A stretch of 64,000 nucleotides of DNA. Source: Methanolobus vulcani (lineage in GTDB: Archaea; Halobacteriota; Methanosarcinia; Methanosarcinales; Methanosarcinaceae). The notes under the pieces are model-generated. The model was given only the letters and a program-made list of their open reading frames with translations. It was not told the origin of the DNA and did not search any database. Where the stretch lies: positions 124,001-188,000 of the forward strand of contig NZ_VIAQ01000006.1 of assembly GCF_006546655.1 (NCBI RefSeq). Reading direction: 5' to 3'. Below are positions 1 through 64,000 of this stretch, in pieces. The position numbers and the translations under genes were made by a program. Each line of letters opens with the position of its first letter. Positions within the stretch are counted from its first letter, which is position 1.

Positions 1-43
1 GCTTTTTTAGAAAGAACAAAACTTAGAATTAGGGTGGTATAAC

Positions 44-448
44 ATGACAAAAAAGTGGTTGATATTAATTACAATACTTATGCTTGCAGGTGTGCTTGTC
101 AGTGGATGTGCCGACAACGCAGATGATACTGCAACTGATGAACAGATAGAGGACACGACAACAGAAGATGTTGCAGAAGAATTCACAGATGCAGTTGACT
201 ATGGTATCAGAATGGAATACTATGGTATGATGACACCTTCTGAAATAGAAATTAACAGAGGCGACACATTGGTATGGACAAATTACAAACCACAGAACAC
301 CTTTGTACTCGTTAGTGATGATGGCCTCTTTGAGGACCAGGAAATGTATGTCCACGACACATGCAATTATACATTCACTGAAAGTGGGACTTACACATTC
401 AGTATTGTAGATGTACCTGACATGACCCTTGCGGTCACAGTCAACTGA
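44..448 (+). CDS. Cupredoxin-like lipoprotein lacking copper ligands
   Basis: This 134-residue exported protein starts with a hydrophobic signal and a lipobox ending in Cys22 (LVSGC), so it is probably a lipid-anchored surface protein. An acidic Thr/Asp/Glu linker (about 23-50) follows, then a plastocyanin-like beta domain (about 52-134, with a GTYTF strand near the end). A copper-binding cupredoxin needs His, Cys, His, Met. Here the first His position reads Asn (PQNTF), the Cys/His loop reads SIVDVPDM, and only the last Met remains, so copper binding is unlikely. GGTGG lies just before the ATG. A strong hairpin follows the stop. The fold call is by motif only; the ligand is unknown. Confidence 0.75.
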   Translation: MTKKWLILITILMLAGVLVSGCADNADDTATDEQIEDTTTEDVAEEFTDAVDYGIRMEYYGMMTPSEIEINRGDTLVWTNYKPQNTFVLVSDDGLFEDQEMYVHDTCNYTFTESGTYTFSIVDVPDMTLAVTVN

Positions 449-469
449 TCAGAGAGATTACTCTGATCA
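446..469. terminator. Bidirectional hairpin between convergent genes
   Basis: The sequence shows a perfect 9-bp stem, TGATCAGAG (446-454) and CTCTGATCA (461-469), with a 6-base loop. It overlaps the stop of the lipoprotein gene and sits just before the end of the convergent msrB gene. Its position suggests termination or 3'-end protection of both transcripts. Confidence 0.6.
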
Positions 470-474
470 CTACT

Positions 475-882
475 TTACTTCTCTTTTTTAAAATCCAGTG
501 AAATGGAATTCATGCAGTATCTTTTGCCGGTTGGTGCAGGTCCGTCATCAAAAACATGGCCTAGATGGCTTCCACAACGGCTGCAGACAACCTCTGTCCT
601 TTCCATGAAATTACTGCGGTCTTCTTTTAGCGAGACTTTTTCCTCGGTAATCGGTTTGAAGAAACTTGGCCATCCAGTACCTGAATCATATTTTGCATCT
701 GAACTGAACAACTCCTGACCGCAGGCTGCACAGAGATAAAGCCCTTTTTCCTTATTTGCATAGTATTTTCCAGTAAAAGGCGCTTCTGTACCTTTCTGCC
801 TGAGTACAATGAACTGATCGTTACTCAGTATTTCTTTCCACTGCTTATCTGACTTTTCAATAGTATCTGCCGCATCTGCCAT
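475..882 (-). CDS. msrB: Peptide-methionine (R)-S-oxide reductase MsrB
   Basis: The enzyme reduces the R form of methionine sulfoxide in proteins, a cytoplasmic oxidative-damage repair step. At 135 residues it is the normal length for a stand-alone MsrB. Two CxxC pairs (Cys51/54 and Cys100/103) form the structural zinc site. The GTGWPSF block and the C-terminal RYCMNS motif with catalytic Cys123 are intact. GGGAG precedes the ATG. It is monocistronic and convergent with the upstream lipoprotein gene. No MsrA is present in this window. Confidence 0.95.
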   Translation of the reverse strand: MADAADTIEKSDKQWKEILSNDQFIVLRQKGTEAPFTGKYYANKEKGLYLCAACGQELFSSDAKYDSGTGWPSFFKPITEEKVSLKEDRSNFMERTEVVCSRCGSHLGHVFDDGPAPTGKRYCMNSISLDFKKEK

Positions 883-1065
883 ATTTAAACTCCCATTGAA
901 ATGGTGAGGGTATTAGAATAAAAAGATGTTGTAACACAAAAAAATAATAGTGAGTTGGCAAAATAAGCAGATACATATAAATATTATTTTTGAGAGAGTA
1001 TATACTGTTGAACAAAATCACAAGATTAAAGTTCAATATTTGGATTTGATCACAGGGGAAATAAC

Positions 1066-1395
1066 ATGTCGGATTGGATTTACTACTATGAAGACAATAA
1101 GCAGACAGCATTGAAGAGAATAAATAACATGGCTCTATCTAATGGTTACAGCCGTGAGCTAAACTGCTGGGTAAACAAATACCTGGATCCTTTTTCAGTT
1201 GCAAGAACAATTGCTGAAGAGAGAAGAAGAAGTCTGGATCCTTTTTCCAGAATTCGTATGGAAGCGGAAAAAGATCTTGAATTCACATTGCTCAGAGCAA
1301 ATAAAAAAGACAGGAACAACTGTGATATCATCTTCTTTGAAAGCAATCTCTTGCTTATGTTCAATCTTATGCTAAAACATATAAGAACTGCATAA
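1066..1395 (+). CDS. Hypothetical protein with repeated LDPFS motif
   Basis: I do not recognise this 109-residue soluble protein. It is charged, with many Arg, Glu and Lys, and contains two copies of an LDPFSxxR motif about 16 residues apart (near residues 41 and 57). At DNA level both copies carry ctggatccttttt, so a short internal duplication is likely. The start is supported by AGGGGA 7 bases before the ATG and an AT-rich TATA-like stretch near 972-985. It is a single-gene unit between msrB and the MATE exporter. There is no signal peptide or membrane segment. Confidence 0.6.
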   Translation: MSDWIYYYEDNKQTALKRINNMALSNGYSRELNCWVNKYLDPFSVARTIAEERRRSLDPFSRIRMEAEKDLEFTLLRANKKDRNNCDIIFFESNLLLMFNLMLKHIRTA

Positions 1396-1521
1396 ACCAA
1401 TTCAGGAGAAATCTTCCCAATAAACCATAAATGTAATTACCAGAAAAAACGGAAGAAAAGGGATAAATATACCTATTCTGTCTATAGTTTCATCCCCTTT
1501 TCCGGGAAGAAGGCATACTCA

Positions 1522-2958
1522 TTGCACGAAAGAAGTAAACTTTTAGCTGACGAGAACATAGGCAAGCTTCTTTTCAAATTATCTGCACCTGCCACAGTGG
1601 GAATGCTGGTACAGGCCCTTTACAACATTGTGGATACTGTTTTTGTAGGGCAGGCTCTCGGTGAGAACAGCGTTCAGGGTATTGCCGGAATATCCATAGC
1701 TTTCCCGATAATGATGGTAATCATGGCTATCTCACTTGCCATTGGAATTGGCGGGGCTTCTATGATATCCCGCAGTCTTGGAGAAGGAAATCAGGAAAGA
1801 GCAGAGAATGTGATGGGGAACGTTCTGTCACTGGTCCTGATTATGAGCACATTTATCATCATTTCAGGTAGTATTTTCCTGACACCTCTTCTGAAATTGT
1901 TTGGAGCAACGGACACGATTCTGCCCTATGCTACCGAATACATGACAGTTATACTGCATGGTTCAGTGTTCTTCATGTTCGCACTTGCCATGAACAATGT
2001 TGTACGTTCAGAAGGGAATGCAAAGGTTGCAATGTACACAATGCTAGTTTCAGCTCTTGTAAATGTGATTCTTGACCCTTTATTCATTTTCAAATCAGGA
2101 TATATTGAATTCAATTTCCTTGCAGATAAACTGGGAATCGCAGTTCAACCACTCTATTTACATGGTTTCGGACTGGGAGTTAAAGGTGCAGCCATTGCAA
2201 CAATTCTTGCACAGGCAACAGGAGCCTTATTCCTTATATGGTATTTCGCTTCCGGAAACTCTAGTCTTCGCTTTCATTTGAAGAATCTTATACCAAAATC
2301 TGATATCGCCTTTGAGAGTATTTCCATCGGAATGGGACCACTTGCCAGAAATGCCTCAAGCAGCCTTGTTGTTATCGTACTGAATAATATACTCCTCATC
2401 TATGGAGGAGGAGATGTGGCAATTGCCATTTACGGTGTTGTTAACCGCCTTTTCATGTTCACGTTCATGCCAATGTACGGTATTGTCCAGGGACTCCAGC
2501 CTATTGTAGGTTTCAATTATGGAGCAAAAAAGTTTTCCAGAGTAATGGAATCTGTTAAGCTTTCCATGATGGTCACCACCACCATGGCTGTTGTAGGCTT
2601 TATAGTGCTTCTTGCATTCCCGGGAGAGCTTTTCGGTATATTCACATCTGACAATCAGTTGATATCATCAGGTGCATCTGCCACCAGAATAATGATACTG
2701 GCACTTCCACTTGTGGGATTCCAGGTGGTGGGAGCATCACTTTACCAGGCTATTGGCAAAGCCTTACCGTCATTTGTTCTTGCTATGAGCAGACAACTGT
2801 TATTCCTTATTCCACTGGTGATCATCCTTCCGAATTTCTTCCAGCTTACAGGTGTGTGGCTGGCGTTTCCACTATCCGATGGCCTATCGTTCCTGCTTAC
2901 ATTTGTGATGGTATTAAAGGAATTCAAGATTCTCACGAGGCTTGATAGTAGTTCCTGA
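1522..2958 (+). CDS. MATE family multidrug efflux transporter
   Basis: A polytopic membrane protein of 478 residues with about 12 hydrophobic segments, the standard MATE size. It starts with the typical [22 protein letters not shown]-type N-terminus and has two homologous halves; the second begins near the segment containing [17 protein letters not shown] proteins export cationic compounds in exchange for Na+ or H+. The start is TTG; no ATG fits, and the conserved N-terminus begins within 10 residues. The substrate cannot be told from sequence. It stands alone, about 50 bases ahead of gpmI, with a different likely role. Confidence 0.9.
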
Positions 2959-3005
2959 TCGGCCGATACAATGCATTTAAAAAGCATCGGAACAATTCAG
3001 AATTC

Positions 3006-4550
3006 ATGTCATACGAGAATGGACCACTTTTACTGATGATAATTGACGGCTGGGGATATACAACCGAAGAAAAAGGAAATGCAGTAATGGCTGCAAACAC
3101 CCCGGTTCTTGATACACTTGTGGAAAAATATCCATCATGCTTATTACAGGTTTCAGGCGAGGGTGTAGGACTTCCTGAGGGACAGATGGGAAACTCAGAA
3201 GTAGGACACCTTAACATCGGTGCTGGCAGAATAATCTACCAGGATCTCACACGCATAAATAAGGACATAAAAGAAGGCTCTTTTTTCAAAAACCAGATCT
3301 TGCTTGAAGCCATGGAAAATGTGAAGAAAAACAACTCAGCAATGCACCTTATGGGACTTTTCTCATACGGTGGTGTTCACAGTCACATGGACCACATGAG
3401 AGCACTTGTGGAAATGGCAAAGAAAGAAGGTGTTGAAAGAGTTTACATTCACGCATTCCTCGATGGCAGGGATGTTCCACCTCAGACTGCACTTGAGGAT
3501 ATGAAATCTCACGAGGAATTCTGCAAAAGCACAGGTGCAAAGACGGCAACTGTAAGTGGCAGATATTATGCAATGGACCGTGATAAGCGATGGGATCGTA
3601 CACAACTGGCATACGATGCACTGACACTCGGTGAAGGAATCCTTGCAGAAGATGCAGTTTCAGCCGTGAGCATGGCTTATGAGAGAGGCGAGAATGACGA
3701 ATTTGTAAAGCCTACTGTTGTTACAGATGAAAATGGGAAACCTGTGGCAACTGTAAAAGATGGAGACTCTGTGATCTTTTTCAATTTCCGTCCTGACAGG
3801 GCAAGACAGATGACCTATGCATTCGTGAATGATGACTTTGATGGATTTGAAAGAAAGGAAAGACCACAGGTTCACTACGTCTGTATGGCTGAATATGATG
3901 AAAATCTGGATATTCCAATCGCATACCCGCCAGAAACCATTACCAACACACTTGGAGAAGTCCTTAGCAAGAATCAGAAAAAGCAGCTCCGAATAGCTGA
4001 AACTGAAAAGTATGCTCATGTGACATTCTTTTTCAACGGTGGTGTGGAAAAGGAAAATGAAGGCGAAGACAGGTGTCTTGTATCTTCACCGGACGTTGCC
4101 ACTTATGATCTTAAACCAGAGATGAGTGCTTATGAAGTGACAGACCAGCTTCTTGAAAAGATACAGTCCGGCAAGTATGATGCTATAATTCTCAATTTTG
4201 CCAACATGGATATGGTCGGTCACACCGGAATCGTGGATGCAGCCATCAAAGCAATCGAAGCTGTGGATAAATGTGTTGGAAAGATCATCGATGCAATAAT
4301 CGAAAAAGGTGGAGCTGCACTCATAACAGCAGATCATGGAAATGCTGAGAAGATGATTGATTACGAAACAGGCAAGCCACACACTGCACACACATCAAAT
4401 CCTGTAAGGTGTCTTCTTGTAAATGGTCCGGTGGGAGCAAAATTGCATGATGGTAAGCTTTCCGACCTTGCACCAACAATGCTTGAGATAATGAAAATAG
4501 AACAGCCTGCCGAGATGACAGGAATTTCACTTATCACAAAAGACAATTGA
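3006..4550 (+). CDS. gpmI: 2,3-bisphosphoglycerate-independent phosphoglycerate mutase
   Basis: The enzyme interconverts 3- and 2-phosphoglycerate in glycolysis and gluconeogenesis; in methanogens the main flux is gluconeogenic. The 514-residue length is the bacterial GpmI type, not the shorter archaeal ApgM type. The phosphoserine nucleophile Ser64 lies in [18 protein letters not shown] and [12 protein letters not shown] supply the metal ligands of the alkaline-phosphatase fold. The upstream ribosome binding site is weak. It ends in a convergent hairpin shared with the FEN-1 gene. Confidence 0.95.
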
Positions 4551-4572
4551 ATCTTAGATTAATCTAGAATTA

Positions 4573-4590
4573 GGTTCTATATTTAGAACC
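4573..4590. terminator. Bidirectional hairpin between gpmI and fen
   Basis: A perfect 7-bp stem GGTTCTA/TAGAACC encloses a 4-base loop and overlaps the stop codon of the FEN-1 gene. A second dyad, TAGATTAATCTA, lies just before it at 4555-4566. Placement between convergent genes suggests transcript ends on both strands. Confidence 0.55.
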
Positions 4591-5599
4591 ACTTATCAAG
4601 GGTACTCTGATCGCTTCCTAATGAAGCTTCGAGGCGTTCCAGAGCCTTTGTTACCCTGTCCTCTGAGAAATCATGCTCTCCACAGAGGAAAGATATTACT
4701 GCTGATGAATCAGGTTTATTCCATTTGAGAGAATAATCATCTGTAACTGGTGGGGATTTGAAAAACTCTTTGATCCCTTCGAGATTCTCTATTTCCAGAC
4801 CTTTTTCCTGAAGAATGTTCTCTATGCTGCCGTATTCTTTCACGAGTTTGAGAGCTGTCTTTGGACCAACACCCTCGATACCGTCATTATAATCGGTTCC
4901 GACACAAAGAGCAATATCAATAAGTTGTGACTGGTTTATTCCCAATTCATCCAGGTTTTCCTTAAGATCGATAAGTTCAGGTTTGACATCTACATAGATA
5001 TTCTTCTTTGGGAGTTTTCTCTTACCTGAAACTGTCAGGTTCCTGACAACTTTTGGGGAACCGAAAAGCAGTGAATCGTAATCCTGAGATGCAATTCTGT
5101 CAGCATCTCCTTTTTTGACCATGTAGGCTGCCTGTGCCTCACCTTCTGATGGTGCATCAACATAAGGAATACCCATTGCGGTTAGCAACTTCTTAGAATC
5201 TTCAACAATTGTTGCATCAACTCTGGCAGATGCTTGAGCGTATTTGTAGGCCTCTTCAGCAAGGCCTTGTTCCTTTGCTTCTGCCCATTTTGCTTTAGCA
5301 TTTTCACGGACTTCAGTCCGCTTCTGTATAGTTGAGTATTTGAACTCAGGTGGCTTGCCATCGAAAACAAAAACAGGTTTCACTCCGGCTTCAACAATAT
5401 TGGTCATCCTGTAAAGGATACCGGACAGATGTGATGTAATGTTCCCCTGTGAATCTTTCAGGGGAGTGCCATCTCTCTGACGAATTATACTTAAGAATTG
5501 ATAAAGTGTATTAAAGGCGTCAATCGCCACAACGTTTAATGAAAGGTCAGATACTTCAATCGTGCTCCTTTTTAGGAGCTCTCCTATATCAACACCCAT
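4583..5599 (-). CDS. fen: Flap endonuclease 1
   Basis: Structure-specific 5' nuclease that removes flaps during Okazaki-fragment maturation and long-patch base excision repair. At 338 residues it is the normal archaeal length. The N-terminal XPG domain carries [10 protein letters not shown], and the internal XPG domain has the acidic cluster PSEGEAQAA and [11 protein letters not shown]. The H3TH DNA-binding helix reads [19 protein letters not shown]. The last eight residues, QSTLDKWF, are a canonical PIP box for the PCNA clamp. The next upstream gene lies 32 bases away on the same strand, so co-transcription is possible. Confidence 0.97.
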
Positions 5600-5631
5600 G
5601 AAGAATCGTATAATTTTGATATTGAAACCTT

Positions 5632-5946
5632 TCAGGCTTCAGTTGTTATAAGTCCATTGCATTCAAGTCTTACATCGATAACAGAATCATCGTTTGCATC
5701 GATCTTTCCGACTTTAAGGATATTTCCTACCCTGTCAATAAGTTGTGTTTTAGTAATCTGTACCTGGTGGATATCATTTGTATCTCTGTTTTTGTGTACC
5801 ACCACTAGACTATGCTGATCGGTCCCAATCTTACTTAACTTTGACATCATGTTCTTCACAAGCTGTTCAAAGTCAGAGTAGATAAGAATCTCAGAACATT
5901 TTCCGGCTTTTTTGATAATCCCAATAGGTTCTAAATTAATGCGCAT
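5632..5946 (-). CDS. Conserved hypothetical protein upstream of fen
   Basis: A 104-residue soluble protein I cannot assign. It starts with a beta-strand-rich stretch ([12 protein letters not shown]) followed by a helix ([13 protein letters not shown]) and a two-stranded C-terminal region. A GAGGTG motif 5 bases upstream fixes the ATG. It ends 32 bases before the flap endonuclease and probably shares its transcript. The opening IGIIKKAG resembles the start of TrmO-type tRNA methyltransferases, but the rest does not match, so no function is claimed. Confidence 0.65.
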
Positions 5947-6048
5947 ATACGCACCTCTTATAGATAGAAAATATTACTCTACATTCTACTACAACCTAGT
6001 TAATATGGTTTTCGGAACTTAGAACAGTATCATTATTATGATAACAAA

Positions 6049-6372
6049 TTACCTGTACCTTCGCCTGTCCATTGAATCCATTACATCATCCATCTTGATG
6101 AGGACCTCATTCATACGTGAATCAAGGTTATTTTCCACACTCTGAATATTGATCCTTAAAGAACGCTCTTTTGCTTCAAGCATATTGTCGATCTTACGCA
6201 GACGCATATCTACCAAAAGGATCATGGCAGCCAGCGCACCAACCATTACCATTGCAGAAAGTATGATCAAAGCATTTGCAGGACTGTATTTGAATCTACC
6301 AAGCCATTCGTATGTAAGTACAAACGAAGACACGACCATTACAACTGAGAATAATATTTCTCTGGTTTCCAT
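6049..6372 (-). CDS. Two-TM membrane protein with coiled-coil tail
   Basis: A 107-residue protein with two hydrophobic segments (about 7-24 and 33-55), then a charged helical tail (about 58-104) with heptad-like Leu/Met/Ile spacing and a basic end (MDRRRYR). This resembles small archaeal membrane scaffold proteins, but I recognise no family. GGGA precedes the ATG. It is divergent from the intramembrane protease gene, with an AT-rich shared intergenic region of about 150 bases. Confidence 0.6.
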   Translation of the reverse strand: METREILFSVVMVVSSFVLTYEWLGRFKYSPANALIILSAMVMVGALAAMILLVDMRLRKIDNMLEAKERSLRINIQSVENNLDSRMNEVLIKMDDVMDSMDRRRYR

Positions 6373-6521
6373 TATGTTCCCTCATTCTTAATATGGACTT
6401 TTTTGCTATTTATATTATTTAACTCTATTTTTTAAAAAGAGAATCACTTAAATACTGAACAGAGTATTTACTATACATTATTATATAATATTCAATGATT
6501 TATATATTTGGAGTTGCTTAG

Positions 6522-7424
6522 TTGAGTTCTGAAAAGACGGTATTCAAAGATTACGTTCCAATGCTTGTTATGGCGGGCATTATTCTGGTGGTACAGATCA
6601 CGGCACTGCTTCTGGCTGCGCCAATGAACGCAAACGACATGCAGGCTTTTGAAGACCCGGACTCGACTTCAAATGCAATATACTACATAGGCGTCATCCT
6701 TGTATTTACCGGCTTTTTGCTGCTGGCTATCAAAAAGAACATGGAATGGGTAATACAGTTAGTAATTCTACTTGCTGTAGGAGCCACTATGTACTACGTC
6801 TTCTATGCACTGCTTTCACTTGCAGACATCTCAGTCATGACAAACAATGTAGCATCAGGACTTGTAGCTGCTATACTTACAGTATTGCTCTATAAGTTCC
6901 CGGAATGGTATGTCATCGATGTAGTAGGACTTATTATCGGAGCCGGGGCCAGTGCGATATTTGGAATATCACTATCCATCCTGCCGGTTATTGTGCTTCT
7001 GGCACTGCTGGCAATCTATGATGCAATATCCGTTTACAAGACAAAGCACATGATAGACCTTGCAGAAGGAGTAATGGACCTTCACCTTCCAATTCTCTTT
7101 GTGATTCCAAAACACCTGAAGTACTCATTCATTGAGGACTCACTCAATAAGGAAGAAGGAAAAGAGAAAGAAGCATTCTTCATGGGACTTGGAGATGCTA
7201 TAATGCCAACGATCCTTGTAGTTTCAGCAAATGTTTTCCTTGAACACACAGGATTCATATCCTACCCTGCCATCGGCGCAATGATAGGAACTATCATAGG
7301 ATTTATGGCTCTTACAATACTTGTCATGAGAGGAAAACCTCAGGCTGGCCTTCCGTTCCTTAACAGCGGAGTTATACTGGGATACTTAGCAGGAGTGCTG
7401 CTTAGCGGAGCACCACTCTACTAA
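6522..7424 (+). CDS. Presenilin/signal peptide peptidase family intramembrane aspartyl protease
   Basis: A 300-residue protein with about nine transmembrane segments, the size of archaeal presenilin homologues. The two catalytic aspartates are present: Asp167 in the YD motif (AIYDAISVY) and Asp225 in GLGD. A GLPFL segment (276-280) occupies the place of the family PAL motif. These proteases cut substrates inside the membrane, for example leftover signal peptides. The start is TTG; transcripts should begin from an AT-rich promoter region at about 6470-6505. The gene is convergent with the MCR-activation operon. The substrate is unknown. Confidence 0.85.
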   Translation: MSSEKTVFKDYVPMLVMAGIILVVQITALLLAAPMNANDMQAFEDPDSTSNAIYYIGVILVFTGFLLLAIKKNMEWVIQLVILLAVGATMYYVFYALLSLADISVMTNNVASGLVAAILTVLLYKFPEWYVIDVVGLIIGAGASAIFGISLSILPVIVLLALLAIYDAISVYKTKHMIDLAEGVMDLHLPILFVIPKHLKYSFIEDSLNKEEGKEKEAFFMGLGDAIMPTILVVSANVFLEHTGFISYPAIGAMIGTIIGFMALTILVMRGKPQAGLPFLNSGVILGYLAGVLLSGAPLY

Positions 7425-7462
7425 TCTCTTTTTTAAATATACCTTAAGAAAAGAAAAATAAT

Positions 7463-7930
7463 TCAGTCTTCCTCTGGAAGTTCTGAATTAATATTACACA
7501 TTGTACAGTTTGAAGACGGGGCAATGCCCTGTTCATCTTCAGTAAAAACAGAATCTACTGAGCGGGTGCCTTCTGCAAGAACCGCTGCTGTTGATACACT
7601 GCTGGCTATGAGAACAGAATCGAATATCTCTTCTTTTGAGACACCGAGCCGTTTTGCAACTCTCACGTGAGTTTTCAGACAGTGCTCACAACGAAGTGCT
7701 GATGCCACTGCAATGCTGATAAGTTCCACGGTCTTAGGGTCCATGCGTTTGAATTCGCGCATAACACTATTCTCGTAGATCATCCGCGATATGAAAATTT
7801 CCGGCATATCCTTCATAAAATTAGTAATATATGGAATTTCTCCATATCTTTTCTCGACATCCGCCAGAATTTCATCGACAGCATCCTCTGGCTCTTTATC
7901 AAGGAGCTCTTTGATTTTTTCAAGTTCCAT
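7463..7930 (-). CDS. Carboxymuconolactone decarboxylase/AhpD-like redox protein
   Basis: A 155-residue all-helical protein of the CMD/AhpD fold. The redox motif Cys81-x-x-Cys84 with a following His88 (CEHCLKTH) matches AhpD-type disulfide reductases. A second pair, Cys142/Cys145 (CTMC), sits in a tail after the domain. AGGGG with correct spacing selects the ATG at 7930; an upstream in-frame TTG at 7963 is unlikely. It is the last gene of the marker-protein operon, 36 bases after mmp7, which suggests (inference) a thiol or redox role near methyl-coenzyme M reductase activation. Peroxide defence is the alternative. Confidence 0.8.
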   Translation of the reverse strand: MELEKIKELLDKEPEDAVDEILADVEKRYGEIPYITNFMKDMPEIFISRMIYENSVMREFKRMDPKTVELISIAVASALRCEHCLKTHVRVAKRLGVSKEEIFDSVLIASSVSTAAVLAEGTRSVDSVFTEDEQGIAPSSNCTMCNINSELPEED

Positions 7931-7966
7931 AATAACCCCTAATAAGTTCAAACCTTTTATCAAGCT

Positions 7967-8905
7967 TTAAGTTGAGAATCCAACCTCAGATTCACGTTTG
8001 ATCTTGACCAATATATAATTTTTCATACGGGATTTTGTGATGGTTGCCATATCAGAAAGCCTGACACCTTCATCAAATTCAAGGTTCTCTACTCTTTCAT
8101 GGAACTCATCATACGGAAGCTTCACACGAAGACCATCGAGCTGAAGAGTTACAGGCGCAGGAGAGAACACATCAAATATCTCAGGTATCTGTTCATGTAT
8201 CTCTTTCATAACCCTGGGCGGAAGCACTGCAAGCGGGTCCTTTGCAAGGTCCTCACGCATTTTCTCCACAACTTCCACGACCTTCTCGAGCAAATTATCA
8301 AGGGAACTGAGTTCTCCTGGTTTCCTCAGACGATGGGCAACCCTGCCGATACCACCAACATAGAGATCCGCACCGACAACTTCCTCGGTCTTTATGTCAT
8401 GAGGGCCTCCGGCAACAATCTTCGGAACAGTCACACCTTCAAGAAGCTTTGGTTTCTTGTTCTTGATACAATCTGCAAATGTACCGAATGAGAATACCGC
8501 AAGGTCATGCTCATTAATGAGTTTTCTCTCGTAGTTATCAGAAAGTGAGACCCTTCTACCCATTCCTCTTGCAAGACCGATCATATTGGTGTTTCCGCCA
8601 CCTCTGCGCATGAATTCCGCAACATCACATGCAGAATGCGGAAGGTGGTGAGAAGCAAGAGTCGGAGAAACCACAGCGATCTCAGTTCCGGTAAGTGGAG
8701 CACGTTCCAGCTTGCCAAGAAGTTTCTTCCCGAGTTCTTCGATAAGATGAACATCATCTCTTGGGATGAGCATCACAAGAGTAACTTCTGTGGCTGCCGG
8801 GACTTTCTGAATAAGATAGCCTCCAAGGTCTTCCAGAAGTTCGGTGATAAGAGTATGCTGGTGAATTCCACCTTCATAAATATAAGGTTCAAGAACTGCT
8901 GCCAT
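7967..8905 (-). CDS. mmp7: Methanogenesis marker protein 7
   Basis: A 312-residue cytoplasmic protein found only in methanogens and relatives. As I recall the literature, Mmp7 purifies with component A2, McrC, Mmp3 and Mmp17 in the complex that activates methyl-coenzyme M reductase. Recognisable stretches include VSPTLASHHLPHSACDVAEFMRR and a Gly-rich RRGGGNTNMIG loop. Cysteines at the HSACD and TFADCIK sites are candidate cluster ligands. The ATG overlaps the mmp17 stop by one base (TAATG), indicating translational coupling. Confidence 0.93.
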   Translation of the reverse strand: MAAVLEPYIYEGGIHQHTLITELLEDLGGYLIQKVPAATEVTLVMLIPRDDVHLIEELGKKLLGKLERAPLTGTEIAVVSPTLASHHLPHSACDVAEFMRRGGGNTNMIGLARGMGRRVSLSDNYERKLINEHDLAVFSFGTFADCIKNKKPKLLEGVTVPKIVAGGPHDIKTEEVVGADLYVGGIGRVAHRLRKPGELSSLDNLLEKVVEVVEKMREDLAKDPLAVLPPRVMKEIHEQIPEIFDVFSPAPVTLQLDGLRVKLPYDEFHERVENLEFDEGVRLSDMATITKSRMKNYILVKIKRESEVGFST

Positions 8906-9501
8906 TATTCATCCTCCTGAAGTTCCGTTGCAATGTCCTGCGCTTCCTGTATCCATTCTTTTTTGAGAATATCCTCGGTTGCAGCGAATACAAAAACATG
9001 CTTATCCATTGAATGATAACGTACCCTGAATCCTTCCGGAGTAGCGCGGATAGCCATTTCAACAAGCCTTGACTGGAGAGTCTTCTGAGGGTCTGCCACA
9101 ACAAGGTTTCGCAGGAATTCCACCTCTTCATCCAGCTCCTCCACAGTCAGGATAAGGGTTTTCCTTTCCGGCTGGCGTATCCCTGCACGTCCGTATTTTG
9201 CCCAGAGTTGTTCAAGTAATTCAGGAAGGTATTTTTCCTGTTCTATTGAAATTGTGACTTCTTTAGTCAAATGATTTGTAACATCGACACTACCCATATC
9301 GGATACTTTGACTTTTGGCTGGCTGCCCCTGAGAATTATAGCCATAAGGAAAAGGGATTCCTCTGGTCTAACTCTCACCTTTATTCTACCAATAGCACCG
9401 CCAAGCATCAGTTCGGTAATCACGTCCGCAACTATGCTCTTGTAGGCATCACCCTCTTCCGGTACCGTGGACTCTACAATGAAAGTCTCAAGAGGTTCCA
9501 T
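8905..9501 (-). CDS. mmp17: Methanogenesis marker protein 17
   Basis: A 198-residue protein, a reported component of the MCR activation complex together with Mmp3 and Mmp7. It begins MEPLETFIVESTV. The start at 9501 is chosen because GGAGGAG lies 7 bases upstream and it follows the mmp15 stop by four bases; an in-frame extension to 9540 would run through mmp15 coding sequence. There are no cysteine pairs or membrane segments, so a structural or adaptor role is plausible. The stop overlaps the mmp7 start. Confidence 0.92.
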   Translation of the reverse strand: MEPLETFIVESTVPEEGDAYKSIVADVITELMLGGAIGRIKVRVRPEESLFLMAIILRGSQPKVKVSDMGSVDVTNHLTKEVTISIEQEKYLPELLEQLWAKYGRAGIRQPERKTLILTVEELDEEVEFLRNLVVADPQKTLQSRLVEMAIRATPEGFRVRYHSMDKHVFVFAATEDILKKEWIQEAQDIATELQEDE

Positions 9502-9505
9502 AGAA

Positions 9506-10747
9506 TTACTCCTCCACGTATCCTGAGGCCAGTAAAGCACTTCCTACAGCACCGATGAGGTGGGAGTTCGGTGGTACAAGAACATTGATCTTGAGCAGCT
9601 CACCAAGAGCTTTTGGAACACCTTCAATAAGAGATGAACCTCCTACAAGGATAAGTGGCTCCTTAACGTCGACTTCCTGAAGCTGCTGTTCAAATATCTG
9701 CTCAACGACACTGTGACATGCTGCTGCTGCAACATCTTCCGGTGTTGAACCCTTTGCAAGTGAGTTAACAAGTGACTGAATACCGAAAACGATACAGTAA
9801 CTGTTCATATCAACATTCTGTTCCATACCCTTAACTGCAAGGGCACCAAGTTCTGTAATGTCTACTCCAAGCCTCTTTGCAGTCATATCAAGGAAACGAC
9901 CTGATGCACCTGCACAGATACCTCCCATGGTAAACATTCCGGGAATTCCATCATCAACTGATATTGCCTTGTTGTCCATTCCACCGATGTCAATTACAGT
10001 TGCATGGCCTTTCTGGGTGTCAGCAAGATAAACAGCACCCTTTGAGTTAACAGTAATCTCTTCCTGTATGAGTTTAGCACCAAAGTGTTTACCGATAAGG
10101 AAACGACCGTAACCTGTAGTGCCGATCGCCTGAATATCCTCCTGCTTGACACCGGCCTCTTCAAGTGCCTGATTGAAAGCCTCTGTGGCGCTGTCAATGA
10201 CCTTGATGGTCGGCACCCAGCCGGAACCTATGATCTCATTATCCCTCATTATAACAGCCTTGGTGGTCGTGGAACCGGAATCGATTCCTGCAGTGAGACC
10301 ACTCTGCTTTTCTCTTGCAAGCAGGTGTCTGCGTCTTGCAATAGTTGTGAGAGCTTCCATACGTGTCAGCAATGTTGCTGCAGTTGTGCGCTCTGTGAAT
10401 GAATAACTGATAACCGGAAGATCTGAATGTTTGTTGATGTAACGGCGAATCTCGTTTCTTACAATTGCCGCCTCAGCACACCTGAAACATGAGGTGATAA
10501 AAACACCATCGACATCAGAGAGCCCTTCTACAACAGCCTTTGCTCTTGCCATCATGAGACAAAGATCAGGACTTGCAGCCTCAATTCCGAAATCCTTGCC
10601 TATGTCATCCAGAATATCAATCTCAATTTCAGGATAGACAAGTTTGGCATTAACACTCTCTGCCACTGAAGTCAGTTCCCCGTGCACACCTGCATATTCG
10701 GAACCACATGACACAAGTGCCACTTTTACAACAGCATCCTCATTCAT
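9506..10747 (-). CDS. mmp15: Methanogenesis marker protein 15 (ASKHA ATPase activator type)
   Basis: A 413-residue protein in two parts. Residues 1-150 resemble the end of a 2-hydroxyacyl-CoA dehydratase subunit (CFRCAEAA, then [23 protein letters not shown]). From about 153 an ASKHA ATPase of the HgdC/BadF type begins with [12 protein letters not shown]. Both [4Fe-4S] cysteines of HgdC-type dimers have counterparts: [11 protein letters not shown] and NSYCIVFG. Such proteins couple ATP hydrolysis to low-potential electron transfer, fitting Ni(I) formation in MCR (inference). GGAGG precedes the ATG, which overlaps the mmp5 stop (ATGA). Confidence 0.93.
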
Positions 10748-11214
10748 TCTGTTGCCTCCTCTGATTCTCCTTTGACTTCATCAAGTGATTTCAAAAACTC
10801 TGCGATCCTGTACACAAATTCCTGTCCTTCATCATCATCTTTTGGGAATTCCAGTTCCAGAAGTGGCATTTCACGGCTTCTGATAAGATACTTGGTAAGT
10901 TCGTTGGTACGGGCACATCCCATGCAACCAAAGGCCATTGGAGATTCACCTACAATGATTCCGGCTTCAGCCTCTTCGATCATCGGACCTACGATAGCCA
11001 TCCTGCCTCTTACACCTGCCGGAACTTCCACAGCCGCATATTTGAGACCGTGCTTTGGCTCCTCTGCTGTAATATTCATGGGTGGTGAATCAACACCAAC
11101 GGTTGTGACCTTTTCCTTTATCTTTTCCATCATTGCCAATGGTGTGTGACCGAACCTCTGCACCAGGTCAGAAAGGATCAGACTGTTTGTAGGGTATATG
11201 ATAACTTTAGCCAT
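10744..11214 (-). CDS. mmp5: Methanogenesis marker protein 5
   Basis: A 156-residue protein of the methanogen-specific marker 5 family. It starts [23 protein letters not shown] CxxC pair in [11 protein letters not shown] is the most conspicuous motif and may bind metal or a disulfide. The C-terminus is highly acidic. Biochemical function is unknown; its position in the MCR-activation operon is the main clue. GAGGC precedes the ATG, and its last bases overlap the mmp15 start. Confidence 0.92.
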
Positions 11215-11223
11215 GGTATTGCC

Positions 11224-11658
11224 TCATAAGCTGGATTCAACTATATCCTGAAGATCTTTCACTCCAAGTTTTTTCTTGTGTTCTATCTCTTTAAGCGGAA
11301 CATGTTCATCGTATTTGTCAAGCGCCTTGCCTATCATCGGAAGCATCATCGCCTCTTCCTTTAGGAAATAGAAACCAGGTCTTGAACCTCCTCCACGGGA
11401 AGCACGGCAGCGCCTGTCATCACCCGGAGGGAAACCTCTCTCTTTTACGAAAATGTGATTTTTATCAAGATCAACGATCTCTTTGACAACTTTGTTAACA
11501 GCCTCTCTGGGCCCGGTGACCATTGTCCCGAAACATGTTTCCTTGATAACGATATCAGTACTGGATTCATATACCTTCATGGCAGCATCGATAGGCAGCA
11601 CACTGTCAGAACTTGTGACGACAAGTTTTGTTATGACATCATTGTTCTCTTCAGCCAT
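11224..11658 (-). CDS. mmp6: Methanogenesis marker protein 6
   Basis: A 144-residue protein of the marker 6 family with ETCFGTMVTGP and GDDRRCRASRGGGSRPGFYFLKEE-type blocks. There are only two cysteines, so a multi-cysteine cluster within one chain is unlikely. GGAGGAA lies before the ATG, two bases after mmp3 ends. Function is unknown; it belongs to the same operon as AtwA and the marker proteins. Confidence 0.92.
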   Translation of the reverse strand: MAEENNDVITKLVVTSSDSVLPIDAAMKVYESSTDIVIKETCFGTMVTGPREAVNKVVKEIVDLDKNHIFVKERGFPPGDDRRCRASRGGGSRPGFYFLKEEAMMLPMIGKALDKYDEHVPLKEIEHKKKLGVKDLQDIVESSL

Positions 11659-11660
11659 TT

Positions 11661-13208
11661 TTATTCCTCCTTGCTGCTCTCCAGGACATACATTAAATCG
11701 TCATCCTTGAAATGTTTGAGTTTCTCGGGGTCCAGTATCTTACCGATAATATTGGTGTTTCCAAGTCTCTCACCGGTCGGACCAAACAGGTCATCATCAA
11801 CTAATTTGACACCTATCATTCCGGCCCTCTTTGCAGCCTGGTTGGTAACACCGATCTCACCTGCAATTGCCTTTGCCGGAGTATTTTCCGGGAAGATCTC
11901 TTTATAGGATTCCGCAGGCTTTTCGGCCTTGAAGATATAGGTATTCTCGTAGGTCATCATTACAGGAAGCAGACCTACCGGATCGTACTGTAGACCCACT
12001 GCATGCCTGAAGAAATCAAGGGTCTTTGGAGCAAGATCATCGTAAAGCTCGATCTCTACAAGCATCTCAGGGTCAACGCCCTGTACTGTTACCTTCTTTT
12101 CATGCAGGATCTCAATAGTGGTCGATGGAGACTGCTTTACAATAAAACCGTCATCACCGGTATAGCCTTCTCTGGTAACTTCAATATCCTTCTGAGCCAT
12201 TTGTGCTTCTGCATCTGCATTGGTCATTCCAAGAAGCATAATACGATCAGGAACAGACTCAACCATAACTTTCTGACCTTTTTCTGCTATCCTTGCAAGT
12301 TCTATTCCCTGAACAACATGACCTATCACAGAATGCATGATAGATGAAGTGCGGGCATCGGTTGAAATGAAAAGTTTTCCGGCACCGTATCCCACAGTTC
12401 TCACAAAGACTGAACCTGTTGAACGAGCCTCAAAATTCTCGTATGTTACCAGTTCACCCTTGAACCTGTGATCGGATATAAATGAAGTTGAAAGATAATC
12501 AATATGGAACGTGCCATCCTTTGTTACTGCAAAGAAGAATTCTGCACCTTCAGGAGCCAGAGGATCAATTTCGATCTTGATGTAAGTGAAAATACGGTAA
12601 CCATCTTCAAGTTTTGTTGAAAGGTCTGTCGTGGAAATATGTTCTCCTGCTTTTTCCCATTCGACAACCGGTTCTACAGATAGTATCCTGTCACCCCTGT
12701 CAAGGTCGGAGATTACATGTTTTCCGCTTATCAGCCTTGCAAACACACCATCTTCAGGTGCACCATATTCCGCAGAGTGGCGGGTTTTACTTACAATGAG
12801 GTGCGTATTTGCAGCATCGCCGCCGCCTGCACCGAAAAGCAGTGTGAACCTTTCCATTTCGGAATTATCACGTGTAGTTTCCATATCAGTGCTGAAAGGA
12901 CCAAAGGCAAGTACATCCTTGTTTGTCCATCGTACAGGAAGTTCTGTAAGGTCTTTAAAAATAGAAATCCAGCGTTTGGAAGAAGGAGAAGATTCGTCAA
13001 GGAGCTCTATTTTGAACTCGCCTTTTGAGGTCTTCACAAGGTATTCCTTTGAAGCCTGTGATTTCTGATCTTCCTTCTCTATCAGAATACCAATCGCTGT
13101 ACCCTTTTTGTAAGGGGCGTTTGACACCTTGATGGCGTCCTCAAGGGTTGAACTTCCGGGTAATTTCAGTTCCTGTCCGTTGATCTCTACCGTTATTTCG
13201 CCACTCGT
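11661..13208 (-). CDS. mmp3: Methanogenesis marker protein 3, apparent ACG start
   Basis: A 515-residue protein if read from ACG at 13208. It has a ubiquitin-like beta-grasp N-terminus (VEINGQELKLP then STLEDAIK) and a cyclophilin-like segment near the end (ELYDDLAPKTLDFFRHAVG). Mmp3 is reported in the MCR activation complex. No ATG, GTG or TTG exists in frame between the atwA stop and the conserved N-terminus. GGAGGAG ends 8 bases before ACG, giving (M)SGEITVEINGQ. A GTG at 13307 would need a 71-base overlap with atwA, has no clear ribosome site, and adds unconserved residues. The start is inferred. Confidence 0.88.
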   Translation of the reverse strand, partial: TSGEITVEINGQELKLPGSSTLEDAIKVSNAPYKKGTAIGILIEKEDQKSQASKEYLVKTSKGEFKIELLDESSPSSKRWISIFKDLTELPVRWTNKDVLAFGPFSTDMETTRDNSEMERFTLLFGAGGGDAANTHLIVSKTRHSAEYGAPEDGVFARLISGKHVISDLDRGDRILSVEPVVEWEKAGEHISTTDLSTKLEDGYRIFTYIKIEIDPLAPEGAEFFFAVTKDGTFHIDYLSTSFISDHRFKGELVTYENFEARSTGSVFVRTVGYGAGKLFISTDARTSSIMHSVIGHVVQGIELARIAEKGQKVMVESVPDRIMLLGMTNADAEAQMAQKDIEVTREGYTGDDGFIVKQSPSTTIEILHEKKVTVQGVDPEMLVEIELYDDLAPKTLDFFRHAVGLQYDPVGLLPVMMTYENTYIFKAEKPAESYKEIFPENTPAKAIAGEIGVTNQAAKRAGMIGVKLVDDDLFGPTGERLGNTNIIGKILDPEKLKHFKDDDLMYVLESSKEE

Positions 13209-13236
13209 GCCAAACTCCTCCGTATAGTCTAAAATA

Positions 13237-14847
13237 TCATGTTTCAGCTGCTTCCATACGCTCTTCGTCGGTAAGCTCTGCCAGAACGGTCTTTGGTTCG
13301 CCGACACTGACTATCTTGCCATGCCTCATAAGAGCCACACGATCACATATCTCTTCCAGAAAGTCCATATCATGTGATACGATGACGAATGTGTCGCCCA
13401 TCTTCTCACGTGCTTCCAGAATAGATTTTGTGACCTCTTTCTTTGTGAACGGGTCCATTGTTCCCGTTGGTTCGTCCATTATAATGATATTAGGTTCCTT
13501 CATCAGGATCTGGGCAAGTGCAACCCTGTGCCTTTCACCTTCACTAATCTCATCTGACATCTTTGATAATATAGATTTTGCCTTCTCTTCGGTAAATCCG
13601 GTTGCCTTCAGGGTATTGATAGCTTTTCTGACAGCAAGCTCGTATGGAAGGTCAATTCCTATAGATTCTGTAAGGTTGTCAATGATAGTCCTGTGTATAT
13701 AAAGACCATATTCCTGATGCAGTATTCCCATATACTTTACAGCGCGTCCCCTGCATTCCGGACCGGGCTTTCTCATATCGACCCATTCCTCACCGACACG
13801 TACCTGTACGTCACCGCTGGTTGGCGATACAATACCCATAAGCACTTCAGATGTCGTTGTCTTTCCGGCACCACTCGTACCTGCAAGACCGAAAATCTCT
13901 CCTTCTTTTACATCAAAGGAAACATCATTTACTGCATAAACGACACCCCTGCTTACAGAAATATACTTCTTCACAAGGTTGTCCACCTTGATAAGCGGGT
14001 CACCTACAACAACGTCACACTTCTTTTCCACAGTGCAGAGCATTTCCATGAACCCTTTTGCAACTTCAGAAGGATTACCCTCTTTTACAATTGCACCATC
14101 TTCGAGGATGATGGCCTTGTCTGCAAGGTCTTCAATTACTTCTGACCAGTGGGACGTAATGACCATTGTCATGTTGTAGTCCTTTACTGCCTTTGCAATC
14201 ACATCGTGGACTATGTCAGCTGTCCTTGGGTCAAGTGTACCGGTTGGTTCGTCGGCAATGAGGAGCATTGGATCTCTTACAAGCTGACGGGCAAGTACTA
14301 CTCTCTGTTTTTCACCACCACTAAGATCACGTGCAACGTGCATCATACGGTGGGAAAGCTGAACCTTTTCCAAAAGTTCTACTGCACGGGAAACGGCAGT
14401 CTCGCTGTTAACACCGATTTCCGTAAGTGAGTTCACTACATTGGTTATGACCCTGTCATCACCATACAGCGCAAATGTACGCTGGAGCATGATTGCGATT
14501 CTCTTGGTAATCTCACGTCTGTTAGCATCATGCAGGGAAATTTTAATGAAATCAGCTTCAAAGGATGTGAGAGTATCACCACATGAAGGACACTGCTGTC
14601 CTGCTTTGCTTGGCGGCTCCATATGTCCGCACTTCTCGCATCTTGCGAGATGGTATATTACTTCTCCACTAATACCTTCGTACTCTTCAACACCACGCAG
14701 GACGTGCATCAATACTGTTTTGCCTGAACCACTCCTACCAAGGATACCGAGAACTTCTCCCTCGTTGATGGTCAGATTTATATCTTTGAGAACTTTGACA
14801 CCATCAAATTCAAGTGTCAGGTTTTTGACTTCAATGAATAATGTCAT
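13237..14847 (-). CDS. atwA: Methyl-coenzyme M reductase activation protein A2
   Basis: Component A2 is the ATP-carrying factor needed to activate methyl-coenzyme M reductase by bringing its nickel cofactor F430 to Ni(I). The 536-residue protein has two ABC ATPase domains and no membrane segments. Domain 1 has Walker A GRSGSGKT, a zinc insertion (CEKC and CPSC), signature LSGGEKQR and Walker B IADEPTGTLDP. Domain 2 has GTSGAGKTTT, a changed signature ISEGERHR, and IMDEPTGTMDP. GGAGG 7 bases upstream selects the ATG at 14847. It is the first gene of the marker operon. Confidence 0.97.
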   Translation of the reverse strand: MTLFIEVKNLTLEFDGVKVLKDINLTINEGEVLGILGRSGSGKTVLMHVLRGVEEYEGISGEVIYHLARCEKCGHMEPPSKAGQQCPSCGDTLTSFEADFIKISLHDANRREITKRIAIMLQRTFALYGDDRVITNVVNSLTEIGVNSETAVSRAVELLEKVQLSHRMMHVARDLSGGEKQRVVLARQLVRDPMLLIADEPTGTLDPRTADIVHDVIAKAVKDYNMTMVITSHWSEVIEDLADKAIILEDGAIVKEGNPSEVAKGFMEMLCTVEKKCDVVVGDPLIKVDNLVKKYISVSRGVVYAVNDVSFDVKEGEIFGLAGTSGAGKTTTSEVLMGIVSPTSGDVQVRVGEEWVDMRKPGPECRGRAVKYMGILHQEYGLYIHRTIIDNLTESIGIDLPYELAVRKAINTLKATGFTEEKAKSILSKMSDEISEGERHRVALAQILMKEPNIIIMDEPTGTMDPFTKKEVTKSILEAREKMGDTFVIVSHDMDFLEEICDRVALMRHGKIVSVGEPKTVLAELTDEERMEAAET

Positions 14848-15096
14848 TTGATTTCCTCCGCCCAGGGGTGCATAGGAGTCCTGTTTCACTAATCATGATA
14901 TGCATATCTACTCAAATTACTTAACGGTTTTGCAGACTGCGCACAAAACTAGCTCTGCCGGAACCCATGCAGACCTGATAACAAGTTTTTAGCGTCTTTT
15001 TTAAAGAATTACTGTTGGATTATTGAACTCAATACATAAACGTAACGCATATGCTTCGCGGTGTTAACTTCTAAAAACGGTAGCTTCCATCTGATT
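14848..15096 (-). promoter_or_regulatory. Likely promoter and leader of the atwA-mmp operon
   Basis: These 249 bases hold no convincing gene. Read on the minus strand, an A/T-rich CTTTAAAAAAG element near 14998-15008 could serve as TATA box, which would leave a leader of more than 120 bases before atwA. A good GGAGG site closes the leader. I see no clear terminator hairpin for the upstream HAD gene, so read-through from it cannot be excluded. Confidence 0.35.
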
Positions 15097-15915
15097 TTAT
15101 GAAGTGGTTGTGCCGCCCATATTTTTTATAATGTCAACTACATCGATGATATTAGCTATTATAATATCCGCAGAATCCTTCAATACCTGGGGGCGCTCAT
15201 CACCTTGCTGGGATGTCAAAATTCCAATATCAGCAGCTTTTAATGCAAGTATATCATTCATTCCGTCGCCCACCATGATAACAGTATCATGGTCATTTTT
15301 CAGGTTTTTCACAATACGTTCTTTATCATGCGTTGTGGCAACTGCAAAAACATCTTTCATCGGGATTGACAACGAAGATGCAAGAACCTTCAGGTTTTGC
15401 GCGTCATCTCCTGAAGCTATGAAAACATCAACACCAAGACCCTTCACAGATTTTATCGTTTCTAAGGTACTGGAATACATCTTTCCGCCCGTACTAAGAA
15501 CATAGGGAACAAGGTTATCCTGAGAATCAACAATAATACCTGCTGCAATATAGGATATTTCGGGACAACGACCTTTTACGTGGGACACTACATCGTAGAT
15601 ATCCCTCACTTTTACCGTATTCCCATGAATTATACTGTAAACATCTTCAAGTTCAAACGGACTGCTTGAACAACTTATTCCCAGAGGAATATCGTACATA
15701 TCTATGAATTCACGAAGCTCCAGATCCGGGGAGCATTGCAATAATTCATCAAACCTCGTACGCAGAATAACAAGAGCCCTGTTTGCTTTTTCCGCAACCA
15801 AAAGAGTTGTCTGTATATCTTCCAGCACTGAGCCATCACTCATGTCCTTGGCAACACGGTACATATGTAACAGTGTTCCGGCACTGTCAAAGACAACAGC
15901 AACACGTCCTTTCAT
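15097..15915 (-). CDS. HAD-superfamily protein with altered motif I
   Basis: A 272-residue soluble protein related to P-type ATPase phosphorylation domains. Motif I is DSAGT (Asp10), where phosphatases have DxDGT and P-type ATPases DKTGT; the general acid/base Asp is replaced by Ala. Motif II (FIASGD), the motif III Lys region (HDKERIVKNL) and motif IV (VGDGMNDILAL) are intact. There are no membrane segments. It lies 249 bases upstream of atwA on the same strand, and a functional link to that operon is possible but unproven. Substrate unknown. Confidence 0.8.
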   Translation of the reverse strand: MKGRVAVVFDSAGTLLHMYRVAKDMSDGSVLEDIQTTLLVAEKANRALVILRTRFDELLQCSPDLELREFIDMYDIPLGISCSSSPFELEDVYSIIHGNTVKVRDIYDVVSHVKGRCPEISYIAAGIIVDSQDNLVPYVLSTGGKMYSSTLETIKSVKGLGVDVFIASGDDAQNLKVLASSLSIPMKDVFAVATTHDKERIVKNLKNDHDTVIMVGDGMNDILALKAADIGILTSQQGDERPQVLKDSADIIIANIIDVVDIIKNMGGTTTS

Positions 15916-16012
15916 AAATTCTGATAGGACTCATCAAATATACGTTTACTCCTTTACTGCAAAGCCATGACAGCACAGAATCCCAAATAACTAATAAACA
16001 AACAGGAACTAT

Positions 16013-16744
16013 TTGAGAACACCAATGAACAGAACTAACCTGATCATAAAAATCCTGGTAGTCATTGTTTTGCTGGCCCTTGCTTTAGAGGGTATGCGAC
16101 ATACAGATTATAATGAACCGGCAATAGTATCACAGCCGTGGGACCACAGCCCAATTACAGTTTATATTGATGATACTGATGTACCGGAACATTACAGCCC
16201 CAGTTACAGGGAAGATGTACTGAATGCCCTTATGTATTGGGAAAGCGGTGGGAACGGTCAACTTGAATTCCAGCCCGAATTTCAGGTTGTTGAAGTTGAT
16301 AATGCTGACATATTGATAATGTGGGTAGACAACCTGGAAAAAGATGCAGGCACAGCAAATGGAATTGCAGGATTTACAAGGCCATATATCGTAAATGATC
16401 AATTTGAAAGAGTGGATATTGTCCTTGAAACCGGAAATTACGAAGGTTATGCATGGAGACAATACGGAGATAGCATTATGGAAGACATAGCCGCACATGA
16501 ATTGGGACATGCGCTGGGACTTGGACACAGCAATGACAGAAGCGATATCATGTACCCTAAATATGACCGCAGGGAGAATCTTAATCCACTACTGTTCAAT
16601 TCAACTCGCTATGTGCTTCTGACTCTGCTGATTGGAGCGGTACTTATAATTACATATCATGGAACCGGATGGCTCCAGTACAGAAAACAGAGAAAAAAGC
16701 TGGAAGATGATGTTTTCAGCAGTCCTGATAAAGAGGAAAAATGA
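16013..16744 (+). CDS. Membrane-anchored matrixin-type zinc metalloprotease
   Basis: A 243-residue protein with an N-terminal hydrophobic segment (about 9-27), an extracellular catalytic domain, and a second hydrophobic segment (about 199-220) before a charged tail. The metzincin zinc site HELGHALGLGH (162-172) is complete with catalytic Glu163, and Met180 (DIMYP) forms the Met-turn. It most likely cuts proteins or peptides outside the cell. The start is TTG, supported by AGGAACT just upstream; ATG at 16025 is an alternative. Its stop overlaps the next start (ATGA), so the two are co-translated. Confidence 0.88.
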   Translation: MRTPMNRTNLIIKILVVIVLLALALEGMRHTDYNEPAIVSQPWDHSPITVYIDDTDVPEHYSPSYREDVLNALMYWESGGNGQLEFQPEFQVVEVDNADILIMWVDNLEKDAGTANGIAGFTRPYIVNDQFERVDIVLETGNYEGYAWRQYGDSIMEDIAAHELGHALGLGHSNDRSDIMYPKYDRRENLNPLLFNSTRYVLLTLLIGAVLIITYHGTGWLQYRKQRKKLEDDVFSSPDKEEK

Positions 16745-17106
16745 GTGATATAACCATATTCCAGGCAATACTTCGATATTTTGGCGGAGAGATCGTTGAT
16801 TTTTCGGAGTATGAGGTGGACCTTTCAGGACTCACAGAATTTCAGCGGGAAGTCCTCGATGAGGTCAGAAAAATACCCTACGGTGAAACAGTAACGTATC
16901 GGGAACTGGCCTACAGAGTAGGAAGAGAAGGTGCAGCCAGAGCTGTAGGTTCTGCTGTTGCCAAAAACCCTTATCCCATAATCATACCCTGCCACCGTGT
17001 AGTCTCATCATCCGGTATTGGAGGATTTTGTGGTGAAACCTGTGGAGAAAAGGTCGAGCTTAAGAGAAGAATGCTTGAAATGGAAGCTAACTGCAAAAGA
17101 AAATAA
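16741..17106 (+). CDS. ogt: Methylated-DNA-protein-cysteine methyltransferase
   Basis: A DNA repair protein that removes alkyl groups from O6-alkylguanine by transfer to its own Cys84 in the IPCHRVV motif. The helix-turn-helix region (TVTYRELAYRVGREGAARAVG) and the Asn of AKNPYP are present. At 121 residues it has a shortened N-terminal domain compared with typical 150-180 residue family members. An ATGA overlap couples it to the metalloprotease gene; I see no functional reason for this pairing. Extra cysteines occur near 97 and 101. Confidence 0.93.
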   Translation: MSDITIFQAILRYFGGEIVDFSEYEVDLSGLTEFQREVLDEVRKIPYGETVTYRELAYRVGREGAARAVGSAVAKNPYPIIIPCHRVVSSSGIGGFCGETCGEKVELKRRMLEMEANCKRK

Positions 17107-17153
17107 ATGATGAAATAGATACTTGCTGATGATGGTGGAGCAAAACAAAACAT

Positions 17154-18899
17154 ATGGGGCTAAACATGGACGGATGGACGGGAAGAACAGTTATCATTGA
17201 CCTGGGAAAAAACTCAGTCACAGAAACTAAAACTAAAAAGAAGTATGCTGAGCAATTTATAGGAGGTAGAGGTCTTGGATGCAGGCTCATGCAGGACTTT
17301 GCCGACCCTGAACTAGACCCGTTAAGCCCTGAAAATCCCCTGATACTTACCACCGGACCACTCACAGGAACCTCTATTCCCATGTCAGGACATTTTTCGA
17401 TCACGTCTAAGTCCCCGCTTACGTCAACAATATTCAGTACAAATGTGGGAGGACATTTCGGTGCAGAACTAAAATTTGCAGGTATTGATGCTCTGGTAAT
17501 TTTAGGTAAAGCTGAAAAGCCTGTGTACATCAGCATCTATGACGAAGAAGTGGAAATATTATCTGCCGGGCATCTCCGGGGAAAAAATACTGCTAAAACA
17601 ACAACTCTTCTTGAAGATAAGGGAAAGGTCGCATGCATAGGTAGAGCCGGCGAAACACTGGTAAGCATGGCAAATATCGTGAATGACCGAATATATACCA
17701 GCGGCCGTGGAGGTCATGGTGCGGTTGCAGGTTCAAAGAACCTCAAAGCCATTGTTGTTAAAGGCACTAATAAAATAGAAATTGCAAAGCCTGATGAGTT
17801 TGAAATGCTGGTAGAGAAGGAAAATAAACTGCTAATTGCAAGCCCGCCTGCTTCCAAAGGACTGAAAATATACGGAAACTCAGTAATAACAGATCTTCTG
17901 GATTATATGGGAACTATGCCAGCCATGAATTTCCGTGAAAAAAAATTCCCTAATGCATACAAGCTTTCAGGCGAGGAATTAAACAATACAAATGTTCTAA
18001 AGGAAGCGCCTTGCTATTCCTGCCCTATTGGCTGCAAGAGAATCCACCCGGATGGAAGACCTGTTCCCGATTATGATTCAATATGGGCATTCGGCCCAAA
18101 CATTGGAAATGATGACATTGAATTTGTGAAAGAACTTGACCGACTCTGTCTTGATTATGGACTGGATCCGATTTCAGTAGGATCTTCAATAGCTTCCTAC
18201 ATGGAAATTAAACCCGGGATCACAATGGAAGAGGTTAAGGAAATAGCCATTGAGATTGGAGAAGGAACACATAATCTATGTAAAGGATCTCATGATTACC
18301 TCTCTTCTACTGGAAAAGAGGAATGTGATACAACAGTAAAAGGTCTTGATATACCGGGATACGACCCCAGGGAAATTAAAGGCATGTCCATTGCCTATAC
18401 CACTTCAAATACAGGTGGCTCGCACTTAAGTGCATTTATGGTTGGTCCGGAGATAATGGGAAAACCTATGCTGCTTGAGAGAGATAAATTTGATGGAAAA
18501 GCTGCTCTGGTATTATATTTCCAGAATCTTACAGCAGTAATTGATTCTCTGGTGATGTGTCCGTTCACAATGCTTGCGATAGGAGAAGTGGATTTCGCTT
18601 CTATGCTGAATAAGGTAACTGGAGAGAACTATTCTGCCGAGGAATTGCTAAGAGCTGGCGAAAGGATATTCAATATGGAAAGGATGTTCAATCTGAAAGC
18701 AGGTATCACATCCAAAGATGACACGCTTCCTGATAGGTTCTTTGAGAATGGTGGCATTGATAAAAACGAGTTTGAAAAGACTATTCTGGACTATTACCAT
18801 TTCAGAGGATGGACAGTTGAGGGAATCCCGGAAGAGGATAAGCTCAAAGAACTTGATATTGATGAAGGAAAATGTGAAATTGAATGTTCTGCAGGATGA
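17154..18899 (+). CDS. aor: Tungsten-containing aldehyde:ferredoxin oxidoreductase
   Basis: A 581-residue member of the AOR family, which oxidises aldehydes to acids with ferredoxin as acceptor, using a tungsten bis-pterin and one [4Fe-4S] cluster. The N-terminal domain has GGRGLGCRLM and the Gly-rich GRGGHGAVAGSKNLKA pterin contacts. Cluster ligands are Cys286, Cys289 and Cys293 (CYSCPIGC) and probably Cys near 467 (MCPFT). The ATG follows a GGTGGAG site at a long spacing of 13 bases. It stands alone, so the physiological aldehyde is unknown. moaC elsewhere in this window can supply the pterin precursor. Confidence 0.93.
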   Translation: MGLNMDGWTGRTVIIDLGKNSVTETKTKKKYAEQFIGGRGLGCRLMQDFADPELDPLSPENPLILTTGPLTGTSIPMSGHFSITSKSPLTSTIFSTNVGGHFGAELKFAGIDALVILGKAEKPVYISIYDEEVEILSAGHLRGKNTAKTTTLLEDKGKVACIGRAGETLVSMANIVNDRIYTSGRGGHGAVAGSKNLKAIVVKGTNKIEIAKPDEFEMLVEKENKLLIASPPASKGLKIYGNSVITDLLDYMGTMPAMNFREKKFPNAYKLSGEELNNTNVLKEAPCYSCPIGCKRIHPDGRPVPDYDSIWAFGPNIGNDDIEFVKELDRLCLDYGLDPISVGSSIASYMEIKPGITMEEVKEIAIEIGEGTHNLCKGSHDYLSSTGKEECDTTVKGLDIPGYDPREIKGMSIAYTTSNTGGSHLSAFMVGPEIMGKPMLLERDKFDGKAALVLYFQNLTAVIDSLVMCPFTMLAIGEVDFASMLNKVTGENYSAEELLRAGERIFNMERMFNLKAGITSKDDTLPDRFFENGGIDKNEFEKTILDYYHFRGWTVEGIPEEDKLKELDIDEGKCEIECSAG

Positions 18900-18970
18900 G
18901 AAAGATATAAATGCATTTATAGTAGAATCCTCTATTATAACCCCCTGTTAACGCGAAATCAAAGGTTAAG

Positions 18971-18980
18971 TTCATATATA
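18971..18980 (+). promoter_or_regulatory. Probable TATA box for aIF5A
   Basis: TTCATATATA lies about 70 bases before the aIF5A start codon in an otherwise gene-free stretch. An archaeal TATA element would place the transcript start near 19000, leaving a leader of roughly 45-50 bases with a GGAGG site. Confidence 0.5.
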
Positions 18981-19049
18981 GCATTAGGAGTTATACCCTT
19001 TAGACGTTTTAAGCTCATAAATAATTATTACGATTATGGAGGATTTTAA

Positions 19050-19433
19050 GTGAAAATACAAGTTGAAGTTAAAGAACTTAAAGAAGGCAAGTACGTCATT
19101 GTAGACGACGAGGCCTGCGTCATCAAGAGCATATCCAAGTCCAAACCAGGTAAGCACGGTTCAGCAAAGGCAAGAATCGATGTAATCGGACTTTTTGACA
19201 ACCAGAAGAGATCAATTGTAGGTCCGGTATCTGACAAGATCTATGTCCCAGTCGTCGAGAGAAAGAACGCACAGGTACTTTCAATTGCAGGAGATATTGC
19301 ACAGCTCATGGACATGGGCGACTTCTCAACATTTGAAATGAAGGTCCCTGATGAGTACAAGGACAGAGTCGTTGAGGGTGAAGAAGTTTCATATCTCACC
19401 GCAATGGGCAAGATGAAGTTCGATCTCAGATGA
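19050..19433 (+). CDS. eif5A: Translation factor aIF5A
   Basis: A 127-residue factor that helps the ribosome through difficult peptide-bond steps such as proline runs. The modified lysine is Lys35 in KPGKHGSAKA, the universal deoxyhypusine/hypusine loop. The N-terminal SH3-like and C-terminal OB domains are full length. The start is GTG with GGAGG 7 bases upstream. Agmatinase follows 41 bases later, probably in the same transcript, linking the factor to the supply or processing of the polyamine group on Lys35. Confidence 0.97.
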   Translation: MKIQVEVKELKEGKYVIVDDEACVIKSISKSKPGKHGSAKARIDVIGLFDNQKRSIVGPVSDKIYVPVVERKNAQVLSIAGDIAQLMDMGDFSTFEMKVPDEYKDRVVEGEEVSYLTAMGKMKFDLR

Positions 19434-19474
19434 TCGAACCCTAACTTTTCTTATCTTTTTTTATTACTAAATTT

Positions 19475-20344
19475 ATGTTTTACAAACCTGATATGATGGA
19501 TGCCTTTGCCGACTATGAGACTGCAAGGTATGTTATATTCGGTGTCCCTTTTGATGCTACATCCTCATTCAGGCCAGGAAGTCGCTGGGCTCCTGATGCT
19601 ATGAGAAAAGCTTCAGTGAACTTTGAAACCTATAACCAGTATTTTGACATTGATTTTGAAGACCTGCTCATCCATGATATCGGAAATCTTGAGCCTTATT
19701 CTTCTGTGGATGAAACGCTTGAGGACCTGTACCATGCAGTCAGGCCGATCCTAAAAGATGGAAAGATCCCAATCATGATGGGAGGAGAGCATTCCCTTAC
19801 TTATCCATGTGTGAAGGCATGTGCAGAGGAAGCGGGAGAAGATATTGGCTTTGTCGTAATGGACGCACACTTTGACCTCCGTGAAGAGTACGGAGGCATC
19901 AGGAACAATCATGCATGCGTTTCCAGACACGTTCGCGATGACATCACAGACAATTATGTGACAATAGGTGTTCGCAGCGGACCAAAGGAAGAATGGGTCT
20001 ATGCCAGAGAGAACGGCATCAAATACTACACTGCAGATGATGTACGAGAAATGGGAATAAAAAAGGTTATTTCCGAAGTCAAAGAATATCTCGGTTGCAA
20101 GAAGATCTACCTGTCACTTGACATGGATGCAATTGACCCGGCATACGCTCCCGGTCTTGGCACACCTGAACCATTTGGACTTACTGATATCGATGTGCGT
20201 GAAATTATACGTGCTCTGGCACCAATTTCCGTTGGTTTTGATGTTATGGAAATCTCCCCGGAATATGATAACGGGATCAGCGCACTTCTGGGAACAAGGC
20301 TTCTCAGGGAATTTATTGCTGCTCACGCTGCAAGTGAGAGATAG
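19475..20344 (+). CDS. speB: Agmatinase/ureohydrolase family enzyme
   Basis: A 289-residue arginase-fold enzyme that hydrolyses agmatine to putrescine and urea. The dinuclear manganese ligands are in GGEHSLT, DAHFDLR and SLDMDAIDP. It lies directly after aIF5A. In Haloferax an agmatinase-like enzyme has been reported to act in aIF5A modification, hydrolysing an agmatine-derived side chain, so the substrate here may be protein-bound rather than free agmatine (inference). Length and motifs are normal for SpeB. Confidence 0.92.
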   Translation: MFYKPDMMDAFADYETARYVIFGVPFDATSSFRPGSRWAPDAMRKASVNFETYNQYFDIDFEDLLIHDIGNLEPYSSVDETLEDLYHAVRPILKDGKIPIMMGGEHSLTYPCVKACAEEAGEDIGFVVMDAHFDLREEYGGIRNNHACVSRHVRDDITDNYVTIGVRSGPKEEWVYARENGIKYYTADDVREMGIKKVISEVKEYLGCKKIYLSLDMDAIDPAYAPGLGTPEPFGLTDIDVREIIRALAPISVGFDVMEISPEYDNGISALLGTRLLREFIAAHAASER

Positions 20345-20411
20345 AAACTGTAGTAAATAGGGCATTGGTTCCTGCCTGCACACTCATTTTTGATTAAATA
20401 CCGGTGATCCT

Positions 20412-20936
20412 ATGAAAATTTCAATAAGGAATACTGAAAAAGAGGATATCGAAGGAATATTGAGTGTTGAGCATGACTCATTCCATCCCAATATAGCTGA
20501 AAACGCTGACACTCTTCTGGAAAGAATCGAAGTATTTCCTAACGGATTTCTGGTCATGGAAATCAATGGAGAGATTGCAGGATATATTTCCTCTGAGCTC
20601 TGGGATTATTCTGAAAACATCGACACTGAAAAATTCGAACTTGGACACAGCATTACTGAAACTCACAGATATGACGGGAAAGAACTTTACATATCATCCA
20701 TCGCAGTTTTGAAAATGTATCGTGGTAAAGGCTACGGAGATGCCCTTTTATCAGAGCTTATCAGCAATATCTGCAACAAATATGGGATATCAAGCATAAT
20801 CCTCATGGTTTCTGTTAACTGGATAGCTGCAAAAAGAATCTATGAAAAGAATGGATTCCACGAAATTCAGGTAATAAATGGCTTTTTTGATGACGATGAG
20901 AGATCGGATTCAATTGTCATGAGAAAACAAATATGA
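20412..20936 (+). CDS. GNAT family N-acetyltransferase
   Basis: A 174-residue acetyl-CoA-dependent transferase. The acetyl-CoA-binding motif A reads YRGKGYGDALLSELI after the strand LYISSIAVL, and the end YEKNGFHEIQVINGFF matches motif B. The N-terminus IRNTEKEDIEGILSVEHDSF resembles RimI-type enzymes that acetylate protein N-termini, but the acceptor cannot be decided. It lies 67 bases after agmatinase and could share its transcript. Confidence 0.9.
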   Translation: MKISIRNTEKEDIEGILSVEHDSFHPNIAENADTLLERIEVFPNGFLVMEINGEIAGYISSELWDYSENIDTEKFELGHSITETHRYDGKELYISSIAVLKMYRGKGYGDALLSELISNICNKYGISSIILMVSVNWIAAKRIYEKNGFHEIQVINGFFDDDERSDSIVMRKQI

Positions 20937-20994
20937 CTACAAAATTTAAGAGATGAGAAAAAACAATAACAGAAAGAAAGACAGGGTCTTCCTT

Positions 20995-21816
20995 TCATTC
21001 TGTAGTGATCTCCACAAGTTCAAGGACCTCGTCTCCTCCTACCACAGCTTCCTCTTTAAGAATACCAACACCACTTGCATAGTACTTATGTTCCTCAATT
21101 CCCGGTTCAAGAGGAGTCCACTCCTTAGTCTGGAGACAGTTATCGAATGAACCGTATTCAACCGTGACAGATGCATCAAGGCTCAGAACCTCAGCCATGT
21201 CCTCTGCTTCACCTTCATAGTATTCCTGCTGGTATACATCTCCAACCTGTGGGTCTGCCTCCATAAGAATTCCCGGTTCTGCACCATCGACACCTGCTTC
21301 CCAGGAGCCTTCCGTGCTCACCAGTTCACCGTCATCATACTCTTTTGATTCCTCACCGAAATACCAGACATTGCCTTCATTGTCATTGGCATACCAGTCG
21401 TATGTGTCCTCTACAAGTTCACCGTCTTCCCATTCTCTTTCCTGGATAACCATAGTAGTGACACCCATTATATATTTAGTCTGCTCGGTTACATATATTT
21501 CAACCCTGATATCCTCACCGTCAGATTCTCCTTCAAGAATGAATGTTTTGCCAACTTCAAGAGGGAAATATGGATTCTCGACAGGGTCTGTGAAATCTGC
21601 AGGATCAATTACAGAATCAGACTCCTCCATAGTCTCAGTCATATTTTCTTCCATTGCAGCATCTTCTTCTGTATCTGCCACGCGATCTGGTTCTTCTTCC
21701 ACTATGGTGTCTTCAGATACTTCTTCCGGTGAAGAAGTATCAGTACATCCCGACATCATTACAAGCGCTACGCCTATCAGAAGCACCACTAGATTCCTAA
21801 GTAACTTGGTCTTCAT
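20995..21816 (-). CDS. Exported acidic lipoprotein
   Basis: A 273-residue surface protein with a signal segment and a lipobox ending at the Cys of MMSGCTD. A long Glu/Asp/Thr linker (about 28-75) is followed by a beta-rich domain starting near FPLEVGKTFILEG. The domain ends ASGVGILKEE, a pattern seen in many bacterial and archaeal lipoproteins of unknown role. GGGAGGAT gives a strong ribosome site. It is convergent with the GNAT gene. It is acidic overall, as expected for a surface protein exposed to salt. Confidence 0.8.
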   Translation of the reverse strand: MKTKLLRNLVVLLIGVALVMMSGCTDTSSPEEVSEDTIVEEEPDRVADTEEDAAMEENMTETMEESDSVIDPADFTDPVENPYFPLEVGKTFILEGESDGEDIRVEIYVTEQTKYIMGVTTMVIQEREWEDGELVEDTYDWYANDNEGNVWYFGEESKEYDDGELVSTEGSWEAGVDGAEPGILMEADPQVGDVYQQEYYEGEAEDMAEVLSLDASVTVEYGSFDNCLQTKEWTPLEPGIEEHKYYASGVGILKEEAVVGGDEVLELVEITTE

Positions 21817-22020
21817 TTAAATCCTCCCTTTATCTTTTCCAGATGGAAAAGCCTCTAAATAAAAATCAGGCTGGATTATATTAACAATTGTGGTACAGCT
21901 ATCGAATATTAATACAAGAAAGACCGAGAAGATTTTCATTAAGCTTAATACAATATCATTTTGAGATAGCCAGTCACAGATAATTATTTACATCCTCCAG
22001 ACAATGGCATCATAGAGAAT

Positions 22021-22674
22021 ATGAACGACGAAGTTGAAGTTGTATGTCCGGTATGCTCACCAAAAATAGCAGTACCGCATGATGTTTTAAAAGGAGGACA
22101 GAACCCTGTCGTCCAGTGTCAGGAATGTGAAAATGTCCATCCGACTAAAATTGAGAAGGTCAAAACGTTCAATGTCAAAGTAATAATCAGTAAAGGCGAG
22201 GAGTCTTTCACACAGACAACCATTCTTACATCTGAAGAAGACTTGATGGTAGAAGATGAGATAATTGTAGATGATGGAGAATCTGATGAAGTATTCCCAA
22301 TACTTATAACCGCAATAGAATCCGGTGAAAAAAGACTCAAAAAAGCCAACGCGTCTGAGATAACTACCATATGGGGAAGAGCTATTGATGAGGTAGTTGT
22401 AAAAATTGCAGTGCATAAGGGCAGAAATACTGAAGCAATGCACAAAAGAGTGCCAGGTGGATATGAGTTTATTATCGGTCAGGAAGAAAAGGTCGATAAA
22501 ACGAAGATCCGTATAAAAAAGATCAAGATACGGGACGGGAGCCTGGAATCTAAAACTGGCATTGCGATACCTGCTAAATTCATTAAAAGGATATTTGCAG
22601 AAGAAGTATTTAGAAAGAGCTGGGGAGAGGGGAAAACTCAATGGAGTATGAAAGGGAAAGGAAAAGGCTGGTAA
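22021..22674 (+). CDS. HVO_0476-type zinc finger protein
   Basis: A 217-residue protein with an N-terminal zinc ribbon: CPVC at about 10-13 and CQEC at about 38-41. A long beta-rich domain follows ([13 protein letters not shown], then [15 protein letters not shown]), like an OB or KOW fold. It matches the archaeal HVO_0476 family of unknown function, probably nucleic-acid binding. Its last 34 bases overlap the pcm start, which indicates tight coupling. Conserved pairing with pcm would suggest a protein-quality role, but that is not shown here. Confidence 0.8.
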
Positions 22675-23300
22675 ATTCTCTGAAAGAGTACAATATATCT
22701 GAAAAAACACTTAAAGCAATGAATAAGGTGCCAAGGCACCTTTTCGTACCTTCTATCCAGATAGCGGAGGCCTATGTTGACCACCCCTTGCCCATAGGCT
22801 ACGCACAAACAATATCTGCCCCGCACATGGTAGCCATGATGTGCGACCTTCTTGACCTTCATGAAGGACAGACAATACTTGAGATCGGTGCCGGATCGGG
22901 TTATAACGCCGCGGTAATGGCAGAGATCATGGGTAAAAAGGGAAACATCTATTCTATTGAAAGGCTTGAAAAGCTTGCTGTTTTTGCACAGGAAAATCTA
23001 AAAAATGCAGGTTATTCCAACGTTGAAATTTTATGTGCAGACGGTTCTCTGGGTCTTCCCGAACATGCACCCTACGACCGTATTTGTGTAACTGCATCTG
23101 CACCATGTACACCACTGCCTCTTATAGAGCAGCTAAAACCGGGAGGAATTATGGTTCTTCCTGAAGGTAAAAGATACCAGCGTCTCTACCTTATCAAAAA
23201 GGATATGAAAGGGAATATTATAAAAGAAGACCGAGGTGGCGTGATATTCGTACCTCTTGTAGGAGACCATGGTTTTAACATGCTTTGTGGTGACAGATAA
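22641..23300 (+). CDS. pcm: Protein-L-isoaspartate O-methyltransferase
   Basis: A repair enzyme that methylates isoaspartyl residues in damaged proteins with S-adenosylmethionine. At 219 residues it is full length. Motifs include the substrate segment [19 protein letters not shown], the SAM loop [14 protein letters not shown], and the late [14 protein letters not shown] strand. The gene begins inside the preceding zinc finger gene, with a GGGG site before the ATG. Confidence 0.95.
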
Positions 23301-23396
23301 TATAATGCAGCGCCCATAGCAAAAATACTTTTATTGAGATGAGTTCATTTAGCGTAGCATATTTTATAATAATACAAATCGCTAATTGACGGAAAT

Positions 23397-26300
23397 ATGA
23401 TGGCTTCTATCAACAAAAAATGGCAATTCTGGATAGACAGGGGTGGCACGTTCACTGATGTTGTTGCCCGAAAACCTGGCGGACAATTGGTTGCCCACAA
23501 ACTGCTTTCAGTTGACCCTGAACATTATACCGATGCTGCAATGCATGGCATCAGAACTATTCTCGGCTTGGACTCTGAAGATGTACTCCCAACTGAAAAC
23601 ATAGCTTCCATCAAAATGGGAACCACCGTAGGAACAAACGCACTCCTTGAACGCAAAGGTGAGCCAACTGCGCTGATAATCACCAGAGGATTTAGGGATG
23701 CACTCAGAATTGGATACCAGAACCGACCTGACATATTTGCATTGAAGATCGAGCTTCCGGATTTGCTTTATGATGAAGTCATCGAAATAAATGAGCGATA
23801 CAGTGCATCGGGTGAGGAGTTAGAAGCTGTTGATACTGAAAGTGCACGCCTGGAATTTGAGAGAATATACCAATCAGGAATACGCTCTGTTGCTATCGTA
23901 CTCATGCACGCTTACCGGTATCCTGAACATGAGATTCAACTTCGTGAAATTGCAGAGGAAATTGGATTTACCCAGATCTCACTTTCACACAAGGTCAGCC
24001 CGCTGATGAAATTTATCAGCAGTGGTGAAACCACGGTCGTTGATGCGTATCTTTCCCCGGTGCTTAAAAGATATATCAATATGATAACTGCCACACTTGA
24101 AGCCGGTGGTAACAATACAAAACTCATGTTCATGCAGTCCAACGGGGGACTTGCGGAAGCAAGCCAGTTCCGGGGCAAGGACTGTATTCTTTCCGGACCT
24201 GCCGGTGGTATTGTAGGAGCTGTAGAAACTTCCGGAAAAGCAGGTTTTGACAAAATTGTCACTTTTGATATGGGTGGGACTTCCACAGATGTAGCTCACT
24301 ATAACGGGGAATATGAGAGGAGTTTTGAGACTGAAATTGCCGGTGTTCATCTGCGCTCACCCATGCTTTATATTAATACTGTTGCAGCAGGCGGAGGTTC
24401 AATACTACATTTTGAAGCAGGAAGATTCAGAGTCGGACCGGATTCCGCAGGTTCTGAACCCGGACCTGCATGTTACAGGAAAGGCGGACCTCTCACTATC
24501 ACAGACTGCAACCTGATGCTTGGCAAAATTGACCCGAAGCATTTCCCCCATGTATTCGGACATAATGCAGACATGCCACTTGATTTGGAGGTGGTCAAAG
24601 AGAAGTTTTCTGCTCTGGCACAGGAGGTTAGTGATTTCACCGGAGAGAAAAACAGTGCTGAACAGATTGCCGAAGGTTTCCTGAAAATAGCAATCGAAAA
24701 CATGGCAAATGCCATCAAGAAAATATCCATCCAGCGTGGCTATGATACAAAGGAATACGCTCTTTGCTGTTTCGGAGGAGCAGGGGCACAACACGCTTGT
24801 GGTGTTGCAGATGCACTTGGAATTAGCAGGATATTGATACATCCTCTGGCAGGCGTCCTTTCGGCTTATGGAATGGGACTTGCAGACCAGAGAATTATGA
24901 AAGAACAGGCTGTTGAGAAAAAACTTGAAAGCAGCCTTATTGAAGAGCTGCAAGATGTTGTTGCTGAACTTGAAAGAACCGGCAGAGAAGAAATGAAAAT
25001 GCAAGGAGTTGCAGATGAAAAGATCAACGCACTGCACAAGGTTCATGTCAAGTACAAGGAGGCAGGAACTTCCATTATTGTTGATTTTGGTACTGAAACT
25101 GAGATTAAAACTGCTTTTGAGAATGAGCATAAAAGCCGTTTTGGTTTTGTGATGGAGAACAAGGAGCTATTCATAGAAGCTGTATCTACTGAAATAATAG
25201 GTTCCGGAGAAAAAATGCAGGAAGGTTCTCTTTCTGACAGTTCAGTTTCAAGAAAAGAAGAAAATACCAGGCTTCCTGAAACTACAATGTACACATGTGG
25301 AGAGTTCCACAAAACACCTGTTTTCAGGAGAGAAGAACTAAAATTTGGCGGAGATGGAGTTCCCGGACCGGCTATAATTGTTGAAACTAACACAACTGTA
25401 ATAATTGAACCGGGATGGAAAGCAGAACTCAGAAAAGATCAGGAATTAGTGCTTGAAAGGGTTGTTCCTTTGCCAAAGAGGGAATCTATAGGAACTGAGG
25501 CTGATCCAGTGATGCTTGAGATATTCAATAACAGGTTCATGTCCATTGCACAACAGATGGGTTATACTCTCCAGAATACTGCTTATTCGGTCAATATCAA
25601 GGAGAGACTTGATTTTTCATGTGCGGTTTTCAACTGGGACGGAGACCTGATAGCCAATGCACCTCACATACCTGTGCATCTCGGCTCCATGGGAGAGAGT
25701 GTAAAGGCAATTACCAGGAAGTTTCCTGATATGGAAGAAGGAGATGTTTTCATGCTGAACTCTCCGTTTGAGGGTGGAACACATCTGCCGGATATTACGG
25801 TTATAACTCCTGTATTCCATGATGAAAATGTTGAGTTCTATGTAGCTTCAAGGGGACATCATGCTGATATTGGCGGAATTACTCCTGGATCGATTCCGCC
25901 GGAGAGCAGGCACATCGATGAGGAAGGTGTGATTACCGGAGGACAGCATATTGTCGCTAACGGGAAGTTCCTTGAAAATGAGGTTGCAGAGTGGCTTAAT
26001 TCAGGCAAATATCCTGCACGAAATCCATTCCAGAATATTGCTGACCTGAAAGCACAGGTGGCTGCAAATGAGAAAGGTGTCAGGGAACTATTGAAACTTG
26101 TTGAGCACTTTTCAATGGAGACTGTACAGGCATACATGCAGCATGTGATGGATAATGCTGAGGAATCTGTCAGAAGAGTTATTGAGGTTTTGAAAGATGG
26201 GGAATACTTACTTTCCTTTGATGACGGAACTGTCGTGTGTGTTAAAGTGAGAATTGACCATGAGAAGCGGGAAGCTCATATTGACTTTAGCGGCACTTCA

Positions 26301-27038
26301 GAGCAGCATTCTGGAAATCTGAATGCTCCTGTTGCTGTTTGTAAGGCGGCTGTACTCTATGTATTCAGGTCGCTTGTTGATAAGGATATTCCGCTTAATG
26401 AAGGCTGTATGAGACCGCTCAGGATAACTATTCCTGAAGGCAGCATTCTGAATCCTGAATATCCTGCGGCTGTAGTGGCTGGAAATGTCGAAACGTCGCA
26501 GTATATCGTTGATTCTCTTTTCGGTGCGCTGGGAGTTATGGCAGGCTCGCAGGGGACCATGAACAATTTTACTTTTGGAGATGAGCAGTTCCAGTATTAT
26601 GAAACCATATGCGGGGGGTCTGGTGCAGGAGAAGGATTTAATGGGACAAGTGCTGTGCAGACTCATATGACAAACTCCAGAATTACTGACCCGGAGGTTC
26701 TGGAATGGAGATTCCCGGTGCGGCTTGAGGAATTCTCTATTCGTGAAGGCAGTGGTGGTGAGGGTGAATATCATGGAGGAGATGGTGTTGTCAGGAAGAT
26801 AAGGTTCCTGAAACCTATGAGAGCTGCTATTATTTCCAGTCACAGGAAGTTTGCACCACGGGGTTTGAATGGTGGAGAGGACGGGGAGACTGGTAGAAAT
26901 TACGTTATCATAGCCGTAAATTCACAGATCGATGAGCTTGGTGGCAGGGGTATTACAGAGATGGACGAGGATGATGTTTTTGTAATTGAAACACCCGGAG
27001 CAGGTGGGTTTGGCCTGAGAGTGAAAAGAAAGAGTTAA
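23397..27038 (+). CDS. ATP-dependent 5-oxoprolinase, fused HyuA-HyuB type
   Basis: A 1213-residue protein joining hydantoinase/oxoprolinase A (residues 1-690) and B (about 700-1213) domains in one chain, as in eukaryotic 5-oxoprolinase. The A part has [33 protein letters not shown] and [11 protein letters not shown] nucleotide motifs. The B part has [24 protein letters not shown], a [10 protein letters not shown] metal region and GGSGAGEG. It likely opens 5-oxoproline or a related lactam to the amino acid with ATP. It is monocistronic. Other lactams such as hydantoins cannot be excluded. Confidence 0.88.
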
Positions 27039-27108
27039 GTAAGGATACTTATTAAACATCTGTGGATACAGAGATAAACTGCGAAAAGGGAAGGCTGTTG
27101 TTAATAAT

Positions 27109-27567
27109 ATGGAAACTGGAAGCGACATTAAGGAAGTCACCGTAAAGGGCGTTTATATGATCAATATCTTTGGCAGAGCTGTGCCTGCGGTGATGCTTGA
27201 GGATAAGGATGGAATGATAATGCCGATACATATTGGACAGACTGAGGCTTTGTCTATCAGTTCGGTGCTGAAGAATGAGACTATGCCAAGGCCGATGACA
27301 CATGATCTTATAATTTCCATACTTTCACGGCTTGAAGCTGAGGTTGAAAGGATTCTCATAGATGAGAAGAAAGACAATATCTATTATGCCAGAATGACCT
27401 TGAAAAAGGATGGCAACAGCATGGAATTTGATGCAAGGCCTAGTGATTGTATCGCAATTGCTCTTCGTAACAATGCTCCTATTATGATCAGTGAAGAAGT
27501 GTTCAATGGTGATGCTATCAGTAAGGAGAATTTCACAGGTTCAAAGGCAATCACAGGATTTGCCTGA
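27109..27567 (+). CDS. Bifunctional nuclease family protein (DUF151)
   Basis: A 152-residue protein of the DUF151/BFN family. Typical blocks are MPIHIGQTEALSI, PRPMTHDLI and DARPSDCIAIALRN. Plant and bacterial members have been reported to have RNase and DNase activity; the archaeal role is not established. It has no membrane segment. It starts 70 bases after the oxoprolinase gene without a clear ribosome site, so it may have its own short-leader transcript. Confidence 0.85.
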   Translation: METGSDIKEVTVKGVYMINIFGRAVPAVMLEDKDGMIMPIHIGQTEALSISSVLKNETMPRPMTHDLIISILSRLEAEVERILIDEKKDNIYYARMTLKKDGNSMEFDARPSDCIAIALRNNAPIMISEEVFNGDAISKENFTGSKAITGFA

Positions 27568-27655
27568 TTCGCCTGCTGATTTTCCTGCTAATTCACCTGA
27601 GATTTACACATGAAGACCCAAAAAAGTATATACTGATAATTAGCACACTATTTCT

Positions 27656-28363
27656 ATGAGGCATCGGATATTCTATAATCCTTTTAAGTTTGTTTTCACT
27701 ATTATATTGGCCTTTGTGCTGGCGTTTAGTATTTCTGTGCTGTTTTACGGGCTGGTCAGCAGCGCTTTCAGCAAAATAGGATTTTCATGGAACGATGCTC
27801 TTATCCTGCTTCTTGCATCTCTTATTGGAAGTAGTATCAATATCCCTCTTAAAACCATTGAAACTAAAGTCCCGATCGAGAATAGCAAGTATGTGAAGAT
27901 TTTTGGAGTTTCATACAGGGTTCCTTTCAAGGAAACTCACAAAACCAGGACAACAATAGCTATCAACGTAGGCGGTGCACTGATACCAACTATTGTTTCT
28001 GTCTACCTGCTTGGACTTTTCCCGGGTTCTGCAATCGAAGTACTCTACGCAACCCTGATGGTGGCCATTATCACAAAAGCAGTTGCAAGACCTGTCAGAG
28101 GTGTGGGAATTGTTTCCCCTGCACTCCTCCCACCTATCGCTGCTGCCATGAGTTCCATTCTGGTTGTCTCCATCACCGGTATCCAGCATGACCTCATCTT
28201 CGCAGTAGCCTACATCAGCGGCACCCTGGGAACCCTGATAGGAGCCGACCTGCTGAACATGCGCGCGATAACGAAGCTGGGCGCGCCTGTTGTTAGTATT
28301 GGTGGCGCGGGGACTTTCGATGGAGTTTTCCTGGCAGGGGTTATTGCGGTGTTGTTGGTTTGA
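27656..28363 (+). CDS. DUF1614 family membrane protein
   Basis: A 235-residue polytopic protein with about seven hydrophobic segments and the DUF1614 pattern: a short loop with PLKTIETKVP, then INVGGALIPTIVS, and a late SIGGAGTFDGVFL. Function unknown. The upstream region lacks a Shine-Dalgarno sequence, which suggests a leaderless message. The last 200 bases are richer in G+C than the surrounding sequence. Confidence 0.82.
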   Translation: MRHRIFYNPFKFVFTIILAFVLAFSISVLFYGLVSSAFSKIGFSWNDALILLLASLIGSSINIPLKTIETKVPIENSKYVKIFGVSYRVPFKETHKTRTTIAINVGGALIPTIVSVYLLGLFPGSAIEVLYATLMVAIITKAVARPVRGVGIVSPALLPPIAAAMSSILVVSITGIQHDLIFAVAYISGTLGTLIGADLLNMRAITKLGAPVVSIGGAGTFDGVFLAGVIAVLLV

Positions 28364-28601
28364 AGATGAAAATCAATAACATACTTATATTCCAGCTTTC
28401 TGCAGATCCCTAAAAAGTATACTCAAAGAATCACTTTCCTCCTACAAGCTTGTTTGAGTTAATTCACCGAAACAACAAGTAAACTTGTTAAGATAGTCAC
28501 TCTAATACTTCCGGCATAGATATATTACATCGGGCCAACACACTTATATTATAACCCACATATCCATCATTAAAGACAACTTAACTTGACTTGGTGAAAA
28601 A
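28364..28601. other. Gene-free region with two related dyads and a TATA-like element
   Basis: No gene is seen. Two dyads share half-sites: ACAAGCTTGT (28444-28453) and AACAAGT-AA-ACTTGTT (28474-28489). A TATA-like CTTATATTATAA lies at about 28543-28554, the right distance for a transcript starting 30-40 bases before the next gene. The dyads could be operator sites for that gene. Confidence 0.4.
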
Positions 28602-29258
28602 ATGAGTGTATTTGACAGTGGAATGCAATTTTCAGAGCAGGATGTTGTTGAAAAGGCTATTTCCATTCTTTACAATAGAAAAGGCATCGAAAAAGCATTT
28701 TTGATTACTGAATATGATAGGAAAGAGATCATCGGGCTTGAGGAAAAAGATGAGCAGAATAGTTCATGTTGTTTTGGTAAAAAGAACAACGTAGGAATGA
28801 AACAGGCTCTTGGCTCAGACTTATTGATATCTTATATCACAAATAGGGATTATGAATGGCCTGAAAATAACCTGAAAATTGTCCACCGGGGAGAAGTTAT
28901 AGGAGAAGATGTTACTGATGCCGCTGAAATTGAAAGGCTGAAAAAGTCCGGCAAATATCGGATATTTGGAAACATAGTCATCGATCGTAAGAAATTCAAA
29001 AATGTTAAGTATTCCTTTAGCGCTCCGATGATAGTTATCGATGCTAAACCATGCCCAGAAGTCGAAAAACTGGCATTTGTTTCTGAAGCTATGATAGCAT
29101 CACCATCGAAATTGACTGATGAATATATTAAATCAAAACTGGGTATCAAGAATAAGGACCATATAGGAAGTTTCCTTGTGGGATTGAATTTCGGACCCTA
29201 CAAAAATTCCCTGTGTAGCCTTGAAAGCGATGCTTGCAGTGATCTTATACAATCCTAG
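28602..29258 (+). CDS. Hypothetical protein
   Basis: A 218-residue soluble protein I do not recognise. It mixes alpha and beta segments and contains an adjacent cysteine pair (SSCCFGKK, near 50). The middle has a strand-rich stretch (FGNIVIDRKKF, then APMIVIDAKPCP), and the C-terminus has two more cysteines. GGTGA lies before the ATG. It is followed by a broken nucleotidyltransferase on the other strand, marking the start of an accessory stretch. Confidence 0.6.
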   Translation: MSVFDSGMQFSEQDVVEKAISILYNRKGIEKAFLITEYDRKEIIGLEEKDEQNSSCCFGKKNNVGMKQALGSDLLISYITNRDYEWPENNLKIVHRGEVIGEDVTDAAEIERLKKSGKYRIFGNIVIDRKKFKNVKYSFSAPMIVIDAKPCPEVEKLAFVSEAMIASPSKLTDEYIKSKLGIKNKDHIGSFLVGLNFGPYKNSLCSLESDACSDLIQS

Positions 29259-29370
29259 CTCAGAAAATGTTTCTAAAGCCTTCTGCTGACGACTCCAACG
29301 GATAAATGCGTTTTGTTCTCTTGAACAGCTTAAAGAATCTCTGATAAATAAAGCTAAAGCAAAGGAGATT

Positions 29371-29660
29371 TCAAACAACCACCAGCTCATTCATCACATC
29401 ATCATGCACCATTGGGTGAAGTGCTTTTTCAGAAACAACATCAACTGGAACACCTAAAATTACTCTGAGATAATCAGAAAGACCCACAAGGTCAAAGGTG
29501 TGGCTCCACTTTCAAATCTCACAAGCACATCAACATCGCTCCCACTATGTTGCTCTCCACGGACTTAGGAACTAAAGATCCCGATTACTTCAGCTTTGAA
29601 CTGAGTTTTGATTTCGGAATTAATTTCTCGAATTGTACTTGTGATGTTGTCTTTATCCAT
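29371..29660 (-). pseudogene. Broken MNT-type nucleotidyltransferase (MntA-like)
   Basis: Reading the minus strand from ATG at 29660 gives MDKDNITSTIREINSE and then the nucleotidyltransferase core GIFSS-stop-VRGEQHSGSDVDVLVRFE. Intact relatives have GSYARGE..SDIDxLV, so codon 32 is now TAA (29565-29567). A one-base frameshift near 29492-29502 then separates the front from a clean tail: DLVGLSDYLRVILGVPVDVVSEKALHP, ending LVVV at 29371. The total of 290 bases is not a multiple of three. The family is the antitoxin half of HEPN/MNT pairs; no HEPN partner is visible nearby. Confidence 0.8.
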
Positions 29661-29824
29661 TAACGTCCACTATTTCTTGTATTACTCTTTAGTGAGTTAT
29701 ATTATGAAATGTCTTAATTGCCAACATGGCAATTAAATTTAAATAATACAGTAATTATCTTTATTTGTGGTTACATGTTAACTGACACCTACATGGACAG
29801 TAAAATTTGAATTATGGAGCAAAA

Positions 29825-30232
29825 ATGAACCTCAAACCACTATATTATCTGATAATACTGCTGATTATTCTATCCTTTTTTCCAGAAGTAGAACCTTTCT
29901 ACACGATCACTAATGCGGATCAATATACACAAGAAATTAATATCAGTATTTCAAGTTACAATGATGAATATTCATGGCAGGAATATTACGAACTTGAGCC
30001 AGGAGAAACAATAGAGGTTAAAAAACCTCTCAGTCTTGTAATTAAATGGCTTAATCCATTTAGAAAAGAAAATACATTCCACTCAGTATCGGAATACACA
30101 TATATCGTAACTTCAGGAGAATATGAATATTCCACGGATTTTGAACCAGGAATTTCAACCGGTATATCGTTAGAACTGCATAATAAAAGTATAGAGTTTC
30201 CAATAAAGATAATTGAAGTAAAATTTAGATGA
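29825..30232 (+). CDS. Small membrane-anchored protein, tandem copy 1
   Basis: A 135-residue protein with one N-terminal hydrophobic segment (LYYLIILLIILSFF) followed by an exported beta-rich domain starting EPFYTITNADQYTQE. No family is recognised. GGAG five bases upstream selects ATG at 29825 over the TTG at 29807. The next gene is a clear paralogue in the same orientation, sharing EPFYTITN, EYSWQ.YYE and IEVKKPL. The two arose by tandem duplication. Confidence 0.65.
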   Translation: MNLKPLYYLIILLIILSFFPEVEPFYTITNADQYTQEINISISSYNDEYSWQEYYELEPGETIEVKKPLSLVIKWLNPFRKENTFHSVSEYTYIVTSGEYEYSTDFEPGISTGISLELHNKSIEFPIKIIEVKFR

Positions 30233-30392
30233 TAATAAACATTTTTGGAAATCTTTAACTCACTTTTCTTTCCAGAATCAAATAAGGATAACATGACAAC
30301 AGATTAATTAAATTTTAGTATGACATTAAAATACAAGGTATATGGACTTTTAGCATTAAATCTGAGTTTTCACTCACATATGAGGTGATAAA

Positions 30393-30815
30393 TTGGACCG
30401 GAAGGAGAAAAAAATTGCTATTTTGTTTATTATTCTTCTTTTATTAAAAACCAGCTTTTTGTTTTTCCCATCAATCGAACCATTTTACACAATTACCAAC
30501 ACTGACCAATATGCACACGAAGTTACCACAAGCATTTCCAGTGAAAATGGAGAGTATTCATGGCAGAGATACTACGAAATAGGACCAGGAGATACAATAG
30601 AGGTTAAAAAACCCCTCAGACTTGTAGTTAAATGGGTCAACCCTTTTAGAGAAGCAGATATATTTTATTCGTCATCTGACTACGATTATTTTATAGCATC
30701 TAAAGGAAAAGAGCACTATATACACACTCAACCTGCAATTTCAACCTGTATGTTTTTTGAACTGCATACCGAAAGTGAAGAGTTTGAAATAGAGCATGTT
30801 GGAACACACCACTAA
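30393..30815 (+). CDS. Small membrane-anchored protein, tandem copy 2
   Basis: A 140-residue paralogue of the preceding gene: basic N-terminus, one hydrophobic segment (IAILFIILLLLK), then the same exported domain (EPFYTITNTDQYAHE, EYSWQRYYE, DTIEVKKPLRLVVKW). The start is TTG, fixed by GAGGTGAT four bases upstream. The C-terminal third differs most from copy 1. Function unknown; both copies are probably surface-exposed. Confidence 0.65.
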   Translation: MDRKEKKIAILFIILLLLKTSFLFFPSIEPFYTITNTDQYAHEVTTSISSENGEYSWQRYYEIGPGDTIEVKKPLRLVVKWVNPFREADIFYSSSDYDYFIASKGKEHYIHTQPAISTCMFFELHTESEEFEIEHVGTHH

Positions 30816-30968
30816 TCACATGAAAAATACTTTTTTATGCATACTCTTTTTTGAATTCAACAATAAGAAGTATTAAATAAAAACTCGATATCTTCTTATT
30901 AAATACAGCATCTGCCATCAGCATGGCAGAAACAAATAATCAAATGCAGTGAAAGGGACAAGTCATAC

Positions 30969-31790
30969 ATGCTTACAAAAAGGATCATACCATGTCTTGA
31001 CGTTACGCTTGATGAGGAAGGCGGAACCGTTGTCAAGGGAATAGAATTCGTAGACCTGAGAAAAGCAGGAGACCCTGTGGAACTTGCCAAGAGATATAAT
31101 GAACAGGGAGCCGATGAGCTTGTATTTCTTGATATCACCGCATCCCATGAAGGTAGAGGAACAATGGTTAAGGTCATCGAAAGGACTGCAAATGAAGTTT
31201 TCATTCCACTTACAGTAGGCGGCGGAATAAACTCCATCGAGGACATACGCCAGATTCTCAGGGCAGGCGCTGACAAGGTATCCATTAACACAGCAGCCGT
31301 AAAGAATCCAGACCTCATTAAAGAATCATCCGATATATTCGGAGCACAGTGCATTGTTACAGCAATCGACTGCAGACGCAACCTTGATGTTGAAAATAAT
31401 CCTAACAAGACCATCCTTGAGCTTGAGGACGGGACACCTGCATGGTATGAAGTGGTAATCTATGGCGGCAGGCAGCCAACAGGAATCGATGCTGTCCAGT
31501 GGGCAAAGAAGGTGGAGGAACTTGGTTCCGGAGAAATTCTCCTTACCAGTATGGACAAGGATGGGACATATGATGGTTTTGACATCCCGATCACAAGAAA
31601 GCTTTCAGAGGAGCTTGAAATCCCTATCATCGCATCCGGTGGAGTTGGCAATCCTGAGCACATGTACGAAGGTTTTACAAAAGGAAAAGCCGACGCAGCA
31701 CTTGCAGCAAGCATATTCCACTTCGGCGAATATACTGTAAATGATGTGAAAGAGTATCTGAAGGAAAAGAATATCCCTGTAAGGCTCTAA
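30969..31790 (+). CDS. hisF: Imidazole glycerol phosphate synthase subunit HisF
   Basis: Cyclase subunit that joins ammonia from HisH to PRFAR, forming imidazole glycerol phosphate and AICAR in histidine biosynthesis. The 273-residue TIM barrel has the catalytic Asp in IPCLDV near the N-terminus and the second Asp in TAIDCRR. Phosphate loops VGGGINS and ASGGVGN are present. MazG follows 33 bases later, likely in the same transcript. Its AICAR product feeds the purine pathway served by purH in this window. Confidence 0.97.
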
Positions 31791-31823
31791 AATATTCCAG
31801 CTAAATTTTCAGGAGGCTAAGAC

Positions 31824-32111
31824 ATGGAAATCTCCGAGTTCCAGAAACGTATGTACGACCTTTACGCACACAACGACAGGAGAAGAGGTGCAGCCGCAAC
31901 AACGCTCTGGCTTGTGGAAGAAATAGGCGAACTTGCAGAAGCTATCCGCAGGGAAGATATGGAGAATATCAGGGAAGAGCTTGCAGACTGTTTTGCATGG
32001 ATAGGAGCGCTGGCAAACCTATATGATATTGACCTTGAAGCTGCGTTTCTGGAAAAATATCCAGATCATTGCCCTACATGCAAGCAAAATCCGTGCATCT
32101 GTACGGATTAA
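31824..32111 (+). CDS. MazG-type nucleotide pyrophosphohydrolase with Cys tail
   Basis: A 95-residue all-alpha NTP pyrophosphohydrolase of the short MazG type. The metal-binding helices read EEIGELAEAI and EELADCFAWI, with the EExxE/ExxD spacing. The C-terminus ends CPTCKQNPCICTD, four cysteines that could bind zinc; this tail is seen in archaeal members. GGAGG precedes the ATG. The position after hisF and the relation to HisE-type folds suggest nucleotide house-cleaning. Confidence 0.88.
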   Translation: MEISEFQKRMYDLYAHNDRRRGAAATTLWLVEEIGELAEAIRREDMENIREELADCFAWIGALANLYDIDLEAAFLEKYPDHCPTCKQNPCICTD

Positions 32112-32174
32112 ATTTTAAATTTTAATTAAACTTTTAGTTCAAATTCCACATTACACTTTTTTCACTAAATTTGT

Positions 32175-32184
32175 GTATATATAA
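32175..32184 (+). promoter_or_regulatory. Probable TATA box
   Basis: TATATATAAA sits about 55 bases before the start of the dual-anchor lipoprotein gene in an A/T-rich spacer, a good position for an archaeal TATA element. Confidence 0.5.
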
Positions 32185-32236
32185 AGTATTTAACAATGTA
32201 TAAATAGTATCCTCACCTCTATTTATCGGGGATATA

Positions 32237-33220
32237 ATGATACAGAAACGTTCAATTTATTCTTTCCTCATACTGCTTATTGTTCTGGTTTCGGCAACAT
32301 CCAGCGGATGTTTGCGTGACTTCGATGAACAGGAAAGCTCTTATTTGGGGATAAGGGACGTTGAGCTCTCGGCAGATAGTGTGAAAAGCACTTATGTCTG
32401 GCTCAATGTAACCACTTATGTAGAGAACATGGGTGCTGACAGCGACAGTAATGCAACCGTTGTCCTGAAAGTATTCAACAAAAATACCGGACTTCTTGAG
32501 AAGAAACAGGAAGAAAGGATAGGACCAATAGAACAATGGGAAACTAAGGCTGTCAGCCAGAGCATCAGTCTTCTGAAAAGTGAGGATTATCGCATCAGTA
32601 CAAGCATAATGGATGATGGAAAACTGAGTTTTGAGAGAAAAATGACACTTTCAGGACTCGATACTCTTCAGAGCGACATGCAGGATACCGGCATCCAAAT
32701 AGAAACTATTGATTTCCTGGTGCGTGAAACAAGCTCCAAGGGAGTGGTAATTCAGAATGATATTTACCTCAAGAATGAAGGACTTGAAACTTCTGAGGAT
32801 TATCGCATACTCATCAAGGCAAGGGAAATGGATGCGCGCCTTGTTGCAGATAAGGAATGGACAAGCTCCGGTGAGATAGAACCCGAAGAAACTGCCATCA
32901 GAAGTGTGAATTTAACGGTACCTGACGGCTATAACTATGTTGTAGAGATCAGTGTATGGGATGGAAACACCATCGTCAAGACAGACGAGGATTATGTACA
33001 GCTTAACCCGGAAAAAGTGATTGACAGGGACCAGCTTGTGCAGAATAAAAATATCAATACAGCCGACTTCCTGATGGAGCTAGATGAAGAGGACTACAAC
33101 TGGGAATATGATGATGTTACCGAAGATACTGTAGAAGAAGAAACACCAGGATTTACGTGTTCGTTTGCAGTAATTGGTTTTATCGCAGCACTATACATCG
33201 TGAGGAGGAGATTGCAATGA
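32237..33220 (+). CDS. Surface protein with lipobox and PGF-CTERM-like sorting signal
   Basis: A 327-residue exported protein. The N-terminus has a signal and lipobox (ATSSGC). The body holds two similar beta-sandwich units (about 40-145 and 150-260), each with an SEDYRI element, as in DUF7490-type proteins. The C-terminus has an acidic stretch, then TPGF, a hydrophobic helix and RRR: an archaeosortase-type PGF-CTERM signal. Two alternative lipid-anchoring signals on one protein is unusual. The stop overlaps the next gene (ATGA), so the pair is co-translated. Confidence 0.8.
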   Translation: MIQKRSIYSFLILLIVLVSATSSGCLRDFDEQESSYLGIRDVELSADSVKSTYVWLNVTTYVENMGADSDSNATVVLKVFNKNTGLLEKKQEERIGPIEQWETKAVSQSISLLKSEDYRISTSIMDDGKLSFERKMTLSGLDTLQSDMQDTGIQIETIDFLVRETSSKGVVIQNDIYLKNEGLETSEDYRILIKAREMDARLVADKEWTSSGEIEPEETAIRSVNLTVPDGYNYVVEISVWDGNTIVKTDEDYVQLNPEKVIDRDQLVQNKNINTADFLMELDEEDYNWEYDDVTEDTVEEETPGFTCSFAVIGFIAALYIVRRRLQ

Positions 33221-33519
33221 GTGAGGATAATGAAAATGTGGAACTGAAGGAAGAGAGGGAAAGCTTTGTTCCTAAAACAGCAAAAAAGGAGAAAAAAGAA
33301 AAAACAGCTGAAGAACATTTCAGGAATGGTATGCTTGCACTGGTAGGCATCATAATCGCCCTTGCAACACTTCAGTTGTATTTCTCAGTTAGCGAAATTA
33401 TCAGCACATGGTTTGAATACCAGTACAGACCGATATTCAGATCACTGTATTATCTGTTTGTTGTCCTCGCCGGAATTTTTGTGCTGAATAAGTTCTTCCT
33501 GAAAAAGGAAAAGAAATAA
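33217..33519 (+). CDS. Small two-TM membrane protein coupled to the surface protein
   Basis: A 100-residue protein: an acidic/basic cytoplasmic N-terminus (about 1-38, Lys/Glu-rich), two hydrophobic segments (about 40-62 and 75-94) and a Lys-rich tail. GGAGG lies 9 bases upstream, and the ATG overlaps the previous stop (ATGA), fixing the start at 33217. The tight coupling suggests it works with the surface protein, perhaps as a membrane partner. I recognise no family. Confidence 0.65.
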   Translation: MSEDNENVELKEERESFVPKTAKKEKKEKTAEEHFRNGMLALVGIIIALATLQLYFSVSEIISTWFEYQYRPIFRSLYYLFVVLAGIFVLNKFFLKKEKK

Positions 33520-33647
33520 TTTCTTTTCCTCTCCTTTTTATATTATCCTCAGTTTTCCGCTACTTCTACCCTCATTTATTGGTTAATTAAATTCAGCAAC
33601 AGTTCCTTATTCATTTAAAAGATATTAGATAACCAGAAGGAATGCTT

Positions 33648-34355
33648 ATGAAAAAATTGCCTGAATGGTATTACGATGAACTGATCCAAGTTGGAACGGA
33701 TTATGAAAGTGAAGATGAAGTCCTGAACTATGACAGGAAAATGGGAAGCATCCGCAACATTGCCGGAGAAGCTGAAACCATGTGCAAACTCATCGACATC
33801 CAGCCGGAGAATGAGATTCTGGAGATTGGGTGCGGGACCGGAGAGTTTTCCATTGAGCTTTCAAAGTATTGCAAAAAGGTAACGGCACTGGATATTTCAC
33901 AGAAGATGCTTGATTTCGCAGAGAAAAAAGCAAAATTCAGACAAAGAGAAAATATAAAGTTCATCAATGCAGGATTTCTGACATTTGATTCCGGTGAGAC
34001 AAAATATGATGCAGTTGTCACCCAGCTTGTATTGCATCATCTGCCTGATTTCTGGAAACTTATAGCTCTGAAAAACATCAACTCAATGCTAAAAGAGGGA
34101 GGGAAATTCTTCCTGAAAGATGTGGTTTTTTCATCAGAAATTCAGGATTTCGATGAATATTTCTCTCAGCTATTCCAGAATATGCCGACTGAAGCAGATG
34201 ATAAGGTTGTGGAAGCAATGAAACTTCACATCAAGGAAGAATACTCAACCTTTGACTGGACCATGAAAGGACTTATCGAACAGGCAGGTTTCAAAATTGA
34301 GGAATACGTACATAAAAAGGGTTTCATGGCAACCTACCTTTGCATAAAACAGTGA
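33648..34355 (+). CDS. Class I SAM-dependent methyltransferase
   Basis: A 235-residue methyltransferase of the Rossmann type. Motif I reads ILEIGCGTGEFSIEL, motif II is TALDISQKMLDFA, and the motif IV region is YDAVVTQLVLHHLPD. The start at 33648 is preferred because AGGA sits 6 bases before it, while the ATG at 33642 abuts the ribosome site. The substrate is unknown; UbiE-like enzymes have the same pattern. It is monocistronic. Confidence 0.88.
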   Translation: MKKLPEWYYDELIQVGTDYESEDEVLNYDRKMGSIRNIAGEAETMCKLIDIQPENEILEIGCGTGEFSIELSKYCKKVTALDISQKMLDFAEKKAKFRQRENIKFINAGFLTFDSGETKYDAVVTQLVLHHLPDFWKLIALKNINSMLKEGGKFFLKDVVFSSEIQDFDEYFSQLFQNMPTEADDKVVEAMKLHIKEEYSTFDWTMKGLIEQAGFKIEEYVHKKGFMATYLCIKQ

Positions 34356-34419
34356 GTCTTTTCTATTCTTGAAAGCAAGAGGGGCTTTTATATACTCTCA
34401 CCTCATCTGAGCGATTATC

Positions 34420-36900
34420 ATGCTTAAAACCCCCGAACTATTAGCTCCTGCCGGAAACATGGAATCACTGATAGCTGCCGTTGAAAACGGAGCAGATGCA
34501 GTGTACCTTGGAATAAAGGATTTCAGCGCCAGGGCATACGCAGGCAATTTCACCATAGAAGAATTCAGTGAAGCACTTGACTTCGCTCACCTGAGAGGTG
34601 TTAAGGTTTATGTCACCATGAACATACTCATCAAGGACAGTGAAATGGAAGAAGCACTTGAGCTCATGTGCACCCTTGATGAACTTGGAACTGATGCCAT
34701 CATTGTACAGGATATGGGACTTCTGGAACTTGCAAGGGAAAAAGTTCCATCACTCCCAATCCATGCAAGCACCCAAATGACGATACACAATACGGAAGCC
34801 GTGCAGGCCCTGAATGAGATGGGAGTTAAGAGAATTGTGCTTGCAAGAGAACTCTCACTTGAAGAGATTGCAAGGATAAAAACTGAAACGGGAGCAGAGA
34901 TTGAAGCTTTTGTTCATGGCGCACTTTGCATCTGTTATTCCGGCCAATGCCTCATGAGCAGTATGATAGGCGGTAGAAGCGGCAATCGCGGATATTGCGC
35001 CCAACCATGCCGTAAACAGTACAGATTACGAAGGGATGGAAAGGAAATCAAAACTGAAGGCAGCTACCTTCTGAGTCCTAAAGACCTGAATACATCTGAA
35101 ATATTACCTGAACTCATTAAAGCAGGAATAGATTCCTTCAAGATAGAGGGCAGAATGAAGCGTCCGGAATATGTTGCAGGCGTTGTAAGGATTTATCGCA
35201 ACCTCATTGACAGGTTTGCAGAAGACCCGGACAACTATTTTGTAACCGATGAAGAAAAGGAGAATCTTGAGCAGTTATTTAACCGCGAGTTCACTACCGG
35301 ATACTTCAAAGGCGATCCAGCTGGAGATCTGATGAGCCGTCAAAGACCGCACAATCAGGGGATTGTTGTTGGAAAGGTCAGCGGATTCAATAATAAGTTC
35401 AAAAGAATGGAGATCACACTAACCGGAGACCTTGAAGTCGGGGACGGTATAGGCTTTGAAGGCAGCAGGGATGCCGGTACTATTGTCAGAGGAATCTACA
35501 TTGGAAACAGACTTGAAAAGAAAGCTGGCAATAGGGATATCATAACAATCAATTTTGACCAGCCTCCTAAGAATGGAACCACCGTTTACAGGACACTTGA
35601 TGATTCCCTGATGAAAGAATTGCAGGCTTCCTACAGTTCTCCTTCACCAATACGCAAGGTACCGGTTTCCATAAAATTCAAAGCACTCATCGGTGAGAAG
35701 CTCGAACTCTCACTTTCTGATAACGAAAATAACATACCAACTGTTGTTTCTGACTACATTGTAGAGAAGTCGCAGAAAAGACCTACTACAGAAGATGATG
35801 TGAAAAAACAACTCGCAAAAACCGGAAATACTGTTTTTGAAGCTCAGAAAATTGAAGTTGATATGCCGGGTGATGCATTCATACCTATAAAAGAACTGAA
35901 TAATGCAAGAACCGAAGCAACCACTGAACTGGAAAAGATCAGAATCGAAAAGTTCAGAAGACCGGCACATGACAGGAGTTCTGAAATCCTGGAAGAAGAA
36001 ACAGAAATAGAAGTTGATACTGAAAGCGAGGAGAAGAAAATACTGCTTTCGGTTAGTGTCAATAGTTCGGAAAAGCTCAATTCCGCATTGAAAAGCGGAG
36101 CAGACCTTGTTTACATTGATGTTTCACTTAAAGAGCTTCAAACTCTTGAATGGAAAGTAATGACAGAGCTTGCAACTGAAAAGAAGATTCCACTCTATAT
36201 GCACACTCCAGTCATAACGAAAGACTCAGAATTCCAGAATGTGAAAGAAAAAATTAAGATTGCAAAAGAACTGGGATTTGAAGGAATCATTGCAGCGAAC
36301 CTTGGTGTTCTTGAAATTGCACGCAGTTACGGTCTGAAAATACTGACTGACAGTTCCATGAATGTGTTCAACAAACACAGCCTTCATGCACTTGAAGAAA
36401 AAGGTGCAAACGCGGTCACACTTTCAACTGAGATGAATCTTGGACAGATTACTGATATCGCAAAATATGGTGATTGCGAATATATTGCTCATGGACAGAT
36501 TCAGATAATGGAGTCGGAACACTGTCTTATAGGCGGTGTGCTCGGACAGAAAGATGAAAATGGTTTTAACTGTGGTTCCCAGTGCAAGAGTGGTAATTTT
36601 GAGATTATCGATGAAAAGGGATTTGAGTTCCCTATAAAAACTGATTCACAGTGCAGAACCCACGTATTCAATTCCAGAGAACTATGCCTGCTGGATGATA
36701 CCCCCCAGCTTATCAAAGCAGGGCTTTCCAGACTCAGGATAGATGCAAGGAACATGGATGATTACAACGTTGGCATGGTCACAAGGGCATACAGGGCAAA
36801 TATTGATGCTTACTACACTGGTGATACAAAACACATCTGGCAGGGAAGCGATGTTAGTGAATTCCACACCAGAGGGCACTATCACAGAGGTGTGCAATGA
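34420..36900 (+). CDS. U32 family protein with duplicated core (RlhA/TrhP-like)
   Basis: An 826-residue protein. The first U32 core (1-about 300) has LLAPAGNMESLIAAVENGADAVYLG-type start and the signature HGALCICYSGQC...RGYCAQPCR. A beta-rich linker (about 300-540) follows. A second, diverged core (about 545-826) repeats the layout, with AHGQIQIM.SEHC and CGSQCKSG. Bacterial U32 proteins hydroxylate 23S rRNA (RlhA) or tRNA (TrhP), so RNA modification is the best guess; the old peptidase label is probably wrong. ATGA overlap couples it to the next gene. Confidence 0.87.
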   Translation: MLKTPELLAPAGNMESLIAAVENGADAVYLGIKDFSARAYAGNFTIEEFSEALDFAHLRGVKVYVTMNILIKDSEMEEALELMCTLDELGTDAIIVQDMGLLELAREKVPSLPIHASTQMTIHNTEAVQALNEMGVKRIVLARELSLEEIARIKTETGAEIEAFVHGALCICYSGQCLMSSMIGGRSGNRGYCAQPCRKQYRLRRDGKEIKTEGSYLLSPKDLNTSEILPELIKAGIDSFKIEGRMKRPEYVAGVVRIYRNLIDRFAEDPDNYFVTDEEKENLEQLFNREFTTGYFKGDPAGDLMSRQRPHNQGIVVGKVSGFNNKFKRMEITLTGDLEVGDGIGFEGSRDAGTIVRGIYIGNRLEKKAGNRDIITINFDQPPKNGTTVYRTLDDSLMKELQASYSSPSPIRKVPVSIKFKALIGEKLELSLSDNENNIPTVVSDYIVEKSQKRPTTEDDVKKQLAKTGNTVFEAQKIEVDMPGDAFIPIKELNNARTEATTELEKIRIEKFRRPAHDRSSEILEEETEIEVDTESEEKKILLSVSVNSSEKLNSALKSGADLVYIDVSLKELQTLEWKVMTELATEKKIPLYMHTPVITKDSEFQNVKEKIKIAKELGFEGIIAANLGVLEIARSYGLKILTDSSMNVFNKHSLHALEEKGANAVTLSTEMNLGQITDIAKYGDCEYIAHGQIQIMESEHCLIGGVLGQKDENGFNCGSQCKSGNFEIIDEKGFEFPIKTDSQCRTHVFNSRELCLLDDTPQLIKAGLSRLRIDARNMDDYNVGMVTRAYRANIDAYYTGDTKHIWQGSDVSEFHTRGHYHRGVQ

Positions 36901-37316
36901 GAGTATTCCTTTCAGCTTCCATCAGGGGCGGCAGGCAGATGCTATCCACTTACATGGAGATGTGCAATTATCTTCAGGACAGCGGCCATGAAGTACTTAG
37001 CTGGCATGTGGCTGACCCTGAACTTGAAAAAACTGAATCATTGCTTTCCGAGGAAGATATATACATCAGGGATATGCAATTCCTTGAAAAAAGTGAGTGC
37101 ATGATAGCAGAGGTGAGTACACCATCAATTGGTGTTGGTTATGAGATCTGTAGCGCACTCCAGAGAGAAATTCCAGTCTTGTGCCTGAATGTTCCTGAAG
37201 CGAATGTTTCTGCGATGCTTCTTGGTGATAAGAGGATAATCTGCAAAGATTACCATGATATTGATGAAATGAAAGAATTCATCACTAAATTCCTGAATGA
37301 TGCTAACAAACACTAA
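36897..37316 (+). CDS. Nucleoside 2-deoxyribosyltransferase-like (DNPH1/Rcl type)
   Basis: A 139-residue protein of the deoxyribosyltransferase superfamily, closest by pattern to human DNPH1 (Rcl), which hydrolyses modified deoxynucleoside monophosphates. Motifs are FLSASIRGGR near the N-terminus, RDMQFLEKSECMIAEVS with the acidic catalytic region, and PSIGVGYEI. It begins inside the last codons of the U32 gene. A role in removing damaged or modified nucleotides is plausible. Confidence 0.82.
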   Translation: MRVFLSASIRGGRQMLSTYMEMCNYLQDSGHEVLSWHVADPELEKTESLLSEEDIYIRDMQFLEKSECMIAEVSTPSIGVGYEICSALQREIPVLCLNVPEANVSAMLLGDKRIICKDYHDIDEMKEFITKFLNDANKH

Positions 37317-37366
37317 TTTTTTAGTAATCATTAAATACTTATCGTAGTAATATAAAAGTGGTGATT

Positions 37367-37612
37367 ATGGCAATTGAAATAATAACTCTTATAGTGGCTA
37401 TAATAGTCGCTATCATCCTCTGGAAAGTGCTGAAGACCATAAAGAACATGGTAATTAACACAGTTCTGGGTCTTATCATACTGGTTGTTGCAAACCTTGT
37501 ACTTGGCCTCAATATAGCATACACATGGATAGTTATTTTAGTGTGCGCAATTGGGGGTATAGTAGGTGCACTTCTTATTATTGGGCTGAATTATCTTGGA
37601 ATCGCATTCTGA
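37367..37612 (+). CDS. BofA-like small membrane protein
   Basis: An 81-residue protein with three hydrophobic segments. The pattern KTIKNMVINTVLGLIILVVANLV resembles the BofA family (named for pro-sigmaK processing inhibition in Bacillus), whose archaeal members have no known role. GGTGAT just upstream supports ATG at 37367; a GTG at 37358 is less likely. The last 22 bases overlap the end of the convergent methyltransferase gene. Confidence 0.7.
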   Translation: MAIEIITLIVAIIVAIILWKVLKTIKNMVINTVLGLIILVVANLVLGLNIAYTWIVILVCAIGGIVGALLIIGLNYLGIAF

Positions 37613-38277
37613 AGACGTGCAATTACTCTTATCTGATGGCGCCTGTGTGGCTCGCCATGAAACTTTTTTTCTGACACAAGGTTTTTAATTTCCAGAATTT
37701 CAAATCCAGCGAGCAGTGATGCCAGTTCATCCTTAGTGAAATAGTGGTATATGATACCATTTTTTCTGATGAAGGTGTCTTTTTCCACAGACTCGCCACC
37801 GTATCTCATATCCTCAGTTCCGAAAACTTCCAGCACAAAAATCGCACGGTTTTTCATCACTCTTTTGATCTCAGAAATTGCCTGCTTTCTTTCATCTTCC
37901 AGAAGGTGCTGCAAAACTCCAAGACATAGAATTGCATCAAATGAGTTCTTAGAAAAAGGAATTGATGTTATACTTGAAACAATGCATTCAGCTCTTTTAT
38001 CACTTTCAACATTGCTTTTTTTAAGATATTCTCTGGCCCTTCTCACTGCGGTTGCCGAGACATCCGTACCGATAGTATTGTACTTACGGGAAAGCGGCAA
38101 GAGAAACCTGCCATTACCGCAGCCAAGATCAAGAATTAGTGAACTGGAAGAGATGAAACCCTCCAGCATCGATATCGACCTGGGACCACCCCAGGTCACA
38201 TGTTTGTATTCTTCATCCCAGGCAAGGAAATGAGATTTGCCCTGAAAGTCATTGCCTGGTAATGAATTGTTCGCCAT
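37591..38277 (-). CDS. Class I SAM-dependent methyltransferase (Trm9/UbiE-like)
   Basis: A 228-residue methyltransferase. Motif I is LILDLGCGNGRFLLPLS, with TIGTDVSATAVRRA and FDAILCLGVLQHL following. The N-terminal WDEEYKHVTWGGP block resembles enzymes acting on tRNA wobble uridines (Trm9) or small molecules; the target is uncertain. It starts 8 bases after the lysK stop, so it is translated from the same message. This adjacency is mildly suggestive of a tRNA role. Confidence 0.85.
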   Translation of the reverse strand: MANNSLPGNDFQGKSHFLAWDEEYKHVTWGGPRSISMLEGFISSSSLILDLGCGNGRFLLPLSRKYNTIGTDVSATAVRRAREYLKKSNVESDKRAECIVSSITSIPFSKNSFDAILCLGVLQHLLEDERKQAISEIKRVMKNRAIFVLEVFGTEDMRYGGESVEKDTFIRKNGIIYHYFTKDELASLLAGFEILEIKNLVSEKKFHGEPHRRHQIRVIARLQNAIPR

Positions 38278-38285
38278 GATCAGGA

Positions 38286-39878
38286 TCAGGGCTTATAATC
38301 TGCTGCTTCCTTAAAGCGAATTGCAAGGAAGTCCTTCTCTAAGGATGAAAGGAACCAGCCTGCCTTTGGGCCTGAAGCCTGTCCAAGAACTGAGATATAT
38401 ATCGCCTTGAAGAGTTCCTTTGGATTTACTTCAAGTGAAGCTGAATCCGCATTAAGTGCATCAGCGATCATGGTGTTAAGTTCGGCACCTGCTTCCTTTG
38501 CGGAATATACAAGGTTGTGATAATCCTCACCATTCAGTTCACCACTCTTGTCGAGTATAGCTGATAAAGAACTGAGGAAAGCCCTCTGAAGATCATTGAG
38601 CTGTGAAGTGCTTACTGGAAGTTCTTCCTGGACACTGAATTTTGCATTGTCAGGAGCATACATCTCAAGCCAGTTGCCAACATTGTCAACAAGCCCACGT
38701 ATGCATTCCTCATTGCTGGTGTCGTATCCTGCTCTCTTCACTATATTCATGATCTTATCAAAGTCACCTGCAGCAACCTGATAGATTGTTGTCATGTGCT
38801 TGAATGGAATATCAGTGTGACAGAGTCCTGCTGCATGTGAAAGCTCTATCATCCTCTTATCGTAATCTGTTGCCTTGTCACTTGTTTGAAGGCGCTCAAA
38901 CTCATCCACAAGTGTGAGAAGCGGTAATGCAGGGTCGAACCTGATGTGCTTTTCAGGTTTTGTACGGATGATAAGGTAACGCAGTACCTCAGGTGGCACC
39001 ACCTTGAGCATATCTTCAATTGAAACAACAACACCTGTTGATGATGACATTGCACCTTTCTGACCAAGCATGATCCATTCATAGACTATTGGATGTGGTG
39101 CCTCATAGCCGAAAATATCTCTGGTAATATCAACACCGGTATCATATGAACCGCCTCTTGAAGCGTGGTCCTTGCCGAATGGTTCAACGGTAACACCAAG
39201 AGCCTTCCACCTTGCAGGCCAGTCAACACGCCAGGTAAGCTTTCCGCCGCCCTTCATTGGGACTGTGCCCTTGCTTCCGCATGAACACTCATAGTCCACT
39301 GTTTCAGCATCAAGATCAAAACCTGTTACTGTAGTAGTGTTTACCTTTCCACAGTCATTGCATATCGGGTTGAACGGGTTCCATGTATCTACCGGAGTCT
39401 TACCGGATTTCTTCTGCAAGATTACTGCGATCTCATCCTTTTTCACAAGAGCTTGCTTGATAGCTTCTACGTAGACACCTTCCTTGTAAAGCTCATCTGC
39501 CCTGTAGACCTTTGGGTGGATTCCCAGGTGTTCAAGAGCTGCAAGGAATGGCTCAAGGAAGTGTTCGGAATAATTCTTATGCTTACCGCATGGGCATGGA
39601 ATCTCTGAAAGTGGTTTGCCTACGTGTGGCGCATAACTTTCGTCCAGGAAAGGATAAACCTTTCTTAATGGGTCGTATGTGTCTGCAATGTAGATAAACT
39701 CGACATTAGCCCCTTTGTCTTGAAGAGCCCTGAATGCTACATCTGCAGTTACGACCTCGCGCATGTTACCAATATGAATGTGACCTGAGGGTGTGATGCC
39801 TGTTGCAACAAGGTGCTTCTTGCCTTTTGCCAGCACCTCGTCTGCGATGACATCTGCCCAATGTGTAATATCTGCCAT
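38286..39878 (-). CDS. lysK: Class I lysyl-tRNA synthetase
   Basis: Charges tRNA-Lys with lysine. At 530 residues it is a class I (LysK) enzyme: HIGH-type motif HIHIGNM at about 33-39 and KMSKS-type MSSSTG near 280. Zinc-type cysteines occur in CPCG, CNDC and CSCG segments. The C-terminal helical anticodon domain is complete. GGTGA precedes the ATG. Some Methanosarcinaceae carry both class I and class II LysRS; only class I is in this window. Confidence 0.97.
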
Positions 39879-40086
39879 GATTTCACCGATCTATGATGAG
39901 AATATTGTAATGTCCGGATGCTCCGGAGTCAGTAACCTTAGATGATTGTTACTATTATAATCTTTGCTTAACAGAAAAATCCTGATAGGAATCTTATAAG
40001 AGTATTTTGTCCGTTTACGGACAGATTCTTATCACATATAAAGTCAACACGAAAAGTATTAATAAAAAATTACTGTTCATTTTATT

Positions 40087-40311
40087 ATGACCCGTATTAC
40101 CGAAAATATGCATAGGATCTCATTAAGCGCCTCAGAAGATATTTTCAACATGAAAAACCAGCGCGATCCGGAGAGCAATGAGCTCTGGCCATTCCTTGTA
40201 GTCCATGCAAATCATGCCACCATCAACAAGGAAGTTGTAGTATATGACGAAGAGGGTGTGTATCAGGTATATACGAAAAATGTCATGTCTGAACTGAAAA
40301 AGATACAATAA
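40087..40311 (+). CDS. Small hypothetical protein
   Basis: A 74-residue protein with no recognised family. It has an amphipathic helical start, a central strand pair (LWPFLVVHANHATINKEVVVYDEEGVYQVYTKNV) and a helical end. No ribosome site is visible, but a TATA-like stretch lies about 40 bases upstream, so a near-leaderless message is possible. It is convergent with the CDIN1-like nuclease gene. Confidence 0.5.
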   Translation: MTRITENMHRISLSASEDIFNMKNQRDPESNELWPFLVVHANHATINKEVVVYDEEGVYQVYTKNVMSELKKIQ

Positions 40312-40326
40312 AATGCTGGAAAATGA

Positions 40327-41112
40327 TTACCAGTATGTCTTGAAGTTCAGAAGTTCTTCTATGGTATCGCGGTCCTTATTGAAGAACCTGTAATCTTTTA
40401 TCAGATTCCCATTGTAACTAAGCGAATCTATATAACCGTACCAGTAGACGATCATACCGGTGCCGTAATTCTCTTCGTATTCCCTGAACTGCTTTTTAAT
40501 ATAATATTCGTGCTCTTTCTCATCACCAAAAAGAGCCTTGCTTTCTATCCAGAAAATATCGATTCCATCGATCACAATCTCTGAATCCAGCAGAAAATCA
40601 GGAGTTTTTGAAAAGCCTTCATCCCTCAGGTCATTTTCTGACCTGTAGGTTATTTCGTGTTCATCAAGCCACTCTGCAAGAATAGACTCTCCCATTTCAC
40701 CTTTCTCTGCATGAAGCGCATGAGCTTTGGGAGAGAAAAAGAAATCGGATTCCATGGCTGCAATTATTTCTCTTTTAAGACGGCCATCAGGCTGGTCATC
40801 AAGATTCCTGATAAAGCCTTTCTTGGGAATACCCATTTCCTTAAGCAGCATGGAAACTATAAGAGTTGCAGGAATATCATTCTTCTTCGCTATTTCAATA
40901 ATGCTTTTTCCTTTCTTCCACTGCCTCAGATGCCTTGGAGACTTATTCTTTACCCTGGAGAAATTTCTCTTGACCTTTGTAACGGTTTTCTGATTCAATA
41001 TTGAATGGAGAGTACCTATGGGCTGCGAGAACTTACGTGACAATTTCTTCACGTCATCTACACTCTCAAGGCTTTCGTATATTTTATTGTAGGTCTCAAT
41101 ATCCATTCTCAT
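40327..41112 (-). CDS. TPD-motif nuclease, CDIN1 (C15orf41) homologue
   Basis: A 261-residue protein with an N-terminal pair of helix-turn-helix units (about 18-50 and 60-95) and a C-terminal PD-(D/E)xK nuclease domain. Catalytic candidates are Glu142 (GESILAEWL), Asp172 in the diagnostic Thr-Pro-Asp (SKTPDFLL), and Glu190/Lys192 (WIESKALFGD). The human homologue is CDIN1, mutated in congenital dyserythropoietic anaemia type I. The ATG overlaps the end of the endonuclease III-like gene by 17 bases, suggesting a shared DNA-repair unit. Confidence 0.88.
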   Translation of the reverse strand: MRMDIETYNKIYESLESVDDVKKLSRKFSQPIGTLHSILNQKTVTKVKRNFSRVKNKSPRHLRQWKKGKSIIEIAKKNDIPATLIVSMLLKEMGIPKKGFIRNLDDQPDGRLKREIIAAMESDFFFSPKAHALHAEKGEMGESILAEWLDEHEITYRSENDLRDEGFSKTPDFLLDSEIVIDGIDIFWIESKALFGDEKEHEYYIKKQFREYEENYGTGMIVYWYGYIDSLSYNGNLIKDYRFFNKDRDTIEELLNFKTYW

Positions 41113-41728
41113 TCAAATCCTTCAGAATACATTCATTACATCTTTTTTTGCCACAATAGGCTTTTGAATATTCAACTATGAGGGCGTGGTATTCCTTATA
41201 GATATCTACGTTTTCGGGAAGTTCAGCCTCAAACCTTTGCTGTAACTGCATATAGTTGCCCTCAATGCCAATGCACTTCATCATTCGGGTCGTATAAGCA
41301 TCTATAACGAACTTTGGTTTGTTGGCAGCATAAAGCACTATGCTGTCAGCAGTTTCATTACCAACTCCTTTGAGCGACAGTATGGTTTTCCTGAGTTCCA
41401 TCACAGACCGGGAAAAAATATTTACCATACCATTTTCTGCAAAATAAGTTGCCATGCCCTTTAATCTTGAAGCTTTTTGCCGGTAGAAACCGCAACACCG
41501 CACAAGTTCCTCTATAAGCTCGGTATCAGCTTCAGCAAGAGATTCTACTTCCAGAAGACCATGCTCCTTTAAGCCCTCTATAGCTTTTTCCACATTGGTC
41601 CATTTTGTCTGCTGGGTAAGCATAGCCCCGATTACAACTTCAAAAGCCGTATCTGCCGGCCACCAGTATTGTGGTCCAAGTTCATCAAGAAGCAGATCAT
41701 ATACCCTGCAAAGTATTCCAGCCGTCAT
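41096..41728 (-). CDS. Endonuclease III-related HhH-GPD glycosylase
   Basis: A 210-residue DNA glycosylase-like protein (COG2231 type). The hairpin-helix-hairpin LKGVGNETADS and catalytic Asp143 (FVIDAYTTR) are present. The Lys of endonuclease III (LPGVGxKTA) is Glu125 here, so no beta-lyase activity is expected. The iron-sulfur motif is reduced: Cys192, Cys197, Cys200 without a fourth Cys. A mono-functional base-removing enzyme is likely. The gene overlaps the CDIN1-like nuclease start. Confidence 0.87.
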   Translation of the reverse strand: MTAGILCRVYDLLLDELGPQYWWPADTAFEVVIGAMLTQQTKWTNVEKAIEGLKEHGLLEVESLAEADTELIEELVRCCGFYRQKASRLKGMATYFAENGMVNIFSRSVMELRKTILSLKGVGNETADSIVLYAANKPKFVIDAYTTRMMKCIGIEGNYMQLQQRFEAELPENVDIYKEYHALIVEYSKAYCGKKRCNECILKDLNENGY

Positions 41729-41743
41729 GACATTTCAGAAGAG

Positions 41744-42235
41744 TTAGTCCCAGAACTTTTCCTCATAATCTTCAGGAAGATCCAGATCCATCAATTCATC
41801 CAGAGACTTTCTCTTTTTTTCTTCCTTTTGATCATCTTTGCGAGCTTCAAAAACCGTGGTATCCTTATCATTTACCACTACCTCCTCCTGACAAACAGGA
41901 GACATCGGTTCTTTTGGAGGAAGACCGGCAATCTCTGTGGGAGCTTCTGCAGGAACTGGCTGGCGTTGAAGATGTTGACGCCTTTCTGTACTTTGTTCTG
42001 GTTCAGGCCAGGATTTTCTTTCTACAGGAGCTTTCTTTTGAAGCTTCATGCGTGTACTTTCAGCATAGGTATCTTCCATAGGAGTGGACCTTGAAAGCTC
42101 TTTGTGGGTTGAGCGGTACCCTATTACACATTGTTCGTCCCCGGTACGCCAGTCTACTACGTAAAGGTGGCAGGCTTTTTTCTTACACTGGGAAACTCCG
42201 TCTTTGGGACAAACATCGGGTAACGTCATTATCAA
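41744..42235 (-). CDS. Hypothetical protein with Cys-rich N-terminus and disordered tail
   Basis: A 163-residue protein. Residues 1-45 hold four cysteines (DVCPKDG, QCKKKACHLY, EQCVIGY) that could bind zinc or an iron-sulfur cluster. The rest is Pro/Gln/Glu/Lys-rich and probably disordered, ending in an acidic LDLPEDYEEKFWD segment that could dock to a partner. It lies between prs and the glycosylase gene in one orientation (gaps of about 15-18 bases). No family recognised. Confidence 0.65.
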   Translation of the reverse strand: MIMTLPDVCPKDGVSQCKKKACHLYVVDWRTGDEQCVIGYRSTHKELSRSTPMEDTYAESTRMKLQKKAPVERKSWPEPEQSTERRQHLQRQPVPAEAPTEIAGLPPKEPMSPVCQEEVVVNDKDTTVFEARKDDQKEEKKRKSLDELMDLDLPEDYEEKFWD

Positions 42236-42253
42236 ACCTCAATATATTAATGT

Positions 42254-43102
42254 TCAGATACTTCTTAAAGCATTGGCTATAAGAGGTGCCACACTGACAC
42301 AACTCTGCACCTTTTCTATTGTGTCGGTAGCTATAATATCTTTTACCCCTGCGTTGTACAGGCGAAGCACCGCATTTCTTGCAAGAACCGGATGCACACA
42401 TGCAAGGTAGACATCCTTTGCTCCCTGTGATTTCAGCAGTTTGATAGATTCAGCCATAGTTCCACCGGTTGCAATCATGTCATCGATAATTATAATATCC
42501 CTGTTCATTACATCGACATTCTTTGCCTTGATAGTAACTGAATCACCGGAATGTCTTGTCTTTTCAAGGTAATCGTACTCCAGTCCGACATCAGCAGCTG
42601 TGTTCTCTGCAAGAGCTATTGCACCCTTATCAGGTGAGACGATGAGAGGGTTGCACAGGTTCAGTGACCTGATGTGATAACCCAGAAGACGTGAAGCATC
42701 CAGATCGAATGCATCGGCATTGAAATAATTCAGAACACTTGATTCATGTATATTTACTGTGAAGATCCTGTCAGCGTTAATTGTCCTTGCGATAGCTCTT
42801 GCGGTAATTGGCTCACCGCTTTTGAACTTTTTATCCTGCCTGGCATAGCCCATGTATGGTATAACCACATTGATGACAGGTGAATCCTCACAGGCATCAA
42901 TAAGCTGTAATAATGCTACAAGATCAGAATCCGTTGTTGTACTCTGAATAATAGTAACTTCATCCACATCCTCATCAAGTATGCGAGAATATAGCTCCCC
43001 ATCCGGAAATTTTGTGAAGTCACATACAGTAGGCTCAATATTAAGTTCTCTTGCAACCCTTGATGAAAGAGCCTGGGATGCTGGTCCTCCTATAATTTTC
43101 AA
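42254..43102 (-). CDS. prs: Ribose-phosphate pyrophosphokinase
   Basis: Makes PRPP from ribose 5-phosphate and ATP, feeding purine, pyrimidine, histidine and (in methanogens) methanopterin-related pathways. At 282 residues it is the short archaeal type. Motifs: GEPITARAIA, the IVSPDKGAI metal region, and the PRPP loop DIIIIDDMIATGGT. The start is TTG with GAGGT 7 bases upstream. It heads a run of minus-strand genes toward the glycosylase. Confidence 0.96.
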   Translation of the reverse strand: MKIIGGPASQALSSRVARELNIEPTVCDFTKFPDGELYSRILDEDVDEVTIIQSTTTDSDLVALLQLIDACEDSPVINVVIPYMGYARQDKKFKSGEPITARAIARTINADRIFTVNIHESSVLNYFNADAFDLDASRLLGYHIRSLNLCNPLIVSPDKGAIALAENTAADVGLEYDYLEKTRHSGDSVTIKAKNVDVMNRDIIIIDDMIATGGTMAESIKLLKSQGAKDVYLACVHPVLARNAVLRLYNAGVKDIIATDTIEKVQSCVSVAPLIANALRSI

Positions 43103-43192
43103 ATAATTTACCTCTTTAAGATTTAATTAATATTAATTTAGGATAATTGATTAGAATGATTTGAATGATTTCTAATGCATCCCTCAAATACA

Positions 43193-43669
43193 TTAGTTTT
43201 GGTTCATTTTGACTTTCTCAAGAACCTTTATATTTTGAATACCAGTGGCAGGATAATTGCCAGTCTCATCTTTCTCTGCAGACTTGACCATGTCCCACAC
43301 AGTAAGCAGGGCAACTGAGACACCTGTAAGTGCCTCCATCTCAACACCGGTTTTTCCGACAGAACGAACCTCTACAGTTGCACGAACAATGTTCCCATAA
43401 ATTAAAAAATCTACATCCACTTTGGTAATTGGAATCTGGTGACACATAGGAATAAGTTCCGGAGTCTTCTTCACCGCAAGAATTGAAGCCACGCGCGCGG
43501 TGGAAAGCACATTACCTTTTTCAACGCTACCTGTGCGTATCTTCTCAATAGTCGCATCATTAAGGACAATTTCCCCGGAAGCTATTGCCTTTCTCACAAT
43601 TATGTCCTTTTTACTGATGTCCACCATGACCGCACGGTCGTTCTCGATATGTGTGAATGTAGCTTCCAA
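43193..43669 (-). CDS. moaC: Cyclic pyranopterin monophosphate synthase
   Basis: Second step of molybdopterin/tungstopterin biosynthesis, after MoaA. The 158-residue protein has IPMCHQIPIT and MEALTGVSVALLTVWDM signatures with the catalytic residues. The start is TTG after GGTGAT. The cofactor is needed by formylmethanofuran dehydrogenase and by the aldehyde oxidoreductase at 17.2 kb. It follows the small 60-residue gene and nnr on the same strand, 13 bases after the former. Confidence 0.96.
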   Translation of the reverse strand: MEATFTHIENDRAVMVDISKKDIIVRKAIASGEIVLNDATIEKIRTGSVEKGNVLSTARVASILAVKKTPELIPMCHQIPITKVDVDFLIYGNIVRATVEVRSVGKTGVEMEALTGVSVALLTVWDMVKSAEKDETGNYPATGIQNIKVLEKVKMNQN

Positions 43670-43682
43670 TTAATCACCGTTT

Positions 43683-43865
43683 TTAATCAATTCTAATATT
43701 TTGTCTCTGCAGGTAATCCTCAATAGTAGTATTTAGTTGTTCTTTCAGACTGCGTGCCTCATCAAGTGTGAGTTTGAGTATTTCCTCATCCTTGCCATGA
43801 CTGACAATGACACGTATCCACTTTCTTTCAATATCCACACTGAGTTTTCTACTTTCTCGCTCCAT
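43683..43865 (-). CDS. Small conserved hypothetical protein
   Basis: A 60-residue protein made of two beta strands (RKLSVDIERKWIRVIVSH) and a long helix (TLDEARSLKEQLNTTIEDYL). I recognise no family. Translation is coupled: its ATG shares a base with the nnr stop (TAATG), and GGTG lies upstream. It sits between nnr and moaC in one likely operon. Confidence 0.65.
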   Translation of the reverse strand: MERESRKLSVDIERKWIRVIVSHGKDEEILKLTLDEARSLKEQLNTTIEDYLQRQNIRID

Positions 43866-45343
43866 TATAATACACCTAATATAACATCGGTTATCCGGGC
43901 AATTATATCTGTCGCAAGCAACCCGTTCCCTTTTTCCTCAAATGCAAGGTCACCGGCTGCCCCACTGATGAAAACCGCACAGGATGCAGCATCCATAGCA
44001 TCGTTTACTGCAAAGAGAGCACCGGTTATACCAGTAAGAACATCACCAGTTCCTCCAACAGTCATTCCGGCATTGCCTGTCCTGTTAAGCCGGGTAACTG
44101 AGCCATTAGAAATTATATCGGTTTTTCCCTTGAGAACAAGAGTGACATCTTTTTCAGAAGCAAAACTGCTGACAACATCCTTTTTAGAATCAAGTTCCTT
44201 TGGAATTTCAGAACCTGACAGACGTGAGAACTCAGCTGAATGTGGCGTCAGGATGAATTTACCCTCACTTTCTAGGGGTAGTTTCAACCCAAAAAGCGCG
44301 TCTGCATCAACAACAGCTTTCCTGCATAGAGGCAAAAGCTGTTCTACAGTGTCCAGAGTTTCTTTCTCCCTGCCAAGACCCGGACCAATTACAGCAACAT
44401 TATGAGTTTCTATGAGGTTTTTAAGAACTGGAATGTTTGAAGGATTTAATCTGTCACCTTCAAGTGGTATTACTATGAGATTTGGTGAAAATGAAGCAAC
44501 AATATCAGCAACATTTTCCGGTACTGCAACTGTTACAATATCAGCACCGGTTCGAAGTGCTGCCATGGTTGCAAGGGCTGGAGCACCATAGTAAGCGCCG
44601 CCGCCAATTATCAAGACTCGTCCTGAATTGCCTTTGTGGGAATCCCTGTTCCTATGTACAAGAGACATAAGATCACCCATCCCCACATATTCTTCTGCAT
44701 CCTTGCAAACACCTATTGGAGCAACTATTACCTGACCCGCGTACTTTTCAGAACCTGGAATTTCAAGACCTGTTTTCATCCTGTGGAATGTGATAGTTAT
44801 ATCCGCAACCACGCTTTTTACTACCTCTTCACCATCCAGATCATATCCCGATGGGGAGTCTACAGAAATAATGTATGAATTTGAGGAATTTATTAAGTCA
44901 ATTGCAGTAGATTCAGGTTCTCTTGGAGCACCTTTTATTCCTGAACCAAGTACCCCATCAACAATGATGTCACTATCCTTCCATCCTGCATATTTTTCAA
45001 GTTCTTTTGAATCTGCTATTTCTTTTAGTTCTGTAAGACCGCTGTAACTGAGAAGAGAAAAGTTCTGTCTGGATTCTTCTGTCCTTATGCGGGAAGAGTT
45101 ACCAAGAAGTATCAGTCTTACCTCATAGTTCTCGTTCATCGCCAGATGACGTGCAGCAACAAAAGTATCTCCTCCATTATTTCCCCTGCCTGCAACAAAA
45201 AGGACTTTACCGGAACTGATCTTTGAAATTATCTCCCGGGCAATGGCAGCACCGGCATTTTCCATAAGCTGCACAGGGCTTAAGCCAATGTATGCGCAAT
45301 TAGCATCAATAGCCCGCATTTTTGAAGATGTGACAGAAAACAT
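43865..45343 (-). CDS. nnr: Bifunctional NAD(P)H-hydrate epimerase/dehydratase
   Basis: Repairs damaged NAD(P)H hydrates. At 492 residues, the N-terminal YjeF/NnrE epimerase (about 1-210) has VAGRGNNGGDTFVAARHL and DGVLGSG. The C-terminal ribokinase-fold dehydratase NnrD (about 220-492) has VIGPGLGRE, LTPHSAEFSRL and the catalytic GNAGMTVGGTGDVLTGI. It dehydrates with ADP or ATP. It is divergent from the TrkA-N/DHH gene. Confidence 0.96.
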   Translation of the reverse strand: MFSVTSSKMRAIDANCAYIGLSPVQLMENAGAAIAREIISKISSGKVLFVAGRGNNGGDTFVAARHLAMNENYEVRLILLGNSSRIRTEESRQNFSLLSYSGLTELKEIADSKELEKYAGWKDSDIIVDGVLGSGIKGAPREPESTAIDLINSSNSYIISVDSPSGYDLDGEEVVKSVVADITITFHRMKTGLEIPGSEKYAGQVIVAPIGVCKDAEEYVGMGDLMSLVHRNRDSHKGNSGRVLIIGGGAYYGAPALATMAALRTGADIVTVAVPENVADIVASFSPNLIVIPLEGDRLNPSNIPVLKNLIETHNVAVIGPGLGREKETLDTVEQLLPLCRKAVVDADALFGLKLPLESEGKFILTPHSAEFSRLSGSEIPKELDSKKDVVSSFASEKDVTLVLKGKTDIISNGSVTRLNRTGNAGMTVGGTGDVLTGITGALFAVNDAMDAASCAVFISGAAGDLAFEEKGNGLLATDIIARITDVILGVL

Positions 45344-45459
45344 AGTTACCTATTTATTCCTTAGTTTGCATTGTATTTATCAGTTGATGTATTATTTCTG
45401 TAATTTTATTGAAAATTGTTTTATGCAAATATGATTCTTAACCAGATGGAGGTTATTCT

Positions 45460-46929
45460 ATTAACAACGTTGCAAAGGAGATTAACGCAACTGACAAAAC
45501 TAAGATCAAGCCCACATACCTTATTCTTGGTAGTGGCAGTTTTGGATTTGCATTAGCCAAGGAACTCAGGGAACTTGACAAAGAGCTTATTATCATCGAT
45601 AAGGATGAGCAGAAGGTTGAAACACTGCGTGAGGAAGCATATGAAGCTGTGGTTGGTGATGTTAGCGACCCGAACCTTTTTGACACAATCAACACCAAGA
45701 ACCTTGCAGGTATCCTTATACTGAGTTCTGATCCAAAGGCAAACAAAATAGCCCTCAAAAATATCAGGGAAAAAGTGTCATCAGATATCTATTCTGTAGT
45801 TAGGGCTCCTGATGTAATCAATATGCAGGAGATGGAAACCCTTGGAGCAGACCTTGTGATCATGCCTCCAAGAATGGTGGCAAAGTCTCTTTCAAGATCA
45901 CTTGAACGTGCAGAGGCAATGCGCAGAGGTAACAAACTTACCCAGTGGTTTGAGGCAAATAAAGGAAAAAAGCTTGGAATTGTGGTTCATGACAACCCGG
46001 ACCCTGATGCTATATCCAGTGCTCTTGCCCTGAAAACCATTGCATCATCTTTCAATGTTCTTGCAGATATCATATACCATGGAGAGATAGGACATCAGGA
46101 AAACAAGGCTTTTGTGAACCTGCTTGGAATTGATCTTTACAGATCGGAAGATGTCGGATTTACAAATTACGAGAACCTTGCACTGGTTGATTGTTCAACG
46201 CCAGGTGCTAATAACTCACTTCCAGCTGATACTCGCGTGAATATTATTATAGACCACCATCCTCTTCCTGATGCAGACATCGATGCAGACTTTATAGATA
46301 TCAGGCCACACGTAGGAGCTGCTGCTACTATTCTTACGAAATACCTGCAGGAACTCAATATTGATATTGACAGTGAGCTTGCTACAGCACTGCTCTACGG
46401 TATAAGGACAGACACTCTTGACTTCAAGAGAAATACCGATTCATCAGACCTTTCTGCAGCTTCATATCTCTATCCGGTATCTGACCATGATATACTGGAA
46501 CAACTAGAACGTCCTTCAATGTCAATTGAAACCCTGGACGTCCTGGGTGAAGCCATTAACAGCAGACAGGTAGTAGGAAGCTATTTGCTCTCCAATGTGG
46601 GAAGTATCCGTAACAGAGATACGTTGCCACAGGCAGCTGATTACCTGCTTAACCTTGAAGGTATTTCAACGTCGATCGTATTCGGAGTTACTGAAGAGAA
46701 GATCTACATCTCCGGACGCAGTAACGATATCAGGGTCAATCTCGGAGATATCATGAAAAGAGCCTTCGGAGAAGATGCTGGTGGTGGACATGCAACCGCT
46801 GCAGCCGCACAGATCCCTCTGGGAGTTTTCAGTGTATCTAAAGACCGCCAGACACTATTAAGACTTGTAAATGAAGCTGTCGTTAAAAGATTCCTGGCAG
46901 CTGTTGGTGTGGAAGAGACCGACGAATAA
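45460..46929 (+). CDS. TrkA-N/DHH-DHHA1 phosphoesterase fusion, apparent ATT start
   Basis: A 489-residue protein if read from ATT at 45460. A Rossmann NAD-binding TrkA-N domain (LILGSGSFGFALAKEL at about 22, then IIIDKDEQKV) is fused to a DHH domain (HDNPDPDAISSALAL and IIDHHPLPDADI) and a DHHA1 domain (GGGHATAAAA). DHH proteins cleave nanoRNA or cyclic dinucleotides. Between the in-frame TAA at 45439 and a GTG at 45649 there is no ATG, GTG or TTG, yet the Rossmann core lies there. GGAGGT (45448-45453) is 6 bases before ATT, which I take as the start. Confidence 0.85.
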   Translation: MNNVAKEINATDKTKIKPTYLILGSGSFGFALAKELRELDKELIIIDKDEQKVETLREEAYEAVVGDVSDPNLFDTINTKNLAGILILSSDPKANKIALKNIREKVSSDIYSVVRAPDVINMQEMETLGADLVIMPPRMVAKSLSRSLERAEAMRRGNKLTQWFEANKGKKLGIVVHDNPDPDAISSALALKTIASSFNVLADIIYHGEIGHQENKAFVNLLGIDLYRSEDVGFTNYENLALVDCSTPGANNSLPADTRVNIIIDHHPLPDADIDADFIDIRPHVGAAATILTKYLQELNIDIDSELATALLYGIRTDTLDFKRNTDSSDLSAASYLYPVSDHDILEQLERPSMSIETLDVLGEAINSRQVVGSYLLSNVGSIRNRDTLPQAADYLLNLEGISTSIVFGVTEEKIYISGRSNDIRVNLGDIMKRAFGEDAGGGHATAAAAQIPLGVFSVSKDRQTLLRLVNEAVVKRFLAAVGVEETDE

Positions 46930-47173
46930 CTCTTCCGTTGCTGTTTTTTAATATGGTGTGCTGCAACATATATATTAATGTGTATAGATTGTGGAATATA
47001 TTATGCATTATGCACTACATGATGTGCATATATTGCTCTGTTTGTTGAGCCAAGTAGTGTCTACGATTTAATGACATCATCGTTACCCACAACATACCTG
47101 ATGCCAAACATACAGATAATATCCATATGACCATACAAACGAATACAAGAGCTTACGTATTAAAGCACATAAT
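46930..47173. other. Gene-free A/T-rich spacer
   Basis: Nothing recognisable is encoded. The stretch is A/T-rich and has several ATGCAT/TGTGCAT-like elements (for example near 47002-47030) and TATATTAA stretches that could be promoters. It may be the decayed upstream part of the short open frame that follows. Confidence 0.3.
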
Positions 47174-47314
47174 ATGTATGCCCTTACAAAAGAATACAAA
47201 AAATACTGCGCAATATTCAATTCACACGTCCATCACAACAAAGAAATAGACAGATCTACGCAGAAACTTTTAGAGAGATGCATGGGATTGTCCTACCCTA
47301 TAGATGATAAATGA
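47174..47314 (+). CDS. Possible small protein or gene remnant
   Basis: A 46-codon frame starts MYALTKEYKKYCAIFN and ends LSYPIDDK. The residue mix looks protein-like (charged helix, Cys, aromatic residues), and the same frame stays open 54 bases further upstream without a start codon. There is no ribosome site and no family match. It is either a short real gene or the end of a decayed one; it ends 22 bases before the YkgJ gene. Confidence 0.3.
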   Translation: MYALTKEYKKYCAIFNSHVHHNKEIDRSTQKLLERCMGLSYPIDDK

Positions 47315-47335
47315 TCAGAACATTCAGATAAGCAG

Positions 47336-48046
47336 ATGAATGAGAATTTGAAGGAAATCCTGATCTGTGAGCTTGAAGCAGAACTTGATGCTGCAAAGAA
47401 GATAAGCGTGCAGGAAATTGCAGATGAGATATATAGTATAGGATTTCAATGCCTGATATGCAGTAAATGTTGTCGCAGGGATTTTGGAGATAACAGGGTT
47501 GCAGTAACAACTACTGAAATACATACAATCGAATGTAGTTATAATAGTAGATGGGAAGAGATTGCAGAGCCTTTTGTTGCAGAAGCTAAATCTCCGGAAG
47601 AAGAATGCGAGACTAATGCAGCAGACGGACTCATCGACGAAGAAGGCAATATACATACATTTGGATGGATGCTGCGTCGCAAGAAGAACCGGGATTGTTC
47701 TTTCATTCCCGATGATACCACAAACCATCGTTGTGAGATTTACAAACTAAGACCTCTTTTGTGCAGTACATATCCATTCTACATGGAAGGACTCAAACTC
47801 AATACATCTGAATGTGAAGGTGTTGGAAAGGAGATAGGAGCTCAGGAAAGTTATGCACTTGCAGAATTGGTGCTGAAAAGATACATTCTGGAACTAGAGG
47901 ATACTATTCTTACATATAAAAACTATAACGGGTTTGAAACCGGAGAAAATGGTAAAAATATTGCGGAATCTTGCCTGAAGCAAGGATACTTAAATTACGT
48001 CGTACATTATAGTGAGGGAAGTTACAGGATAGTAAGAAATATCTGA
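47336..48046 (+). CDS. YkgJ family cysteine cluster protein
   Basis: A 236-residue protein with the YkgJ pattern, probably coordinating zinc or an iron-sulfur cluster. The first cysteines are in CLICSKCCRRDF (about 39-46); later ones are DCSFIP, HRCEIY and RPLLCSTYPF. Function of the family is not established. No strong ribosome site is seen. The final third is helical without motifs. Confidence 0.85.
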   Translation: MNENLKEILICELEAELDAAKKISVQEIADEIYSIGFQCLICSKCCRRDFGDNRVAVTTTEIHTIECSYNSRWEEIAEPFVAEAKSPEEECETNAADGLIDEEGNIHTFGWMLRRKKNRDCSFIPDDTTNHRCEIYKLRPLLCSTYPFYMEGLKLNTSECEGVGKEIGAQESYALAELVLKRYILELEDTILTYKNYNGFETGENGKNIAESCLKQGYLNYVVHYSEGSYRIVRNI

Positions 48047-48129
48047 ATTTACCCTAAATTGGGCTTAAAATTACACTAATTTCATTTATCGATTGATTTA
48101 TAACAAATAAACATTATGCAGGAATAAAC

Positions 48130-49410
48130 ATGTCTACTAATAATGAACCTATGACGATCTCTGAGAAGATCTTTTCAAAGGCTGCCGGGAAGACGGTAAA
48201 AGCCGGAGAATTCGTACTGGCCAATATAGACAGGGCAATGACCCACGATATCACAGGACCTCTTGCAGTAGAAGGATTCTACGAGATTATGAGGGACAAG
48301 GAAGAGAAGAAGGTATGGGACCCAAGCAAGATTGTAATTCTTTTCGACCACCAGGTTCCTGCAGACTCACTTAACGCTGCACAGAACCACATAATGCTCA
48401 GGAAGTTCGCAAAGGAACAGGGCATCATTAACTATGACGTTTACGAAGGTGTCTGTCATCAGGTAATGCCTGAAAAGGGACATGTAAAGCCAGGAGACCT
48501 CGTAGTAGGTTCAGACTCACACACCTGTGCATATGGTTCACTGGGTGCATTCTCAACAGGAATCGGCTCAACTGACATGGCAGCAGTTTTTGCATCAGGA
48601 AAGCTCTGGTTCAAGGTACCTGAAACCATCAGGTTTGAGGTCGAAGGAAAGCTTCCAAAGCACGTCTACTCAAAGGACATCATTCTCCACCTTATCGGTG
48701 ACGTAGGTGCAGAAGGTGCAAGATACAAGGCTGCAGAATATGCAGGTTCAGCTATCAGTTCACTGCCAATGTCCGAGCGTATGACCATCTCAAACATGGC
48801 TATCGAAATGGGCGGCAAGGCTGGTATAATTGAGGCTGACGCAGTTACAGAAGCATACCTTAAGGAAAGAATACCAGACTATGAGTTTGATCCATACTGG
48901 AAGTCTGACGAAGGTGCAGAACGTGAGCTTCACAAGTATGACATCAGTAACCTTGAGCCACAGGTCGCATGCCCACACAACGTAGATAACGTTAAGCCGG
49001 TTACAGAAGTTGAGGGCACAAAGCTTGATCAGATCTTTGTGGGTTCCTGCACAAACGGAAGATTCGAGGATATCGAAGTTGTCGCAAAGATGATGGGTGA
49101 CGAGCCTGTTGCAAAGGGCGTAAGGCTCCTTATCATCCCTGCATCAAGGACTGAATACATGAAGGTACTCAAAGCAGGTTACATTGAACAGTTCATGGAA
49201 GCAGGCGCAATTGTGGAAGCACCATGCTGTGGTCCATGTATGGGAGGTTCTTTCGGACTTCTCGGTGACGGTGAGGTAGGACTTGCAACGTCCAACCGTA
49301 ACTTCAAGGGACGAGAAGGAAGCCCACAGTCCTTTGTATACCTGAGTTCACCTGCAACCGCTGCAGCATCTGCACTCACAGGAGAAATTACAGATCCCAG
49401 AAAGATCTGA
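48130..49410 (+). CDS. hacA: Homoaconitase/3-isopropylmalate dehydratase large subunit
   Basis: A 426-residue aconitase-family large subunit with one [4Fe-4S] cluster. Ligand cysteines are in [20 protein letters not shown] and [11 protein letters not shown]. Methanogens have two such enzymes: LeuC for leucine and HacA for chain elongation to 2-oxosuberate in coenzyme B biosynthesis. The sequence alone as read here does not separate them securely; the small subunit is not in this window. AGGA precedes the ATG. Confidence 0.9.
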
Positions 49411-49483
49411 TTTTTCCCTATTATTTCTTTTTTCAACTGTGCGACCACAAGAGATATATTAAACAAATTTAATGATAGTTCCA

Positions 49484-49540
49484 GACGTTGGTATAACCAA
49501 CACTATCCCGTCATATTGTGTGTGGATTACAACCAACGTC
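49484..49540. repeat. Inverted repeat with nested palindrome upstream of hisE
   Basis: GACGTTGGT (49484-49492) and ACCAACGTC (49532-49540) are exact reverse complements. The first arm is also part of a palindrome TTGGT-ATA-ACCAA (49488-49500). Two alternative hairpins or a multi-site operator are possible. It lies about 115-170 bases before hisE and 74 bases after hacA in a 243-base gap. Confidence 0.5.
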
Positions 49541-49653
49541 ACTATAACTGTTTTTAAGCTGTTTACCTTCAAAACTTACCTATAAGGTTGCCCGTTTGAG
49601 CTGTGCACCATAAAGATGTAATATGATTACCTTCTATCAGGAAAGGATAAATC

Positions 49654-49953
49654 ATGCCTGAAACTGATCTCTCAATATTTAACGAGCTTTACGACATAAT
49701 TACAGAAAGAAAAGAGAATCCTTCTGAAGACTCTTATGTATGTTCTTTACTCAATCACAGAAAAGGTATTAACAAAATACTGGAAAAGGTTGGCGAGGAA
49801 TCCATAGAAACAATCCTTGCCGTAAAGAGCGAGGACAAAGAAGAGATTATATACGAATCATCTGACCTTTTGTTCCACCTTATGGTTATGTTTGTGGCTA
49901 AAGGAATAACCCTTGATGAGATTGCCACTGAACTTAAGAAAAGAAGAAAATAG
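49654..49953 (+). CDS. hisE: Phosphoribosyl-ATP diphosphatase
   Basis: Second step of histidine biosynthesis. The 99-residue stand-alone HisE has the all-alpha NTP pyrophosphatase motifs [13 protein letters not shown] and [13 protein letters not shown]. HisI is separate and not in this window. AGGA precedes the ATG. It is a single gene ending in a strong hairpin. Confidence 0.96.
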
Positions 49954-49969
49954 TTCTTTTGAACTATTT
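49948..49969. terminator. Bidirectional hairpin after hisE
   Basis: AAATAGTTC and GAACTATTT form a perfect 9-bp stem with a TTTT loop, overlapping the hisE stop and followed by a T-rich stretch (ctacttttttaat). It lies between hisE and the convergent CBS-domain gene. Confidence 0.6.
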
Positions 49970-49989
49970 CAATTTCATAAACTACTTTT

Positions 49990-50865
49990 TTAATAAACTA
50001 CAAGCTCGCGGAATACATCTTTCTTAGATAGAAGTCCTTTTAGTACTCCATCGAAAGATACTATTAAGTAACCAATATTGTGTGAATCAAACATTTTCAC
50101 AGCATCATAAAGAGATGTTTCCGCATCAATGGTAATAAGGTCACGTGTCATTATGTCCTTTACCTTTGCAGTCATTTTTCCACTACCTACTGCATCACCG
50201 ATATCCGTGAAGGTGACAACACCAATAATAACACCATCATCCAGTACCGGAGCTCCGTGTATGCCGTTATCAACAAGCATACGTGCTGTTTCCTGAATAG
50301 AAGCATTTCCACTTATTGATATCATGTTAGTACGAGCGTAATTCTTGACAGGCTTTTTTGGCAGGGATATCATCTCATTAATTGAGAAAACAAGAGTATT
50401 CTGGGTATCATCCCTTCCCACTATTTCACCGCGAACAACCAGTTTGTTCACAGGAGTCGGGCCTGCCTGAACAATGTCACCCTGTTCAAATCCTTTTATG
50501 TTACCAAGTACTTTTAACATACCATGACAAAGATCCGGATGCCTGACGGTGGTAAAGCTGATCTCAGCTACTGTTGCCCCATCCACTAACTGATCATTCC
50601 TGAAAATAGGAACACTTGCCTCATGGTCCATTGCAGTTATGCTTAAAGCTTCATAGGCTTCACCTGTTGCTTTATAACCACCTTTTGGACCGGGCACGCC
50701 TTCTACGAGCTCAAGGACTTTCAGAGATTGCATCTGGTTCCGGACTGTACCTGGATTCCTGCTAATGAGCTCTGCAATTTCTTCGCCTTTAACAGCTCGA
50801 TCCTTTTCTCTCTGGAGATTAATCAATGCAATAAGAATATCTTTCTGTATGGGAGTCAGTTCCAC
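49990..50865 (-). CDS. CBS-domain transcriptional regulator with winged helix
   Basis: A 291-residue protein. Residues 1-75 form a winged helix (TPIQKDILIALINL, GEEIAELISRNPGTVRNQMQSL). A middle beta-rich domain (about 80-175) is followed by two CBS domains (about 180-235 and 240-291, with HGAPVLDDGVIIGVVT and IGYLIVSFDGVLKGLL). CBS pairs sense adenine nucleotides or SAM. The start is GTG after GGTGAT. It probably controls genes elsewhere; targets unknown. Confidence 0.85.
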   Translation of the reverse strand: MELTPIQKDILIALINLQREKDRAVKGEEIAELISRNPGTVRNQMQSLKVLELVEGVPGPKGGYKATGEAYEALSITAMDHEASVPIFRNDQLVDGATVAEISFTTVRHPDLCHGMLKVLGNIKGFEQGDIVQAGPTPVNKLVVRGEIVGRDDTQNTLVFSINEMISLPKKPVKNYARTNMISISGNASIQETARMLVDNGIHGAPVLDDGVIIGVVTFTDIGDAVGSGKMTAKVKDIMTRDLITIDAETSLYDAVKMFDSHNIGYLIVSFDGVLKGLLSKKDVFRELVVY

Positions 50866-51038
50866 AAAATCACCGGGTCCATAAACTCAAATATAGTTAT
50901 AGATACTCTAAGGAGATATATAAACCATAGTATAGTATCTCTGCATGTGGACTCAAAATAAGAGATTTTTGAAAGATTGTATTTATAGGAATAGGGATTT
51001 ATATGTTGAAGTGATTTGAAGCCACGACAGGAAGAAAC

Positions 51039-52043
51039 ATGATCTTTGAGAAAATTAATACAGTCCAAACATCCGAAGAATTACTGGACAAGGCGTTTAG
51101 AAGAGCAACCAGAGCCATGTCCGGAAAAAACATCACTGGAAGAAAGACGGCAATTGAAGCAAATGAGTCAATGATGCTGACTGCTGGTAACATACTCACG
51201 GATAACCTGAAAAACATCGTTAGAAGATTCCCTACTTTTGAGAATCTGCCACCTTTCTACTACGAACTGGCAGATGTCATGGTAGGCGTTGACGATATGA
51301 GAAAATCCCTGAGCAGGCTTGACTGGGCCAGTGCAAAGATACATGAGGTTACAAGGGACCATGTTGGCAAGATAAGGAAAGCAAGAGACCCGCTGCCTGT
51401 CAGAAAACAGTGTTTTGGAAGATTATCATCCATCATGCGTTCAATTGACAAAGACCTTATATTCCTTAACGAGTCACGTAATAAGCTCAGAAAACTGCCT
51501 TCGGTTAATGATGAGCCAACCATTGTTGTTGCAGGATACCCAAACATTGGAAAATCCAGTTTTGTCACAAAGGTCACGGGAGCTACACCTGAAATTGCAT
51601 CCTATCCATTTACCACAAAAGGAGTTTCAATCGGACATTTCTTTGTTGGTAATGACAGGTATCAGGTAATGGATACACCAGGACTTCTTGACAGACCAAT
51701 GTCTGAACGTAACGAAATCGAGCTCCAGGCTATTACTGCACTGAAGAATCTCGATGCTGTTGTTCTTTTCATAATTGATGCAACAGAAACATGCGGATAT
51801 GAGATTGATGACCAGAAACGCATGCTTGAAGAAGTTCGCACTGAATTTAAGTTGCCGGTTCTTGTAGTAGCTAACAAGGCAGACCTGCCACAGTTCAGAG
51901 ACCTTGAATTTGTGAACATGAAAATGTCAACTGCCACCGGAGAAGGCATCGAAGAAGTTACTTCAACTCTTATAGAGATGGTCAAAAAAGCTATCGCAGA
52001 AAAAGAAGTAGTTGAAGAAAATGAAATAATGGATGACTATTAA
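51039..52043 (+). CDS. NOG1-type ribosome-associated GTPase
   Basis: A 334-residue GTPase of the OBG/NOG1 class, expected in large-subunit ribosome assembly. An N-terminal helical bundle (1-155) precedes the G domain: G1 AGYPNIGKSSF, G2 in YPFTTKG, G3 DTPGLLD, G4 NKAD. Eukaryotic NOG1 has a long C-terminal extension that is absent here, as usual in archaea. The message ends in a hairpin. Confidence 0.92.
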   Translation: MIFEKINTVQTSEELLDKAFRRATRAMSGKNITGRKTAIEANESMMLTAGNILTDNLKNIVRRFPTFENLPPFYYELADVMVGVDDMRKSLSRLDWASAKIHEVTRDHVGKIRKARDPLPVRKQCFGRLSSIMRSIDKDLIFLNESRNKLRKLPSVNDEPTIVVAGYPNIGKSSFVTKVTGATPEIASYPFTTKGVSIGHFFVGNDRYQVMDTPGLLDRPMSERNEIELQAITALKNLDAVVLFIIDATETCGYEIDDQKRMLEEVRTEFKLPVLVVANKADLPQFRDLEFVNMKMSTATGEGIEEVTSTLIEMVKKAIAEKEVVEENEIMDDY

Positions 52044-52050
52044 AGTCATC
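52032..52050. terminator. Hairpin spanning convergent stop codons
   Basis: GATGACT (52032-52038) and AGTCATC (52044-52050) pair across a 5-base loop. The structure includes the stop codons of both the NOG1-type GTPase gene and the convergent aminotransferase gene, which are only five bases apart. Confidence 0.5.
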
Positions 52051-53170
52051 ACAATACTTTTTCCATTATATCAAGAGCTTGTTTTAAGTTGTCCATGGAT
52101 GAAGCGTAGGAAAGGCGTATGTGTCCTTCTCCGCGGTCACCAAAGGCAGTACCCGGAACAACAATTACTCCGTTAGATATTAATTTTGAAGCGATTTCTT
52201 CTGATGTAGTTCCCTCAGGAACTTCAGGGAAAGCGTAGAACGCACCTTTTGGAGATTCACATTTAAGCCCTATGGAGTTAAGACCTTCAACAAGCATATC
52301 CCTGCGAGCCTTGAACTCATCACGCATTGCATAAACAGAATCCATCGGACCTGAGAGTGCAGCGTATGCAGCCTTCTGGGCAATGGAATTTGCACATGCC
52401 TGTACATACTGGTGGACCTTGATCATCTGCTCGGTATATTCCTTCCTTGCAGCAACATAACCAATTCTCCATCCTGTCATTGAGAATGTCTTGGATACTG
52501 CGTTAATAGTAATTACATTGTCTGAAAACTGTGCAGGACTGACATGCTCACCTTCATAGATGAAATGCTCGTACACTTCATCGGAGATTATTGTTATATT
52601 ATGGTCATCTGCAATCTCTGCAAATGCTTTCATATCCCCCTTACTCTGCACAGCACCGGTTGGGTTTGCAGGGGAATTGATAATAATTGCCTTTGTTTTC
52701 GGACCAATATTTTCCATTACAACATCCGGACTAATTGTAAGGTCTTCGGCAAGAGGCAGAGGTGTAACTCTTCCACCCATGATATTTACCAGAGAATTAT
52801 AGGACACAAAACCCGGATTTGCTATGAGCACATCATCTCCAGGATCTACCAGGGATGCCATTGCAAGCTCAAGGGCTTCTGAAGCACCGGATGTAACAAT
52901 GATCTCATTTGGTGAGACTTCAAAATTGTTCTGATCTTTGAATTTGGAACTCAGGGCCTGTAAAAGTTCAGGAATACCCGGACCTTGGGTGTAGCCGGTA
53001 AAACCTTCATTAATAGCATCTATAGCAGCCTGCTTGATGTGCTGCGGAGTATCATAATCCGGCTGTCCGAGACCAAGATTAATAGAATTTGGGCCTGCGC
53101 CCTCAAACATCTTTCTTATCCCGGAAATATCAATACCCAGTACCCTCTGTGCAAACTTCGAATCAGGCAT
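52049..53170 (-). CDS. Class I/II PLP-dependent aminotransferase
   Basis: A 373-residue fold-type I aminotransferase, probably using aspartate or aromatic/branched amino acids. The PLP lysine is in NAVSKTFSMTGWRIGY; NSPANPTGAV and ISDEVYEHFIY are cofactor contacts; the C-terminal RLSYASS Arg binds the carboxylate. Substrate is not decided by sequence alone. It follows the hxlB gene by 16 bases on the same strand, so it is likely in that operon. Confidence 0.92.
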   Translation of the reverse strand: MPDSKFAQRVLGIDISGIRKMFEGAGPNSINLGLGQPDYDTPQHIKQAAIDAINEGFTGYTQGPGIPELLQALSSKFKDQNNFEVSPNEIIVTSGASEALELAMASLVDPGDDVLIANPGFVSYNSLVNIMGGRVTPLPLAEDLTISPDVVMENIGPKTKAIIINSPANPTGAVQSKGDMKAFAEIADDHNITIISDEVYEHFIYEGEHVSPAQFSDNVITINAVSKTFSMTGWRIGYVAARKEYTEQMIKVHQYVQACANSIAQKAAYAALSGPMDSVYAMRDEFKARRDMLVEGLNSIGLKCESPKGAFYAFPEVPEGTTSEEIASKLISNGVIVVPGTAFGDRGEGHIRLSYASSMDNLKQALDIMEKVL

Positions 53171-53186
53171 GTTATCACTTTAAGCT

Positions 53187-53795
53187 TTATTCAATATTTG
53201 TGTGTCTTGATTTGAGATCTTCTTCAGAAGCCCCTGTTATGAAGATGAGCTCTGCAACAACAGCATCAAGGAAAACGCTTGAAGATGTTTCAAAAGAAGT
53301 ACCAAGAGGAGTAAGATAAGTGTATTCACCACGCATGTGACGTTCTACATAGCCACCTGCATCGTCTTTTGATCTTCCTGGAAGGGCTATGGTTGTGTCG
53401 GATAATTCACCAAGTACGGATTCCTTGTTTGATGTGATAGTGATAAGTTTAGCACCGATCTCTTTGGTAACTTTTCCCAGATTTGCAATGGAGCGAGTCT
53501 GACCTGAACCGGAAATTGCAATTACTACATCGTCTTTGCTGACAGCAGGAGTTGTGGATTCACCGACAACATGTGATATGAATCCAAGGTGCATAAGCCT
53601 CATGGCGAATGCCCTTCCTACAAGACCGGAGCGTCCTGCCCCCATAACAAAGATACGCTTTGCACCCATAATGTCCATAAGCATCTGCCTGACAGAATCC
53701 ATTTCAAGTTTATTTGCCACATTTTCAAGGTGCTCAGCCATCAATAAAATAGAAGAAGTTAAGTATTTACATTCAGACAATTGGATATCTTTCAT
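53187..53795 (-). CDS. hxlB: 6-phospho-3-hexuloisomerase
   Basis: A 202-residue SIS-domain isomerase that interconverts hexulose 6-phosphate and fructose 6-phosphate in the ribulose monophosphate pathway, used by archaea to make pentoses. Motifs: VMGAGRSGLVGRAFAMRLMHLG, VGESTTPAVSKDD, ISGSGQTRS. Its partner Hps (often fused to Fae) is not in this window. GAGGA precedes the ATG. It supports PRPP supply together with prs. Confidence 0.92.
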   Translation of the reverse strand: MKDIQLSECKYLTSSILLMAEHLENVANKLEMDSVRQMLMDIMGAKRIFVMGAGRSGLVGRAFAMRLMHLGFISHVVGESTTPAVSKDDVVIAISGSGQTRSIANLGKVTKEIGAKLITITSNKESVLGELSDTTIALPGRSKDDAGGYVERHMRGEYTYLTPLGTSFETSSSVFLDAVVAELIFITGASEEDLKSRHTNIE

Positions 53796-53812
53796 CAGAG
53801 TTCCTCAATAAG

Positions 53813-54337
53813 TCAATCAGAAATTGTAAGATCACTTTGTTTTTCTTTTGCATCATCCTTATAATTGATGCTTTTAAGTTTCCAACCTTCGATATTACTC
53901 AACTCTTCATACAAACGCATGATGTCAGAGTCATCTCCGGTCCAATAGCAGTCTAAGACTGTGTCCTTGTCTTTAAGTTCTTCGGTTATAGAACCTGCAA
54001 GGTGAAAAAGAGCTTTTTTACTGGAAAAAGGAACATTGAAAGTTGTTCTGTAGCCGCCTTTTGACTTTGCATACGACACGAGAACATAGCCATGACTTTC
54101 ATATTCCATTATTTCGTCAAAATCACATATGAGTTCAAGTTCATGAACGGCCGAATGGTCTATATTGGATATACCTAAAAGTACCTTCCCTATGACTATA
54201 TCCGGCGCCTGCCTTCCAAACCATATGGAGATTTTACCGTAGGTACAAACTACGTTCACATCATCCCTCCCCATCTCAAAGGAAGAAAGGGAGAGATATT
54301 GCGATATTTCGTATTCTTTACTTGATTTCTGACCCAT
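53813..54337 (-). CDS. Hypothetical protein in the GTPase/DUF2073 operon
   Basis: A 174-residue protein that I cannot assign. It appears mixed alpha/beta, with a strand-rich centre (VNVVCTYGKISIWFG, VIGKVLLGISN) and a late region with CYWTGDDSDIM. There is no signal or membrane segment. It lies 17 bases after the DUF2073 gene and 17 bases before hxlB on the same strand, probably one transcript. Confidence 0.6.
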   Translation of the reverse strand: MGQKSSKEYEISQYLSLSSFEMGRDDVNVVCTYGKISIWFGRQAPDIVIGKVLLGISNIDHSAVHELELICDFDEIMEYESHGYVLVSYAKSKGGYRTTFNVPFSSKKALFHLAGSITEELKDKDTVLDCYWTGDDSDIMRLYEELSNIEGWKLKSINYKDDAKEKQSDLTISD

Positions 54338-54354
54338 TTATTGCTTCACGCAAA

Positions 54355-54726
54355 TTACTTGTTTGTGGAAATGAGTGCACTGATCATATTGCGATCCTTT
54401 TTCAGGGTCTTTAACTGATCAGCAGGTCCGATAACAGTCAGACGCGTCTTAAGAGCATTCTTTTTGAGGATCTTTCCCAAAAAAGATGTGTCCACTTCTG
54501 ATGGGTAACTTTCCATCTCAATACCTGAAAAACCGTCTGGCTCAATAAGAGTCATTGTCATCTCGATAAGGTGTGCCTCCTCTTCAGGACTCAGACCTTT
54601 TTCAAGGACCAGTATCTTTCCGCTTTTTACCTCATCAATAATAAACCTGACCTTTTCCACAGGCGACATTTGTGATAATCTGTGCTCTGATACAAGATCC
54701 ATCTGGAAGCCCTGCATTGCGATCAC
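54355..54726 (-). CDS. DUF2073 family protein
   Basis: A 123-residue archaeal protein of the DUF2073 type (MDLVSEHRLSQMSPVEKVRFIIDEVK, then LEKGLSPEEEAHLIEMTM). It is usually found beside an Era-like GTPase, as here: its GTG start shares GTGA with the GTPase stop, which couples translation. An ATG nine bases later (54717, after GGGTGATC) is an alternative start. A role with the GTPase in RNA or ribosome processes is inferred. Confidence 0.82.
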   Translation of the reverse strand: MIAMQGFQMDLVSEHRLSQMSPVEKVRFIIDEVKSGKILVLEKGLSPEEEAHLIEMTMTLIEPDGFSGIEMESYPSEVDTSFLGKILKKNALKTRLTVIGPADQLKTLKKDRNMISALISTNK

Positions 54727-55358
54727 CCGAACCTCTTTGCAAGTTCTTCGTAGAAGGTCTCTACATTCTTACCTTCCAGGGCAGATATTGAAACCATTGG
54801 ATGTTGTGGGAAAGCATCCCTGATGGTTGAAGGAGAAGCTTCCGGAAGGTCCACCTTGTTAGCGACAATCAAAAGAGGAAGGCTCCTTGCTTCCATATTA
54901 CCAATAACTGTTACATTGACCTGGGTGAATGGATCCTCAGTTGCGTCCATTACAAGAATTACACCATCAAGGTTCTCAAGCCATTTTACAGCTTCAATGA
55001 CACCTTCTGTGGCTTCCTTTGCACGCCTCTTGGACTCTGCTTCATCCATGCCCTGTTCCATAAACTCATGGAAATCTATCTTAGTAGCAAGTCCGGGGGT
55101 ATCAATTATATCAAGTGTAATAGAACTACCATTGGTCTTGATAGTCACACCTTCCCTGCGCCTTGCCCTTCTTGTTTCATGAGCAACATGAGATACAGAA
55201 CCCATTGCATCACCGGTCCAGTCTCTCAGTATCCTGTTAGCAAGAGTGGTCTTTCCCGCATTTGGCGGACCGTATATTCCAATTCGGGCATTCTGTTTTT
55301 TAAACAGTTTTTTAAATAAGTCTGAAAAATTCCTTTTGAACGATGTGATTACGCCCAT
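54723..55358 (-). CDS. Era-like GTP-binding protein
   Basis: A 211-residue small GTPase: G1 GPPNAGKTTLANR, G3 DTPGLATK, G4 NKVDLPE, G5 SALEG. A basic N-terminus (about 1-25) precedes the G domain, and there is no KH domain, unlike bacterial Era. It is known in archaea as the partner of DUF2073; a ribosome or RNA role is inferred. GGGA precedes the ATG. It is the first gene of a run that continues to the aminotransferase. Confidence 0.87.
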   Translation of the reverse strand: MGVITSFKRNFSDLFKKLFKKQNARIGIYGPPNAGKTTLANRILRDWTGDAMGSVSHVAHETRRARRREGVTIKTNGSSITLDIIDTPGLATKIDFHEFMEQGMDEAESKRRAKEATEGVIEAVKWLENLDGVILVMDATEDPFTQVNVTVIGNMEARSLPLLIVANKVDLPEASPSTIRDAFPQHPMVSISALEGKNVETFYEELAKRFG

Positions 55359-55492
55359 TCATTCCCTCCGTGAAGTAGCATTATATTTTATTATGGATAA
55401 TTTTAGTAGTATAAACACTCATTGGCATATAATTTTTATTATCCGATTCTGCAAATTTCCTATTTTCAGCATATTAAGCATATGTTTTCGCC

Positions 55493-56491
55493 TCATACAT
55501 TTCTTGACATTGCAGAATTTATAGCAATTTCAGCTATATTTGAACCGTAATCAGCTGTCCTGTCAATACTGTCAACAACTGTTCCAAGGGCAACCACAGC
55601 TCCGTATGACTTTATCTTGAGAGTAGCAGCATTTAGTTTGTTAACCATAGAAGACATACGGGCAACCCTGTCAATAACCTGGTTTGCAAGTTCGACATCA
55701 GAATTGTAAAGGGCATCAATTGCGTCCTCAACAATTTTTCTTGACATCTCAGATGTTGACTCGATCATTTCCATAATATCATCAGGAATTGATTCATTTA
55801 GGGTAGTTGTGACCTTTGCTATCTTACGCGCATGGTCTGCTATACGTTCAATAGGACCGGCTGCCATCCTGAGATCATGATATTCATCAATTGAGGTTTC
55901 AGCCGCATCAGGCAGCCTTGCACCGCGCAATATTGAACGGAACTGTTTTGAGATCAATAAGAACAGCCTGTCAACATCATCATCCCTCTGGTCCACGTCA
56001 AGTGCAAGATCTGCATCACGTGTCTTGATGGCTTTTATAGCATCAATGTGCATGGAATTGGATATTAGATACATTCTCCTTACACTCTTTTTGATGGATA
56101 TTTCATCAGGGTTTAAAAGATCCTGGATAACCACCTTCTTTGCAGTTTCCTCGATGATCTCAGGTCCTATAAGCTTGTAACACATGCTGCGGATGATGTT
56201 CTTTTGTTCCGCCAGTATCCTGTCTGCTTTTACCTCTATTATATCAGAACCTGCAAGATAAGCAGCTATCATATCCCTGATCAGCGCATCCCCCATGCTT
56301 CCGGTAACATCTATCTGTATCTTTCTTGTAGGAGGAGCATCGTGTATGGGATCTATTACCAGTTTCCCATCAGGCTGAGGTTGTAATGAAACTCTGCTGC
56401 CCGTCTTTATACCAACTTTGTCGGCCCAGGTTTTTGGAAGAGAAATAATATAAGTGGAACCACCTGTTTGCTGAACTTTTCTGGTTTCTAT
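55493..56491 (-). CDS. AbrB-PhoU phosphate regulator, apparent ATA start
   Basis: A 332-residue protein if read from ATA at 56491. An AbrB/SpoVT DNA-binding domain (ETRKVQQTGGSTYIISLPKTWADKVG) is joined to two PhoU helical bundles (about 100-330). Such proteins regulate phosphate uptake genes. An ATG at 56296 would remove the whole AbrB domain, which is intact upstream in the same frame. No ATG, GTG or TTG is in frame ahead of it. GAGGG lies 6 bases before ATA, giving (M)ETRKVQQ. Start inferred. Confidence 0.85.
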   Translation of the reverse strand: METRKVQQTGGSTYIISLPKTWADKVGIKTGSRVSLQPQPDGKLVIDPIHDAPPTRKIQIDVTGSMGDALIRDMIAAYLAGSDIIEVKADRILAEQKNIIRSMCYKLIGPEIIEETAKKVVIQDLLNPDEISIKKSVRRMYLISNSMHIDAIKAIKTRDADLALDVDQRDDDVDRLFLLISKQFRSILRGARLPDAAETSIDEYHDLRMAAGPIERIADHARKIAKVTTTLNESIPDDIMEMIESTSEMSRKIVEDAIDALYNSDVELANQVIDRVARMSSMVNKLNAATLKIKSYGAVVALGTVVDSIDRTADYGSNIAEIAINSAMSRNV

Positions 56492-56603
56492 TGAAATCCC
56501 TCGTTTATGTTTATAGATTACTTGAATATATAGAACACAATGTAATATATAGGCACTTCCCTTTAGATAAAAATATATATATCAACTTATACAATAAGCA
56601 ACT

Positions 56604-57089
56604 ATGACAAATTGGAGAATAAAACCGGATGATATGAAGCTTTTGAGAAAAATAATGCCACTTATATGTCTGGTTATACCCTGGGAAATTTACTTCTATT
56701 CTGCATATTCCCAAGGGTGGGGAATCAAATTCTCTGTATTCTACGCTAATTTTGACATCATTTATGGAACGCTATTTGTCAGCATTTTCAAGCAGATGAC
56801 CATGCTTTCCATGGGAGGATTCCTGCCATCTGTAAGAACACTTGGATGGGGTCTTGCATCCTTTATCTGCATAGGACTTGCTGCCTATGAACTCTTAAAA
56901 GAGAATATAGAGAAGGAGATCAATACAAAGACCGCAGGTTACATACTCATGGCATGCGCTATCCTATCACTCGCAAGCTCTCTTGCAGTCTGGAACAGCA
57001 GTTTCAAGACTCTTCCTGTTGCTCCTCTGTTTTTTGGAGTATTCGGATACATTCTATTGCAGAATGCAGGGGAAGAAAATGAGGAATAA
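56604..57089 (+). CDS. Small polytopic membrane protein
   Basis: A 161-residue protein with four hydrophobic segments (about 13-32, 54-72, 77-94 and 111-150 as two close helices). I recognise no family. The first segment begins MPLICLVIPWEIYFYSA, which is similar in layout to the small membrane protein at 61974 (MMVIPWAIYFATS), so the two may be distant relatives. No clear Shine-Dalgarno sequence. Function unknown. Confidence 0.6.
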   Translation: MTNWRIKPDDMKLLRKIMPLICLVIPWEIYFYSAYSQGWGIKFSVFYANFDIIYGTLFVSIFKQMTMLSMGGFLPSVRTLGWGLASFICIGLAAYELLKENIEKEINTKTAGYILMACAILSLASSLAVWNSSFKTLPVAPLFFGVFGYILLQNAGEENEE

Positions 57090-57176
57090 AAAACCTGTCA
57101 AACAGATATACCTACTACAGAACATCAACTATATAGTTGCAGGGAAAAATGAGTATTTTCTTATTTTCTGAATTCA

Positions 57177-57962
57177 TCAGATAGATGTTACCTTGCGGGA
57201 TTTGCCCAGGTAATAATCGAAAAGGTCACTTCCCCATTTTAATGCAGCCGGATCATACCCTACAAGATCATCTCTTGGATCATAAGTGTCAGGATTAAAG
57301 AACAAGGACATAGAGAAGAATACATCAGTAACCACAAAAGCAAGCTTTGCATCATCTATTACATGAAGCTCGGTTTGTGGAGAATTCAGATAGAACTCCA
57401 GTTTTTCACGGTGCTCATCCCTTACTTTTTGAAATATATTTTCAGTCAGTATCAAAGAAGTTGGAACATCCTTATTTGCAAGTTCCACTACAAAATCAGG
57501 GTGTGTTGGTATGAAAATAGAGGTTAATCCTTTGATAGTCGTTGATTTGAGGAGATTTTCCACAAATATCTTATGTGATTCATAGATATTCTCTATACTA
57601 CCTGACACAACATCGCATTCTTTCAAAGCTATAAGATCGTTAAGCAAATGCTGAGGAATGTCATCAAGATAATGTTCATCCCAGAAAGACTTGTTTTTCT
57701 CTATTGTTTCAATAATATCCAGAAAAGGCCTGAAATGGTGGATTATAGCTTTTCCAATAGGAGTTATATGATAATGCTTGTCTGTTTTTTCTATCAGGTT
57801 GTGCTCCAGCATTTCCTTTATTCGTGGGGAAATTTCCGGAGAGGATACGTCAAAATAATCTTTGATGTCGGATAATGTACATGATTTTTCTTCCAGCAGG
57901 AATAATATATCTTTCCTCTTTTCAGAAAATGTCAATATACTCAAAAGTCCCTTAGACTTCAA
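57177..57962 (-). CDS. Winged-helix regulator with FilR1 (DUF1724) domain
   Basis: A 261-residue transcription regulator typical of Methanosarcinales. The winged helix (about 8-85: KDILFLLEEKSCTLSDIKDYFDVSSPEISPRIKEML) precedes the FilR1/DUF1724 domain (about 110-258; ends FDYYLGKSR). FilR1-type regulators are numerous in these organisms and respond to unknown signals. The start is TTG with GAGGTGG four bases upstream. The 250-base upstream gap is A/T-rich and probably carries its promoter. Confidence 0.87.
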   Translation of the reverse strand: MKSKGLLSILTFSEKRKDILFLLEEKSCTLSDIKDYFDVSSPEISPRIKEMLEHNLIEKTDKHYHITPIGKAIIHHFRPFLDIIETIEKNKSFWDEHYLDDIPQHLLNDLIALKECDVVSGSIENIYESHKIFVENLLKSTTIKGLTSIFIPTHPDFVVELANKDVPTSLILTENIFQKVRDEHREKLEFYLNSPQTELHVIDDAKLAFVVTDVFFSMSLFFNPDTYDPRDDLVGYDPAALKWGSDLFDYYLGKSRKVTSI

Positions 57963-58212
57963 TTTTCCACCTCAATTTATGTAGAGTAATGTATCCAACC
58001 AAACAGTAAATGAAACATAAACAATTATTATAAAAATTAGCTAATGATTTATAACTTTTTTGCGCAAAAAGTAGCAGAAAATAAGTATTACATAATAAAG
58101 CTAAATTTTAAGAGATACTGTGCGAAATTTAAGAGGAATAGAAAATAGAAAACAAATCTAATGAGAAATGAAAGAACACCTTCAAAAAATAAATAAAAAA
58201 TAAAGAAACACT
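57963..58212. other. A/T-rich gene-free region
   Basis: No gene is seen. The region is very A/T-rich and should hold the promoter of the FilR1-type regulator on the minus strand; purH on the far side ends here, so only one promoter is expected. No hairpin terminator is obvious for purH. Confidence 0.35.
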
Positions 58213-59829
58213 TCAATGCAAGAAGTGTCTCATTCCGGTGAATACCAATGATACACCCAATCTGTTAGCTGTATCAATGACTTCCTGATCCCTGATGGAA
58301 CCACCCGGTGAAAGAATATACATTATACCATTTTCTTCTGCGTGCACAACACTGTCATCGAATGGGAAGAAAGCGTCTGAAGCCATTACGCATTTTGCGA
58401 ACACTTCATTGCAGTATTCCTCGTATGACATGTCAGTGATCTCACGGTCGTACATGACCTTGAGGTTCTCACGTGCCTTTGTAGCAGCAAGTTTCCTGAT
58501 GGAATCAACCCTGTTTGGCTGGCCTGCACCCATTGAAAGCATCATGTAGCAGCCGTCAGCATACTCAAATGCAAGGGTAACTGCGTTTGATTTCACACAT
58601 TTGCATGCATGCATGGCAAACTCAGAAACTGCGCGGAGGTCTTCCGGATATGGAGTTTCTGTTACACAATCCCATTTGTCATAGATACCAACGTTGCGGG
58701 ACTGCTCCAGTATGCCGCCGATAACGAACTTGTAGGTATTCTCAACCTCGAATGGTTCGTTCAGTTCAGGCAATTCAAGCAGACGGAGATTTGCACTCTT
58801 GTTCTTGAGATATTCAAGAGCATCTGGCTCAAATCCAGGAGCGAGGATGATCTCAATGAACTTACCATTGAGGAACTCTGCTGCCTGAAGATCAAAAACA
58901 GTGTTTGTGCATATTATGCTTCCGTATGCGGATATTGGATCGCCGTCCCATGCTGCACCGAGTGCCTGCAAAAGAGTGTCACCGGTTGCAAGACCGCATG
59001 GGTTGTTGTGCTTTACAATTGCCACTGCCGCATTGGAACAGGATAATTCCTTAACGGTCTGGAGGGCATTGTCAGCATCAATGTAATTGTTATAAGAAAG
59101 TTCTTTTCCATGAAGTTGGGTTGCATTTGCAAGTGAAGGGCCGGTTACGTCATCTTCTTTATAGAACTTAGCAGCCTGGTGCCAGTTCTCACCATATCTG
59201 AGGGTTACGCCGTCCTTGTAACTAAGACGCAGTACTTCCTCACCAAGAAGTTCCTTACTAAGATATGTGTCTATGGTAGCATCGTAATCAGCTGTGTGCC
59301 TGAAAGCCTTTACAGCAAGCACTTCTCTTGTCTTCGGGGATACGACTCCTGTGGAACGAATCTCTTTTAAGATATGACCATAATCATCAGGATCGCATAC
59401 AACACTTACATAACGATAATTCTTAGCTGCCGACCTGAGCATTGCAGGTCCGCCGATGTCAATGTTTTCAATAGCTTCATCAAGCAATACGCCTTCTTTT
59501 GAAACTGTGATCTCAAAAGGATAAAGGTTGACCACTACAAGGTCTATCATTTCTACTTCTGCTTTCTGGGCCTCTCCCATATGGTCATGGTCATCTCTTA
59601 TGCTGAGAATTCCACCATGGATCCTTGGATGTAGAGTCTTAACCCTGCCGCCCATCATTTCAGGAAAACCCGTAACGTCTGAAACGTCCATGACCTCAAT
59701 ACCTGAGTCACGAAGTATACGGGCAGTGCCGCCGGTAGAGATAATCTGTATATCCAATGATTCGAGTCCACGAGCAAAATCTACAATTCCGGTTTTATCA
59801 GAAACGCTGAGCAGTGCTCTTTTTACCAA
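58213..59829 (-). CDS. purH: Bifunctional AICAR formyltransferase/IMP cyclohydrolase
   Basis: Last two steps of IMP biosynthesis. The 538-residue protein has the cyclohydrolase domain (about 1-200; LLSVSDKTG, STGGTARIL, GRVKTLHPRIHGG) and the AICAR transformylase domain with the KHNNPCG catalytic segment and ASDAFFPFDD. Both are intact. The TTG start at 59829 follows GGTGAT by three bases; a longer reading to 59901 would run into the upstream gene. Many methanogens use unrelated PurP/PurO instead, so this is the bacterial-type route. Confidence 0.95.
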   Translation of the reverse strand: MVKRALLSVSDKTGIVDFARGLESLDIQIISTGGTARILRDSGIEVMDVSDVTGFPEMMGGRVKTLHPRIHGGILSIRDDHDHMGEAQKAEVEMIDLVVVNLYPFEITVSKEGVLLDEAIENIDIGGPAMLRSAAKNYRYVSVVCDPDDYGHILKEIRSTGVVSPKTREVLAVKAFRHTADYDATIDTYLSKELLGEEVLRLSYKDGVTLRYGENWHQAAKFYKEDDVTGPSLANATQLHGKELSYNNYIDADNALQTVKELSCSNAAVAIVKHNNPCGLATGDTLLQALGAAWDGDPISAYGSIICTNTVFDLQAAEFLNGKFIEIILAPGFEPDALEYLKNKSANLRLLELPELNEPFEVENTYKFVIGGILEQSRNVGIYDKWDCVTETPYPEDLRAVSEFAMHACKCVKSNAVTLAFEYADGCYMMLSMGAGQPNRVDSIRKLAATKARENLKVMYDREITDMSYEEYCNEVFAKCVMASDAFFPFDDSVVHAEENGIMYILSPGGSIRDQEVIDTANRLGVSLVFTGMRHFLH

Positions 59830-59881
59830 AAAATCACCGTATAGGATTGGCGAATATATACTAAAAGGTTTCTGGTCAAAA

Positions 59882-61786
59882 TCAGGAATTGAATTTGACA
59901 ACAGGACAAACGCTTATGCACTGACCACAGTGTGTACATTTATCATTGATGATAGCCAGTCCCTTTTTGATTTTTATGGCACCTGATGGACATTTTCCAA
60001 CACAGACACCGCAGCCACTGCAAAGAAGCGCCCTTCTGACTGAAAGTTCCACTCTTCTCATGAGCCTGCGGGCGGACTTGTCTGAATCACTTCTGGCAGT
60101 CACACTACCTGAAGCAAAGACCTGGGCACGGTCCTCATCTTCGGTCACCATTGCAACGCCTTCCATGTATGAGGTATTTCCAACTGCCTCCAGCATTCCT
60201 GTCAGTTCCAGCCTGTTGATGTCCACAGGACCATCAAAACCACCTTCTGCGGATATTCCACCCTGCTTGCATGGACGATAACCAGTAGTAACAGTGAAAT
60301 TGAGACTGTACTCATTCTTACTCTGGGGAATAAGGTTAATTCCCTTTTTCTTTGCAATCTCTTTTAACGGGGCAGGCAGGTCCTTCCATCTCCAGAAACC
60401 GTGCTTTACCCAGTCCTCAGAAAGACCCATGCGCTCTGCATAGGAAAGCAGGTAATCATTGAGCTTTTTCTCCATTTCAGGGTGAGTTTCCTTGAGTCTG
60501 TAAAGGTCTGCAACGGAACATGATGGACATAGCCAGCATCCAATTCTGTCAAAACCTTCAGCGTAAAGTGGATTGTATAGCAGGTCATTCTTGAAAATAT
60601 AGAGCCACACATGCATTGCAGTCCAGTTCTGTATAGGAGCAGCAGCCACCTGGTTTCCTACCCACGGATTCTTCCAGACACGCTCACTCTTTGCTCTTGT
60701 GTCAGACTCGTATTTCCTCTGGCCGATGAAAGTGAGACATCCGTTCTCGAAATTATCATTAATGATCTGGGTGATTGGGCCAAGTTTACAGACTTTACAG
60801 CACCAGCGGACCTCAACACTTGGAGGACCGAAACTGTCAACTGAATCCCAGAAAGCATTTCCTGAGTCCATCATCTTCAGTGGTCTACCATAGGCCTCTG
60901 CGACATCATGTACATTCTTTACGGTTTCAGGAAACTCAATGCCTGTATCTGAAAACAGAAGGTCGTACTCATCAAGGCACTCACTTACAAGATGTAAAAC
61001 TGCAAGGCTGTCCTTTCCTCCGGAATAGGATACTGTGACCGGACGGTCTACTGATGAAGATACATTTTTGATGAATTTGTGGGAACGCTCAATGAAATCG
61101 TTCATGTAGTTCTCGTTGGCTTTTACAACATCATCCCAGGTCTGTCCACCCTCTGGAACCATGATATCAGCAGGTTCTTCCTTGAACCTCACTTTTACGC
61201 CAACACCCTTTCCTCTTTCGAGCATCTTTTCCCCGGTCATGCGGGTGCGTCCTACACCAAGGACTTTTCCTTCATGGGTAAGGACAACTACCTCTTCAGC
61301 TTCCAATATAGAAGGATCTGCATCCTTAATACCTGGAGCTAGTACACTGGCACCACCCAGAATGAACTTCTCAGCACCTGCATCAATCACAACCCAGTTT
61401 TTCAGGGTCTTGTAATCTGTATTGTCAAATATGCGCCTTGCACCATTAATTCTCAGAAGAAGAGTCCATTTGAGCTGTTCAAGCTCAAAACGTATGCTGC
61501 CTATGACCTCACCGTCTACAATAACCTCTTCCATACGGTCGTCATAGGGAGATTTATTCAATACAACCATGCGCTGGTCTGTGATTAATGGTGCATTGAA
61601 CTGCTCAACAGAAATCTTATTGATAAGCTCAATTTCATACGGAAAAGCAGGCCTGATATCTCCGGGAGGAGTGATAGTTACCTGTTTGGTTTTTGCCCCG
61701 CAGGAGCATTCTTTTCCGAGTACAGGAACGTTACATGAAGGGCACCAGTAAAGGAGCAGTTCACCAAGGTAAAGAGGTTTGGACAT
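59882..61786 (-). CDS. Zn-ribbon/PUA/PP-loop (PAPS reductase-like)/ferredoxin protein
   Basis: A 634-residue four-part protein: zinc ribbon (Cys15, 18, 27, 29), a PUA-like domain (about 110-205, AGAEKFILGGASVLAPGI), a PAPS-reductase-type PP-loop domain (SGGKDSLAVL near 250, with WCCKVC and CWLCPSC), and a C-terminal 2[4Fe-4S] ferredoxin (CSGCGVCVGKCP, CTHCGQCISVCP). The PUA domain binds RNA, so a thiolation or other RNA modification is more likely than sulfate reduction (inference). purH follows 52 bases later and may share the transcript. Confidence 0.87.
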   Translation of the reverse strand: MSKPLYLGELLLYWCPSCNVPVLGKECSCGAKTKQVTITPPGDIRPAFPYEIELINKISVEQFNAPLITDQRMVVLNKSPYDDRMEEVIVDGEVIGSIRFELEQLKWTLLLRINGARRIFDNTDYKTLKNWVVIDAGAEKFILGGASVLAPGIKDADPSILEAEEVVVLTHEGKVLGVGRTRMTGEKMLERGKGVGVKVRFKEEPADIMVPEGGQTWDDVVKANENYMNDFIERSHKFIKNVSSSVDRPVTVSYSGGKDSLAVLHLVSECLDEYDLLFSDTGIEFPETVKNVHDVAEAYGRPLKMMDSGNAFWDSVDSFGPPSVEVRWCCKVCKLGPITQIINDNFENGCLTFIGQRKYESDTRAKSERVWKNPWVGNQVAAAPIQNWTAMHVWLYIFKNDLLYNPLYAEGFDRIGCWLCPSCSVADLYRLKETHPEMEKKLNDYLLSYAERMGLSEDWVKHGFWRWKDLPAPLKEIAKKKGINLIPQSKNEYSLNFTVTTGYRPCKQGGISAEGGFDGPVDINRLELTGMLEAVGNTSYMEGVAMVTEDEDRAQVFASGSVTARSDSDKSARRLMRRVELSVRRALLCSGCGVCVGKCPSGAIKIKKGLAIINDKCTHCGQCISVCPVVKFNS

Positions 61787-61973
61787 TCTGTCAACCTAGA
61801 TATTTAAGTCTTAAATGCTTTTTGGCAAACTGCGCTTTGTCCGAAAAACCAATTTGACTAGTTATTCATTTTTTAATCGAGAAATAATTTTGCAATACAA
61901 CATAACAAAATTAATAATGGTATATAGAATATCTTGAAAAACAGAACGATAAAACATGGATAATTGGTAAATC

Positions 61974-62450
61974 ATGGATAAACAGCGAACATTCTCATTA
62001 GGCAGAATTCTAACGCATGATTATTGTGCTTTGGTTGCCATATTAATGATGGTTATACCATGGGCAATATACTTTGCTACTAGTCAGTTTGGATATTTTC
62101 CAGACTTGAAACATGGACGTGATCCATTAACCGAATCATCTGCTCCCTTTTTTAAAAATATGGGTTATTATGTAATTTTTATAGCTATACCAATGCTTGG
62201 TTGGAGAATTCATTTGTTTAAAACATTATATAAGCGAGGAGTAGAGATTACAGGATATATCTCTTTTGAAGGTGTTCTTTCCAGAAAAAGAATTGAATAC
62301 AAATATACATATGAAGGGGTAGATTATTGGAGAGGAAATGCATTAACTGATTCACAATATGTAAACATTTTTAAAGAGGGTGACGAAGTGATTTTGCTGG
62401 TTGATCCGAAGAATCCAAAACAAGCCGTAATCAAAGAGATCTATTTTTGA
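61974..62450 (+). CDS. DUF3592-like membrane protein
   Basis: A 158-residue protein with two hydrophobic segments (about 17-36 and 62-80) and a C-terminal beta domain (GYISFEGVLSRKRIEYKYTYEGVDYW, then GDEVILLVDPKNPKQAV) as in DUF3592 proteins. Function unknown. Its upstream region is A/T-rich without a strong ribosome site. It is convergent with the Cas4-like gene. Confidence 0.65.
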   Translation: MDKQRTFSLGRILTHDYCALVAILMMVIPWAIYFATSQFGYFPDLKHGRDPLTESSAPFFKNMGYYVIFIAIPMLGWRIHLFKTLYKRGVEITGYISFEGVLSRKRIEYKYTYEGVDYWRGNALTDSQYVNIFKEGDEVILLVDPKNPKQAVIKEIYF

Positions 62451-62617
62451 AATAATTTATGTGCGTCAATTGTTTTCTTAATAGTTGAAATTGAAACATT
62501 GAGAATCTGTTGTTACATTTCCTACCTTGAACGAATATTAATGCTCTTGACCGAAAAACACCCCATTTTTTGGATTAAGAAGCAATATGAAAAACAAAAC
62601 TCAGTTATTATGACCTC

Positions 62618-63445
62618 TCATAATAACTTTGAAGCAAGCGAAGCTTTCACGTTGCACATCTCTGAAAATTCACAACTGGCGCACAGTGCACTCTCATTTT
62701 TATCCGGCATCTTGCCATTCTTGATCTGTCTTGCACGACTGATCGCTTTTAAGACCTGCCTGCGGTCATTTGAATGAATATTGACTTTTCTGAAATGGCC
62801 TGACTTTGCATAGATCACAAGACAGGATTTCACAGGAATTCCGTGGGTTTCTTCCGCAAGCATTGCAAAGCAAGTAACATGTAACCTGTCGTTGTTCCAG
62901 ACACCATTTTCAGGAGCTTTTGATGTTTTTATTATAACAGGAACAAATGAATCGTCCATACTGAGAAGTCTGTAAGGAACGCCTGTCACATTCAACTTTT
63001 CAGAATGTAGATAGGGTTCTTCATCTAATGAGGATATCATGTCTGCAATTATGGATATTTCGGATATTTCCGGGTCTTCAATTTGCTCAGCAAGATTCTG
63101 CTGAATCTCTGGCAGATAAGAGCGGGCACTTTCTGTAAGTTCAGTCATTTCTTCTTGCATGAGTCCTGAGACTTCATCAGGATAAATTATACTCAAGTCA
63201 TCCATCACCTGCAAAAGCATGGAATCAAAGTCCACGGATAACACATCGTCTTTTGACGAAGAGCTCTTCAACACATCAGAATACTTCATAGCCATTTCCT
63301 TTAATACAAGGTGTTCTATATAGCTAAGAGAGGAAGAATGGAACTGCTCGTGGCCGCGGCATGAATAATATAATTTTCTTGCACAGGAAAAATACATGGA
63401 TAATTCGGACACAGTTATTTTTATTTTTTCGTTTTTAAGAAACAT
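62618..63445 (-). CDS. Cas4-like protein with degenerate nuclease site
   Basis: A 275-residue protein with the four cysteines of Cas4/Dna2 iron-sulfur nucleases: Cys21 (FSCARKLYY) and Cys255, Cys258, Cys264 (CASCEFSEMC). The PD-(D/E)xK core is changed: where active Cas4 has GxxD and ExK, this has GVPYR and IIK, so nuclease activity is doubtful. No CRISPR array or cas gene is nearby. ATG at 63445 is chosen as start; an in-frame extension to 63511 has no ribosome site. Possibly a structural or DNA-binding descendant. Confidence 0.75.
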   Translation of the reverse strand: MFLKNEKIKITVSELSMYFSCARKLYYSCRGHEQFHSSSLSYIEHLVLKEMAMKYSDVLKSSSSKDDVLSVDFDSMLLQVMDDLSIIYPDEVSGLMQEEMTELTESARSYLPEIQQNLAEQIEDPEISEISIIADMISSLDEEPYLHSEKLNVTGVPYRLLSMDDSFVPVIIKTSKAPENGVWNNDRLHVTCFAMLAEETHGIPVKSCLVIYAKSGHFRKVNIHSNDRRQVLKAISRARQIKNGKMPDKNESALCASCEFSEMCNVKASLASKLL

Positions 63446-63513
63446 ATTTTTATAGTTGATATATAACATACTATAAATAAAGAAATGTTTTGAATCGAAA
63501 CGTATCGACAATA

Positions 63514-63540
63514 AACGAACTTGTATTCGTTAAATATATA
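63514..63540 (+). promoter_or_regulatory. Inverted repeat next to TATA box of the HTH regulator
   Basis: AACGAA (63514-63519) and TTCGTT (63526-63531) form a dyad with a 6-base spacer that abuts TAAATATATA (63531-63540), a good TATA box. The regulator starts at 63569. Binding here would block transcription factor access, so autoregulation is plausible. Confidence 0.45.
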
Positions 63541-63568
63541 TGGTAATCTACCCTTAGGAATGTAAAGC

Positions 63569-64000
63569 ATGAGTGAAGACGAATCGCATGATATGGTTCG
63601 CCAGCGTCTTGCAGAAAAGATGGCAGGCGAGATTACGCTGTCAGAGAAGCCTGGCGAGGCCCTGAAAAAATGGCGATTGAACTTCGAGATCGCACAGACC
63701 GACCTTTCTGGTTATCTGAGTGTATCTCCTTCGGTCATCAGCGACTATGAGAGCGGCAGGAGAAAATCTCCGGGTACGCTAATAGTGAGCAGAATAGTCG
63801 ATGCGCTTCTCGAGATTGACGCACAGAGAGGAGGACAGAAAATTCATGCTTATGAGGGGATACTTTTCGCAGACAAAACGTCTAAGGCCATTTACGCCAC
63901 CTACGAATACACATTTCCCATGCAGGTTGCAAAACTTGCCAGTATCATTGAGGCAGACATCGTTAATAAAGGAATAGAGAAACCGCTTTACGGTTTTACT
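63569..64000 (+). CDS. HTH transcriptional regulator, partial at window end
   Basis: At least 144 residues, running off the window. An N-terminal helical lead is followed by an XRE-type helix-turn-helix (about 34-75: KKWRLNFEIAQTDLSGYLSVSPSVISDYESGRRKSP). A further domain begins near GILFADKTSKAIYATYEYTFPMQVAKLASII, typical of a family of archaeal regulators. The ATG at 63569 follows a GGA-type site and a TATA box about 30 bases upstream. The targets are unknown; the Cas4-like gene is divergent. Confidence 0.85.
   Translation, partial: MSEDESHDMVRQRLAEKMAGEITLSEKPGEALKKWRLNFEIAQTDLSGYLSVSPSVISDYESGRRKSPGTLIVSRIVDALLEIDAQRGGQKIHAYEGILFADKTSKAIYATYEYTFPMQVAKLASIIEADIVNKGIEKPLYGFT

Follow-up and report, generated by a model that had tools for sequence, protein, structure and literature searches.

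A conserved ATA codon as the likely start of an AbrB-PhoU gene in Methanolobus and related Methanosarcinaceae

Where does translation begin in a gene whose N-terminal DNA-binding domain lies ahead of every canonical start codon in its frame? The window analysed here, a stretch of 64,000 nucleotides from Methanolobus vulcani, contains such a case in the open frame at 55493-56581 on the minus strand, which encodes an AbrB/MazE domain and two PhoU domains. An earlier note on this DNA had proposed that the gene starts at ATA, arguing that the AbrB domain lies in frame ahead of the first ATG (56296) with no canonical start in front of it. Both observations stand. The AbrB/MazE DNA-binding domain (PF04014; residues 6-50, 56339..56473, minus strand; E 2.9e-12), which at 46.8 bits (cut-off 24.7) is the N-terminal domain type of the AbrB-PhoU family, lies wholly upstream of this ATG, while both PhoU stretches expected of the family (PF01895; E 1.3e-24, 86.8 bits) lie downstream of it, the first at 55811..56083 (E 1.8e-16) and the second at 55526..55756 (E 5.3e-9), both on the minus strand. 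A start at 56296 would thus yield a PhoU protein without a DNA-binding domain, as the earlier note had predicted. The in-frame stop upstream is a TGA with its first base at 56584, and none of the 30 in-frame codons between it and the ATA is ATG, GTG, TTG or CTG; the first in-frame ATG, GTG or TTG beyond the ATA is the ATG of codon 65 (56294..56296, minus strand).

The proposed start, referred to here as codon 0, occupies 56489..56491 on the minus strand and would give a coding sequence of 55493..56491 (minus strand, stop included) with 332 residues counting the start. As the earlier note had read, GAGGG (56498..56502, minus strand), a Shine-Dalgarno sequence, stands 6 bases before the ATA, which is followed by GAA ACC AGA AAA GTT CAG CAA (ETRKVQQ). 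An in-frame ATT two codons ahead of the ATA (GGG ATT TCA ATA), adjoining the Shine-Dalgarno sequence, had not been mentioned there and is considered below. A probable TATA box (TATATAT; 56526..56532, minus strand) ends about 34 bases before the ATA. The TATA box is reported to lie some 19-22 nt from the transcription start site in Methanolobus psychrophilus (PMC5378194), and at that distance the AbrB-PhoU leader would measure about 12-15 bases, just room for a Shine-Dalgarno sequence; such a leader would exclude far-upstream starts, for example an ATG found 15 codons upstream in two relatives (L026 and L027). Over the probable TATA box there is also an inverted repeat (e.g. TTCTATATATCCATATATAGAA) upstream of L116, L117 and other loci of genera g10 and g7, a possible operator at which the protein could bind its own promoter. 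Arms of at least 7 occur in only 21 of 93 upstream regions (8 in g10, 7 in g7 and 1 of 27 in Methanolobus), so an operator-like inverted repeat is not a general feature of the gene. On the same strand, AbrB-PhoU is followed by the genes for a small_GTP-domain GTPase and for two proteins that gave no NCBIfam match (54726-55358, 54358-54768 and 53816-54337, minus strand).

To place this start in an evolutionary context, orthologues were read across the Methanosarcinaceae (f1; labels g1-g14 for genera and f3-f7 for other families are arbitrary). Matches at E <= 1e-90 were obtained in 93 of 111 genomes and all 93 were read; G092, with a partial match only, was left out. Three of the 18 genomes without a match at this threshold (G077, G079 and G102) are single-contig and 99% complete, implying that AbrB-PhoU is dispensable. 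In Methanolobus the gene is carried by 27 genomes and codon 0 is ATA in every one of them. Over the 93 family orthologues it is ATA in 70, ATC in 15, ATG in 8 and ATT in none, the ATG genes belonging to g6 (4 of 4 read), g8 (2 of 2) and g7 (2 of 11). In 89 of the 93, codon 0 is preceded at the normal spacing of 6-8 bases by a Shine-Dalgarno-like, G-rich motif; the four exceptions are g6 and g8 genes that start with ATG.

The outgroup sample comprised 34 of the matches listed outside the family (10 from f3, 9 from f5, 3 from f4 and 12 from f7). Two f3 rows (L131 and L136) were left out as contigs ended or the frame was not found, and four others (L127, L133, L134 and L135) were shifted by one codon as the match began at residue 2. 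Of the 23 usable f3, f4 and f7 rows, 22 have ATG at codon 0 (f3 8/8, f4 3/3, f7 11/12, with one CTG), and the presence of ATG at the same codon identifies codon 0 as the homologous start position. The nine f5 rows have GCA, CCA or ACA there and a canonical codon 2 to 9 codons upstream, and seem to start further upstream. The four shifted f3 rows, all of genus g19, contain one TAA inside the AbrB-PhoU match, yet their frame runs for 328 residues from the match; this probably reflects a shorter C-terminus. The comparison of start codons that the earlier note had suggested as a check therefore supports its proposal: 85 of 93 family members have ATA or ATC at a codon where relatives have a canonical start, and these codons probably took the place of ATG inside the Methanosarcinaceae.

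Is the identity of the codon itself of consequence? An inner isoleucine codon should vary: none of the 20 other columns that are all isoleucine in the 27 Methanolobus genomes keeps a single codon, and all nine columns with at least 95% isoleucine over the 93 family members contain ATA, ATC and ATT. The fixation of ATA in 27 of 27 is therefore more than chance. The 93 family and 32 outgroup rows, 125 in all, were placed on a quickly built maximum-likelihood tree with midpoint rooting, in which several branches are long, those of g8 among them. On it the codon-0 label requires 13 changes; the ATC label requires six and the ATG label, outgroups included, five. Inside the family, ATG arises at two places only, G045/G047 and g6 with g8, the lineages in which it is tolerated. 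One possible, if somewhat unlikely, explanation is that ATA is the true start and has no regulatory meaning, a strong Shine-Dalgarno sequence making weak codons adequate so that the codon drifts. This would accommodate the occurrence of ATA, ATC and ATG, the existence of ATG lineages and the sharing of the trait by genes of unrelated function (AbrB-PhoU, TrkA-N/DHH, Mmp3 and ProV; see below). However, ATG is a single transition from ATA and is reached at only the two places on this provisional tree, against the six changes of the ATC label, and ATT occurs in 0 of 93. That ATA and ATC have replaced each other repeatedly while ATG is so scarce points, by inference, to selection against AUG at codon 0.

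The main uncertainty about the exact position of the start concerns the codon two places upstream. Codon -2 is ATT, ATC, ATA or ATG in 80 of the 93 genes, 11 of them with ATG, and a start there rather than at ATA has to be weighed; we consider it improbable. It would lie almost directly after the GAGG or GGGG core, at too small a spacing, and in most family genes codon -2 shares bases with the tail of a GAGGGAT or GGGGAATC block, so that its AT can be read as part of the Shine-Dalgarno sequence. In L035 a TAA stands directly before the ATA, after codon -2, which leaves the ATA as the sole candidate. In L122 the Shine-Dalgarno sequence is one base further off and codon -2 has changed to TCA while codon 0 remains ATC; codon -2 is GTA in three further genes and GTT in another three. 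The ATG of three outgroup families, moreover, is at codon 0.

Canonical codons further upstream offer no general alternative. There is none in frame in the window copy, and among the 85 family genes with a non-AUG codon 0, 61 have no ATG, GTG or TTG in frame upstream and five more have none within 8 codons. The remaining 19 hold a canonical codon within 8 codons: ATG at codon -2 in 11 (three of these also with GTG at -7, and six of the eight g10 genes included), GTG at codon -3 in four (two of these also with a TTG), and just one TTG or GTG, at codon -7 or -8, in four. In the 15 genes with ATG at -2 or GTG at -3, the start is ambiguous and the canonical codon may serve, although it adjoins or overlaps the Shine-Dalgarno sequence.

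A third explanation, that only a short PhoU protein is made from ATG 56296, or that it is made as a second isoform, is very improbable, although a minor second isoform may exist. This ATG is the first canonical start of the frame and is the one that annotation programs would presumably pick; it has no GGAG or GAGG in the 30 bases before it. The stretch that the short form would leave out also evolves as coding sequence: within the genus, differences at the three codon positions amount to.088/.044/.436 for codons 1-60 and.119/.063/.485 for codons 66-300, against.51/.52/.54 in the flank lying 20 to 6 codons upstream and none at codon 0. Coding-type divergence from codon 0 onward indicates that the AbrB part is constrained as protein and translated, contradicting the idea that the short form is the only product, which the earlier note had named as grounds for giving up its proposal.

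Another route to the full-length product, through editing of the transcript to AUG or through initiation in a different frame followed by frameshifting, is less probable still. In many Methanolobus relatives an ATG outside the frame does overlap the Shine-Dalgarno sequence (AAATGAGGG), but it is missing from the window genome (CGAGGG) and from many other loci; editing, for its part, would need to turn AUA, AUC, AUU and perhaps ACG into AUG, depending on the gene. A sequencing error or a decaying gene, for which no support was found, can be dismissed, as the ATA is present in 27 of 27 Methanolobus genomes, which excludes the correction to ATG that the earlier note had allowed for, and the open frame is under purifying selection.

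Taken together, the best reading, and one that we hold to be likely as a whole, is that AbrB-PhoU initiates at a near-cognate AUA codon on a Shine-Dalgarno sequence and that the weak start most likely limits its output. In the simplest mechanism, the Shine-Dalgarno sequence, at its usual distance, would position the 30S subunit at AUA, with which the ordinary initiator tRNA (anticodon CAU) could pair despite a mismatch at the third position (at the second in the case of ACG). Initiation would thus be with methionine, and the product would begin (M)ETRKVQQTGG and keep its DNA-binding domain. Comparison of relatives supports the start site well, through the position of the codon, its conservation, the Shine-Dalgarno sequence and the coding constraint from codon 1 onward. 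On this reading the non-AUG start is old and was retained through most of the Methanosarcinaceae, with ATA and ATC exchanged several times, and it would most likely keep the output of a regulator low.

A search with one exact tRNA pattern gave four matches, two with the anticodon CAU (Met), one with TCT (Arg) and one with CTA. The two CAU matches are tandem initiator-type tRNAs, and no variant initiator anticodon was found with this one pattern; ARAGORN made no tRNA call in L327. The CTA match is an anticodon-arm-like sequence with CTA in its middle (G000:C1:321100-321112, GGGCTCTAAACCC), also without an ARAGORN call, which we take to be possibly a pyrrolysine tRNA.

Output may also depend on the stringency with which the initiation factor aIF1 proofreads start codons, as it does on IF3 for the bacterial genes infC and sigR. 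In Sulfolobus, aIF1 has been reported to discriminate against non-canonical starts (PMC6237735, PMC8211752). The aIF1 gene itself has an in-frame, N-terminal ATG in all 26 genomes with a match, so nothing suggests self-control of the infC type, which was considered and rejected; AbrB-PhoU is itself not an initiation factor.

The AbrB-PhoU start is not an isolated case. Each of the 56 coding frames of the window was set against three or four relatives in synteny, and two further genes were found to have a conserved N-terminus without a shared canonical start before it. The first is a gene with TrkA-N, DHH and DHHA1 domains (45460-46929, plus strand; open frame 45442-46929; Pfam and orthologues), whose proposed ATT start (45460..45462) stands 7 bases after GGAGG (45448-45452, plus strand). 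ATT is found there in 27 of 27 Methanolobus genomes, 23 of which have no canonical in-frame codon upstream; the exceptions are three in which an ATG lies five codons earlier and overlaps the Shine-Dalgarno sequence, and one with TTG. In 20 regions from other genera, the codon is ATT or ATA in seven (two with a canonical codon at least 10 codons upstream), the homologous codon is TTG in five, ATG is present in five (two at the homologous codon), and three have both a GTG near the Shine-Dalgarno sequence and an ATH codon.

The second is mmp3 (11661-13208, minus strand; TIGR03268, E 4.7e-174), with a proposed ACG start (13206..13208) and a GGAGGAG at 13221-13215 on the same strand. The presumed start is ACG in 25 of 26 Methanolobus genomes and ATG in one. 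No canonical codon lies upstream in 14 of the 26, nine have a GTG inside GAGGTG three codons before, and the rest comprise one with TTG, one with ATG and the window copy, whose in-frame GTG is 33 codons upstream, within the preceding gene, and is not common to relatives. Sixteen other family members have ACG (12), CTG (2, in g7), GTG (1, in g11) or another arrangement (1); only four of them are without a canonical codon upstream, and in one f3 row the same codon is GTG. Since many copies hold a canonical codon nearby, the ACG start of mmp3 is proposed less surely than the AbrB-PhoU and TrkA-N/DHH cases, and the main claim is independent both of it and of the count of ambiguous AbrB-PhoU genes. 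At 58216-59913 (minus strand), a gene that we take to be purH-like has TTG as the first start shared by the window and four relatives.

To gauge how frequent such starts may be, 500 kb of G024 were surveyed against 500 kb of G008, giving 316 comparable genes, of which a script flagged 16 that were then sorted by eye. Seven of the 316 were judged in this way to have near-cognate starts with a Shine-Dalgarno sequence: AbrB-PhoU (ATA), TrkA-N/DHH (ATT), Mmp3 (ACG), ProV (ATT; L336:9694-10908), an ABC ATPase (ATA, immediately preceded by TAG; L330:2177-3082), CysK (ATC; L339:18828-19793) and a Nop56-like gene (CTG; L330:15742-16824), the last four located here in relatives. Two more, for 2-isopropylmalate synthase (L337:238-1776) and a TIGR00266-like protein (L333:3753-4607), have no shared canonical start before their conserved N-terminus; in the former, an ATCGCT...AGCGAT after GAGGG could form a hairpin. 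The remainder were three after an amber codon, presumably pyrrolysine genes, one alignment artefact with ATG and three that are probably not genes. A first survey of 300 kb within the same 500, with looser rules on synonymous change, had flagged 13 of 179 genes, of which only the three window genes were kept. For ProV, 15 of 21 loci of the genus have the arrangement TGAGG-N-ATW-NNN-ATT without a canonical codon upstream, five were not parsed and one frame (L366, from G026) is broken within a run of A close to its start, by decay or assembly error; the window's own genome gave no match at the threshold used. As an uncontrolled estimate from one genome pair and by-eye judgement, near-cognate starts may account for some 2-3% of genes.

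The earlier observation is thus confirmed and is broader than stated, the ATA start being conserved and one of several such genes, which suggests conserved near-cognate start use in the Methanosarcinaceae. A more far-reaching proposal, to which we give not quite even weight, is that the family maintains a stable set of genes (some 2-3% of the genome, perhaps) with AUA, AUU, AUC, ACG or CUG starts and strong Shine-Dalgarno sequences 6-8 bases upstream, in which AUG is selected against and output is low and tracks aIF1 stringency, forming a start-fidelity translational regulon. If these starts are real, methanogen gene catalogues would miss N-termini, and in the case of AbrB-PhoU an entire DNA-binding domain. 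The near-cognate genes would also provide a direct test of how the archaeal ribosome judges start codons, a capacity shared with eukaryotes via aIF1/eIF1.

No account of archaeal genes with conserved AUA, AUC, AUU or ACG starts was found in the open-access literature searched. A Ribo-seq census of small open reading frames in Methanosarcina mazei, a member of the same archaeal family, names ATG, GTG, TTG and CTG as starts and puts the share of CTG among unannotated small frames at 5% (PMC11456600); 'ATA', 'ATT' and 'ACG' are absent as whole words from its main text. In two other papers, AUA is discussed as an inner codon and start usage is given as AUG, GUG and UUG (PMC3035285), or 'AUA' is an adapter sequence (PMC5316973).

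Conserved non-AUG starts are better known from other systems. In chloroplasts, where UUG, GUG and CUG were tested, they are reported to serve the over-expression of proteins with high turnover (PMC9845219). The likeness to AbrB-PhoU, as far as that account goes, is that certain genes have retained non-AUG starts over long evolution; the differences are that the chloroplast is an organelle and that its codons are UUG, GUG and CUG.

In Escherichia coli, infC, which encodes IF3, starts with AUU and is controlled by its own product. It shares with AbrB-PhoU a near-cognate AUH start with a third-position mismatch to the initiator anticodon, but AbrB-PhoU encodes no initiation factor, and the gene for aIF1 carries an ATG. 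The non-canonical start of infC is also noted in a report on Streptomyces sigR, which starts with GTC and is repressed by IF3 (PMC5472188). From what that report describes, sigR is a regulator with a start other than ATG, GTG or TTG and a strong Shine-Dalgarno sequence, is conserved in one genus, was mis-annotated, and has a weak start that lowers its dose, all of which recall AbrB-PhoU. In contrast, sigR is bacterial, is controlled through IF3, with which aIF1 is thought not to share descent (PMC7531240), and was established by experiment, whereas AbrB-PhoU is archaeal, would use AUA or AUC across much of a family and is described here by sequence comparison. With these differences in mind, sigR is the closest studied parallel to the AbrB-PhoU start.
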